From positions 1 through 40,597 of IMG/VR virus record IMGVR_UViG_3300035698_016543: 40,597 nucleotides of DNA, one strand, 5' to 3'. The notes beneath the pieces are model-generated. The model saw nothing but the letters and a program-made list of their open reading frames with translations. It was not told the origin of the DNA and ran no database searches. The position numbers were made by a program, and so were the translations under genes. Below are positions 1 through 40,597 of this stretch, in pieces. The DNA comes from a virus. Each line of letters starts with the position of its first letter. Position 1 is the first letter of the stretch.

Positions 1-6
1 TATTTT

Positions 7-47
7 CCTCCCCTTATAAAAAATTAGATTAGGCATATAGTTTGCCT
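7..47 (-). terminator. Weak hairpin plus U-run and a ribosome site at the left edge
   Basis: Read leftward, AGGCA (47-43) and TGCCT (35-31) form a 5-bp stem with a 7-nt loop, followed after 7 nt by six T (23-18). This may be a weak intrinsic terminator after the gene ending at 61. Next, AAGGGGAGG (15-7) is a strong Shine-Dalgarno, so another leftward gene should start just past the window edge. The stem is short, so it may be only a processing hairpin. Confidence 0.35.
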
Positions 48-60
48 CATACATTATCCA

Positions 61-459
61 TTAGCTACCCTGCTTGACTTCACAAGTAACAGTCAACTGC
101 AAAGTATCTCCGCTACCCAAAGTCTCTGTATTATATACAGCTCGCAATAGACTGGTACTAGCGTGAGTAGTAGCACCCATACATACAACTACCTCTTTAA
201 ATATATGCCCACTTAAATCAGAATACGTCCAGGTATGTTGCCACTTACCTTTATTAGATGCACTATAAGCATGTGTACTATTAACATATTTAACATTCGT
301 ACCAGTTGCCCCCAAATCGGTATTACCCGCTGCCGCGGCTGCTGAAGTATTTCCTACTCCCATACCTACAAACTTAGTATAAGTAGGACTACTATCAGCT
401 AATATCTTTGCAACCTCGACCATTCCCGTGGTCAAAATCGCTGAGCTCACCTTAGCCAA
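61..459 (-). CDS. Probable virion-associated protein, small-residue rich
   Basis: 132 aa, starting at TTG with GGAGGTGA seven bases upstream. The N-terminus (AKVSSAILTTGMVEVAKILA) and the following G/A/T/N-rich, beta-rich body resemble small phage proteins of tail or fibre-adjacent regions, which often begin with 'a.tt.G...ia.l.a' followed by 'f..mgvG...'. There is no enzymatic motif, signal peptide or membrane segment. It is the last complete leftward gene of the late operon. The role as a structural protein is inferred from position and composition. Confidence 0.6.
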   Translation of the reverse strand: MAKVSSAILTTGMVEVAKILADSSPTYTKFVGMGVGNTSAAAAAGNTDLGATGTNVKYVNSTHAYSASNKGKWQHTWTYSDLSGHIFKEVVVCMGATTHASTSLLRAVYNTETLGSGDTLQLTVTCEVKQGS

Positions 460-475
460 TTTTCGTCACCTCCAT

Positions 476-1012
476 TCAGAATTCTTCTATCTTCCTTTTA
501 TGCCTTTTATCATGACACTTTTTACACAAAGTAATTCCCTTAGCTACCCAGAATGACTCATATTTTTTAGCCAATTCAACTAAAATTTCCTTATCTTCAA
601 TAGGAGAAAATTGATTATACTCTTGGAGAAATTGTTTAAATAGTTCAATGAACCTAACTGGAAAATGATGGGCATGCAAGCGTATTCCTTTCTCTCCACA
701 ATCTTGGCAAGTAAAATTATCCCTTTTAAATATGGTCATCCGCCAATTATTATACTCTGGCAGAGATCTGATCATATTCTCCAAAGAAGAAACTCCTCCC
801 TTCCAATAAGAATTCTTCTTACCTCTTTTGACTTCACTCTGTTTTCTCCTAGTCTCATCTGAATCCTTCTTCCCTAAATGGGACTGTCTATTCTTCTCTT
901 TAGATTCCTCTGTATGTCTATAGCCTTTTCTACTCGCCACATATTTCTTGACTCTCACATCAGATTCAGCAGTCAGCCCTTTATTCCAAGGGATATCACC
1001 TTTCCTGAACAC
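476..1012 (-). CDS. HNH homing endonuclease with NUMOD3-like N-terminus
   Basis: 178 aa, GTG start overlapping the preceding stop (TAGTG). The N-terminus (FRKGDIPWNKGL) and the 'RKGYRHTEESKEKNRQSHLG' segment at residues 28-47 are NUMOD3-type DNA-binding modules. The catalytic zinc-bound HNH lies at residues 94-172: C102/C105, the HAHH cluster at 113-116, C163/C166 and the H167/H171 pair. Such enzymes cut double-stranded DNA at a specific site and spread by repair-driven copying. It is free-standing among small late genes, and no intron boundary was recognised. A related 5' remnant sits at 4984-5022. Confidence 0.9.
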   Translation of the reverse strand: MFRKGDIPWNKGLTAESDVRVKKYVASRKGYRHTEESKEKNRQSHLGKKDSDETRRKQSEVKRGKKNSYWKGGVSSLENMIRSLPEYNNWRMTIFKRDNFTCQDCGEKGIRLHAHHFPVRFIELFKQFLQEYNQFSPIEDKEILVELAKKYESFWVAKGITLCKKCHDKRHKRKIEEF

Positions 1013-1194
1013 TATTCACTTCCATCTTTTAATTCCTCTAATTCTTTCAATAACTTAAGTATCTTTCCCACTATCTGTAATCTCCTTATTATATTAGTTG
1101 AATTCTTCTTTTTTCCCTTAATTATATTCCCACTATTATCTCTGTGAGTAACATCTAGCCCTATACTTAACCCAGCCTTTTCTCCTAATCCCAT
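1012..1194 (-). CDS. Small hypothetical late protein, paralogue of the next upstream gene
   Basis: 60 aa. ATG overlaps the upstream stop (TAATG), with GGGAGTGA before it. It shares a 'hydrophobic-D-(I/V)-x-H-(K/R)-D-x-x-G-(K/N)-(V/I)-I' segment with the 66-aa protein encoded at 1194-1394 and then ends in a Lys/Leu/Glu-rich helix. The pair looks like a tandem duplication. Function unknown; a small virion or assembly role is inferred only from operon position. Confidence 0.6.
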   Translation of the reverse strand: MGLGEKAGLSIGLDVTHRDNSGNIIKGKKKNSTNIIRRLQIVGKILKLLKELEELKDGSE

Positions 1195-1394
1195 TATATC
1201 ACTCCCATCTCTTTAAGAAGAACTTCCAAATTACTTTTTATCTCACCGTCTGAAAGATTATCATAAAAGTCCTTCAATTTTTGAATATCATCTGTTTCGG
1301 TATTATGGGTATGCTTTTGAACATTTATTACTTTACCATTTTTATCCTTATGCACTATATCTAATGTGACTTGCAACGGTAAATTTGTTTTCAT
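1194..1394 (-). CDS. Small hypothetical late protein (HKDKNGKVI motif)
   Basis: 66 aa, ATG start with AGGAGA nine bases upstream; its first bases overlap the end of the 434-aa gene. An N-terminal beta-like segment (LQVTLDIVHKDKNGKVI) matches the neighbour at 1012-1194, followed by an acidic helical C-terminus. No known domain was recognised. Confidence 0.6.
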   Translation of the reverse strand: MKTNLPLQVTLDIVHKDKNGKVINVQKHTHNTETDDIQKLKDFYDNLSDGEIKSNLEVLLKEMGVI

Positions 1395-2695
1395 AATATT
1401 TCTCCTCTAATCGTAGGCCGATACTTAGACTTCCCGATGTGACTACATACAAAACTTGTATCCACATATATCTGGAATCCATACTTCTGTTTAGCCTTCC
1501 AGCAAAATGACCAATCACTCCCAGTCATCCTACCTCCTTTAAATGGCTCTCTTGACATCTTACCTTGTCCTATAAAAAGATATTCAAAATAAGGGGAATC
1601 CATTGCCAAAAAGACTTCCCTTTTAATAATTGTAGCACCCATCCCAAGCCCATCACAAGCATATAATTGATTAACAGGCCAATTCAAATCTGCTATCATA
1701 CCATAATCTTTTGTAAGACGCGCAATAGTAGATACTTCTCCAGGCATCCTCTTATTATAAAGCCCTCCAATCATATCTTTATCTGCATCTATTAAATCTT
1801 TAATTCTAGATACATCGTACTCCATATCCGAATCGAAAAAAAATAGATATTCCGCGTCCATCTCAAGAAACTTATTCACAATATCATTCCTTGTGAATGG
1901 CATATTACAACTCGAAAAATATCCGATATACTGTGGAAGATAGAAAATGATATTAGGAACAATAATCTTACCCGATTTCCCCATTGCATTCTGAACGAAT
2001 TGTTCCTGTAAATTTCCTACTAATTTTGCATATGGTGTCAGAAGAGATATAACCGAATCTGATTCAAAACCTTTATAGCAAGCTAAACCTAAATGAACTG
2101 ATTTAATCAAAGGTTCTATAAACTCATCTTCATTAGCAAATCTAAATAATAATCTACCTTGCCTCTTCTTAAACTCAAATTTCTGTCCTAACTCTTTTAA
2201 CTTATTTCTTAATTCTATCTCATTATAATAATTTACATGCTCTTCTATAACATTACCATTTTCATCTTTCATCAAACCATTCGGAGTGGAAATAATACAT
2301 TCTTTTCCTACTCTAATCATTTCCTTTAATAATTCATCGTCTTCATCAATGTGCTCTATTAGCTCTTCAGCAATGACCAAATCGAAAGAATTATCTTTAA
2401 AAGGTATAGGTGGGACTTTAGCTACTTCGGCATTGAAGCCATGAGCCTTAGTGATCTTTACTGCATAAGTAGAGATATCCAATCCGATAATATCAATATC
2501 TGGAATAGCCTCTCTAAGTCTTAGCATCAACGTCCCTGCCCCACAACCAATCTCTAATACCCTTAGATTAGGTCTTACCCAATTAGCAATAACATAATCT
2601 ACTTCATTCTGATATGGGACTTGATCAACAGAAAATACTCCACTCCATTTCTTATCCCAATATTCAGCTGTATTAATGTTCTTTATTTGTGGCAT
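1391..2695 (-). CDS. SAM methyltransferase fused to a GT-A-like glycosyltransferase
   Basis: 434 aa, ATG with AGGAGG nine bases upstream. The N-terminal half (about 1-200) is a class I methyltransferase: motif I VLEIGCGAGT at 46-55, acidic motif II GLDIS at 71-75, and an 'FDLVIAEELIEHI' post-I/motif IV region. The C-terminal half (about 240-434) looks like a GT-A nucleotide-sugar transferase, with FFFDSDMEYD carrying a DXD-type metal site (288-290), a GGLYNKR segment and a late GSDWSFCWKA acidic motif. The protein may glycosylate and methylate a virion glycan or the host envelope; the substrate is not evident. The fusion is uninterrupted, with no frameshift. Confidence 0.82.
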   Translation of the reverse strand: MPQIKNINTAEYWDKKWSGVFSVDQVPYQNEVDYVIANWVRPNLRVLEIGCGAGTLMLRLREAIPDIDIIGLDISTYAVKITKAHGFNAEVAKVPPIPFKDNSFDLVIAEELIEHIDEDDELLKEMIRVGKECIISTPNGLMKDENGNVIEEHVNYYNEIELRNKLKELGQKFEFKKRQGRLLFRFANEDEFIEPLIKSVHLGLACYKGFESDSVISLLTPYAKLVGNLQEQFVQNAMGKSGKIIVPNIIFYLPQYIGYFSSCNMPFTRNDIVNKFLEMDAEYLFFFDSDMEYDVSRIKDLIDADKDMIGGLYNKRMPGEVSTIARLTKDYGMIADLNWPVNQLYACDGLGMGATIIKREVFLAMDSPYFEYLFIGQGKMSREPFKGGRMTGSDWSFCWKAKQKYGFQIYVDTSFVCSHIGKSKYRPTIRGEIL

Positions 2696-2715
2696 TTAAT
2701 GCCTCCTTTTATTCT

Positions 2716-3027
2716 TTATGGTGTCCATGATAAAGAAAGCGTACAGTTAGAAAGCTCTGCATATAAATTAGTCCCAAATCTTATACCTGGATAAAAATTC
2801 ATTGTATCCATAAGATTAGTAGTGCCTATATTCATCCTCCATAATACAGTACCAGCAACACCACCATCTCTTATTTGAATATAACCATCGGAACTGCCAG
2901 AATGCATAAGACATAAATCATTCACCCTTCCAGATATTGTTGAAATCGTAAGAGAAACAGTAATATAAGTAGCTAGTGCTCCATTCAATTCCCATTTTTT
3001 TTCTAAATCATAATAATTCTCTATCAA
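2716..3027 (-). CDS. Small hypothetical virion-like protein
   Basis: 103 aa from a TTG start at 3027, chosen because AGAGGTGA lies 6-8 bases upstream. A GTG nine bases earlier is inside that ribosome site. The sequence is rich in beta-forming residues (TYITVSLTI, DGYIQIRDGGVAGTVLWRMNIG, LYAELSNCTLSLSW), like small decoration or fibre domains. No catalytic motif. The structural role is inferred from position. Confidence 0.6.
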   Translation of the reverse strand: MIENYYDLEKKWELNGALATYITVSLTISTISGRVNDLCLMHSGSSDGYIQIRDGGVAGTVLWRMNIGTTNLMDTMNFYPGIRFGTNLYAELSNCTLSLSWTP

Positions 3028-3060
3028 TAAAATCACCTCTCATTTATCTCCTTTAGATAC

Positions 3061-3363
3061 TTACTTGCCTCTTTTCTGAGCACGCTCTTTAAGATTTTTC
3101 TTACGAGTGACCCATGCCTTTTTAGCTCTATGGCTGAGTATAGGATCTTTCGTATCTTCTAATGTACCACTATGTAAAACTTCTTCATTATCTTCAACTA
3201 TCTTCCACCTCATCGCAACTAAACAATCTACAGTAACCTTCCTATGAACAATCGTCTCTCCATTTATAATATGTGCTACCTCATTATAAAATGGAATATT
3301 ATACTTCTTCCTAAAATCTGGAAGATTCCTCTTATCATAATCTGGTGCTCTTAATTTCCACAA
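3061..3363 (-). CDS. Small basic hypothetical late protein
   Basis: 100 aa, TTG start with a strong TAGGAGG eight bases upstream. The C-terminus is strongly basic (KKAWVTRKKNLKERAQKRGK), suggesting contact with nucleic acid or an assembly role. No recognised domain. Confidence 0.6.
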   Translation of the reverse strand: MWKLRAPDYDKRNLPDFRKKYNIPFYNEVAHIINGETIVHRKVTVDCLVAMRWKIVEDNEEVLHSGTLEDTKDPILSHRAKKAWVTRKKNLKERAQKRGK

Positions 3364-3374
3364 TTTAATACCTC

Positions 3375-3653
3375 CTAATTATCTTTTAACTCATATACTA
3401 TCTTATAGATATCATCTACTTTACATTCTATTCTAGAGAGTCTATTATCCATATTTTTACCATTAGTAGTTATAGCTCTAATACTCTCACTATTCCCTAT
3501 TGCTCTTTTTTCCGCTGCTTCAGCCACCTTTACAGCATGAGCAGAATTTCTATTTGAACTATATGACCAACTAGCAATTAGACAAGTAAATAAACCTACG
3601 ATTATTAAACCCATTATCCAAATCGTTACAGTCTTATGATTTCCAGTATTCAT
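3375..3653 (-). CDS. Single-pass membrane protein with coiled coil
   Basis: 92 aa, ATG with AGGAGG upstream. One hydrophobic segment near residues 9-28 (TVTIWIMGLIIVGLFTCLIA) is followed by a hydrophilic, heptad-like helix to the C-terminus. This shape fits a holin, spanin-like or superinfection-exclusion accessory protein, but nothing in the sequence separates these options. Confidence 0.65.
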   Translation of the reverse strand: MNTGNHKTVTIWIMGLIIVGLFTCLIASWSYSSNRNSAHAVKVAEAAEKRAIGNSESIRAITTNGKNMDNRLSRIECKVDDIYKIVYELKDN

Positions 3654-3690
3654 ATCCCCTCCTAAATCAGTCCAATAGAAGTATAACTTC

Positions 3691-3999
3691 TCAAATTATA
3701 AATTTCTCATACAATGACATATACTTCAATGTCAATTTCTTTTCGCTGTCAATCCGCTTCAATATATCAACAATCATCTGTCGAGCTTTCTCACCAACTG
3801 TGATATCCTTATCCTGCTCTATCTTATCATCCCACTCTACACTACCATCTTTCTGAGTTTGAAACTTAAACTCTTTATGCTCATCTTCACTAAAACTCAG
3901 ACCATTACGCAAATCTCTAACAATCTTAAGCGTAATGTAGTCACCTTCCAACGGAAGTATATTTAAGAGTATTAATCTTTCTAAGACACTTAGTTTCAT
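3691..3999 (-). CDS. Hypothetical helical late protein
   Basis: 102 aa. I chose the ATG at 3999 (MKLSVLERLILL) because AGGAGG lies 8-9 bases upstream; an ATG 39 bases earlier has no such site. The N-terminal 'L..LErLiLLniLPlegdyiTLKivrdLr..L' pattern is common in small phage proteins of unknown function that follow the capsid genes. No catalytic residues recognised. Confidence 0.65.
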   Translation of the reverse strand: MKLSVLERLILLNILPLEGDYITLKIVRDLRNGLSFSEDEHKEFKFQTQKDGSVEWDDKIEQDKDITVGEKARQMIVDILKRIDSEKKLTLKYMSLYEKFII

Positions 4000-4043
4000 A
4001 TTTAAACCTCCTAAAGACATCATTGCCTCTTTTATCAAAATTA

Positions 4044-4841
4044 TTAGCTAGTATCGTACAAAGCAATAATATAAGATGTCCCATTCAACAACACTGAGAT
4101 AAAAGCATCAGCGGATTGACCAGCAGCAGTCCAAGTCAACGCAGTAGCACCAGCTCCAACACCTTCAAACTCAAACAAGTAATCAATATCCTTCTTACCA
4201 CTTGCTTGCTCATAGTGATGTCCAACTAGATACGTACTCAAGGCAGTATCAGTAACATCCATATATGAATGTTGCATTGCCAGATGTGCAGTATCAGGAA
4301 TAGTTGCACCAGCTGTAGACAACTTAGACTCAGTAGCATATATATCTCCACTTGCCAACAGAGTAGCATTACTTCCCAATTCAACTCGGTTTACAGCACC
4401 AGAGAACTGATAAGCAGCCGCACTACCATACACGTGAGAATACACTCCCTGAATTTTAGCCGTCTCAGTCTGAACTGTTCTATTAGATGCACGGGCATAC
4501 ACAGCGGCAAAATTCTGATCTGCCGCAATAGCTGTAGCCGCAGTTTTGGCATGGATTCCAACTGCCCAAGTATTAGTAGCAGCAGAAGCACCAACCGCAA
4601 CTTCACCATCTGAAGTTGCAGCCGTACCTAACCAAAAAGGTCCACCGAAAAGTATGGCACCATTCTGGCATAAGTCGGAATCAAATTGGTAGGAAGTATC
4701 CTTGTCAGTACCCAAATAGATAGATGTATCATCTGGAACTACCTGTAACTGACGTATTTTAGTCCCCAGCTTAGTTTGGTTAGCCGCGGGATTCATACTG
4801 TTGATCTTATTCGCTCCAGATACACTTAGAAGAAACCCCAT
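4044..4841 (-). CDS. Head decoration or fibre-like virion protein
   Basis: 265 aa, ATG with GGAGGTGA ten bases upstream. Ala, Ser, Thr and Gly are abundant and Cys nearly absent. Long beta-rich stretches contain repeated alanine clusters (ASAATNTWAVGIHAKTAATAIAADQNFAAVYA), typical of trimeric decoration or stalk proteins exposed on virions. It follows the major capsid gene with a 240-bp gap that holds a hairpin. The structural assignment is inferred from composition and place. Confidence 0.6.
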   Translation of the reverse strand: MGFLLSVSGANKINSMNPAANQTKLGTKIRQLQVVPDDTSIYLGTDKDTSYQFDSDLCQNGAILFGGPFWLGTAATSDGEVAVGASAATNTWAVGIHAKTAATAIAADQNFAAVYARASNRTVQTETAKIQGVYSHVYGSAAAYQFSGAVNRVELGSNATLLASGDIYATESKLSTAGATIPDTAHLAMQHSYMDVTDTALSTYLVGHHYEQASGKKDIDYLFEFEGVGAGATALTWTAAGQSADAFISVLLNGTSYIIALYDTS

Positions 4842-4892
4842 TTGTTATTCACCTCCATTAATCATTTTCTTGATATAGTAGCTATACAAAAC

Positions 4893-4915
4893 TTCCTATC
4901 TCATAGAGATAGAAA
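4893..4915 (-). terminator. Hairpin between major capsid gene and the next gene
   Basis: A 10-bp stem (4906-4915 with 4893-4902, one G-U pair) and a 3-nt loop are followed leftward by GTTTTG. Lying just downstream of the major capsid gene, it may reduce read-through or stabilise the capsid mRNA. The U-run is short, so it is not a classical strong terminator. Confidence 0.45.
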
Positions 4916-4983
4916 CATCTACCATATACTGATTATTACTATACCTCAAAGGACATCTTAAATAGCTAAAACTTCTTATTCCT

Positions 4984-5022
4984 CTAATTTTTTAAAGGTA
5001 CATTACCTTTTTTGAATGGCAT
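4984..5022 (-). pseudogene. 5' remnant of a NUMOD3-type HNH endonuclease
   Basis: A 12-codon frame MPFKKGNVPLKN begins at an ATG with an excellent AGGAGG seven bases upstream. Its sequence copies the start of NUMOD3 homing endonucleases (compare FRKGDIPWNKGL in the intact gene at 476-1012, where W-N-K-G follows). It stops at TAG exactly where that motif should continue. The next 140 bases have no long frame. I read this as the decayed start of a lost homing endonuclease. Confidence 0.5.
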
Positions 5023-5082
5023 ATTATACCTCCTATCACCCAATAGTACCTTAAAGACATCAATAGTGCCTCTATTTAATTT

Positions 5083-6108
5083 TTATTCCATACAACCGAG
5101 TAATCGCGCACAGGTCAAAGGATCACGCAAAACGAAAACTTCGTCAGAGTATATTTCAAATCCATCGTACTGTGAACTAGTCTTGGCTAATGCCTCAATT
5201 TTAACAGGAGTCAACTCTGCAACGAAAAACTCATCAAAGTTAACAGCATATATCGAACCAGATGCCGCTTCACTATCCTGCGCAAAAGTTTCCACCGTAT
5301 TGTCGCTTTGGAGATATTCCGCATCACTCATATTACTACTGACAAAAATAGGAATATCATCATAAGCCATCAGCTTGAATCCACCCTTCACTTCAACCGT
5401 ATTGACAAATCTTTGAGTCACCTGTAAAAGTGCTCTTACAATCCTTCTGGATTTCTTAGTCATAATCAGAGCATCAGGAACACCTTTGCACTTATCAATC
5501 ATCTCATCCAATTTTGTCAAAGTCAAACTCGTTCCACCAGTAGTACTAGCACTCTCAGTATATACTTGCTGAGAAGCCGAGTTGTACATATTGATGCACT
5601 CACCCAAACCAGATGGTATCTGACCACTCAAACCTAAACCATAACTAGATGTACTAGGAGTAAGCGAAGTACCAGTAGAACTTCCAGCTACCATAGAATG
5701 GTCTTCCACGTTTTTAAAATCCTTCAATCTATCCGCAATTTCCTCTGCAAGAATATCCTTATAGGAACGACCAATAGCCTGATACTTACGAGTCACTCTA
5801 CCAGCTGCCCATAAAGTTCTATAAACCCATTCAAACATAGTGAATGAACTATCAGCCATATAGGAAGTAGCGGTTGTGGTTGTAGTCTCAGCAACCCAAT
5901 AAGCTGCCGTAGTTGCAACTGCTGTTCTCCTTAGACATCTATAAGCTTTTCCACCCCCTTGGATACGGGGCACATTCTGCCTTAATGGATTTTTCCAATC
6001 AACCAGATCTGCGATAACTTTATCTATTTCTGGTTGCTCCAATAGAGCAATATATGAAGTAGAATCGCCTGAACTCAATGCTTTACGAATTCTATCTTTT
6101 TGGTCCAT
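5083..6108 (-). CDS. Major capsid protein, HK97-like fold
   Basis: 341 aa, ATG overlapping the scaffold stop (TAATG) with GGAGGTGAG upstream. Typical features: an N-terminal helix, 'W.nPLRqnvPR..GgGkAYr' near residues 37-60, an 'AYWVAE' strand, the E-loop/spine-like 'YRTLWAAGRVTRKYQAIGRSYKDILAEEIADRLKDF', and the P-domain-like 'VPDALIMTKKSRRIVRALL' and 'YDDIPIFVSSNM'. It assembles into the icosahedral shell. Directly downstream of the scaffold and XkdF-like genes, as expected. Confidence 0.85.
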   Translation of the reverse strand: MDQKDRIRKALSSGDSTSYIALLEQPEIDKVIADLVDWKNPLRQNVPRIQGGGKAYRCLRRTAVATTAAYWVAETTTTTATSYMADSSFTMFEWVYRTLWAAGRVTRKYQAIGRSYKDILAEEIADRLKDFKNVEDHSMVAGSSTGTSLTPSTSSYGLGLSGQIPSGLGECINMYNSASQQVYTESASTTGGTSLTLTKLDEMIDKCKGVPDALIMTKKSRRIVRALLQVTQRFVNTVEVKGGFKLMAYDDIPIFVSSNMSDAEYLQSDNTVETFAQDSEAASGSIYAVNFDEFFVAELTPVKIEALAKTSSQYDGFEIYSDEVFVLRDPLTCARLLGCME

Positions 6109-7322
6109 TATTCTTTCTCACCTCCATCTATCTTATTAGCTAAAAACAAACTTAACTTCTGAGTACCAGAAGCTTCCTGGTATTCTTTGGAATTTCTAAT
6201 CTTCTCTAATCCTTCTTTTACATCTTCATCCCTTTCTTCACTTTCTACTCCTAGACCTTTCCTAATAGGAATTCTATCCTGCAATTCCTTTATAGCCTTG
6301 GATACTTCTTCCATCTTAGTAGCAAAACTCTCAAATTGCTTGCCAATCTCAGATTTATCCTTCTCAGTCTTTTTCTCCAATTTCTCTTTCTCTGCTTTGG
6401 CCTTATATAGAGCTATCTCAGCATCCTTAACCTTCTTCTCAAGAACTTCTTTCTCAGTAGCTTTCTTCTCTAACTCTTCTTTTTCTTTCTTATCCAATTC
6501 TGTCTTTTCTTTCTTCTCCAATTCTGTCTTTTCTAAAGCTTCTTTATCAGCTTTTTCCTTCTCTTCTTTCTCCACTTTCTCTTTCTCAGTCTTAGCATCC
6601 TTCTTAACTTTCTCACTATCAGCCTTTTCCTTAGCCAATACAGTAGCTTTCTCTACTACATCTTTCAAGGCAGCAGTAACCTCATCGGATAATTCAGCCT
6701 TCTCAAGTTTCTCTAAATCATACTCCTTACCCAAGACACCAATCAATCCTTTTTTGAGATCCTTTTCCATACGTTTAATCACCTCCCTATCAGACTTTGA
6801 TAAACGACATGTTTCAGTACGGCTAAAATCACCTTTAGATTCTACCGTCATAGTATATTCACACGAAATAGGATTTACACTTGAACTCTCATATGAGTCT
6901 ACAGAAGGTCCATAATAGGAAAAATAGAAATTACGCAATTCAGACAATTCTGCTCCATCCACCGATATCTTCGTACCTGCATCGGTCATATCACTATCTA
7001 TCAAAATCTTTAGCCTCTTTTTCTTCGCCAAATCTTCCACCTCCTTACCTAATTTCTTTGTACTAGAACCCTTCATAGGAGAACCGCACTTAGGACATTT
7101 AATCTTAGCACATGGTGTAGACTCCCCAGAGCCACTTTTTTTATGCTTCTGGGAATAGCCACACTTACTACAAACACAATAAGATGTGCCTCCTACTCCC
7201 TGTCGTGGACCTCCAACACCAGCACCTTCTCCTATAGCCTTAACAAGTAAAAATTTCTTTAAATTCGCTGCTTTGTCGACTAGGGAAATCTCGTCAATTG
7301 TAATATCAAATAAATTCTTTAT
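6108..7322 (-). CDS. Scaffold-like protein: XkdF-type tail, zinc ribbon, coiled coil; AUA start proposed
   Basis: The obvious ATG (7076) has no ribosome site, but the frame is open up to 7322, just after an in-frame stop. I place the start at ATA (7322), eight bases after a near-perfect TAAGGGGGTGG Shine-Dalgarno, giving 404 aa. The added part reads as real protein. It holds 'FDITIDEISLVDKAANLKKF', the motif that usually closes XkdF-type head proteins, then a zinc ribbon (CVCSKCG ... CPKCGSPM). Residues about 190-345 are a long Lys/Glu coiled coil typical of scaffolds, then a basic/acidic C-terminus. It lies between the ChaB-XkdF gene and the major capsid gene and likely templates head assembly. 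Confidence 0.75.
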   Translation of the reverse strand: MKNLFDITIDEISLVDKAANLKKFLLVKAIGEGAGVGGPRQGVGGTSYCVCSKCGYSQKHKKSGSGESTPCAKIKCPKCGSPMKGSSTKKLGKEVEDLAKKKRLKILIDSDMTDAGTKISVDGAELSELRNFYFSYYGPSVDSYESSSVNPISCEYTMTVESKGDFSRTETCRLSKSDREVIKRMEKDLKKGLIGVLGKEYDLEKLEKAELSDEVTAALKDVVEKATVLAKEKADSEKVKKDAKTEKEKVEKEEKEKADKEALEKTELEKKEKTELDKKEKEELEKKATEKEVLEKKVKDAEIALYKAKAEKEKLEKKTEKDKSEIGKQFESFATKMEEVSKAIKELQDRIPIRKGLGVESEERDEDVKEGLEKIRNSKEYQEASGTQKLSLFLANKIDGGEKE

Positions 7323-7335
7323 TTATACCACCCCC

Positions 7336-8151
7336 TTAACCAACCTCTTGACCATAAGCTTCACCATGTATCGAAAATCCAGTCAATTCACCTTTCTCAA
7401 CAGACTCAAATATATCCTTATGATCTCCAAGATATAGCGACATATACCAATCACCTTTCATAACTCTATTCTCTGACAAGAAGCCACCCTTAAAGTGATC
7501 ATCTTCTGCGAAATAGCTTTCAACAATTGGTATATTCCTCTTCTCACCTTTATGATTAACTTTAATCATTTTATTATCTTTAGCATACTTAAGCATATAC
7601 TTCTTCATTGCTTTCCAGTTCTCATCAGGAGTAGTTCTATCACCTTGAGAATCAAAGCTACCATTCGATGGATATACAACTCCGCCAACTATATATTCTT
7701 TAGCATCGACTTTAACAAATCCAAATCTAGCTTTGCTAACAGTAGTATCTTCTTTCTTAATTCCCTTCTCTTCTATAAATTCAGCAGCCAATCGTATAAT
7801 TTCCTCTTTAGCAACACCTTGAAGTTCTTCAGTATATCTTTCATCTGAATTCAGCATTTCACTAATCTTTTCCCACGTAACAAAATCATCTGATTTCTTA
7901 ACTTTCTTCTTCCATTTACCATCAACTTTCTTATAAGCTTGTTTGAATCTATACCAAGCATATCCAGCTGGGTTCTCAGCAAATGATTTTCCCGCATCGT
8001 AGAACTTGCTCCAGGTGTTGGCTTGTGTGAGTGATAGCCCAGCCCCCCTAACGGATTTAGGCACATCCTTCATGCTACTCCAAGGCTTACTAATATACTC
8101 AAGTATTCCAATAGTAGATTTTGAATCTGTAGAAGCTAAACCTTCACTCAT
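7336..8151 (-). CDS. ChaB-XkdF-type head maturation protein
   Basis: 271 aa, ATG with GAGAGGTGAT upstream. Residues about 26-83 match the ChaB domain pattern ('vP.s.r...lS..qa.tw.kfyd.g..fa....gyAWyrfKqaYkkvdGkWkkk'). Residues about 140-271 match XkdF ('ivgGvVYPs..fDsqGDrttpden.kamkkymlk', 'vNHKG..rnIPIVESYfaeDDh', 'GdW.mSlylgD', 'geLTGFSIhGeA'). XkdF proteins are thought to act in head assembly or proteolysis. The closing 'EISLVDKAAN' motif of the family is missing here and appears in the next frame (6108-7322), so the usual single polypeptide is split. Confidence 0.8.
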   Translation of the reverse strand: MSEGLASTDSKSTIGILEYISKPWSSMKDVPKSVRGAGLSLTQANTWSKFYDAGKSFAENPAGYAWYRFKQAYKKVDGKWKKKVKKSDDFVTWEKISEMLNSDERYTEELQGVAKEEIIRLAAEFIEEKGIKKEDTTVSKARFGFVKVDAKEYIVGGVVYPSNGSFDSQGDRTTPDENWKAMKKYMLKYAKDNKMIKVNHKGEKRNIPIVESYFAEDDHFKGGFLSENRVMKGDWYMSLYLGDHKDIFESVEKGELTGFSIHGEAYGQEVG

Positions 8152-8300
8152 TTATCATCACCTCTCGTTGCCATATACCATTCATCTTTATTTAACTTAG
8201 TCCTCAATACAATAATCTCTCTTTGTAAATCCATAACATTATCTTTAAGCATACCATTATCTTTAGTCAGCTCTTCAATACTGACTAATAGGCTATCTAT
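8148..8300 (-). CDS. Small coiled-coil protein with proposed AUA start
   Basis: 50 codons. The start is ATA at 8300, overlapping the TAG stop of the upstream methyltransferase (ATAG), with AGGAGA a few bases before. The end TGA overlaps the ATG of the ChaB-XkdF gene (ATGA). The peptide is one amphipathic helix (DSLLVSIEELTKDNGMLKDN, then LQREIIVLRTKL). No ATG, GTG or TTG sits at the front; the first ATG would remove 16 residues and has no ribosome site. Role unknown, perhaps a head-assembly adaptor. Confidence 0.6.
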   Translation of the reverse strand: MDSLLVSIEELTKDNGMLKDNVMDLQREIIVLRTKLNKDEWYMATRGDDK

Positions 8301-8959
8301 GAATCTCCTGCCACATGAGATGTCTTCCCTTTCGATACTTCCCTACCCCCTTTACGATATATAAGAAATCCTGATGCAGAACCTAATACAGGTTCTACTT
8401 CTGCTACTAACTCATAATTACCAATAAATCTTTCTACAATATTAGTAATGTCTCGCGCATACATACCATAAATTCTCATATCTCTATCTTTCTTAATGAT
8501 ACCCAAAGGGTAGGTGTATAAAATAACAATTATGGCATTCGAACCAAAAATATTCTCTATAGTCTTAACTAAAACATCTTTATCTATAATATGGTATAAA
8601 ACATCAATACACATAATACAATCTAAAGACTCAATTTTCTCTCTTATAACTTCTGGAGTATAATCAAAAAAATGAGCACACTCAAAATAATAACCAATCC
8701 TATCCATAAATCTTAGCCTACATATTCTAACAGCCTCAACAGAAACATCTATACCAAAATATAATTTAACATTCAATAAAGAAGCTAATTGACCATCCCC
8801 ACAACCAAAATCAAATACAGAACCAATCTCATATTTCTTGAATATATAATTTAGAAAATCTGCTTTATATCTTAAAGACTTTCCTCTACTACCAACTCCA
8901 GAATCTTCTCCTCTTGCATATCTTCTATCCCAGTAAAGTTTCTCATAAGCATCATTCAT
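8297..8959 (-). CDS. Class I SAM methyltransferase (tandem copy 2)
   Basis: 220 aa. N-terminal 'LYWDRRYARGEDSGVGSRG' precedes motif I VFDFGCGDGQLASLL (near 48-62), motif II YFGIDVS (near 67-73) and post-motifs 'LDCIMCIDVLYHI'. It closely resembles the neighbour at 8961-9605, including 'DVLYHI.D..VLVKT.ENIF' and the C-terminal 'GSASGFLIYRK'. Substrate unknown; small-molecule, sugar or protein methylation are possible. Start has no clear ribosome site and lies two bases from the previous stop, so coupling is likely. Confidence 0.8.
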   Translation of the reverse strand: MNDAYEKLYWDRRYARGEDSGVGSRGKSLRYKADFLNYIFKKYEIGSVFDFGCGDGQLASLLNVKLYFGIDVSVEAVRICRLRFMDRIGYYFECAHFFDYTPEVIREKIESLDCIMCIDVLYHIIDKDVLVKTIENIFGSNAIIVILYTYPLGIIKKDRDMRIYGMYARDITNIVERFIGNYELVAEVEPVLGSASGFLIYRKGGREVSKGKTSHVAGDS

Positions 8960-8960
8960 T

Positions 8961-9605
8961 CTACTTACTCACTATAGAATAGATACTATCTTTACGATAC
9001 ACAATGAATCCTGCTCCTGAACCAAAAACTGGCTTAGTTTCTTTTATTATCTTATATCCATCAACTATATTCTTTAAAATAGGAACAATATTTCTTGGAT
9101 ACATCCCTTGGGGAGTCAGATCTTTATCTTTTTTAATAGCACCAAAAGGATGAGTATATAGGATAATAACCTTAGCCAATGAATCAAAAATATTTTCTAG
9201 AGTCTTGACTAAAACTTCCCTATCTAAAATATGATATAGAACATCAATACACATAACACAATCTAAAGACGAACTAAACTTATCTCTAATAACCTCTGGA
9301 GTATATTCCCAAAAATGACCTATTTCGAAACGAAAATTTCCCATCATATTCCTAACTCTATTTCTACTAATCTCAATAGCAGACTTTGAAATATCAATAC
9401 CAAAATAATCTTTGATGTACAATAAACTAATAAAACGACTATCTCCACATCCAAAATCAAAAATAGTTCTGACACCATAATCCTTAATGATACCATTAAC
9501 AAAATCTACTTTAAATTCTAATACTCTATCTCGACTGCCAGCACCAGATCCAAAACCCCATTTATATTGAGGTTCCCAGAATCTTTCTTCTTCTCTATCA
9601 TTCAT
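8961..9605 (-). CDS. Class I SAM methyltransferase (tandem copy 1)
   Basis: 214 aa from the ATG at 9605, chosen because MNDREEERFWEPQYKWG then aligns with the N-terminus of the paralogue at 8297-8959; a TTG at 9629 is an alternative. GGAGG lies 17 bases upstream of this ATG, which is far. Motif I is IFDFGCGDSRFISLL, motif II YFGIDIS, with 'LDCVMCIDVLYHIL' after. Both copies lie between portal and ChaB-XkdF, an unusual place for methyltransferases, so virion or glycan modification is plausible but unproven. Confidence 0.78.
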   Translation of the reverse strand: MNDREEERFWEPQYKWGFGSGAGSRDRVLEFKVDFVNGIIKDYGVRTIFDFGCGDSRFISLLYIKDYFGIDISKSAIEISRNRVRNMMGNFRFEIGHFWEYTPEVIRDKFSSSLDCVMCIDVLYHILDREVLVKTLENIFDSLAKVIILYTHPFGAIKKDKDLTPQGMYPRNIVPILKNIVDGYKIIKETKPVFGSGAGFIVYRKDSIYSIVSK

Positions 9606-9652
9606 CGATATACACCGAATGCCCTCCAATGACTTAAAAGTGTATTTCCCCT

Positions 9653-9671
9653 ACCTGAAATAATTTCAGGT
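9653..9671. repeat. Near-perfect palindrome upstream of methyltransferase pair
   Basis: ACCTGAAATAATTTCAGGT is a 19-base palindrome with one central base. It lies between the portal stop and the methyltransferase start. It could be an operator or an RNA hairpin with a tiny loop; no U-run follows. Confidence 0.4.
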
Positions 9672-9687
9672 AACACCACATCAATGA

Positions 9688-11037
9688 TTATCTATTTACC
9701 TGTAATCCAGGAGGTGGATTCTTTGATCCTTTCATATCAGGTTTCATCAAAAGTTCCTCTACTTTTCCCTGATTGGATAAATCCTTTACATAGATTAATT
9801 GTCCACCAATACTCCTTGTATATACTTCTCCACCAGGAATAGTTTCTGGATGTATTTCTTTCTTTCTTCTAACATCATTAATACTCATAACTCCTTGATT
9901 AATATAACGATAATCAGCCTTAGAAATCTCTTCTTCATCTTCAAATCTTGGCTTAATTATATTAAATTTTAAGTCCCTATATCCAGCATCCTCTAGTAAC
10001 TCTTTAGTAAAGAAATCATTAAACATATTAACGATAGGATATAATGTCTTGGTTCTAGAAACTTTGAACTGAACTAATGCCGTTGCTCGGTTGCTCCCTT
10101 GAAGGGCTCCAAATTCAATAGGCTGGACGCCAAAATTCCTATAAACAACTCTCTCAACAGATTGTCTTAACTCATCTAACTGAGATTCTTGATTACCTCT
10201 TCTGAATTCTACCCATTCAACTCCTGGAGTTCCATAAATTAACCTAAGATGTTCTTTAGATAACTGACCTCTATCTGCCATAAATTCCTGTTTAGCAGCA
10301 TCATAAGCTACCGGACCAATCATTCCCATATTTAAAACACCAGGCGGGATGTTATCTTCAGTAAAATAAGCGGAAATATATGCATTGGAACTTAAAAGGA
10401 TGGCTATTTCATCAATGATGGATTCAATAATTGGAAAGCCGTAAACGGAATGGGTAGTAGCATTAAAAATAAAATAAACTATTTCATTCGGCTTAAAATT
10501 AACTGGATCTTGGTAATTATAAACTTGTCTATAACCTTTAAGATAACCATGCCCGTCTACATCTACCTTAAATGTATGAGCATCTCTGGCATAAATCTCT
10601 AATATCTTCCTGCCAGATACAGATTTAACTTTTTCTAGAGCTCCCCCAGCATACACAAGGATATCAACAGAAAGTTTCTTTATTATCTGAGATAAAGATT
10701 CCTGATTAGAATTTGGATCTCTGAAAAAATCAGTAGCGTCTCTAATTTCTCTTTCAATTCTTCTGTTTAGTTTCTTTCCTCTTTTGGGTAATACTTCCCA
10801 CGGAAGAGATGAAATCTCATTTGCCAATGAATCAACAGAATTTCTAACAGCAGATGACTTCTCATAAATTTCCCATAACTCTGACCAAGTAAGTCTACCA
10901 GTTCTACTAGTAAACATTTGTTTACTATAAACAGGGATAGTTTCAAAGCCTTTAGCTTGTACTTTCTTTAATTCTACTATCTCATTTTCTAATTTATCCA
11001 GACGATTTTTACGAGCTACTACTAATGGGAATTTCAT
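9688..11037 (-). CDS. Portal protein
   Basis: 449 aa, ATG overlapping the terminase stop (TAATG), with GGAGGTG further upstream inside the terminase gene; coupling is likely. Pattern typical of phage portals: N-terminal coiled coil, 'LWEIYEKSSAVRNSVDSLANEISSLPWEVLPK' entry, 'DILVYAGGALEKV', 'YEPNEIVYF'-like 'FKPNEIVYFIFNATTHSVYGFP', and the stem/crown helix 'LDELRQSVERVVYRNFGVQPIEFG...NRATALVQFK'. It forms the dodecameric DNA entry ring and partners the terminase. Length is normal. Confidence 0.9.
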   Translation of the reverse strand: MKFPLVVARKNRLDKLENEIVELKKVQAKGFETIPVYSKQMFTSRTGRLTWSELWEIYEKSSAVRNSVDSLANEISSLPWEVLPKRGKKLNRRIEREIRDATDFFRDPNSNQESLSQIIKKLSVDILVYAGGALEKVKSVSGRKILEIYARDAHTFKVDVDGHGYLKGYRQVYNYQDPVNFKPNEIVYFIFNATTHSVYGFPIIESIIDEIAILLSSNAYISAYFTEDNIPPGVLNMGMIGPVAYDAAKQEFMADRGQLSKEHLRLIYGTPGVEWVEFRRGNQESQLDELRQSVERVVYRNFGVQPIEFGALQGSNRATALVQFKVSRTKTLYPIVNMFNDFFTKELLEDAGYRDLKFNIIKPRFEDEEEISKADYRYINQGVMSINDVRRKKEIHPETIPGGEVYTRSIGGQLIYVKDLSNQGKVEELLMKPDMKGSKNPPPGLQVNR

Positions 11038-12527
11038 TACATTCTGACGATTTCTATCGGCACCTCCTTTTCATCACTCTTCAATCCTAAATTCAACACT
11101 TCAAAACCACTAAAATTAACTTTATGTTCAATCTTTAAACCTTGACGAGCAAAATACATCGCCATTACTGTATCTGAGTGTCTGGCTAAAGGAAAATCCT
11201 TAAGTTCTCTCATACAAACACAAAAACTACACATACAACTATCTTCATGTTTGCTTGGGAACATACAAAATTCCCACATACCTTGTTCCATCTCCAAAGC
11301 AAGAGAAGGAACACCATCAGATAAGTCCATCTTCTTCATTCCAGTATGAAATGGAATTATCTTAACTGTATCTTTATTAGCAACTTCAAGGAGATCAATG
11401 ATAACCTGTTGAACACCATTATTCTCAACAACAAACGTAGGTTCATTATAAATATCATTAAGGTCAGTCATAATATTAGCCATTTGAGAACCACTGAAAT
11501 GCCCTCTTTTTATATTTCTAACCCAACGTTTCTTATCTTCACTAACAGATATAACGAAAAATACAGTATATCCCTTACTTGTAGCACCACCAGCAAAATC
11601 AACGCCGATGAAATTCTCCATACCATCAAACATTTTGGAAATCGGGTCTATCTTATAATTAGGTAATCTATCAACTACATCTTGAGAGAATACAATCTCA
11701 TCGTCTGATAGAGCCTTATTCCTATAACCTCTATCAAATCTCCTTGAACCAATCTGTTTATATTTCTCTATTAACCAAGATTTCGGTCTCTTCTCTGGCC
11801 AAATAGGATTGAACTCTTCATCTATTTCTAAATGTAACCACTTATAACTTTCATTCCTAATTAAATCATGAGATAAATCATCTCTATGCCACGGTGTAGA
11901 AATATAGATGACTCTACCTCCTGGCTCAAGAGTGTTCGTCAATACATCGAAGAACTTATCTTTTACAGCTTCACGCATCTTGGGTTGCTGAATAGAATTT
12001 CTCCATGAGCATAAATCATCTGCAATAATAATAGTAGATCTATCACCAGTACCAGTAGACATAATCCCAGAAGCTTCAATAGAAGGATTTGTTGAGGAAA
12101 TTTCCCGTTGAATACGGATGGATTTCTTTCTCCACCATCTGTAATCGGGTTTTAAATCTGGATAGATGTGATGAACTTCATCACTGTGGACGATAAGGTC
12201 TTTAACCCTATCAAGTCTCTTAATGGCGAGTTCGTCCGAGGCACAAATAATCTTTATACGCTCATTATGATTATTACCTAAAAAATATAAAGGTCTGAGA
12301 ATAGATACTTGTTCGGTTTTACCATGATTACGAGATGCCCAAATAATAGTAAAAAGATACTCATCAATCCAATCCTGAATTTTTTTATGAATATCCCCTT
12401 GGATAAAAGGAGCATTGGTAATAGAATCTCTCATTACAAATGACGCCAAATTATTAATGTTACTTCTAGCCCTTAAATATTCTTTTTCCTTCTCAAGACC
12501 TAATATTAAATCATCAATATTGATCAA
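11037..12527 (-). CDS. terL: Terminase large subunit
   Basis: 496 aa, TTG start preceded by GGATGGTGA about ten bases away. The ATPase has a Walker A variant ASRNHGKT (64-71), an adenine-binding 'KIICASDELAIKRL' strand, Walker B STIIIADD (164-171) and coupling motif 'VIYISTPW'. The RNase H-fold nuclease starts at FIGVDFAGG (306-314), with the late acidic 'HSDTVMA' motif. It packages DNA into the prohead. A consensus promoter (12549-12576) lies directly upstream. No small terminase was recognised nearby. Confidence 0.95.
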   Translation of the reverse strand: MINIDDLILGLEKEKEYLRARSNINNLASFVMRDSITNAPFIQGDIHKKIQDWIDEYLFTIIWASRNHGKTEQVSILRPLYFLGNNHNERIKIICASDELAIKRLDRVKDLIVHSDEVHHIYPDLKPDYRWWRKKSIRIQREISSTNPSIEASGIMSTGTGDRSTIIIADDLCSWRNSIQQPKMREAVKDKFFDVLTNTLEPGGRVIYISTPWHRDDLSHDLIRNESYKWLHLEIDEEFNPIWPEKRPKSWLIEKYKQIGSRRFDRGYRNKALSDDEIVFSQDVVDRLPNYKIDPISKMFDGMENFIGVDFAGGATSKGYTVFFVISVSEDKKRWVRNIKRGHFSGSQMANIMTDLNDIYNEPTFVVENNGVQQVIIDLLEVANKDTVKIIPFHTGMKKMDLSDGVPSLALEMEQGMWEFCMFPSKHEDSCMCSFCVCMRELKDFPLARHSDTVMAMYFARQGLKIEHKVNFSGFEVLNLGLKSDEKEVPIEIVRM

Positions 12528-12548
12528 ATTTAGTTATTCACCATCCTT

Positions 12549-12576
12549 ATTATAACAAACTGAGAGCACTTGTCAA
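12549..12576 (-). promoter_or_regulatory. Late operon promoter, extended -10
   Basis: Read leftward: TTGACA (12576-12571), 16-bp spacer, TGTTATAAT (extended -10; TATAAT at 12554-12549). Both hexamers are perfect sigma70 consensus. It points into the terminase gene and belongs to a family of four similar promoters in this window. Confidence 0.85.
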
Positions 12577-12660
12577 GGGGGAAGCTCTAAGATAAGCATC
12601 AGAAGCTACTTATAGCAAGTGAAAATTTGAAAATTTGTGAATTATTTTAATAGGAATCTG

Positions 12661-12780
12661 TTACCAATCAAAAATTACACTTCCATTCAAACGCACAAAT
12701 CCGATACAATCACCTCTACAACTCTCAACCCATCCCAACCAACCAGTCTTTTTAGGAAACTTATATAACTTTACTTTCAT
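12661..12780 (-). CDS. Small hypothetical protein (39 aa)
   Basis: MKVKLYKFPKKTGWLGWVES begins this 39-aa frame, with GAGGTGAG six bases before the ATG. It has two Cys four residues apart (CRGDC) and ends IFDW. No family recognised; it is supported by its ribosome site and tight spacing to the 12785-13285 gene. Confidence 0.55.
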   Translation of the reverse strand: MKVKLYKFPKKTGWLGWVESCRGDCIGFVRLNGSVIFDW

Positions 12781-12784
12781 TTTC

Positions 12785-13285
12785 TCACCTCATATTAACT
12801 TTCTCTAAACATACGTTATTCATTTCCTTTTCCAAGGTTATAACTTCCTTTTTATAATAATCTATTTGCTCAACCAAACGCCGCTTTCTTCTATCTAACA
12901 TTCCCTTTCTATCATCCAAATCATCCAATCGACGCAATCGCACATATAGATCACTCATCAAAATATCGTCCAGAAAATCAGGATACTTCTCCTTGATAGA
13001 TATCCACTCTTCAGGACTAACAAATCTACCATCATAAACAACTAATACTTCATCTCGTATAGGTAGAAAAAAACGATTCTCATCAGCAAAACCACAAACA
13101 ATAAATAAATTCCACGATTCAATATCTATAGGACGTTGAACCATCCTATTTGCTACCTTCAATTTTAACCCAGAAATACTTGTACTAATAGCTATAAGCT
13201 TCCAATCATCAGAATATCTACGCCCAAGATTATCATTACGACATTTGTTATCTACCGTCATCACATACAAATCTAAACTATTCAT
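12785..13285 (-). CDS. Hypothetical protein with C-terminal coiled coil
   Basis: 166 aa, ATG with GGAG nine bases upstream. The first 100 residues look globular (DDWKLIAISTSISGLKLKVA, 'NLFIVCGFADENRFFLPIRDEVLVVYDGRF'). The last 60 form a charged coiled coil (RLRRLDDLDDRKGMLDRRKR, then 'YYKKEVITLEKEMNNV'). It sits just upstream of the terminase promoter; a small terminase or packaging role is conceivable but no DNA-binding motif was seen. Confidence 0.65.
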   Translation of the reverse strand: MNSLDLYVMTVDNKCRNDNLGRRYSDDWKLIAISTSISGLKLKVANRMVQRPIDIESWNLFIVCGFADENRFFLPIRDEVLVVYDGRFVSPEEWISIKEKYPDFLDDILMSDLYVRLRRLDDLDDRKGMLDRRKRRLVEQIDYYKKEVITLEKEMNNVCLEKVNMR

Positions 13286-13301
13286 AATAAATACTCCTAT
13301 A

Positions 13302-14531
13302 CTATATTGTAACTTTGAAAATTACAACTGGTTTATGCAATCTATCAGCCGATTTACAGTTGTAAGCTTCAAGTTCTTTATTGATATCATAACCATAAAT
13401 ACCATCTGTATTCTGAAGGTCAATCCTTATACTATCTCTGCAATCCTTATCAAATATAATATGCACATTCTGACTAGCTCTTGAAATTAATTGTAGACCT
13501 CTTTCAGAATAAGCATTAGCCCCTACTACACTTGAACCACGAGCATATGTATCTCCTATCCTGCAAGAATGCATATGACCATATATCACTAAGTCTAAAC
13601 TTACTCCTTTACTCATATATTTACCAATGATAGTTTGAATGCTAGTCTCTACTTTACCAGTATTTATCTGATGACCATGAATTAAAAGCACATTCTGACC
13701 ACCAACATTAACAACTTGCTCTGTTGGATCAGTATTTTTAATAAACGTTATCCCAACACTACCACGAAAGATATAATCCAAGATATTAAAGATTGTAAAA
13801 TCATAATTATCCGTCGCTATTAAATCTATCCAACCTCTTTCCTTCGATATCCTACTCTCATTACCAGTAACACAAGCTACACTAACGTTGAAATCCTTAT
13901 TCAAATCAAGTAACATTTGCTGTAAAATTTCTACCGATAAAAACACAGCTTTACTACGATTTGTAGCCTGAGCCAACAATTCGTCAAGCCTTCTATCTGA
14001 ATTCAATAAATCTCCAGTCATAGCAAACAAAACATTCTTCACATTAAAGACACTAAGATACTCCTTGACTCTACTAATGAATTTCTTACATCTCTTAGAA
14101 GCAATAGAGAAATCATAACTATTAACATCCAAAGCTACTAACTCATTAAAATGAGAATCGGTAAAATGCACAACAGCTGCCGCTTCCTTTCTCCCATTAT
14201 CTGAATTATGTAATTCTGTCTTATCAGCTAAATTATATTCCTTTAACAATTCAACAAGCTCTCTATTAAACTCTGTAACAGCATTGTCAATTCTAGCGTA
14301 TTCCCTAAATGACTTACGTTCAATTCTATTGCTGTCCATAAATCTTTGAGCACGCTTACTGAGACGCACATTCTCTTTCAGGATGTCAGGATCAACAGTG
14401 GTCTCTCTGAATCGTCGCCCACATTCCTTACAACGAAATCTCTGCACTTCATTCTCACCAATTCCATTCTTCACCACCTTATCAGAACTGCAAGTCGGAC
14501 ATACTAAATGTTTAAATAATTCATCGTTCAT
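13302..14531 (-). CDS. Zinc-ribbon metallophosphoesterase
   Basis: 409 aa, ATG overlapping the preceding stop (ATGA), AGGAGG ten bases upstream. Residues 11-37 form a CPTC...CKEC zinc ribbon (C11, C14, C34, C37) like those in IS1 InsA and related DNA-binding proteins, followed by a helical linker. The calcineurin-like phosphoesterase has all blocks: HFTDSHFN (122-129), GDLL (173-176), GNES (223-226), IHGHQ (284-288) and YGHMH (317-321). It is likely a metal-dependent phosphodiesterase or nuclease guided to nucleic acid by the ribbon. Substrate unknown. Confidence 0.85.
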   Translation of the reverse strand: MNDELFKHLVCPTCSSDKVVKNGIGENEVQRFRCKECGRRFRETTVDPDILKENVRLSKRAQRFMDSNRIERKSFREYARIDNAVTEFNRELVELLKEYNLADKTELHNSDNGRKEAAAVVHFTDSHFNELVALDVNSYDFSIASKRCKKFISRVKEYLSVFNVKNVLFAMTGDLLNSDRRLDELLAQATNRSKAVFLSVEILQQMLLDLNKDFNVSVACVTGNESRISKERGWIDLIATDNYDFTIFNILDYIFRGSVGITFIKNTDPTEQVVNVGGQNVLLIHGHQINTGKVETSIQTIIGKYMSKGVSLDLVIYGHMHSCRIGDTYARGSSVVGANAYSERGLQLISRASQNVHIIFDKDCRDSIRIDLQNTDGIYGYDINKELEAYNCKSADRLHKPVVIFKVTI

Positions 14532-14668
14532 ATAATTATAACCTCCTTCTCAGTCTCTTCCTTCATAGAACACTCCCAACACTTATGCTCTAAACTAACA
14601 TTACGGTAAAACGGATAAAACTTTTTACCACACACGATACATATCCTATCATCATTATCTTTAAACAT
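14528..14668 (-). CDS. Small zinc-ribbon protein (46 aa)
   Basis: ATG with AGGAGACGAGA directly upstream; the stop overlaps the metallophosphoesterase start (ATGA). Two CxxC pairs (CIVC at 10-13 and CWEC at 30-33) with an aromatic core (KKFYPFYR) make a single treble-clef or ribbon fold. Tight coupling suggests it works with, or is regulated with, the phosphoesterase. Confidence 0.6.
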   Translation of the reverse strand: MFKDNDDRICIVCGKKFYPFYRNVSLEHKCWECSMKEETEKEVIII

Positions 14669-14681
14669 TCTCGTCTCCTAT

Positions 14682-15083
14682 TTAATCCGGTGGACCTTCA
14701 ACCACTGGATAACCTTTCTCTTTTAATTCTTCAAATTGCTCATCAAGAAATTTCTTAGGTTTATCATACCATATACCATCAATAACCATAAGAGCAAAAG
14801 CAGAATAGTTCAATAGGTCTATATAGTCTTGTCTAACAGATTCATTAACATCATCTCTTCCTTTCCTATCCCATAGAATATTCCTAATTCTATTCATCTT
14901 ATCCCATCCACGAACAAAAACCCCTTTTATTCCTAAGCCACCGATATTATCTTTTCCGTAACCATTATTCTTTCTCACTCCTAGATTCAAAGCTTCTTCT
15001 ATCTTGCACAGAAAGCCGTCGACATTAAAACCATTTAGATTTTCTTCTCTAAGAGAGATACTATACTTTTCTTCTCTTGGCAA
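14682..15083 (-). CDS. Nmad1-like (DUF1599) nucleotide-associated protein
   Basis: 133 aa, TTG start with AAGGAG seven bases upstream, overlapping the end of the deoxyribosyltransferase-like gene by 23 bases. The layout 'kkN.gYgkdNi...GikGv.vRgwDKmnRirNIl......vnESvrqDyiDLlNYsafAlmv' matches the Nmad1/DUF1599 all-alpha family, thought to be NTP-pyrophosphatase-like and linked to modified nucleotides in phages. Conserved Asp/Glu/Asn residues that would bind metal (the ES..D...N..Y block) are present. Confidence 0.65.
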   Translation of the reverse strand: MPREEKYSISLREENLNGFNVDGFLCKIEEALNLGVRKNNGYGKDNIGGLGIKGVFVRGWDKMNRIRNILWDRKGRDDVNESVRQDYIDLLNYSAFALMVIDGIWYDKPKKFLDEQFEELKEKGYPVVEGPPD

Positions 15084-15525
15084 TTGTATACTCCTTATCT
15101 TGAATTTCTTGCTTTAGTTTCTTGATTAAAGTTTCTACATCTGGGAAGAACTCATCAACATAATACTCTAACGCAAATGACGCTCTTAATGCATCAATAC
15201 CACCAAATCCGTATATTGGAATCTTAAGTATATGAGCAGCTCCTAAATCCATAAGCGTTCCAATACCATAAACATCATCTATTTTGACTACAATAAGATT
15301 TGCTTTCTTTAACTCTCTATCATTCCTATCCAATATCTCTGGTGCCTTACTCCTATTATTACATAAATCAGCAACTTTTCCTTTCACAAAACCAGATACA
15401 TCAAGTGCCGGATTATAAACTTTCACATAAGGAAGAGGTAAAATTTCCTTTGTAAACTTCTTTCTCCATCCATTTGCTTCCCTATCAGTGAGTCCATCTA
15501 TACGTCCAGCTAAAAATATTCTCAT
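15061..15525 (-). CDS. Nucleoside 2-deoxyribosyltransferase-like protein
   Basis: 154 aa, ATG with GGAG seven bases upstream inside the peptidase gene end. The Rossmann-like pattern 'MRIFLAGRIDGLTDREANGWRKK' then 'VYNPALD', 'ILDRNDRELKKANLIVVKID', 'GTLMDLGAAHILKIPIYGFG' fits the NDT/DUF4406 family. It could cleave or transfer deoxyribose in nucleotide salvage. In place of the family's usual 'G...E.g.a' acidic residue it has Asp (MDLGAAH), which still may serve. Pairs with the Nmad1-like gene. Confidence 0.75.
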   Translation of the reverse strand: MRIFLAGRIDGLTDREANGWRKKFTKEILPLPYVKVYNPALDVSGFVKGKVADLCNNRSKAPEILDRNDRELKKANLIVVKIDDVYGIGTLMDLGAAHILKIPIYGFGGIDALRASFALEYYVDEFFPDVETLIKKLKQEIQDKEYTIAKRRKV

Positions 15526-15527
15526 AC

Positions 15528-16397
15528 TTAGACTCCGAACTTTCCTGAATCAATGTAATCAGCAGATAAAATTGTCCACCAATCAATCGCTAATCCAGAT
15601 AAAACATATTGATATGGAAACCATGCATAACCCCCTAACCGAGGACTCCACATATCACCCCAACTATTTCTTATGAGCAATGCTCCTTTGGTACTTTCTC
15701 CAGTCTCAGGATGAACAATAACCTTATCATCATCAAAACCACAACTCACGATGGCATGACCTCCATCAACTTTATCCTTATCAGAAGGATAGGGAATTTC
15801 TCCAGTAGTTCTGGCATACTTAATTGAGTCATACACTGTAAAACCAAATATCATTGGCCATCCACATCGCAGAAACGCCTTTATATTATTCAACAATATA
15901 TCCTTACCAACACCAGGAAAATCCATTCTAAAATAAACAGTAGGACGCCATCTTTGTGCAAGTGCATATACAAAAGATGATGGCTCTTTGTCAAATTTAT
16001 TCTTACTATCAGTATATGGCCAATATTTTTCAGGGGGAACTCCAAACATAGCCATAGCACCAACTGTGCTTCTAATATAGGCACCAGTATCCCCTACCCA
16101 ATTCAATAAATTTCTTGTAGTCTTATATAAGAATAACCGAGAAGCATCTATATGATGCCCCATCGCTCTATTCTCAAAATATTCCAATAGAGCTACACCA
16201 GCATTTGATGTACACGATCCGAGATTTCCCTGCGTTTCAACTGGGGAAAACCATTCTCTTAAATCAATTTTCTCTGGTGTATAATCCCCATAAGGATACA
16301 CTTGGCTCTTTTTCAAAAGAGTCAACATTCCTTTTCCTTTTGCAATACCATAATCTCTTATATCTGGCAGATCAGGTTGCCAACCAAATTTGTACAT
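15528..16397 (-). CDS. Papain-like (C1 family) cysteine peptidase
   Basis: 289 aa, ATG with AAGGAGATAAAAA upstream. 'DLREWFSPVETQGNLGSCTSNA' gives the oxyanion Gln56 and catalytic Cys62. 'GGHAIVSCGFDD' gives His214 and 'LLIRNSWGDMW' gives Asn244, so the triad is complete. There is no signal peptide or inhibitory propeptide (about 45 residues precede the Gln motif). Likely cytosolic or virion-borne proteolysis; substrate unknown. Its start overlaps the DHHA1 gene by 40 bases, so it belongs to the Ro60 operon. Confidence 0.9.
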   Translation of the reverse strand: MYKFGWQPDLPDIRDYGIAKGKGMLTLLKKSQVYPYGDYTPEKIDLREWFSPVETQGNLGSCTSNAGVALLEYFENRAMGHHIDASRLFLYKTTRNLLNWVGDTGAYIRSTVGAMAMFGVPPEKYWPYTDSKNKFDKEPSSFVYALAQRWRPTVYFRMDFPGVGKDILLNNIKAFLRCGWPMIFGFTVYDSIKYARTTGEIPYPSDKDKVDGGHAIVSCGFDDDKVIVHPETGESTKGALLIRNSWGDMWSPRLGGYAWFPYQYVLSGLAIDWWTILSADYIDSGKFGV

Positions 16398-16696
16398 TTT
16401 TTATCTCCTTTTTCTTCTTCCCAACACTCCAATTTATTCATTTCGTCAGACACTCTAACTAATATCATCGGGATAATATAAGAACCCTTACTGAAGATAG
16501 GCTTAAGCAACTCAGGATGAGAAGTACCACCTTGAGCAAAATCCCATCTTCCTCCACCACCACCTTTACAAATGAGAGAAATCACCTTAACTATCACATT
16601 GGACGGCAAATGTTTATGACTTGAAGCGATTACATAATTTGCTTTATCAGAACCAACAGAAGCAAGTGCTACAATTATTCTTTGCTCACTCTTCAA
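16358..16696 (-). CDS. Standalone DHHA1 domain (AlaRS C-terminal domain-like)
   Basis: 112 aa. 'QRIIVALASVGSDKANYVIASSHKHLPSNVIVKVISLICKGGGGGRWDFAQGG..HPELLKPIF' follows the C-terminal globular (C-Ala/DHHA1) domain of alanyl-tRNA synthetase, including its signature 'GG.GGGR.D.AQgG'. In AlaRS and DHH enzymes this domain binds tRNA or RNA ends. Here it is alone, with no catalytic, editing or DHH domain. The TTG start overlaps the Ro60 stop (TTGA), so the two are made together. No strong ribosome site precedes it, supporting coupling. Most likely an RNA- or tRNA-elbow-binding partner of Ro60; this is an inference. Confidence 0.8.
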   Translation of the reverse strand: MKSEQRIIVALASVGSDKANYVIASSHKHLPSNVIVKVISLICKGGGGGRWDFAQGGTSHPELLKPIFSKGSYIIPMILVRVSDEMNKLECWEEEKGDKKCTNLVGNLICQI

Positions 16697-18183
16697 CTCA
16701 AATAGCTACTAATCATCTTAACTTGAGATACTCTTTCATTTTCCCAATTCGCTATAAAATTAAAAATCCTATCTGACCAACCAGCCAATAGCACAGTATT
16801 TTTCTCACCTTGTGGTACTTGAATCCCCTTACCATATCCAGCTAAATCTATTGAATATAAATAACAATTAGGAGAAAATTCATTCTTATATTTACGAAAA
16901 TCAGGTGTAAATTCTCTACTACTATACCAAGTAGAATCCCAACACTGCATATCAGATAGTAGAATGAATCTATCTATCTTAACTTTCCTACTTGATAATA
17001 ACATAGGTGCTAAATAAGCATTAGTAGAATGACCAACTGGCATACCTCTAATAGTTTGAGCACTTGACAGAACACTTGCTTCTGGGTCTAAGGTAGCCAT
17101 TCCCACCTTCTCACCGAATCCAATCACTACCGCATTAGTAACTTTATTCAAAGCGGCACCAAGAACACAAGCTACATCCGCATATGCAACAGTACTTCTA
17201 TCTGATAAAACAGAATCCATTGAACCAGAAAGATCAACTGCGATGCAAGTATATCCTGACAATTCAGGCAAATTGACCAAACTTTGATTCATAGCACTAC
17301 TTATAGTACGAAGAACTTTATTTGTTCTTGGAGACGCAATCTGCTGTATCTGCTTATATGCTGACAGAAAACGGAAAGGTAATAATTTACTTCGTTTCAC
17401 ATTCTCTGGATCTCTCAAAGCTTTAAGCAACCTATCCAATAGCTCATCATTTATCCCAACTTTCAAAACATTACGTAGGTTTCTGATACCAGCAAAATAG
17501 TTTCCAAACCTTTCACTTTCCAACCACAAATCTACAACTGATTCCCAATTCTCTTTGGTACTACCCTTACCAGAAATAATCACTTCCCAAGTATCAGGTG
17601 ACTCCAAATTCTTATCAGCTAACTTCTTGAATATATCAGTATGAACATCATCAATAGGCTTGGGATGGCAAAGGAACATAGCATCCCTCATTTCTACTTT
17701 CCCTGGACGATTATACTTGGAAATTTGATATTTACTAAAACGATTAAATGAGGATGCAATAGCTTTTTTAAGTCTGGTAGGAATAGGCTTACCAAAATTA
17801 TCCAGATGATATGCCATACATTCAGTAATTTCATCTGCTCTTTTGATAATATAAGGTGCATACTTAGTGATAAATCCTGTACCTTTTATCTTGGGGTGGT
17901 TATTCATCTCAATTAGGATTAACTGAGGGATGGATCGTAGATGGAATTCATTTCTGGCATAAGCAGCTAATTTTAGACAGAATTCTATATCAGTATCAGC
18001 TACCTTTCTCAATAAGGATATGAGCTCCTTATTACTATCTTCACCTGAAACATAAAACTTCTTTTCCCCTACTAAGCTACATAACACTCTGGAAATTAAC
18101 TCTGTTTTTGCATCTGTTTTGTAACTTGTAGCACCTTCGTAATTGATAGTCTTACTTGAGCTTCTTTGGGCATTTAGCTTCAT
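16693..18183 (-). CDS. rsr: Ro60/TROVE RNA-binding protein (Rsr-like)
   Basis: 496 aa, ATG with a perfect AGGAGG seven bases upstream. The HEAT-like TROVE ring covers about residues 10-300: 'LISRVLCSLVGEKKFY', 'DIEFCLKLAAYARNEFHLRSIPQLILIE', 'IPTRLKKAIASSFNRFSKYQISKYNR', 'WEVIISGKGS.KENWESVV', 'LPFRFLSAYKQI'. The vWA-like domain (about 305-496) has an intact MIDAS: DLSGS (317-321), Thr387 in GHSTNA, and Asp411 in LLSDMQ. Ro60 rings bind misfolded RNA ends and Y RNAs, and in bacteria can join nucleases. Normal length and intact key residues argue for a working protein. The adjacent upstream repeats are candidate partner RNAs. Confidence 0.95.
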   Translation of the reverse strand: MKLNAQRSSSKTINYEGATSYKTDAKTELISRVLCSLVGEKKFYVSGEDSNKELISLLRKVADTDIEFCLKLAAYARNEFHLRSIPQLILIEMNNHPKIKGTGFITKYAPYIIKRADEITECMAYHLDNFGKPIPTRLKKAIASSFNRFSKYQISKYNRPGKVEMRDAMFLCHPKPIDDVHTDIFKKLADKNLESPDTWEVIISGKGSTKENWESVVDLWLESERFGNYFAGIRNLRNVLKVGINDELLDRLLKALRDPENVKRSKLLPFRFLSAYKQIQQIASPRTNKVLRTISSAMNQSLVNLPELSGYTCIAVDLSGSMDSVLSDRSTVAYADVACVLGAALNKVTNAVVIGFGEKVGMATLDPEASVLSSAQTIRGMPVGHSTNAYLAPMLLSSRKVKIDRFILLSDMQCWDSTWYSSREFTPDFRKYKNEFSPNCYLYSIDLAGYGKGIQVPQGEKNTVLLAGWSDRIFNFIANWENERVSQVKMISSYLS

Positions 18184-18494
18184 TAATACCTCCTATTATT
18201 TTGAAGGAAATTTTTTAAGGGAGAACAATCGGAAAGAGTTCTTTTTGGTGGAGGGGGGGCGAAAACTACCCCTTCTTGGCATGAAGTATCTCTATCCTAT
18301 CACTTCCCTATTTCTATAATTGCAGATGGCAGGGAATAGCCATCAAATAAATGATGGTTCTTGTAAAAAGGTGACTGTAGGGATGTCACCAGTCCATAGA
18401 TAGTTGAAGTATCTTTATCTATTACTTTCCCAAAGGAAGAACAAGCAAATAAAGTCTTTGATCCCCTGCCATAATAATATCAAGGTGGAGAGGG

Positions 18495-18511
18495 GTGGGA
18501 TTTTCACCCAC
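18495..18511 (-). ncRNA. tRNA T-arm-like hairpin in the second repeat unit
   Basis: GTGGG-TGAAAAT-CCCAC is a 5-bp stem with a 7-nt loop. U at loop position 1, A at position 5 and U at position 7 match the T-loop pattern. A short CCTATGCTAAAGG hairpin with a 7-nt loop lies upstream like an anticodon arm, but there is no complete cloverleaf. Consistent with the tRNA-like parts of YrlA-type Y RNAs. Confidence 0.4.
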
Positions 18512-18568
18512 ATCACACCTTTAGCATAGGAAGTAACCATACTCTATTACATCCCCTAAAGGAGAACA

Positions 18569-18614
18569 GGCGAGTAAGGTACATATGTGCTCTACTATTT
18601 GAGCTACCCTCACC
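18569..18614 (-). ncRNA. Bulged hairpin with tRNA D-arm-like tip
   Basis: Leftward, GGTGAG (18614-18609) pairs with CTCGCC (18574-18569) and GGTA (18608-18605) pairs with TACC (18581-18578), leaving a 3-nt bulge (TTA) on the 3' strand. The tip GCTC-AAATAGTA-GAGC copies a tRNA D-arm (compare GCTCAGTTGGTAGAGC) but lacks the GG dinucleotide. A bulged stem with a tRNA-like tip fits a Ro60-bound RNA. Confidence 0.45.
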
Positions 18615-18789
18615 ATTGTAAAATAGCAAAGGGAGAACAGACGAAAGAGGATAGTTTTCTCCAAATAGAAGTAGCCTCTCTCAGACACTTCCCTTGATAA
18701 TAACTTTATATATCTCTCCCGAGATCTCAGAGATCTGGAAGGTGGTGTCATTGATAACTATCTACGTAAGCATTATCTATTAAGAAACC

Positions 18790-19032
18790 CTAAACATAAG
18801 TAAATTTCTCATCTTCTCTAAATATTCTAACAACAGGTTCTTCCTTAACTATCCATTGGATTAACATTGGAACATCCCCAAAACGACCTAAACCAAATTC
18901 ATAAGCATCTATTTCAGACCCAAAGAATCCAGCAACAATATCATCTTTAATAAGAACAAAACTCCATTCATAATTATCAAGCCAAATTTTCTTACATTTC
19001 AGATATAAATCATATTCTTTTTTAAGTTCCAT
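18790..19032 (-). CDS. DUF5678-like small protein
   Basis: 80 aa from the ATG at 19032, the second of two adjacent ATGs after AAGGAG. The pattern 'EYDLYLKCKKIWLDNYEWSFVLIKDDIVAGFFGSEIDAYEFGLGRFGDVPMLIQWIVKEEPV' follows the small alpha/beta family annotated DUF5678 ('yl..k..ll..y.gk.v.ik...v.g.f.s..eA...g...fG..p.li..v...ep'). Function of the family is unknown. It lies between the RlaP-like gene and the RNA array. Confidence 0.6.
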   Translation of the reverse strand: MELKKEYDLYLKCKKIWLDNYEWSFVLIKDDIVAGFFGSEIDAYEFGLGRFGDVPMLIQWIVKEEPVVRIFREDEKFTYV

Positions 19033-19043
19033 CATAAACTCCT

Positions 19044-19826
19044 TCATAAATAAGAATAGTGATCCCACAGAATTTTAAGCATAGTCTTTTTTAAATAATC
19101 CACATCCAGCTCTTCCTGAAGATCTGATTTATTGTATGCTTCTCTTAATAACTTTAGATTCCTTCGAGCTATTTCTTCAATATCAGATACTTCAAACTCT
19201 CCATTTCTTACTCTCTTATAGAAGGGCGTCAAATTTCTATCCTTGACCAAAAGTTTCTCTTCATTCAATACTCTTATCCCAGAATTAATTAATCTCAGTA
19301 GATGATATGAGAATGATGTCGAATAGCCGTAGGTATCTATCTCTTTCTTTTTCTTTTCCCCTTTACATCCAATAGAACGTAATCTCCTGAGCTGTGATAT
19401 ACTATATCCTCGATAAGTATGAAAACATTTCTTACTGAGAAAATCTTTCCTTAACTCCCTAAATTGTAATCCAACATAATCAGTAAAGATAATATACTCA
19501 TCGGATACCCATAAAGATTCCAGAATACTAGGATTAGCCTTGAGACATAATTGGAAAAATTTCCTAATATCGTAAAGTATGCCGTCATAATTATCTTCTA
19601 TTATCTCATACTGTTCAACTCTATCCATACCAAATAAAGAAGAAAGAGAAGGGAAGAAGAATCCTATGAAATCTACATCAGATATTCCTTCCCTCTCCAT
19701 TCCTGCTGGGATTGAACCTCGATAACATAGATATGATACCTCATATGGGCATCTCTTCTTAACCAAATTAAGAATCTGCTCGTCATATCGCAAGTCAGTT
19801 CTCCTTTTTCTCAGGCAACTTATCAT
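19044..19826 (-). CDS. RlaP-like nucleotidyltransferase (pol-beta superfamily)
   Basis: 260 aa, ATG inside the end of the upstream gene (32-bp overlap). Core motif 'YRGSIPAGMEREGISDVDFIGFF': Gly37-Ser38 and the metal-binding Asp50/Asp52. The downstream 'FLSKKCFHTYRGYSISQLRRL' and 'SYHLLRLINSGIRVL' follow the family of predicted nucleotidyltransferases associated with RNA repair ligases (RlaP). It may add nucleotides to RNA ends. Here it accompanies Ro60 and a DHHA1 domain rather than RtcB, which is not in the window. The family match is strong; the RNA-end function is inferred. Confidence 0.8.
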   Translation of the reverse strand: MISCLRKRRTDLRYDEQILNLVKKRCPYEVSYLCYRGSIPAGMEREGISDVDFIGFFFPSLSSLFGMDRVEQYEIIEDNYDGILYDIRKFFQLCLKANPSILESLWVSDEYIIFTDYVGLQFRELRKDFLSKKCFHTYRGYSISQLRRLRSIGCKGEKKKKEIDTYGYSTSFSYHLLRLINSGIRVLNEEKLLVKDRNLTPFYKRVRNGEFEVSDIEEIARRNLKLLREAYNKSDLQEELDVDYLKKTMLKILWDHYSYL

Positions 19827-20076
19827 CTCTTACTACTTCTTCATAATCTCGCATTAAAATTCCTGCATCTGCCAGTCTATTTTCCATTCTAAATTCAGTA
19901 TGTTCTGACAGAATATAAAACTTTGCTCTATCTAAAGCCGAATAAATATCATCTGCAAAAAGATATTCACTATCTATAGCATCTTCGCATAATTCCCGAA
20001 TAGCATTTATTAGATTCCAATATGACTCAAAGTTTAGTCTATTGAAATCAGCATCTTGATCATTTATTTCTGACAT
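19795..20076 (-). CDS. Hypothetical acidic helical protein
   Basis: 93 aa, beginning directly after the previous stop (TAG then ATG). Acidic, mostly helical ('FESYWNLINAIRELCEDAIDSEYLFADDIYSALDRAKFYILSEHTEFRMENRLADAG'). No family recognised. Second gene of the operon read from the promoter at 20450-20477. Confidence 0.6.
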   Translation of the reverse strand: MSEINDQDADFNRLNFESYWNLINAIRELCEDAIDSEYLFADDIYSALDRAKFYILSEHTEFRMENRLADAGILMRDYEEVVRDDKLPEKKEN

Positions 20077-20418
20077 CTAAACCATACCAGGTAATGCAGA
20101 ATTAGTTTTTAAAGAAGGTGCAACTATTGTATCATGAGGAAATTTCCAATATCCCCAACCATCTTCTATACCGCATACTGCAGATAGAATTATCTCAAAA
20201 GATGGATATCCAACTGAAGTTTTATCTCCAAGAGAAATAAGATATTCCCTATTCTGGCAAAGAAACTTATTTAATAGAATAGCATTATTAACTGAATTTC
20301 TTCCCATAATCATAGCTTTCTGAAAAGATAAGTTATGCTTCTTAGATAATTGAGTAGCTCTAATAATAGATAATCTGTCTATCGCACTAGAAACAGAACT
20401 GTTTTCTTTTTTATTCAT
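20077..20418 (-). CDS. Hypothetical protein, first gene of the leftward accessory operon
   Basis: 113 aa, ATG with AGGAGG ten bases upstream and a consensus promoter about 30-60 bases before. N-terminal helices ('AIDRLSIIRATQLSKKHNLSFQKAMIMGRNSVNNAILLNKFL') may form a helix-turn-helix-like unit, followed by a Gly/Pro/Trp-rich tail. No family recognised. Confidence 0.6.
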   Translation of the reverse strand: MNKKENSSVSSAIDRLSIIRATQLSKKHNLSFQKAMIMGRNSVNNAILLNKFLCQNREYLISLGDKTSVGYPSFEIILSAVCGIEDGWGYWKFPHDTIVAPSLKTNSALPGMV

Positions 20419-20449
20419 TGTCTCAATCTCCTCCTTTATTACTATCTAT

Positions 20450-20477
20450 ATTGTAACAAATTATTAGAGAAAGTCAA
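20450..20477 (-). promoter_or_regulatory. Promoter of the leftward Ro60/RlaP operon
   Basis: Read leftward: TTGACT (20477-20472), 16-bp spacer, TGTTACAAT (extended -10; TACAAT at 20455-20450). It shares TCTCTAATAAT in the spacer with the promoter at 21079-21106, a clear sequence duplicate. Confidence 0.8.
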
Positions 20478-20522
20478 GTGGGTGTTTTTATCCCCTAATA
20501 ATTAGAGATAGGATAGTCTATA

Positions 20523-20551
20523 TTGATATTAGAGAAAAGAAATATTAAAAT
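20523..20551 (+). promoter_or_regulatory. Possible rightward promoter for the structured RNA
   Basis: TTGATA (20523-20528), 17-bp spacer, TAAAAT (20546-20551). It is weaker than the other promoters here but correctly spaced, and it points into the structured RNA beginning near 20625. Confidence 0.4.
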
Positions 20552-20624
20552 GGAAAAAGAATATCATAAATAAATACTATTCTACAATTCTTATATTTTC
20601 CTTTCCCAGAGAGAAGAAAAAAAG

Positions 20625-21035
20625 GGTTTTGATCGGGGGTAGTAGCATTACCCCGCTAAAGCGGTGTAATGTGAACGTAAGATGACTGAAGAGGATTTGC
20701 ATAAGCAAATCCGGGGTAGAGTCGCTTACAGCCGAGTCCTAAGAGACTTTGTATGAACAAAGTCGGGGTAACCCCCGAATTCACTCGCTAGACTTTGCGT
20801 GAGCAAAGTTGATACGGTGAAGAAAACGATACGTGAGGTAATTTACAGATGCGGATTTTGTGCGGGGGGTGCAAGACCCAAAAGGCATAGTCCGAACTGA
20901 CCTGAATAATGGATAAAGATTAATGTATATAAGTTGATATGTATATTGTATAATTGCTTTCGTGTAGCAAGCGTTCGCTTTTGGGCTCACTACTACTTTT
21001 CTGCTACTCAGAAAAGTATTTGCTACACTGATATG
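20625..21035 (+). ncRNA. Large multi-branched structured RNA candidate
   Basis: About 400 nt, clearly richer in GC than its surroundings and without a credible gene. A closing helix TCGGGGGT (20633-20640)/ACCCCCGA (20771-20778) encloses: a 12-bp stem-loop at 20645-20672 (one mismatch); GTAAG/CTTAC and GACT/AGTC helices carrying GGATTTGC-ATAA-GCAAATCC (20693-20712); and GACTTTGT-ATGA-ACAAAGTC (20745-20764). Next comes TTCAC/GTGAA holding GACTTTGC-GTGA-GCAAAGTT (20791-20810). A last three-way unit has GTGTAGCAA (20962-20970)/TTGCTACAC (21020-21028) around a 10-bp hairpin (20994-21018). A-rich loops and a GNRA loop favour the plus strand. It resembles GOLLD or ROOL-type ornate phage RNAs in style; class unproven. 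Confidence 0.65.
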
Positions 21036-21078
21036 TATAATATTTAACTAAGACATAGATGATAAACTAAAAATAGTA

Positions 21079-21106
21079 TTTATAGCATATTATTAGAGAT
21101 TGTCAA
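21079..21106 (-). promoter_or_regulatory. Leftward promoter into the structured RNA region
   Basis: Read leftward: TTGACA (21106-21101), 16-bp spacer, TGCTATAAA (extended -10; TATAAA at 21084-21079). It would transcribe the strand opposite to the preferred RNA strand, so it may make an antisense RNA, or the RNA itself if my strand choice is wrong. Confidence 0.7.
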
Positions 21107-21221
21107 GTGGGGGTACTTTCTAAACACTTTACTAATCTACACTTAGAAGATTCATAAAAATGTAAAATTGAATTATTAATTTTTGTGAATCCAAAAAGAT
21201 TGCTACTTTCTACTACCCCTT

Positions 21222-21249
21222 GACAATCTATCTCAATTTGCTATAATAT
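21222..21249 (+). promoter_or_regulatory. Rightward operon promoter
   Basis: TTGACA, 16-bp spacer, TGCTATAAT (extended -10). It is followed by AAGTA repeats and the ribosome site of the 21294 gene. Perfect hexamers; a mirror partner of the leftward promoter 115 bp away. Confidence 0.85.
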
Positions 21250-21293
21250 AATTAGAAAGACAAGTAAAGTAAAGTAAAGTGGAGGTAATGTAA

Positions 21294-21647
21294 ATGAGTA
21301 AGACGAAGTCTAGTGTTGTGAGTAAAGAAACAAAAACGATGGAGAATTGGGATTTAATAACAAGACCTTTCGTCAGGTTTGTAGCACAACTTGATGAACA
21401 TTTTGGCGAATCTGCTAAAATTCTAATAGCCAAATTATGTAACCTTATAGAGACCACTGGGTTGTCTGAATCTCAACAGGGAGCCTCAAAGAGTTTAGTG
21501 AAAACATTCGTCTATGATTTCCAGAAGGAGATAGAGAATATATTGTCCAGTAGACATAGGATGAATAAAGTAAGAGATTTGGTTATTAAATACTATGGTA
21601 AAGAAGATATAGAATATAGTGAAGAAGATGTAGAACATTGGTTTTAG
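21294..21647 (+). CDS. Hypothetical protein, first gene of the rightward operon
   Basis: 117 aa, ATG with GGAGGTAA six bases upstream. Hydrophilic and helical, with Ser/Lys-rich N-terminus and acidic C-terminus (YYGKEDIEYSEEDVEHWF). No domain recognised. Its position directly behind a strong promoter suggests early, high expression, perhaps a regulator or host-takeover protein. Confidence 0.65.
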   Translation: MSKTKSSVVSKETKTMENWDLITRPFVRFVAQLDEHFGESAKILIAKLCNLIETTGLSESQQGASKSLVKTFVYDFQKEIENILSSRHRMNKVRDLVIKYYGKEDIEYSEEDVEHWF

Positions 21648-21675
21648 ATAGAATATAAGCAAAGAAGAAATAAAA

Positions 21676-21940
21676 GATGCTTATCCATATTATAGAGATT
21701 AATATTTGTCGGTTGTGAAGTGGTATTCTGACCTACGACGAACCTTGAAATAATAGGGCATAAGAATATCGTAGTTGTTGCAGACTAACTGCCAACAGAC
21801 ATAAGCATCGTTCCTGATAATAACCACTAACTATGTAGGGATGGTAGGAATGATGCTCACTATATTAAAAGATTCCTCCCTGGCGAAGGTCTAAATATTG
21901 TATACGGCAGATCGCCTCTAACAAACCACTAGCCAGGGAG
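21676..21940 (+). ncRNA. Structured leader with overlapping alternative stems
   Basis: Between two genes, three long stems occur in a row. Stem 1: GATGCTTAT (21676-21684)/ATAAGCATC (21801-21809), enclosing a GTTG-TT-GCAG-ACTAA-CTGC-CAAC hairpin. Stem 2: GCATCGTTCCT (21805-21815)/AGGAATGATGC (21846-21856), 11 bp. Stem 3: CTCCCTGGC (21876-21884)/GCCAGGGAG (21932-21940), perfect 9 bp. Stems 1 and 2 share GCATC, so they exclude each other, as in switches or attenuators. AAGGAGG follows 18 bases after stem 3. No riboswitch class was recognised. Confidence 0.6.
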
Positions 21941-21982
21941 ATCAAATATTAAAAAATAAGGAGGATATTTTTATTAAGTAAC

Positions 21983-22144
21983 ATGGTAGATAGAGAAGAA
22001 TCTATAAAGCGGCTATTAAGAAGATGGCAGAAAGTAAGAAAAAGGCAAGCACCAATTGAGAAGATATTACCTATTTCTAATAAGTATAACAGAAAAAGAG
22101 AAAAGGAATTTCTGAGAAGGGAACTAGATAGTGTAAATGAATGA
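21983..22144 (+). CDS. Small basic hypothetical protein (53 aa)
   Basis: Begins MVDREESIKRLLRRWQKVRK, very basic and helical, ending overlapped with the next ATG (ATGA). The AAGGAGG site is 19 bases before this ATG, which is too far, so the true start may be a non-standard codon upstream. Nucleic-acid binding is plausible from charge alone. Confidence 0.5.
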   Translation: MVDREESIKRLLRRWQKVRKRQAPIEKILPISNKYNRKREKEFLRRELDSVNE

Positions 22145-22692
22145 AAAAAAATATCTTTCTTCTAATAGTAATCACTGTATTTTTAACATTATTTATATTT
22201 AAAGGAGGTATACTGCCCACATACGGTAGCTTGAATTATACTTATGGGGAAGGAATAAATCGAATTAGGATATCTAAGAATTTCTGGCTAGATGAATTCC
22301 AATCAAGGAAATATAGTGTTGTAAAAGTAGACCCAAAACTAGTCATTGCTCTACAGCTATTAAGGGATACAGCTAGAGTAAGAATCAGGATAAATTCGGG
22401 ATATAGGACTGAAGAAGAGCAAATAAAAATTAATCCTTATTTAACCAATTCCTATCATTGTAAAGGAATGGCTGCTGATATTTCTTCCCCAGATTGTGAT
22501 TTAATTTACTTGATTGAATGGGTATCAGCTATCCCATCGTTTAAAGGGATAGGACTATACGATACTCATATTCACGTTGATGTTCGTCCAGAAGATAGAG
22601 AATATTACTGGATAAATAGAGATGGAAAGAATGCTAGAGGTATTAACTGGAAGGAAGTTTACAATAAATGGAAGGAAGTTTACAATAAATGA
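22141..22692 (+). CDS. M15-family peptidase (endolysin-like), membrane anchored
   Basis: 183 aa. An N-terminal hydrophobic segment (about 5-22) acts as signal or anchor. The rest matches the M15A/DUF882 D,D-carboxypeptidase fold: 'NFWLDEFQSRK', 'LVIALQLLRD', 'RINSGYRT', zinc motif 'SYHCKGMAADI' (His and Asp) and 'THIHVDVR' (His). It should cleave peptidoglycan cross-links, for lysis or entry. The C-terminus carries a recent in-frame duplication of WKEVYNK (21-bp units at 22648-22668 and 22669-22689). Confidence 0.85.
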   Translation: MKKNIFLLIVITVFLTLFIFKGGILPTYGSLNYTYGEGINRIRISKNFWLDEFQSRKYSVVKVDPKLVIALQLLRDTARVRIRINSGYRTEEEQIKINPYLTNSYHCKGMAADISSPDCDLIYLIEWVSAIPSFKGIGLYDTHIHVDVRPEDREYYWINRDGKNARGINWKEVYNKWKEVYNK

Positions 22693-22859
22693 AAGAAGTA
22701 ATTAGAAGCTCACAGGAAGAATTGGATTTATTATTACATGGTAAAGGTGGAGTTACCTGTACACGTTGCAAAAAAAGTATATACGAAAAAGATGCTATTA
22801 AGAAAGACGGTTTGACATATTGTAGCTGTTGTGCAGAAATAATTCTAGGGGGTGAATGA
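22689..22859 (+). CDS. Small zinc-ribbon protein (56 aa)
   Basis: ATG overlaps the M15 stop (ATGA). MKEVIRSSQEELDLLLHGKG is followed by CTRC and CSCC pairs around residues 24-48, a compact metal site. Unknown function; translationally coupled to the peptidase. Confidence 0.6.
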   Translation: MKEVIRSSQEELDLLLHGKGGVTCTRCKKSIYEKDAIKKDGLTYCSCCAEIILGGE

Positions 22860-22861
22860 CA

Positions 22862-23029
22862 ATGGCATCTAGAGATGGGTCAGGGCCTAATGGCGAGGGA
22901 CCGAGGACTGGAAGGGGATTAGGAAATTGTCCTCCTAAAGTTGGTCTACAATCTATGTTCCCATTAGCAAAGAGATATTTTGGTAGAGGATTAAGGAGAG
23001 GACGTAGATTTGGAAGAAGGGGTAGATAA
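22862..23029 (+). CDS. DUF5320 family protein
   Basis: 55 aa. 'MASRDGSGPNGEGPRTGRGLGNC' is the defining signature of DUF5320 (xxxDGTGPxGxGPxTGRGxGxC), followed by a strongly Arg/Gly-rich tail (GRGLRRGRRFGRRGR). DUF5320 proteins are common in anaerobic bacteria and archaea and unusual in a phage. Function unknown; the Arg-rich tail suggests nucleic-acid binding. Confidence 0.8.
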   Translation: MASRDGSGPNGEGPRTGRGLGNCPPKVGLQSMFPLAKRYFGRGLRRGRRFGRRGR

Positions 23030-23064
23030 TGAAACTATGCGATGTTCCAGTAAACGGTTTTTAG
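23029..23064 (+). other. Eleven-codon frame, in frame with the following YopX-like gene
   Basis: ATG overlaps the DUF5320 stop (TAATG) and reads MKLCDVPVNGF before TAG. After the TAG the same frame stays open into the YopX-like gene (ATG at 23095). The opening resembles 'M.L.dVPv...F.F' starts of small phage proteins, so this may be the broken front of a longer gene or a short leader peptide. Confidence 0.35.
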
Positions 23065-23094
23065 TTTTGGTATAGAAGCCTAAAGGAGGCTAAG

Positions 23095-23544
23095 ATGCTT
23101 AAATTTAGGGCGGTAATAACTAAAGATATCAAACTTAATTCTATAACATTATTCTTTACATTTAGGAGATTGTTGAAATTGATAACTGAACCAATGCATC
23201 CTGATGTAAAGATGCTTCTACTCCCTTGGATCAAAGAAGGGAATGAGCCAGATAGATTCACTCAATTCCAAGACAATAACGGAAAGAATATCTATGAAAA
23301 TGATATCTTAGATTGGGGAGAGAATATAGTCGGTCAGGTTTGTTATGGGCACAAAGGATGGGAATTCCGATATTGGCATGATGATCCAAGAAGTTTCAGT
23401 TTTGATGATAATGGGAATTACATTTATGATAAAGTAGAAGAAATTGTATCATTGGATGAAGTTTGTATGGGTGGTGCTATTATAGTATCTATTATAAGTA
23501 ATACACATAAAATTCCAGGAGATATGGCAAATAGTAATGATTAA
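23095..23544 (+). CDS. YopX-like protein
   Basis: 149 aa, ATG with AGGAGG six bases upstream. 'RFTQFQDNNGKNIYENDILDW' is the central YopX signature (QyTGlkDknGk.IyegDii), 'VGQVCYGHKGWEFRY' is the next strand, and 'AIIVSIISNTHKIP' is close to the closing 'vIGNiyenP'. YopX proteins are common in phages of Firmicutes; role unknown. The residues before the signature are unusual (hydrophobic 'ITLFFTFRRLL'). Confidence 0.8.
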   Translation: MLKFRAVITKDIKLNSITLFFTFRRLLKLITEPMHPDVKMLLLPWIKEGNEPDRFTQFQDNNGKNIYENDILDWGENIVGQVCYGHKGWEFRYWHDDPRSFSFDDNGNYIYDKVEEIVSLDEVCMGGAIIVSIISNTHKIPGDMANSND

Positions 23545-23968
23545 ATACAATATCTTTTCCTCAAAAATGCAAACTATAACTAACCCTTGTAATTGTGTAG
23601 GAATAATGGGAAAAGGGTTAGTCTTAGAATTCAAAAAGAGATTTCCTGATATGTTTAGAGATTATGTTCTGTTATGTAAGAATAAAGAAATAATAGTTGG
23701 TCATCCATATCTATATAAACTATCAACACCTTGGATTCTTAATTTTCCTACTAAAAATACATTAGCACCTTCACGTCTGTGGTATATTATAGATGGACTA
23801 CTATATCTAAAAAATATGTATAAAACGTGGGGAATTACATCTATTGCTATCCCTGCACTTGGATGTGGGTATGGTGGATTAGAATGGACGAAGATACAAC
23901 CTATTATGGATAAGTATTTAGAAGAATTAGATATTCCAGTAGAAATTTATGAACCAAGGGGTCATTAG
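23537..23968 (+). CDS. DarG-type macrodomain protein 1
   Basis: 143 aa, overlapping the YopX-like gene by 8 bases. 'TNPCNCVGIMGKGLVLEFKKRFPDMFRDYVLLCK' is the ADP-ribose-binding first loop (Asn, Met-Gly-Lys-Gly), 'WILNFPTKNTLAPSR' carries the Lys that acts in DarG de-ADP-ribosylation (K73 here), and 'SIAIPALGCGYGGLEW' is the phosphate loop. DarG antitoxins remove ADP-ribose from DNA modified by DarT. The protein is the macrodomain alone, without DarG's C-terminal toxin-binding part. A paralogue lies at 31240-31677. Confidence 0.88.
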   Translation: MIKYNIFSSKMQTITNPCNCVGIMGKGLVLEFKKRFPDMFRDYVLLCKNKEIIVGHPYLYKLSTPWILNFPTKNTLAPSRLWYIIDGLLYLKNMYKTWGITSIAIPALGCGYGGLEWTKIQPIMDKYLEELDIPVEIYEPRGH

Positions 23969-24154
23969 ATGAAAAAATGTAAAGTAACTTTTACTATCAG
24001 TTTTGAATCATGGAATCCTATAGATGATGATTATGCCAAAGATAGAGCTATAGATTGGTTCATAGAAGAAGCTCATGTGGGTCCTGAACATTTTCGTAAG
24101 CAACTTGAGCTTATGAGAGATATTAACTTTAAAGTTGAATGTAAGGAGTGCTAA
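23969..24154 (+). CDS. Small hypothetical protein (61 aa)
   Basis: Begins immediately after the macrodomain stop. 'KKCKVTFTISFESWNPIDDD' then a helix 'AKDRAIDWFIEEAHVGPEHFRKQLELMR' and a 'VECKEC' end. Beta-alpha pattern; no family recognised. Confidence 0.6.
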   Translation: MKKCKVTFTISFESWNPIDDDYAKDRAIDWFIEEAHVGPEHFRKQLELMRDINFKVECKEC

Positions 24155-24724
24155 ATGACATGCATAGTTGGATGGATTCAAGATGGCGATGTATATATAG
24201 GTGGAGATTCAGCTTGTAGCTCAGGATATGATAAAAAAATACAAGCTGGAAATAATACGAAAGTATTCCAGAATGGTGAAATGATATTTGGTAGTGCTGG
24301 TTCTATTCGTTTAAGACAAATATTAGAATATTCTTTAGTCATTCCTCACCACCCAGTAGAAAAAGATACTTATCAATATTTATGTACTGATTTTATTGAT
24401 GCTGTTAGAATATGTTTGAAGAATAAAGGGCATACAAAAGTAAAGGATAACGAAGAAACTCAAAATGGTTTATTTCTATTAGGCTATAGAAGAAGTTTAT
24501 ACAGAATCAGTTATGATTTCCAGGTGGTAGAATTGGTATGGAATTACAGTGCAGTTGGATGTGCTGAAGATTATGCTCTAGGAGCTTTATATGTATTGAA
24601 TAAGTATGCTATGGATAAAACTCCAGAAGAGAAATTGACTGAAGCTTTAGAAGTAGCATCTACTTTTTCAGCATATGTAAGTCCACCTTTTAAAATAATT
24701 AAATTAGAGAAAAAGGAACAATAG
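24155..24724 (+). CDS. HslV/proteasome-like Ntn hydrolase
   Basis: 189 aa. After removal of Met the first residue is Thr (TCIVG), the Ntn nucleophile. Asp17 of the mature chain (YIGGDSA) matches HslV Asp17 and Lys35 (NNTKVF) takes the place of Lys33. 'YSAVGCAEDYALGALY' corresponds to the conserved 'gsGg.yAlgA' helix. Bacterial and phage proteins of this type are single-ring peptidases. No HslU-like ATPase is present, so it may act alone or with host factors. It could process virion or defence proteins. Confidence 0.85.
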   Translation: MTCIVGWIQDGDVYIGGDSACSSGYDKKIQAGNNTKVFQNGEMIFGSAGSIRLRQILEYSLVIPHHPVEKDTYQYLCTDFIDAVRICLKNKGHTKVKDNEETQNGLFLLGYRRSLYRISYDFQVVELVWNYSAVGCAEDYALGALYVLNKYAMDKTPEEKLTEALEVASTFSAYVSPPFKIIKLEKKEQ

Positions 24725-24800
24725 TAAGCCTACAACGAATCCGGTTTACCAAAATAATGAGCTTACCGGAAACTCATATCAAAAACGGAGGTGGGTCGTT

Positions 24801-25661
24801 ATGACTTACAAAGAAAACCTAGTAGTAGCCATTAAAAGTGGAGGACAGATTCTAAGAGAGAAGGATAGTTCTGTAACTTTGCCTTTCGGTTCAGAATTCT
24901 CGATTCTGCTAAAGAACTTAGACTCTCGGAAGGCAACAGTAAGAATCAGTATTGATGGAAAGAATATTATGGATGGAAAAGAACTAGTGGTAGATGGCAA
25001 TTCATCTGGAGAAATAGAAAGATTTATCAGAGAAGGTGGAAGAAGATTTCGTTTCATCCAGAAAACAAAGGAGATAGCTGAGTATCGTGGAGATAGGATT
25101 GACGATAGTCTTATCAAAGTTGATTACCGATTTGAAAAAAGAGTGAATGAAGTAATTACAGAACATCATCATTATCACGATTGGGATTTCTATTATCCTT
25201 GGGGACCCAGATATATACCTTGGTGTGAACCAACAATATATCTCCATTGGACAGGAGGTTCTGGTTGTAGTTCAGATGATGCGCCTATATGTGATAGTAC
25301 ATCTCAAGTCTCTTATAATATGAGTGTAGACAACGAGAGTATACCTAATGTAAAATCTCTTTCTGCACAGCTAAATGCTGATGAAGGAATCACGGTGGAA
25401 GGTAGTAAATCGTACCAAAATTTCATTCCATCTCATACTAAGGAACTTGAAGAGCAGTGGCATACGATTGTCATCAGATTGAAAGGCTATAAGGATACTC
25501 CTCTTCCAAAACCATACCCTGACTTGGTACAAATTTTTAATAAGGGTATTAGAGTAGAGAAAGCTATTACTGTGAAAGATAAATTGATATGTCCTACTTG
25601 TGGATTAAAATCGAAATCTAATGCTGAGTATTGCTCCAGATGTGGGACTTATTTAGGATAA
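24801..25661 (+). CDS. Beta-rich phage protein with C-terminal zinc ribbon
   Basis: 286 aa, ATG with GGAGGTGGG upstream. N-terminal 'PFGSEFSILLKNLDSRKATVRISIDGKNIMDGKELVVDGNSSGEIERFIREGGRRFRFI' matches a beta-sandwich seen in many uncharacterised phage and microbial proteins (kN...r..v.I.IDG....g..lvv.....g.ieRf). The middle is His/Trp/Pro-rich (HHHYHDWDFYYPWGPRYIPW). Residues about 262-286 form a CPTC...CSRC zinc ribbon. Possibly virion-exposed or a metal-binding adhesin; not certain. Confidence 0.7.
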   Translation: MTYKENLVVAIKSGGQILREKDSSVTLPFGSEFSILLKNLDSRKATVRISIDGKNIMDGKELVVDGNSSGEIERFIREGGRRFRFIQKTKEIAEYRGDRIDDSLIKVDYRFEKRVNEVITEHHHYHDWDFYYPWGPRYIPWCEPTIYLHWTGGSGCSSDDAPICDSTSQVSYNMSVDNESIPNVKSLSAQLNADEGITVEGSKSYQNFIPSHTKELEEQWHTIVIRLKGYKDTPLPKPYPDLVQIFNKGIRVEKAITVKDKLICPTCGLKSKSNAEYCSRCGTYLG

Positions 25662-25685
25662 GTTGTGGATTGTATATATCTTCTG

Positions 25686-25718
25686 GAAGCACTCAGAATA
25701 TGGTGGTCTGAGTGCTTC
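25686..25718 (+). terminator. Strong 12-bp hairpin
   Basis: GAAGCACTCAGA/TCTGAGTGCTTC with a 9-nt loop sits right after the beta-rich gene and before the next ribosome site. It has no U-run, so it may be an RNA-processing or stability element rather than a true terminator. Confidence 0.5.
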
Positions 25719-25740
25719 TAGTAGAGTAAAGGAGATAAAA

Positions 25741-25893
25741 ATGAAAGAAGGTGAATGTAACTCTGATAGCGATGTTCCATATCAGTCAGCTAGGATATAC
25801 GATCAAGGAAAGTTAGCATTTCGTTGTGGTTGTGGTAGGATTATAACTACGCATAAAGGATATAGGAGAATAAAATGCCAAAGATATTCGTAG
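25741..25893 (+). CDS. Small Cys-rich hypothetical protein (50 aa)
   Basis: ATG at 25741 chosen because AAAGGAG lies eight bases upstream; the frame is open earlier but only through the hairpin. 'KLAFRCGCGRIITTHKGYRRIKCQRYS' has clustered Cys and basic residues like a half zinc ribbon. Overlaps the next gene by 19 bases. Confidence 0.55.
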   Translation: MKEGECNSDSDVPYQSARIYDQGKLAFRCGCGRIITTHKGYRRIKCQRYS

Positions 25894-26081
25894 ATGCTTC
25901 TGTCGAGGAATACCATCCTGATTTTTATGAAACAAAAGATGCTCTGTTTGGTCAGAACCCGAACCTTCCTAGTTTTGAGATTAGTGACGGAGAATTGCAG
26001 TGGATGAGAAAAACAAGAGAAGAATATGAGAGATTGTCCCAAAGACTTTTTGAATTATGCCATAGCTATAAAGGAGAATAA
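25875..26081 (+). CDS. Small hypothetical protein (68 aa)
   Basis: ATG inside the previous gene. Acidic, with a C-terminal helix (SDGELQWMRKTREEYERLSQ). No family recognised. Confidence 0.55.
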   Translation: MPKIFVDASVEEYHPDFYETKDALFGQNPNLPSFEISDGELQWMRKTREEYERLSQRLFELCHSYKGE

Positions 26082-26085
26082 TTGA

Positions 26086-26403
26086 ATGGAAGAAAATACA
26101 GTCGAGAATCATAGTGTGGAGTATAATTTTTATTTCATCATTTGGGCAGATCCAACTTTACTAACTGGGAATAAAGATTTGGTTGACGAACAGGAAGATC
26201 CCATTATAATGGGAGGTGCTGGAATTCTAGATGAGAGAGAAGATACTTATCATCTGCTAAGTATTTTTCCATTAACTCAAGAACATCCTTCTGGTCTTAA
26301 GTGTGCAAAGATGATTATTCCTAAAGGGCAGTGTATCTATATCTTACCTTTAAGTGTTTCTAAAAAAAAGTTAAGAAAAATAATGAAAAAATATTCCTTA
26401 TAA
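26086..26403 (+). CDS. Hypothetical protein (105 aa)
   Basis: ATG with AAAGGAG about ten bases upstream. Acidic N-terminus, a beta-rich middle, and a Lys-rich tail (SKKKLRKIMKKYSL). No recognised domain. Confidence 0.6.
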   Translation: MEENTVENHSVEYNFYFIIWADPTLLTGNKDLVDEQEDPIIMGGAGILDEREDTYHLLSIFPLTQEHPSGLKCAKMIIPKGQCIYILPLSVSKKKLRKIMKKYSL

Positions 26404-26426
26404 GATTTAAAAAAAAGGAGACGCTA

Positions 26427-26621
26427 TTGAAGCGAAAAACACAACCTACCCAACTAAATTTCCCATTCATAAAGGATAGAGATATTTGTCCTGAATGTGG
26501 AAATATCATAACATCAAATACCTATGATACCTATGTGGTCAAGAGATGCCTCAATTGTCAATATAGTTATGTCAGTGAAAAAAATAATAATATATCTATT
26601 GAAGAAAGAGAGGAGGAGTAA
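26427..26621 (+). CDS. Small zinc-ribbon protein (64 aa)
   Basis: TTG start with AAGGAG eight bases upstream. ICPECG and CLNCQYSY make a classic zinc ribbon, followed by an acidic tail. Likely a small metal-binding adaptor; target unknown. Confidence 0.65.
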   Translation: MKRKTQPTQLNFPFIKDRDICPECGNIITSNTYDTYVVKRCLNCQYSYVSEKNNNISIEEREEE

Positions 26622-26622
26622 A

Positions 26623-26796
26623 ATGGTAAAATATTATTGCGACAGATGTGGTAGGGAGATAGAAAATATTAATCATTTTTTCTATGTAGGTCTTAAAGAT
26701 GATGATAATGAATGGGATGACAAGATGGTATGTCTAGATTGCTGGGAAAAAGCTTTAACTTGGTTAAGAGTTAGTTATGATGAAACTGATGCTTAA
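26623..26796 (+). CDS. Small zinc-ribbon protein (57 aa)
   Basis: I chose the ATG at 26623, right after AGGAGGAG, over earlier in-frame codons that overlap the previous gene. 'YYCDRCGREIENINHFF' and 'MVCLDCWEKAL' give two CxxC pairs in a treble-clef-like layout. Confidence 0.65.
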   Translation: MVKYYCDRCGREIENINHFFYVGLKDDDNEWDDKMVCLDCWEKALTWLRVSYDETDA

Positions 26797-26811
26797 TATA
26801 GGAGGATAAAG

Positions 26812-27054
26812 ATGTCAAGAGTTAGAGATTTGGAAATAAAAGTAGTTGCTCTTGAAGACAGAGTAAAGTGGCTTGAAAGTCAATCAAGGATACCTATTCT
26901 TGGGGATAGTCTTGGATGGATCGCAAATTGGAGACCTCCAGTAAAAGAAGTTATTGAATTACTCCTGAAAAATATGGACTTGGAGGTAGAGAGAGTTAAC
27001 AAACCAAGTAGTGAATGGAAACTAGTAAAGTGTAAAGATGAAATTAATATCTAA
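26812..27054 (+). CDS. Small protein with N-terminal coiled coil
   Basis: 80 aa, ATG with AGGAGG upstream. 'RVRDLEIKVVALEDRVKWLE' is a heptad coiled coil; the rest is helical and charged. It overlaps the following methyltransferase by 17 bases. Function unknown. Confidence 0.6.
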   Translation: MSRVRDLEIKVVALEDRVKWLESQSRIPILGDSLGWIANWRPPVKEVIELLLKNMDLEVERVNKPSSEWKLVKCKDEINI

Positions 27055-27676
27055 GGGATGGGGAAGAGTATCTGAAGTAAACTCTGCATCATATAGGTTA
27101 TTGGGCAGAGAACTCAATATACTTCCTCATTATTGGAGCAGATTTTGGGAGTATCCCTTCCTTGTCTTTAATACTATATTAGGTGGAAGTAGCAGTTTGA
27201 ATATCTTAGATGTTGGATGTGGTGGTTCTCTGCTCATACCTTATTTTATAAAGAGAAGATTCAAAGTAACCGGAGTTGATATTGATGATGTATCAAAAGA
27301 TTTTGAAGGAATTGATTTTATTCAGGGTGATATTAGGGAAGTAGAATTACCAAAAGAAGAGTTTGATAGAATATTCTGTGTTTCAGTATTAGAACATTTA
27401 GATTCTAGAATAGGTGAAGCGATTGAGAATATGATATCAGCATTAAAATTTGGTGGACTATTGGGAATAACCGTAGATATAAATAGATACCCACTTTCTC
27501 GGTTCAGAATCAGAAAGAATGAATTTGAAAGAATAATAGCTAATCCTTTAGGATTTGAATGTGGAGCATTTCCTATGGATTTATTAAAATCAGAAGATAC
27601 TGAAAGTGGTAGAAGAGCAGGTGCTGGATTAAGTGTCTTTGGATTTATATTAGAAAAGGAGGAGACAAATGATTGA
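27038..27676 (+). CDS. Class I SAM methyltransferase
   Basis: 212 aa. Motif I 'LNILDVGCGGSLLIPYF' (about 54-70), motif II 'VTGVDIDDV', 'FIQGDIREVELP' and 'FDRIFCVSVLEHLD' are all present. Resembles small-molecule or lipid/sugar methyltransferases. Not closely similar to the tandem pair in the late operon. Substrate unknown. Confidence 0.8.
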   Translation: MKLISKGWGRVSEVNSASYRLLGRELNILPHYWSRFWEYPFLVFNTILGGSSSLNILDVGCGGSLLIPYFIKRRFKVTGVDIDDVSKDFEGIDFIQGDIREVELPKEEFDRIFCVSVLEHLDSRIGEAIENMISALKFGGLLGITVDINRYPLSRFRIRKNEFERIIANPLGFECGAFPMDLLKSEDTESGRRAGAGLSVFGFILEKEETND

Positions 27677-27965
27677 CAAAGAGCTAATCGAAGGCAGGAT
27701 AAGCCAAACCAATGCTAAGTATAAAGCTTATAGTGAAATTGCTTTACTTCTGGCTAATGATATCAAGGGAATAGTAGAAAAAGAACTTGGGGGGAAATGG
27801 GAAGCCGATATATGTTATTGTGAAATGCTTCAGATTAGTTGTGTTACAAGTGGAGAATTATCTTTAAAAGAATATAATAAATTTCGCAGTAAAGTATGGG
27901 ATTTTGAAAAGAAATTAAAAGAATTGTTTAATTTTGGTGAATTATGTTTAGGATTAAAAGGTTGA
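27669..27965 (+). CDS. Hypothetical helical protein (98 aa)
   Basis: ATG with AGGAGGAG upstream, overlapping the methyltransferase end. Helical with one CYCEML cluster. No family recognised. Confidence 0.55.
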   Translation: MIDKELIEGRISQTNAKYKAYSEIALLLANDIKGIVEKELGGKWEADICYCEMLQISCVTSGELSLKEYNKFRSKVWDFEKKLKELFNFGELCLGLKG

Positions 27966-27975
27966 TAAGTCCTAA

Positions 27976-28257
27976 TGGAGCAGACATTCAGAATGGTTAT
28001 TCGGTATCAAAACAGGACAACATTGTCATTGGTGTAGATGGATGAGGTCATTAGATGGGGAAGTCACTTGTAAGAATAAAAAGAGTCGATTCTGTGATGG
28101 GGATAGGATAAGAAGTTGGGATGGTTAATCTTGTGCAAAAGAATGTGGATACATTGATCTTGATGTTTGGTATGCTGAAGATAAAAACTATGATAAATAT
28201 TTCAATACGAAACAATATAAGTGCAATGATTGGACTATGTCCAATTATCTCAAATAA
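27976..28257 (+). pseudogene. Broken Cys-rich gene with internal stop
   Basis: One frame between two TAA codons reads WSRHSEWLFGIKTGQHCHWC, then continues to 'CDGDRIRSWDG', TAA (28126-28128), then 'SCAKECGYIDLDVWYAEDKN' and to the end at 28257. Both halves are protein-like, with Cys spacing continuing across the stop, and no start codon precedes the first half. I read it as a decayed Cys-rich gene rather than intergenic DNA. Confidence 0.55.
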
Positions 28258-28259
28258 AA

Positions 28260-28397
28260 ATGAAACGAATAAAAGCTCTTAATTATTTGATGGGTCAAGT
28301 AATGAAAGCAACTAAAGGTAAAGCTAATCCACATATAGTTATCAAATTACTTTTAGAAAGGTTAAATAAAATAGATGAAAAAATGGGGGTAAAGTAA
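28260..28397 (+). CDS. GatB/YqeY tail-like miniprotein (45 aa)
   Basis: '[20 protein letters not shown]' then [15 protein letters not shown] matches the closing helices of GatB ('[19 protein letters not shown]..lL'), the YqeY-like domain that contacts tRNA in the amidotransferase. The rest of GatB is absent. There is no clear ribosome site before the ATG, and a TTG 30 bases earlier is possible. It may be an RNA-binding miniprotein or a fragment captured from a host gatB; the motif match is strong but very short. Confidence 0.6.
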
Positions 28398-28523
28398 ATG
28401 ACAGCTAAATGCCCAGATTGTGGTGAGAGAGAACATATAGGAAAATATAAAGATGGATACGAATGCTATATCTGTGGATGCACATGGAGACAAGGACATA
28501 AGGGAGAGATAGAACATATATGA
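28398..28523 (+). CDS. Small zinc-ribbon protein (41 aa)
   Basis: ATG immediately follows the GatB-tail-like stop (TAAATG). CPDCGEREHIGKYKDGYECY then ICGC, a complete ribbon. Stop overlaps the next start (ATGA). Confidence 0.65.
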   Translation: MTAKCPDCGEREHIGKYKDGYECYICGCTWRQGHKGEIEHI

Positions 28524-28741
28524 GATTACGTAATCGTAAATGGCAATATGAGATATGTAAGAAATGTCACAGAAAGCAACGTCTTGCATGGGCTGTCAAT
28601 AATTTTATTTGGGATAAAGTTGTGCCAAAAAAATTCCGTAATCGTGTTCTCTGCTTTGAATGTTTCTTAGAGTTTGCTTCCCAGAAAAAAATAACAATTA
28701 CCCAAAATGATCTTTTATGTCTTGGATGGATAGATGTATAA
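28520..28741 (+). CDS. Basic zinc-ribbon protein (73 aa)
   Basis: CKKCHRKQRLAWAVNNFIWD and later CFECFLEFASQKK provide two CxxC pairs; N-terminus very basic (MRLRNRKWQ). ATGA overlap with the previous gene. Likely nucleic-acid binding. Confidence 0.65.
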   Translation: MRLRNRKWQYEICKKCHRKQRLAWAVNNFIWDKVVPKKFRNRVLCFECFLEFASQKKITITQNDLLCLGWIDV

Positions 28742-28754
28742 AGGAGATATAATC

Positions 28755-28997
28755 TTGATTTATAATCCAAAGGATTTAATATCTGTACTAAAATTTGTGA
28801 ATAGAGATTGTCCTAGCAGATCTAAGTGTTTTGGGATGTATCAAAGGATAACTGAACCAGAAGATACTGATACTGGATATAAGGTCAAGATACAATGCGA
28901 AAGTTGCAGAAAAATATTTTGGAAAACGGTTGATAGGATGGATGTTTCAGATAAGGCAAAGATTACTTTTAGAGAGACAAAACATAAGGAGGAGTAA
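28755..28997 (+). CDS. Small zinc-binding protein (80 aa)
   Basis: I chose the TTG at 28755 because AAAGGAGA lies eight bases before it; an ATG at 28734 has no such site and overlaps the previous gene. 'VNRDCPSRSKCFGMYQRI' and 'KIQCESCRKIFWKTV' form a Cys4 site. Confidence 0.6.
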   Translation: MIYNPKDLISVLKFVNRDCPSRSKCFGMYQRITEPEDTDTGYKVKIQCESCRKIFWKTVDRMDVSDKAKITFRETKHKEE

Positions 28998-29000
28998 AAA

Positions 29001-29891
29001 ATGAAATTAAATCTTGACCAATTAGAAATTGGAGAAATTCAAAGAAGTGAACATCTGACTTTATTTCCGCTAATCGGGAAAAGTCATCCCATAGGGTGTT
29101 CCACTTTGAAACATAGATTAAGCAAAGATGATTGCGAAGTTATTGAAACTAAGCAAGTATCAAATCTACTGATAAGCAATAAAAGTAGTAAGAAAGTTTT
29201 AGTTATGCTCGGTGAAGTATTAAAAGGTGGATGGCAGAATAGAGTAACGAAAAAACAAGTATTGATTAATAAAGATTCGAAAGAGATTGTCCCAGTACAT
29301 TGCGTTGAGGCTCGTAGGTGGTCAACTTCTGGAGAAGGAACTACATTATATGGTGTACACGGTGTGATAGCTGCTGGTTGTACATTCACTTATTGTTCTT
29401 CATCTTCAGTAGATATTATGTATACTTCGAATCAAACGGAGACATGGGATAACACTTCAGCATACTTATATGGAGCTAAAATTGCATCTACTACTGAAGA
29501 TCTATCTGAATATATAACTAAAAAGTCCAAGGAAATAAAAGAAGAAGTGAAACATTTCAAATGTGTACCCAAACAATTAGGGGTCATATTAAATTATAGA
29601 TTCTCTGGGAAGGAAATATGGATACTTGAAACATACTGTAGTTCTGGTTTGCTCAGGTCTAGATTAGAAGAAATCGTGAGGTCTGTACTATTAGAAGAGA
29701 TAATACATCAAGAAGAGAAAGTAGAAGGACTGACTGTAGAAAAATTTCTAAAGATGGTTCAGAATGTAACTTATGAAGAAATTGGCAAGATTGGTATTGG
29801 TATTTATTTTGAAACAAAGAATAATGGACTCAAAGGTGCACTGACTATATATAAAGATAACTTGATTTCGGTTCAATGTAGTCTATCGTAA
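29001..29891 (+). CDS. ARPP-1 domain protein
   Basis: 296 aa, ATG with AGGAGG upstream. 'VSNLLISNKSSKKVLVMLGEVLKGGWQNRVTKKQVLINKDSKEIVPVHCVEARRW' is the hallmark of the ARPP-1 domain ('v...G.el.gG.QnRv...svlv......ipV.CvE.gRW'). ARPP-1 is named for its association with ADP-ribosylglycohydrolase and rhodanese/phosphatase genes and belongs to NAD/ADP-ribose gene networks. The biochemical function is not known to me. It fits with the two macrodomain genes in this operon. Confidence 0.82.
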   Translation: MKLNLDQLEIGEIQRSEHLTLFPLIGKSHPIGCSTLKHRLSKDDCEVIETKQVSNLLISNKSSKKVLVMLGEVLKGGWQNRVTKKQVLINKDSKEIVPVHCVEARRWSTSGEGTTLYGVHGVIAAGCTFTYCSSSSVDIMYTSNQTETWDNTSAYLYGAKIASTTEDLSEYITKKSKEIKEEVKHFKCVPKQLGVILNYRFSGKEIWILETYCSSGLLRSRLEEIVRSVLLEEIIHQEEKVEGLTVEKFLKMVQNVTYEEIGKIGIGIYFETKNNGLKGALTIYKDNLISVQCSLS

Positions 29892-29913
29892 AGATAGATG
29901 AAAGGAGAATAAA

Positions 29914-30462
29914 ATGGATGAAAGATCGAAAGGGATTTTAATTACTTTTGGTAATTCTGCTGAACCTTATTATGGCAAAGTTATAGCGGTTGACCCAGAT
30001 TTTTTATATCCTTATACAGTAGAGATAGACATCCCCATTGATAGAAAAGGTGAAATAATTAAACTTCATTACGATTGTATAAATTGGGCTAATGCTTCTT
30101 ATTCGCCTAGCGATTGGGAATGCATAAATGAACATATTAAATATGATTATTCAGTGGCATCTGTTGATGGTATATGGGTTAGATTAAGTGATGACAGACT
30201 CTTCGATAATATGGCTAAAGAATACAGAATTATTGGGCATTTCATACCTAAAGGTAGTTTCATGTATTCTGATAGTTTTACTAGAGCTAGATATATGATA
30301 TGCCAAAGATGTGATTCTGAATCTGGGCTTCGTAAATCAATAGGGAAACATAATAAAGATATTGGAAGAAAAGAAATTGATTTGCGAGATTTAGACTACT
30401 TTAGTGTCTACTCTCAAAAATTATCTGGAATGGAAGTTCAAAGACGAGATATGGATATATAG
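29914..30462 (+). CDS. Hypothetical protein (182 aa)
   Basis: ATG with AAAGGAGA upstream. Beta-rich N-terminus (FGNSAEPYYGKVIAVDPDFL), then an acidic middle and a 'MICQRCDSESG' metal-like site near residue 128. No family recognised. Confidence 0.6.
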   Translation: MDERSKGILITFGNSAEPYYGKVIAVDPDFLYPYTVEIDIPIDRKGEIIKLHYDCINWANASYSPSDWECINEHIKYDYSVASVDGIWVRLSDDRLFDNMAKEYRIIGHFIPKGSFMYSDSFTRARYMICQRCDSESGLRKSIGKHNKDIGRKEIDLRDLDYFSVYSQKLSGMEVQRRDMDI

Positions 30463-30472
30463 GTGAGATTAA

Positions 30473-30796
30473 ATGAAAGATAGATTATATATAATGCTGT
30501 ATACTATAGATGCATTTGAAGGAGTGTCAGTCCCAATAGAATGGAAACCATTCGTTGATGAATGGGAAAAGAAATCAATTGATGCTGACGAGCCAATTTC
30601 AGTATTTACAGATTATGATGAGTATAGAGACTTTGAAGTTGAGAGTTCGCACCAAGCTAAAGATGGTTCTTATGGTACAGCATATTATGATTATGATGAT
30701 GTAGAAGATTTTAAGAAATGGTTTTCAGATTGGTATGATACTATGTGGGATGTATTATTGGAATATCTTCCGAAGAATGTACATTTGACGAATTAG
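30473..30796 (+). CDS. Very acidic hypothetical protein (107 aa)
   Basis: ATG with AGGTGAG upstream. I count about 26 Asp/Glu against about ten Lys/Arg, with tracts such as YYDYDDVEDFKKWFSDWYDT. Such acidity is seen in DNA-mimic anti-restriction proteins, but no known family signature is present. Confidence 0.6.
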   Translation: MKDRLYIMLYTIDAFEGVSVPIEWKPFVDEWEKKSIDADEPISVFTDYDEYRDFEVESSHQAKDGSYGTAYYDYDDVEDFKKWFSDWYDTMWDVLLEYLPKNVHLTN

Positions 30797-30814
30797 CTAT
30801 TAAGGAGAAATAAA

Positions 30815-31243
30815 ATGGCGCATGATGATAGCGGTTTATTCATAGGTATTGAAATTAGAAATATAAAGAGGAATCTCTATATCTATTGTGAAATAGTAGA
30901 GTTGATGCTGGATTATAAGTACACTCTGGTAGTACATATGAGGAATTGGGATAAGTTGAAGAAACACAGACGTATCCTTTGGTGGAACGAGAATACTAAA
31001 AAGATGAAAGTAGAAGTTGATGTGGAAGGTAACACAGGCTACAAAATGATTAACCCTATAATAACAATTTCTTGGAATAATCATCCTAACCATGGGAATA
31101 GAATTGTATCAGAATATTGCTGGAGTGATGCTGGTATGTGCTGTCTGGATACAGAATTCTTAGAGTCACTAAGAGAAGGTCTAAGAAGAGAAGGAAAGGA
31201 ATTACATAAAGAAGCTGTAAAACTTTTCTGGGGGAAGAAATGA
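30815..31243 (+). CDS. Hypothetical protein (142 aa)
   Basis: ATG with AAGGAGA upstream; the end overlaps the second macrodomain start (ATGA). Beta-rich middle (YTLVVHMRNWDKLKKHRRIL). Coupling suggests a shared task with the macrodomain. Confidence 0.6.
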   Translation: MAHDDSGLFIGIEIRNIKRNLYIYCEIVELMLDYKYTLVVHMRNWDKLKKHRRILWWNENTKKMKVEVDVEGNTGYKMINPIITISWNNHPNHGNRIVSEYCWSDAGMCCLDTEFLESLREGLRREGKELHKEAVKLFWGKK

Positions 31244-31677
31244 TTCAATATATAAAGAATCGTAGTATCTTTTTATCAAAAGCACAGACTCTCACAAATC
31301 CTTGTAACTGCATAGGTATAATGGGCAAAGGGCTTGCTTATGAATTTAGGGTGCGATGGCCTGGTATGTTTAAAGACTATGTACGATTATGTAAAAATGG
31401 GAAAACGAAAGTAGGTTATCCATATTTATGCAAATTATCCATTCCTTGGATTCTTAATTTTCCTACTAAAAATACATTAGCCCCCTCACGTATACAATAC
31501 ATTATAGATGGACTAATCCATCTACAAAATTCATATAAAATATGGGGGATTACATCAATTGCTATTCCAGCTCTTGGATGTGGTTACGGTGGATTAGCAT
31601 GGGAAAAAGTAAGAGTTACTATGGTTGAGCATTTAGACAATTTAGATATTCCAGTAGAGATATATGAACCAAAATAA
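31240..31677 (+). CDS. DarG-type macrodomain protein 2
   Basis: 145 aa. Same architecture as the copy at 23537-23968: 'TNPCNCIGIMGKGLAYEFRVRWPGMFKDYVRLCK', 'WILNFPTKNTLAPSR' with the catalytic-type Lys, and 'SIAIPALGCGYGGLAW'. The two copies differ at many surface positions but share all ADP-ribose loop residues, suggesting retained function. Keeping two copies 7.7 kb apart suggests selection, for example against different ADP-ribosylation systems. Confidence 0.88.
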   Translation: MIQYIKNRSIFLSKAQTLTNPCNCIGIMGKGLAYEFRVRWPGMFKDYVRLCKNGKTKVGYPYLCKLSIPWILNFPTKNTLAPSRIQYIIDGLIHLQNSYKIWGITSIAIPALGCGYGGLAWEKVRVTMVEHLDNLDIPVEIYEPK

Positions 31678-31706
31678 AGACTTAGAGAAATTAAGCGAGG
31701 ATTAAA

Positions 31707-32045
31707 ATTAACACATTAAATATATTAGAAAAATACTCTTCTTATATAAAAACAATGGTAAATGCTGAAACGGTTCTGGTAGGAAATCAATATCCAATAC
31801 CTTCACCTTCAATAGCTTCCTATGTAGATGGAGTGATTATCTACGTTTCTGACGAGTCAATAACCTTAAATACATCTAAGAAAAGGATTCATAAATTGTC
31901 TAATAGACTTGAAACATTAAATAAGAGACTGTCATCCAAACCATTTACAGAAAAGGCTCCTAAAGAAATAGTAGACAAGGCTTTAAGAGAAAAGATGGAA
32001 CTGGAGATGAAGATATATTACAATTATAAAGGAGGTTTAAAATGA
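31707..32045 (+). CDS. Hypothetical helical protein, start uncertain
   Basis: 112 aa if begun at ATT (31707), six bases after GCGAGG; 96 aa if begun at the ATG at 31755, which has no ribosome site. The extra residues (NTLNILEKYSSYIKT) look like normal protein. Residues 40-96 of the shorter form are helical coiled coil. The end overlaps the next gene (ATGA). Confidence 0.5.
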   Translation: MNTLNILEKYSSYIKTMVNAETVLVGNQYPIPSPSIASYVDGVIIYVSDESITLNTSKKRIHKLSNRLETLNKRLSSKPFTEKAPKEIVDKALREKMELEMKIYYNYKGGLK

Positions 32046-32218
32046 CTAAAGACAAAATTAAAGATAAACTTATAGTAGCATTTCAATGTCTATACTGTAG
32101 CTATAAAGATACAGTTGAAATAGATGAAAACATTGATATATCAGGTATAAGTATGAAATGTCCAAGATGTAGTAAGATTTCTCCTTTGGGTTATCATCCC
32201 TTATGGAACTCTAAATAA
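32042..32218 (+). CDS. Small zinc-ribbon protein (58 aa)
   Basis: ATG with a strong GGAGG seven bases upstream, overlapping the previous stop. 'FQCLYCSYKDTVEIDENIDI' and 'MKCPRCSKISPLGYHPLW' form a ribbon. Last gene of this operon before a 390-bp repeat region. Confidence 0.65.
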   Translation: MTKDKIKDKLIVAFQCLYCSYKDTVEIDENIDISGISMKCPRCSKISPLGYHPLWNSK

Positions 32219-32299
32219 TATATGGGCATATTAAGTTTACAATAAAAGTATGTTTGTTTACAATAAAACTGTTATAAGTTTACAATACCATGCAATAAG

Positions 32300-32370
32300 C
32301 ATTTCACAACTTTCGTTAGAATAGCCTCCAGTCTATATCAGAATAACCTCCTACCACTGTACAGTATAAA
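32300..32370 (+). repeat. 71-bp twin element, copy 1
   Basis: Shares CATTTCACAACTTTCGTTAG, then TCCAGTCTA, then TG..CAGTATAAA with copy 2 at equal spacing, while the sequence between the boxes differs. Fixed spacing with variable filler suggests protein-binding boxes or a structured RNA. Confidence 0.6.
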
Positions 32371-32415
32371 CCTAAAATCATAGATTGGCTTTTAATATGG
32401 ATCTATGATTTCCCC

Positions 32416-32486
32416 CATTTCACAACTTTCGTTAGACCCCTGTCCAGTCTACATTTGGGTATGGTCGCCCCCGTGTGCAGTATAAA
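32416..32486 (+). repeat. 71-bp twin element, copy 2
   Basis: Same three conserved boxes as copy 1, starting exactly 116 bp later and of the same length; its filler is richer in G and C. Confidence 0.6.
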
Positions 32487-32608
32487 TTGTTTACTTATTT
32501 GATTATAATTTTATTTATTTGATTATAATTTTAAATAATAAATAAATATTTGTTTGAATATAAAGTATTTGTTATATATATATTAAAAGATAATTTTAGG
32601 AGATAAAA

Positions 32609-33406
32609 ATGATTGATATAATCTACAATGAGAACTGTCTTAATACAATGCCAAGAATGCCAGATAATTTTATAGATTTAACGGTAACATCTCCCCCTTA
32701 TGATAACTTGAGAGACTACAAAGGATATTCTTTTGATTTTGAGAGTATAGCTAAAGAGCTGTTTAGAGTAACTAAACTTGGCGGAGTAGTGGTATGGGTA
32801 GTTGGAGATGCTACGATAAAGGGAAGTGAGACTGGAACAAGTTTCAGACAAGCTCTCTATTTCAAAGAGATAGGATTTCATTTACATGATACGATGATTT
32901 ACTCAAAAAAATATCCTGTTCCTAGTGGACCTCGGAAAAGATATTGGCAACAATTCGAATATATGTTTGTCTTAACAAAAAGCAATCCAACAACTTTTAA
33001 TGCTATCCAGGAGAAATGCAAACAAACTGGAAGAATACCATACTCTAAATTTCGATATCCTGATGGTTCCACAAAATTACAAAATTCTATAAAGCCTGTC
33101 AAAGAGACAAAAGTAAAAGGGAATGTATGGCTATATGATGTTGGGTATATGAAATCAACTAGAGACAAAATAGCGTTTCAAATTCCTGCTATATTTCCAG
33201 AAAGACTAGTTGAAGACCACATTGTTTCTTGGAGTAATGAAGGAGACGTAGTTTATGATCCATTAGCAGGTTCTGGTACCACTGGTATAATGGCTTTTAA
33301 GAATAAGAGAAATTTTATCTTGTCAGAAATATCTAAAGAGTATTGTGATATAATATCAAAGAGATTCTTAGATAGATTTAATGTTAATATAGATGTAGTT
33401 AAATAA
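32609..33406 (+). CDS. Site-specific DNA methyltransferase (N4/N6 type)
   Basis: 265 aa, ATG with AGGAGATAAAA upstream. Motif IV 'LTVTSPPYDNLRDY' (SPPY) at about 28-41 precedes motif I 'DVVYDPLAGSGTTGIMAFK' near 212-230, the order of the beta-class N4-cytosine/N6-adenine enzymes. SPPY favours N4-cytosine but does not prove it. No partner restriction enzyme is visible, so this is an orphan methyltransferase, likely for escape from host restriction or for gene control. Confidence 0.9.
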   Translation: MIDIIYNENCLNTMPRMPDNFIDLTVTSPPYDNLRDYKGYSFDFESIAKELFRVTKLGGVVVWVVGDATIKGSETGTSFRQALYFKEIGFHLHDTMIYSKKYPVPSGPRKRYWQQFEYMFVLTKSNPTTFNAIQEKCKQTGRIPYSKFRYPDGSTKLQNSIKPVKETKVKGNVWLYDVGYMKSTRDKIAFQIPAIFPERLVEDHIVSWSNEGDVVYDPLAGSGTTGIMAFKNKRNFILSEISKEYCDIISKRFLDRFNVNIDVVK

Positions 33407-33838
33407 CTATATGTATATAGCTTCTAAAATATTAAAAGGTAATTTTATCATGAGTATTGAGTAGACGGGGCACACCGTGGCGAAAAGACGTTTCGACGCT
33501 TTTTCAAACGTCCCTAATCCGCTTCAGTCGCCTATCTCCGCCATTTGCCGTCGGCACGCCACATCGTCACATCGTCTATCCGTCATAGCGTCAATCGTCT
33601 ATTCATCGCACTCTCCACCATTCGCCGTCCAAACGTTGTATCGCTCATACGTCCATCTATCTTGATCATTACTACTTAAAAATTATTTATCTTCACTATC
33701 ATAATAATCAATACTATCCTACCCTACCCTACCCTACTCAAACGTCCAAACGTCACATCAGCATAGCAGCTTAACGACAAAACGTCACATCGCCAAAACG
33801 TCGGTGGTGGTGATATTGGGATTATAGCGTCATCCTGC

Positions 33839-33979
33839 TGATACCCTATTACCTGATCCCTATTACCTATTACCTGATACCCTATTACCTGATACTTGAT
33901 ACCCTATTACCTGATACTTGATACCCTATTACCTGATACCTGATACCCTATTACCTAATATCCTACCTAATATCCTACC
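33839..33979 (+). repeat. CTATTACCTGATAC tandem repeat array
   Basis: Seven CTATTACC units separated by TGATAC or TGATACTTGATACC, then TAATATCCTACC twice. Near-identical units point to recent slippage. Not a CRISPR: spacers are too short and themselves repeated. Confidence 0.75.
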
Positions 33980-34282
33980 AGCTATAGAAAGACAAATAAA
34001 CGTTCCAACGGATGCCTAATTATAGTCAATTCTGAATAGGAAAAATAGGCCTGGAAACAGCCATTTCAAACGCTTGTAATACTAATGAATAAAGGCTTGA
34101 AGACGATTGACCATTGACAAAAAAAATCCTTGATTATCTATTAGGGTAGTTCTTTGATAAAATCAAGGTAGACAAAGCGTCACAACGTCACTTTGTCCGG
34201 TAGAGTATAGAAATCAATCCCTAGGGTAAGGAAACTATGGATAGGAAAGTATATTTTACTATAACCTTGATACATACCATAT

Positions 34283-34308
34283 CATATAAGGTATTGTACT
34301 ACTCTCTA
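34283..34308 (+). repeat. Inverted repeat, left copy
   Basis: Its reverse complement matches 34823-34848 at 25 of 26 positions (core TAGAGAGTAGTA, then AATACCTTATATG). It lies just upstream of the 34328 gene and next to a TATAAT. Confidence 0.7.
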
Positions 34309-34327
34309 TAATACAGGAGAAACTAAA

Positions 34328-34660
34328 ATGACTAAACAAGAATATATTGATAGCCTATCGAATACTGACAAGGAAACTAAACAAGAATATATTGATAGGA
34401 TAATGAAAAATGGAAAGGAAACTAAAAAGAATAAGTATTATACAGAAAAGGAAAAAGAGAAACTACTAGCTATACAATATCCATATATATATACTCAGTC
34501 AGTCGAAGATATTGATCAAGAGAGAATCAACCAGGGCTTGCTTACCCTAAAAGGCCTTGTACAAGTAAAGGTTGATACAGTCAAGGATATTCTTGACAAG
34601 TACACTATTACTGATTGTATAGACTTAGGATATATCCTTCCTGAAAAAGAAATTGTATAA
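34328..34660 (+). CDS. Hypothetical protein with internal repeat
   Basis: 110 aa, ATG with AGGAGA upstream. The N-terminus holds two copies of a 15-residue unit, TKQEYIDSLSNTDKE then TKQEYIDRIMKNGKE, also a DNA direct repeat. The rest is helical and charged. It sits between the two 26-bp inverted repeats. No family recognised. Confidence 0.6.
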   Translation: MTKQEYIDSLSNTDKETKQEYIDRIMKNGKETKKNKYYTEKEKEKLLAIQYPYIYTQSVEDIDQERINQGLLTLKGLVQVKVDTVKDILDKYTITDCIDLGYILPEKEIV

Positions 34661-34812
34661 TGGATCTAAAATTGTATAATGAACTACAATTCTTGATTAT
34701 AGGCCAGGCTGGTATAGTCAAGGAAACTGAAAAGAGAAAAGGAAAAAGAGATTATAAAGGTAGGAATAGAATAACTAGTTTAATTGTCAAGAAGAGAGAT
34801 TGTTTAAGGTAA
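34660..34812 (+). CDS. Small basic hypothetical protein (50 aa)
   Basis: ATG overlaps the previous stop (TAATG). MDLKLYNELQFLIIGQAGIV then a Lys/Arg-rich tail. No ribosome site of its own; supported only by coupling and an open frame. Confidence 0.4.
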   Translation: MDLKLYNELQFLIIGQAGIVKETEKRKGKRDYKGRNRITSLIVKKRDCLR

Positions 34813-34822
34813 GATATAATAT

Positions 34823-34848
34823 TAGAGAGTAGTATAATACCTTATATG
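34823..34848 (+). repeat. Inverted repeat, right copy
   Basis: Reverse-complement partner of 34283-34308. A partial third copy (ATAAGGTATTAGACTACT) lies at about 35717-35734. Operator sites for a repressor or ends of a small mobile unit are both possible. Confidence 0.7.
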
Positions 34849-34912
34849 GTAAAATAAAGTTTAATACCTTACGTATAGCTCCTTATAATACAATTAAAAA
34901 AGGAGCTATAAA

Positions 34913-35674
34913 ATGAGCTTAACCATTAGTGAATATTTAGCAGTTTCTGAACATAAGGAACTAAAGGTAAAACGTCACATCGCCAAGGAAGCCGAAAGTC
35001 TGAACGACATGGCGACTAAAGGTGGTGGGAATTTCAACCAGAAAAATGATTATAATGCACTTGCTGAACAATTAGCCGCGTGGAGTATGGTTGAACATAA
35101 GAAAAATGGTGAATACCCTGAAAAGATAACACTTGGGGAAAGGACTGTATGGGATCTCCTTAGGCCTAATGAGAAATTTGAAGATATAAAGGAATCAGTA
35201 GTAAATAATCTCGGACATACACTGGTTAACAAGGCAAAGGGCAAAACGACACTTCGACGAATTTCCTTTATAAGTAAAGTTAACCATCAAAAAAGGGCTG
35301 ATAATAAAGGATATATGTATAAATTTTACATTATTCCCCCTAACACAGAAAAAGTTTTGACTCCCGAAGACCTAGCTAAAGAAGTTATAGGTAATGACGC
35401 TTGGATAAAGGAACATCCTGAGAGTGTGGATATAATTGACAAGCTAAAAGGTACAGTAACATATAGAGTACCACAAAAGAAAACTGAAAAGGAAACTGAA
35501 AAGAAAACTGAAAAGAAAACTGAATTATCTAAGGAAGAGACTGAAGCCGTTGGTATGATCGACTATATTCTTGAAGAGAATTCAAAACTCAGATCAACCT
35601 ATAATGTATACAAAGCATTAGGAAAAAGTATAATCGAGATAAAAGAGAAACTACTTGATAAGATAAAGGTATAG
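34913..35674 (+). CDS. Hypothetical protein (253 aa), possible replication-region protein
   Basis: ATG with AAGGAGC upstream. The globular part (1-185) has no recognised motif. A 'KKTEKETEKKTEKKTE' repeat (about 192-207) links to a C-terminal helix. Its codons 20-25 (KRHIAK) lie in an 18-bp stretch, AAAACGTCACATCGCCAA, identical to the iteron-like region at 33779-33796. This hints at a replication role, as initiator genes often contain their own binding site; this is speculative. Confidence 0.6.
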   Translation: MSLTISEYLAVSEHKELKVKRHIAKEAESLNDMATKGGGNFNQKNDYNALAEQLAAWSMVEHKKNGEYPEKITLGERTVWDLLRPNEKFEDIKESVVNNLGHTLVNKAKGKTTLRRISFISKVNHQKRADNKGYMYKFYIIPPNTEKVLTPEDLAKEVIGNDAWIKEHPESVDIIDKLKGTVTYRVPQKKTEKETEKKTEKKTELSKEETEAVGMIDYILEENSKLRSTYNVYKALGKSIIEIKEKLLDKIKV

Positions 35675-35747
35675 TAATAAGAATTTCTAAGGTGAATAAA
35701 ATAAGGAGCTATACATAAGGTATTAGACTACTAAAAGGAGATATACA

Positions 35748-35954
35748 ATGGCTTTGAATGGTATAGGTACTTGGCTACAATACAGAAAAAATAGACCTGT
35801 AACTTTTCCTTATTCTCATTATTATTATATTACTGAGAATATAGCTAAAAAGAGAATAGCAAGAAAAAAGAATTTGACTATATGTGAGCTATTAGAAACG
35901 TTCAATGTGGTAATAGAATATCCTAATGGTAAGGTGGAAGGAAAGAATATATAG
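35748..35954 (+). CDS. Small hypothetical protein (68 aa)
   Basis: ATG with AAAGGAG upstream. 'YYYITENIAKKRIARKKNLTI' is basic and helical. No family recognised. Confidence 0.6.
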   Translation: MALNGIGTWLQYRKNRPVTFPYSHYYYITENIAKKRIARKKNLTICELLETFNVVIEYPNGKVEGKNI

Positions 35955-36037
35955 ACTGTTATAGCTATAGCAGTTTATATGCACATATTAGTATATAGTA
36001 ATATCCTTATACAATCTTTTATAATAGCCTGCTGCGA

Positions 36038-36084
36038 CGGAGTGACGTTTTACCGTTCTGTCGGAAAGGCTTTACGTCATTCCG
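36038..36084. repeat. Long inverted repeat with inner hairpin
   Basis: CGGAGTGACGT (36038-36048) pairs with ACGTCATTCCG (36074-36084) over 11 bp with one G-U; inside, CCG/CGG (36053-36064) makes a second hairpin. It contains TGACGTTTT, the reverse of the AAAACGTCA boxes at 33779 and 34969, so it may bind the same protein. Confidence 0.6.
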
Positions 36085-36119
36085 TTGATATGACGCTCCG
36101 ATACTTCTGTCAATTATAG

Positions 36120-36205
36120 TTAGTTAGGTATAGTTAGAATTATATAGTATGATCCTATAGTTAGGGTTGGATAGTTAGAATAGTTAGGGTTGGATAGTTA
36201 GGTAT
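36120..36205 (+). repeat. TAGTTAG(GG) short tandem repeats
   Basis: ATAGTTAGGGTTGGATAGTT occurs twice within a run of TAGTTAG units, with almost no C. It is the start of the C-poor right end of the window. Confidence 0.6.
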
Positions 36206-36220
36206 ATAAGGAGGTTAGTG

Positions 36221-36496
36221 ATGACTGTTAAGAAGAAGGTGGAAGGTATGAAGGAGAAGATGGAAGAAGTAATCGCTAATGATACCATTAGCCTGGAGGA
36301 GTTAGGTATAGTTTGGGAACTACTGCATTCTGAGTGGATTAGCAGTAGATGTAAGGATGAAGAGTGTGATGGTGATGAATATACTACCAGCTATGAAGAA
36401 GGTGAGAAGATGTTGGAGATAGCTGATAAGTTAGATAGAATCCAGGATACGTTTAGGAGATACCATATCAAGGATGGAATACAGTTAGTTAGATAG
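36221..36496 (+). CDS. Hypothetical protein (91 aa)
   Basis: ATG chosen over the adjacent GTG because AGGAGG is then seven bases upstream. Acidic and helical. No family recognised. First of a series of small genes each with AGGAGGTTA-type sites. Confidence 0.6.
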   Translation: MTVKKKVEGMKEKMEEVIANDTISLEELGIVWELLHSEWISSRCKDEECDGDEYTTSYEEGEKMLEIADKLDRIQDTFRRYHIKDGIQLVR

Positions 36497-36506
36497 GAGG
36501 TTAGTG

Positions 36507-36731
36507 ATGGGTTATATTGAAGATTATACTCGTCTGGTTATGTTACAGAAGAGGGAGGTTAAGATGAATACGTATAGTGAGTTATCTACTGAGATAATGA
36601 AGTGTAAGAATCTTAAAGGAAAGTATACTGTTAAGGCAAATGGGATTGAAGTTAAGGGATTGAAGATGTGCGATGTGGGTATGATAACCGAAGTGTTGGA
36701 GAAGTTTGAAATACCACATATGGTTAGTTAG
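36507..36731 (+). CDS. Hypothetical protein (74 aa)
   Basis: ATG with AGGAGG upstream; an inner ATG at 36564 also has a GGAGG site, so two products are possible. 'KYTVKANGIEVKGLKMCDVGMITEVLEKFEIP' is alpha/beta. Unknown. Confidence 0.6.
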   Translation: MGYIEDYTRLVMLQKREVKMNTYSELSTEIMKCKNLKGKYTVKANGIEVKGLKMCDVGMITEVLEKFEIPHMVS

Positions 36732-36765
36732 AATTATATAGTTAGTTAGATACAAGGGGTTACAT

Positions 36766-36924
36766 ATGATTAGATGTAAGTGTGGAAGAGAATATGATTC
36801 TCTTGATGATTGGAGAACACACAAGGCTATTGTAGGGAATGACATTTGGTTGGGAAGTAACCACAAGCATGATGGGTATATAGAGATGGAGGATGGGAAG
36901 GAAGTTAAGAGAGTTGGGATGTAG
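36766..36924 (+). CDS. Small Cys-His protein (52 aa)
   Basis: MIRCKCGREYDSLDDWRTHK starts like a C2H2-type finger (CxC ... H), with AAGGGG nine bases upstream. A few later His (NHKH) could complete the site. Function unknown. Confidence 0.55.
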   Translation: MIRCKCGREYDSLDDWRTHKAIVGNDIWLGSNHKHDGYIEMEDGKEVKRVGM

Positions 36925-36940
36925 GATAAGGAGGTTAGCG

Positions 36941-37297
36941 ATGTATAAAGTATTAGGGTTGTTAGGATTGGTGATAATATTCATGGTTGTTATGTGGTTT
37001 GTAACTAGTGTGGTTGGTGTTATACATACTGGATATGGTATGGAAGCTGTTAGTGGTATGCTAATCTTACCAGATGTTATCATTGATCTTGACCAGGATA
37101 TGAAGGTTAATGTCTATGATGATGGTATGGTAGTTATAGGATGTAGTTATAGTGTTGAATCTGGGGACACAATAGTAGTTAAAGATGGTAAGATTCATAT
37201 AGTTAAGTATGTTAGTGTTAGCTATGTAGATGGGATTATTACCAGTGTATTTGGATGGTTGCCAGGATTTAAAATAGTTAAGGATGGAGAGGAGTAG
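36941..37297 (+). CDS. Membrane-anchored hypothetical protein (118 aa)
   Basis: ATG with AAGGAGG nine bases upstream, preferred over a longer frame without a ribosome site. Residues 3-27 are a transmembrane helix (VLGLLGLVIIFMVVMWFVTS); the rest is a beta-rich outer or inner domain. Confidence 0.65.
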   Translation: MYKVLGLLGLVIIFMVVMWFVTSVVGVIHTGYGMEAVSGMLILPDVIIDLDQDMKVNVYDDGMVVIGCSYSVESGDTIVVKDGKIHIVKYVSVSYVDGIITSVFGWLPGFKIVKDGEE

Positions 37298-37311
37298 AGA
37301 GGGAGAATAGG

Positions 37312-37656
37312 ATGTTATATCCAGAGTTAGTCAAAGAAAAGAAGAGTAGATTATATGCTATGTTAAAGGTTGGTAATAGGATCCCAGTTAGGGCAAATGG
37401 AGAGAAGAAGATGCGGAAGATAGTTAGGGTTAATCATTCGCGTAAAAGATCTGATGTGATAACGTCTATTACGGTTATATATGGTTATGCTGGGTATGAT
37501 GGTAAGCCTATTATGCATAAGATGGATAGAGTAGATATTATAAACAATGTGTTTGTAGATGGTAGTCCTTATCAATGGTGGTATAATAAGTATTACTTCT
37601 ATCCTACTCATATGGATGGTTATAAGTTTGATATTATAGATAGATGGGAGGAATGA
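37312..37656 (+). CDS. Hypothetical protein (114 aa)
   Basis: ATG with GGGAGAATAGG upstream. Basic N-terminal half, aromatic C-terminal half (YQWWYNKYYFYP). No family recognised. Confidence 0.6.
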   Translation: MLYPELVKEKKSRLYAMLKVGNRIPVRANGEKKMRKIVRVNHSRKRSDVITSITVIYGYAGYDGKPIMHKMDRVDIINNVFVDGSPYQWWYNKYYFYPTHMDGYKFDIIDRWEE

Positions 37657-37660
37657 TAAG

Positions 37661-37999
37661 ATGTGGTCAATAACGTTAGGACAAGAGATGTGGCATAGGT
37701 ATTATAAACTTAAGTGGGATGTAGTAGATGCTATATCAAGGATGGTTGGAGAGGGAGTTGAGGTTGAATTGGTTGGAATTAGATTGTGGGATAGTATTAA
37801 GGTTGATGCTAAGGTAGTAGTGTGTAAGGATGGTATACACACTATGTGGGGTGTATATCTGTGGCAACTTTTGGATGTTAGTACAGTGATTAGGATATTA
37901 AACATAGTAGAGAAGGTTAAAGGTAAGATAGCATTAGGGAAGATAGTTAGAGATGATTTATCTCATGATTTAATTAGGGATGTATTAGGAGGAGGTTAA
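37661..37999 (+). CDS. Hypothetical protein (112 aa)
   Basis: ATG with GGAGG ten bases upstream. Alpha/beta pattern with 'VVCKDGIHTMWGVYLWQLLD'. No family recognised. Confidence 0.6.
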   Translation: MWSITLGQEMWHRYYKLKWDVVDAISRMVGEGVEVELVGIRLWDSIKVDAKVVVCKDGIHTMWGVYLWQLLDVSTVIRILNIVEKVKGKIALGKIVRDDLSHDLIRDVLGGG

Positions 38000-38000
38000 A

Positions 38001-38195
38001 ATGAAAAATGGGTACGAGGAGATGGACAGATTCATGGAGAAGGCTGATAGAGCGGAAGGAGTTAGATCTATTATAGATAGTAGAAAGAAGAATAGGAAGA
38101 TTAGATTAGAATATCTATCGTCTATGTGGGATTGGGTAGATAAGGAGAGAGTGAGACTATTTACTAGTAAATTAGGAGGTTATGATGAAAGTTAG
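38001..38195 (+). CDS. Small helical hypothetical protein (64 aa)
   Basis: ATG with AGGAGG upstream. Charged helix throughout. Its end overlaps the HicB-like gene. Confidence 0.55.
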   Translation: MKNGYEEMDRFMEKADRAEGVRSIIDSRKKNRKIRLEYLSSMWDWVDKERVRLFTSKLGGYDES

Positions 38196-38568
38196 TCTGT
38201 TGGCAGAGTTGATGGCAGTGAGGAAGTATCCTTTTGTAGTGCAAAGAGATGATTCTGGGTATTATATAAGAGTACCAGATTTGAAGGGATATGGTACTAG
38301 CATATCTTCTATTGAAGAGTTAGAAGAGAATGTATATGATGCGAAGTTGTCCTGGATACAAGCATGTCTGGATAAAGGATTAGAAGTTCCTGATGTGAGT
38401 GATATGGATGGTATAGAGAAAAGAAAAAGGGAGTTATATAATATTAATATATATGAAAATGGAAAGGTAGTTAATAGTATCAACGGTTTGACTAGTGTTC
38501 AGATGGCTGACATTAGAAGCTGCCTGATGAGAGAATGTGTTTGTTTTCGTATAGTAGATAGTGAATAA
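38185..38568 (+). CDS. HicB-like protein
   Basis: 127 aa, second of two adjacent ATGs, five bases after AGGAGG. 'KYPFVVQRDDSGYYIRVPDLKGYGTSISSIEELEENVYDAKLSWIQACLDKGLEVP' matches the partial RNase H fold of HicB antitoxins. The C-terminal half is unrelated and lacks a clear ribbon-helix-helix. No HicA toxin (small, dsRBD-like) lies next to it, so it may be a solitary antitoxin used against host HicA, or an adapted relative. Confidence 0.7.
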   Translation: MKVSLLAELMAVRKYPFVVQRDDSGYYIRVPDLKGYGTSISSIEELEENVYDAKLSWIQACLDKGLEVPDVSDMDGIEKRKRELYNINIYENGKVVNSINGLTSVQMADIRSCLMRECVCFRIVDSE

Positions 38569-38578
38569 GGAGGTTAAA

Positions 38579-38662
38579 ATGTGGTATACTACTACTGGTA
38601 AGGGGATGTTGCAGAGAGCTTTGGAGGAATTAGGTAATAAGTTGGATGAGATACGTAAATAG
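38579..38662 (+). CDS. 27-codon frame, possible first part of an interrupted gene
   Basis: MWYTTTGKGMLQRALEELGN begins after AGGAGG with correct spacing and ends at TAG. The same frame stays open after the TAG to 38827, so this and the next entry may be one gene split by an amber codon. Confidence 0.45.
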   Translation: MWYTTTGKGMLQRALEELGNKLDEIRK

Positions 38663-38698
38663 GTAGATGAAAGAAGGGTAAAGTGTAGTAAGTCTGAG

Positions 38699-38827
38699 AT
38701 GTTAGAGGTAGTAGTGGGAGCATTATTTGATTTAGAGTATATGACTGCTGATGAAGCTGGTAAGAAAATCTTGGAGGAGGAGTGGCTACAGTATAAGTTC
38801 GAGGCATCTAAACGGTACGATAAATAG
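38699..38827 (+). CDS. Possible second part of the interrupted gene
   Basis: MLEVVVGALFDLEYMTADEA is protein-like, in frame with 38579-38662, but the ATG has no ribosome site. Best read as the back half of an 82-codon gene broken by TAG at 38660-38662. Confidence 0.4.
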   Translation: MLEVVVGALFDLEYMTADEAGKKILEEEWLQYKFEASKRYDK

Positions 38828-38840
38828 AGGAGGTATAGAC

Positions 38841-39170
38841 ATGGGACGTTCAGTTATAGTCAAGTGGTTGGCGACCAATATGCGTAGCTTGGTTGGGACG
38901 TATGGGATGACTAAGAAAGAGTTGGTAGAGAATATGAGATCTGAAGAGAAGTATAGACCTGATAGTTTCCGTGATGGTGACAAAGTGATGATTCTGAAAC
39001 AGTTATCAGGTGCAAAAGGTTATTCTAAGATCATTATCTATGGTAAGCATTGGATGTTGCCAAAGGCAGATGATAATGATTTTGAAAAGGAGTTAGATAG
39101 AGAACAGGATGCTTACTATAGAAAGGATGATAGACAAGTTGGGTTAAGATGTCTATCTTCAGTGGATTAG
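38841..39170 (+). CDS. Hypothetical protein (109 aa)
   Basis: ATG with AGAGGAGG eight bases upstream, preferred over a longer frame. Basic N-terminus, then charged alpha/beta. No family recognised. Confidence 0.6.
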   Translation: MGRSVIVKWLATNMRSLVGTYGMTKKELVENMRSEEKYRPDSFRDGDKVMILKQLSGAKGYSKIIIYGKHWMLPKADDNDFEKELDREQDAYYRKDDRQVGLRCLSSVD

Positions 39171-39188
39171 AAGAAAGGAGATGTATAT

Positions 39189-39371
39189 ATGGAAGTAAAT
39201 TGGACTATTAAGGTGTATAGTGATAGTGGAGAGAGTGAGACTATTAGAGATTTATCTTACTCTCAGATGATTACTATCGGGAAGTTGTTAAGGAGATTGA
39301 AGGTTAAGAAGTGGAGAATATTGAAGTTTGTTGATGGTAAGTATTATGAGAGATGGATAGTAGAGTTATAG
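39189..39371 (+). CDS. Small hypothetical protein (60 aa)
   Basis: ATG with AAAGGAG upstream. Short alpha/beta protein, basic middle (LLRRLKVKKWRILK). Unknown. Confidence 0.6.
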   Translation: MEVNWTIKVYSDSGESETIRDLSYSQMITIGKLLRRLKVKKWRILKFVDGKYYERWIVEL

Positions 39372-39382
39372 GAGGTATAGAG

Positions 39383-39838
39383 ATGATAGTAGTTAGCAAG
39401 GAGTTGAAGAGGGAGTCTGGAAAGATGGGATATGGTTTTGTTGAGATAGATAGAGATATAGCTACTCTGAAGTTATGCAGAAATGATAGGAATGGTGAGA
39501 CCACAACATTTGAGTTGTGGTCGTCTAATAGTGGTAGTATAAGAGATTACTGTTATGATAGAATACTCAATAAGGCAAGGTATGTTAGGGTATACATACC
39601 AAGATATTGTCTATATAATTTAGTTGGTGTATTAAGATTGTGTATGATAGGAGATGAATTATTTTTTAAGGTTAGATTAAGAGATGATTGTGAGAACTAT
39701 AAAAAGAAGGGGTTTATGCATAATGAGTTGTTAGTTGATGTTAATCGTAAAGGTAAGATAATAGCTGAGAGTATAACGATATACAGTGAGAGTATAGATG
39801 TTATGCATATAGGCGATTTTGATTTAAGTAGGAGGTAA
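39383..39838 (+). CDS. Hypothetical protein (151 aa)
   Basis: ATG with AGGAGG eight bases upstream. Beta-rich, with several Arg/Tyr clusters (KARYVRVYIPRYCLYNLVGV). No family recognised. Confidence 0.6.
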   Translation: MIVVSKELKRESGKMGYGFVEIDRDIATLKLCRNDRNGETTTFELWSSNSGSIRDYCYDRILNKARYVRVYIPRYCLYNLVGVLRLCMIGDELFFKVRLRDDCENYKKKGFMHNELLVDVNRKGKIIAESITIYSESIDVMHIGDFDLSRR

Positions 39839-39840
39839 TA

Positions 39841-40023
39841 GTGAAGATAGATGAATTGAAGAAAGATGAATTTGAAATGGTTAAAGTATTGTCAGATGTA
39901 ACAATAGATGTTGGATGTGGTAGGGATTTATTGCGTAGGCTTTGGAATGTTCTTGATCATTATACGAATAGAGAGAATTATTATGATTTATTAGGGAAAC
40001 CTGATAGAAGAGATATGGATTAA
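39841..40023 (+). CDS. Small hypothetical protein (60 aa), GTG start
   Basis: GTG five bases after AGGAGG. Acidic N-terminus then 'VTIDVGCGRDLLRRLWNVLDHY'. Despite 'DVGCG' it is far too short for a methyltransferase. Confidence 0.55.
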   Translation: MKIDELKKDEFEMVKVLSDVTIDVGCGRDLLRRLWNVLDHYTNRENYYDLLGKPDRRDMD

Positions 40024-40036
40024 AGGGGGTAAGAAG

Positions 40037-40291
40037 ATGAATGTTCAGTTTGCAACAGCTAATAAGGATGAAGCGAGAAAGCATATAGTGGCAGCTCTTG
40101 GGGAAGAGTATGCTGGTAAGATGGAAGATCTTATTAAGTATCTTATTTTGAAAGTGCAAGAAGGAGTTATAAGAGTTGGAGATCCTATAATGTATGGCAA
40201 TAGTTCTCCTATTTATCCTACAGATAAGGCTACTGCAGATGACAAGGATGAGCTTAGGAGAAAATATGTTGAAGCAGTTGAGAAATTATAA
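40037..40291 (+). CDS. Hypothetical protein (84 aa)
   Basis: ATG with AAGGGGGT upstream. Helical with 'ARKHIVAALGEEYAGKMEDL'. Unknown. Confidence 0.55.
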   Translation: MNVQFATANKDEARKHIVAALGEEYAGKMEDLIKYLILKVQEGVIRVGDPIMYGNSSPIYPTDKATADDKDELRRKYVEAVEKL

Positions 40292-40309
40292 TATAAATGG
40301 AGTATTATT

Positions 40310-40558
40310 ATGAGAACTATTAGGACTTATATGGCGGATGGATGGGCAGATGAAAGAATTGTATATATCCTGAATGAGAATGATGCTCAGCGTGTAGCTA
40401 GAGAAATATTGAATAGAGGATTGACTCATTATGAATTGGAAAAGATACATGATGGGCTCAGTGCTCAGATAGATTGGAAAGGTGCAATAAGAAAGGTTAT
40501 AAATGAGCGTGTTGAACATATTGATGGAGAATCATTTGATGATAAAAGAGATATGTAA
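40310..40558 (+). CDS. Hypothetical protein (82 aa)
   Basis: ATG without a clear ribosome site. Helical; 'ADGWADERIVYILNENDAQR' then 'GLTHYELEKIHDGLSAQIDW'. An AAGGAGG near 40560 suggests a further gene beyond the window. Confidence 0.5.
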   Translation: MRTIRTYMADGWADERIVYILNENDAQRVAREILNRGLTHYELEKIHDGLSAQIDWKGAIRKVINERVEHIDGESFDDKRDM

Positions 40559-40597
40559 AAAGGAGGTGAACTGGAAAGATAGTTAGATGAGAATAGA

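Follow-up and report, generated by a model that had tools for sequence, protein, structure and literature searches.

In the 40.6-kb virus record IMGVR_UViG_3300035698_016543, whose 40,597 nt are here called the window, the genes for terminase, portal and capsid occupy the minus strand of the left half, and the right half bears rightward genes. The candidate element described here is flanked by divergent operons, of which the leftward one begins with a gene at 20077–20418 (−) and the rightward one with a gene at 21294–21647 (+), and it is located near the minimum of the cumulative GC skew. The leftward operon, upstream of which the element sits, runs in the order 113-aa gene, RlaP, Ro60 and encodes an RlaP-family nucleotidyltransferase and a Ro60/TROVE-vWA protein. 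The element lies ~2.4 kb upstream of the Ro60 gene, with the RlaP and 113-aa genes in between.

An initial annotation of the window, made from the sequence alone, had described a large ornate RNA in a divergent promoter region of raised GC without a believable reading frame. The position between divergent operons is correct, but a third strong promoter, at 21106 (−) and directed through the element, had been omitted. GC indeed reaches 43.5% at 20600–20999 vs about 30–35% nearby, and the longest frame over the element is just a 69-aa GTG ORF on the minus strand. Judged by its sequence, 20633–20905 is without a credible coding frame. ARAGORN detected no tRNA or tmRNA genes in the whole window, and a tRNA/tmRNA identity of the element was rejected on this basis.

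Architecture and conservation of the predicted fold

The well-supported core stops near 20905, so that the element spans 20633–20905, about 273–280 nt in total. Its predicted parts are the following, in + strand coordinates.

20633–20905, + (favoured): core of the candidate structured RNA (MFE fold, z −6.8, no Rfam match)
20633–20778, +: 5′ multibranch domain with HP0 and modules 1 and 2 inside (closing helix p 0.91; z −8.3)
20633–20640 / 20771–20778, +: 8-bp closing helix TCGGGGGT / ACCCCCGA (p 0.91)
20645–20672, +: HP0, GCATTAC C CCGC-TAAA-GCGG T GTAATGT
20677–20729, +: module 1, outer helix GUAAG-A-UGACU / AGUCG-CUUAC with internal loop GAAGA / GGGGUAG, enclosing HP1 (p 0.99–1.00)
20693–20712, +: HP1, GGATTTGC-ATAA-GCAAATCC, loop AUAA (p ≥ 0.97)
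20737–20770, +: module 2, AAGA - HP2 - GGGGUA (outer UCCU/GGGG helix weak, p 0.48)
20745–20764, +: HP2, GACTTTGT-ATGA-ACAAAGTC, loop AUGA (p 0.97)
20780–20821, +: module 3, UUCAC/GUGAA enclosing HP3 (p 0.93 and 0.99)
20791–20810, +: HP3, GACTTTGC-GTGA-GCAAAGTT, loop GUGA (p ≥ 0.97)
20836–20903, +: 3′ irregular hairpin domain, AGGU..CAG..CGGAU..UGUGC..GGGU-GCAAG-ACCC..GCAUA-GUCCG..CUG-ACCU (predicted fold)
20962–21028, strand unassigned: separate element, 9-bp GTGTAGCAA/TTGCTACAC closing a 10-bp hairpin at 20994–21018 (z −4.0)

The helices named in the initial annotation, i.e. the 8-bp closing helix (p 0.91) and three 8-bp hairpins (p ≥ 0.97), thus occur in the sequence and are reproduced by the predicted fold. 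The repeated GGGGTA is there too, directly after HP1 (20713–20718) and HP2 (20765–20770). A three-way unit had also been assigned to the 3′ end; an element does exist there, at 20962–21028, but as a separate hairpin, split from the core by an AT-rich linker of about 55 nt and with direct repeats TGATATGTATA outside it. HP1 and HP2 have the context AAGA / GGGGUA in common, HP3 is a direct repeat of HP2 (85%), and all three hairpins conform to the motif UUUGY-RURA-RCAAA. The corresponding DNA pattern TTTGYNNNNRCAAA occurs in three copies in the element and once elsewhere in the 40.6 kb, with 0.15 expected.

Folding of 20630–20910 (+, 281 nt) yields an MFE of −101.9 kcal/mol and a z of −6.8, and none of 150 dinucleotide shuffles folded to so low an energy; for the 5′ 151 nt (20630–20780) z is −8.3 (0/150 dinucleotide shuffles). 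In a scan of intergenic stretches, phage windows sampled every 900 nt served as background and had a mean z of −0.5 with an sd of 1.3. When HP1 and HP2 are swapped for dummy tetraloops, the remaining core still reaches z −3.5 (0/200 shuffles), which indicates a nested architecture that is more than a cluster of palindromes. Altogether, the predicted nested fold of 20633–20905 is real and highly non-random, and the folding statistics (z −6.8 to −8.3) lend good support to the earlier description of a large RNA with an elaborate fold.

blastn against phages and plasmids, pattern scans and a covariance model turned up no homologue beyond one truncated copy, in the near-identical contig IMGVR_UViG_3300031227_007781, which breaks off inside module 2 (its position 1, window position 20738). 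Either strain variation or a break in the assembly at the hairpins could account for this end. The contig shares 112 nt with the element and differs from it at four places, all fold-compatible, without a double compensatory change and too few for covariation. Two of the differences are in the HP0 loop and one is an indel at the HP0 bulge, the HP0 stem being kept; the remaining one, C to T in the closing pair of HP1, turns G-C into G-U on the + strand and yields an A-C mismatch on the minus strand.

In viral contigs, the exact pattern AAAAGGCATAGTCCGAAC retrieved no homologue and the exact pattern AAGGCATAGTCCGAAC three matches, all in unrelated sequence, and a scan with the hairpin-module pattern returned the known copy plus two matches, both without a covariance-model match. 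When applied to Ro60 phages, both to the loci and to the complete records, a covariance model of the element (R1) found no homologue. Searches for relatives of TerL and of the 113-aa and 117-aa genes led to the near-identical contig alone, or to nothing. An alignment of seven Ro60 proteins is too divergent as a search query; a Ro60 alignment run against 84,980 genomes retrieved just distant Ro60 proteins (30–33% identity), from three loci. The element is an orphan in the collections tested.

Strand, promoters and a possible role as DNA

The unpaired bases of the + fold are 47% A and 75% purine, to be compared with 46% A and 74% purine in E. coli RNase P RNA and 67–77% purine in 16S segments, whereas those of the minus fold are only 29% purine. 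Since 23 of 160 ordinary phage windows (~14%, both strands counted) likewise show an unpaired purine fraction of at least 0.75, this composition argument for the + strand is moderate. The + fold further contains seven G-U pairs vs three in the minus fold, and the 3′ domain folded alone has z −1.8 on + and 0.0 on minus. Energy alone leaves the strand unsettled, the strand difference beyond composition amounting to a z of only −1.0. On balance, we favour the + strand over the minus strand.

Two promoters bear on this point.

20523–20551, +: TTGATA-N17-TAAAAT, sole candidate promoter for a + RNA (10/12 consensus, at chance level)
21079–21106, minus: TTGACA-N16-TG.TATAAA, strong phage-type promoter directed leftwards through the element

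The + candidate is the same in contig IMGVR_UViG_3300031227_007781; upstream of the element on + no promoter of the phage's own type was found, nor a clear terminator for the element on this strand. The phage-specific pattern CTTGACA-N16-TG.TATAAT describes four promoters, at ~12577 (−), ~20478 (−), ~21106 (−) and ~21219 (+). A motif ATTAGAGA (TCTCTAAT in promoter direction) is found in the spacers of two of these four and again at 20501 and 20528; it is perhaps an operator.

The promoter at 21106 (−), one of these four, lies ~200 nt upstream of the element in the minus direction, and together with a minus-strand fold of z −5.5 it suggests a structured leader or a stand-alone RNA made from the minus strand, possibly controlling the operon of the 113-aa gene, RlaP and Ro60 by folding or attenuation. 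We nevertheless consider such a minus-strand RNA rather unlikely. A promoter of the same phage-specific type at about 20477 (−) belongs to the operon itself, no terminator was found at the element's end on the minus strand, and the 3′ domain is unfolded there. Furthermore, the unpaired bases of the minus fold are 71% pyrimidine, unlike those of RNase P RNA or 16S rRNA, and the HP1 change in the near-identical contig breaks a pair on the minus strand.

Alternatively, the element might act as DNA, as a replication origin or an array of binding sites in which a dimeric protein would occupy the 20-bp palindromes and the RNA-like fold would be incidental. The three similar 8-4-8 palindromes, the strong fold on both strands and also with DNA folding parameters (z −5.8), the site between divergent operons near the cumulative GC skew minimum and the AT-rich flank with direct repeats are all consistent with this. 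Yet the outer nested helices are significant even without two of the palindromes, the three palindromes are irregularly spaced (52 and 46 bp), and asymmetric purine-rich internal loops and G-U pairs would be unexpected for DNA sites. The palindrome motif is moreover absent from the phage promoters, and a reading as promoter operators was rejected for the same reason. A role as DNA is therefore, in our view, unlikely.

The element probably functions as an RNA. Its more specific and, to us, likeliest reading as a stand-alone structured noncoding RNA of about 280–350 nt, encoded on the + strand at 20633–20905, has in our judgement an even chance of being right.

Comparison with known RNA families

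Rfam returned no family at gathering threshold and, for the element, none at E ≤ 10, and the classes to be checked according to the initial annotation (GOLLD, ROOL, introns, tmRNA, RNase P) were likewise without a match at E ≤ 10. A targeted ROOL search of the window was empty, as it equally was for the ROOL control genomes.

ROOL and GOLLD are ornate phage or prophage RNAs that build multimeric, RNA-only cages (PMC12286853). The initial annotation had likened the element to them in size and style. The style agrees, since the element is likewise noncoding, phage-borne, elaborately folded in a nested manner, with A-rich junctions and without an obvious function. The size does not: the element measures about 280 nt as compared to 574 model positions for ROOL and over 800 nt for GOLLD. 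ROOL and GOLLD are also often, though not obligatorily, found near tRNA islands, whereas no tRNA genes occur in the window. With no Rfam match, too short a length, no tRNA island and no match to a conserved segment, membership in GOLLD or ROOL is not supported. The element is a real, orphan and highly structured feature of the phage, most likely a noncoding RNA of no catalogued family.

That the element is a group I intron of degenerate or unusual form, or a related ribozyme, is very improbable. Near its 3′ end the element holds a segment like AAGGCAUAGUCC, and its 3′ AAGGCATAGTCC is similar to the J8/7-P7 strand in group I introns of bacteria. A protein with NUMOD3, which is typical of homing endonucleases, is likewise encoded by the phage. 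However, the Rfam model Intron_gpI (RF00028) did not hit the window at E ≤ 10 even though control genomes did match, the general Rfam scans were empty as well, no GACUA strand that could serve as P7 partner was seen nearby by eye, and flanking exons are missing, the neighbouring genes being divergent with the left gene on the other strand.

Y RNA candidates of the phage and possible roles of the element

RlaP of jumbo phages has been predicted to put back nucleotides lost from RNA ends ahead of ligation, while TROVE proteins have been portrayed as platforms for RNA repair that have a tRNA-like partner (PMC7824862). In view of this RlaP/TROVE repair setting, a Y RNA was taken as the first hypothesis for the element. 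A Y RNA covariance model (R2) was derived from this phage together with two further Ro60 phages, with five pairs changed on both sides. Of the other Ro60 loci searched with it, most yielded Y RNA candidates (best E-values about 1e-6 to 0.04). In the window it points to the following.

18214–18310, minus: Y RNA (R2 46 bits)
18328–18431, minus: permuted stem, possible fourth Y RNA (R2 9 bits, weak)
18479–18555, minus: Y RNA candidate (R2 12 bits), by eye inside a tRNA-like fold at 18484–18614 in the manner of YrlA
18626–18696, minus: Y RNA candidate (R2 15 bits)

By this model, the phage appears to have a Y RNA array of its own at 18214–18696, directly upstream of Ro60, with three, perhaps four candidates. 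A 76-aa ORF at 18521–18751 overlaps the array and is probably spurious. Other Ro60-bearing viral contigs carry Y RNA clusters beside Ro60 as well (L018:4652–4919, L004:5892–5976 and L019:6543–6993), three strong ones in L018 and five candidates in L019, and by eye tRNA-like folds apparently embed Y RNAs at about 5740–5870 in L004 and about 4520–4640 in L018.

Within 20633–20905, R2 scores at most 5.9 bits even with filters off, and it did not recover the Y stem motif of Ro60 phages (GCGUAG..GGUUACUUC / CCGAUUGUUC) in the element. Like bacterial and phage Y RNAs of the YrlA type, the element is a noncoding candidate in the neighbourhood of a Ro60 gene, at about 2.4 kb from it; unlike them, it has no Ro60-binding motif and is about three times longer. 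Since the phage's Y RNAs are located at 18214–18696 and score 46, 15 and 12 bits, the element differs from them, and hardly any credence is left for a further, enlarged Y RNA of the phage Ro60, as its place upstream of the Ro60-encoding operon might have suggested.

As a stand-alone + strand RNA, the element would act in trans as a scaffold or bait. The recurrence of a single hairpin within the RNA suggests that one and the same partner would dock several times, and the copies could offer equivalent docking sites for one protein or, alternatively, make loop-receptor contacts inside the RNA. By its position, the RNA might serve the neighbouring RNA-repair module of RlaP, Ro60 and Y RNAs, for example as a decoy or platform while a host RNase attacks. 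A specific role in RNA repair or counter-defence, for which position is the argument, is doubtful, and quite unlikely in its most detailed form, an undescribed phage RNA family with a ~280-nt scaffold whose three UUUGY-RURA-RCAAA docking hairpins would serve as a bait or platform for RlaP, Ro60 and Y RNAs against host RNA-cleaving defences. The proximity of RlaP, Ro60 and the Y RNA array nonetheless provides a testable, positional hint at function in RNA repair or counter-defence. We regard the element as a solid candidate, short of a discovery. Should it be made as RNA, it would add a new family to the elaborately folded phage RNAs, a small class in which even the best known, GOLLD and ROOL, still lack a functional explanation.

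Elsewhere in the window, further features were observed.

21131–21200: GATTCATAAAAAT / ATTTTTGTGAATC, a long palindrome rich in AT that lies between the divergent promoters 21106 and 21220; the stretch 21094–21243 has z −6.4 on +
21699–21953, +: second structured noncoding stretch, after the 117-aa gene, with a 10-bp AT-rich closing helix; z for 21690–21960 is −4.0 on + and −3.6 on minus, with no blastn match in phages and no Rfam match at E ≤ 10
23537–23968 and 31240–31677, +: macro-domain protein gene and a second gene in which a 300-nt stretch of it is repeated at 76% identity
29001–29891, +: ARPP-1 domain protein
32300–32486: 71-nt direct repeat in two copies, located outside the annotated frames
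33838–33967: 22-nt tandem array of the CCCTATTACCTGATACTTGATA type
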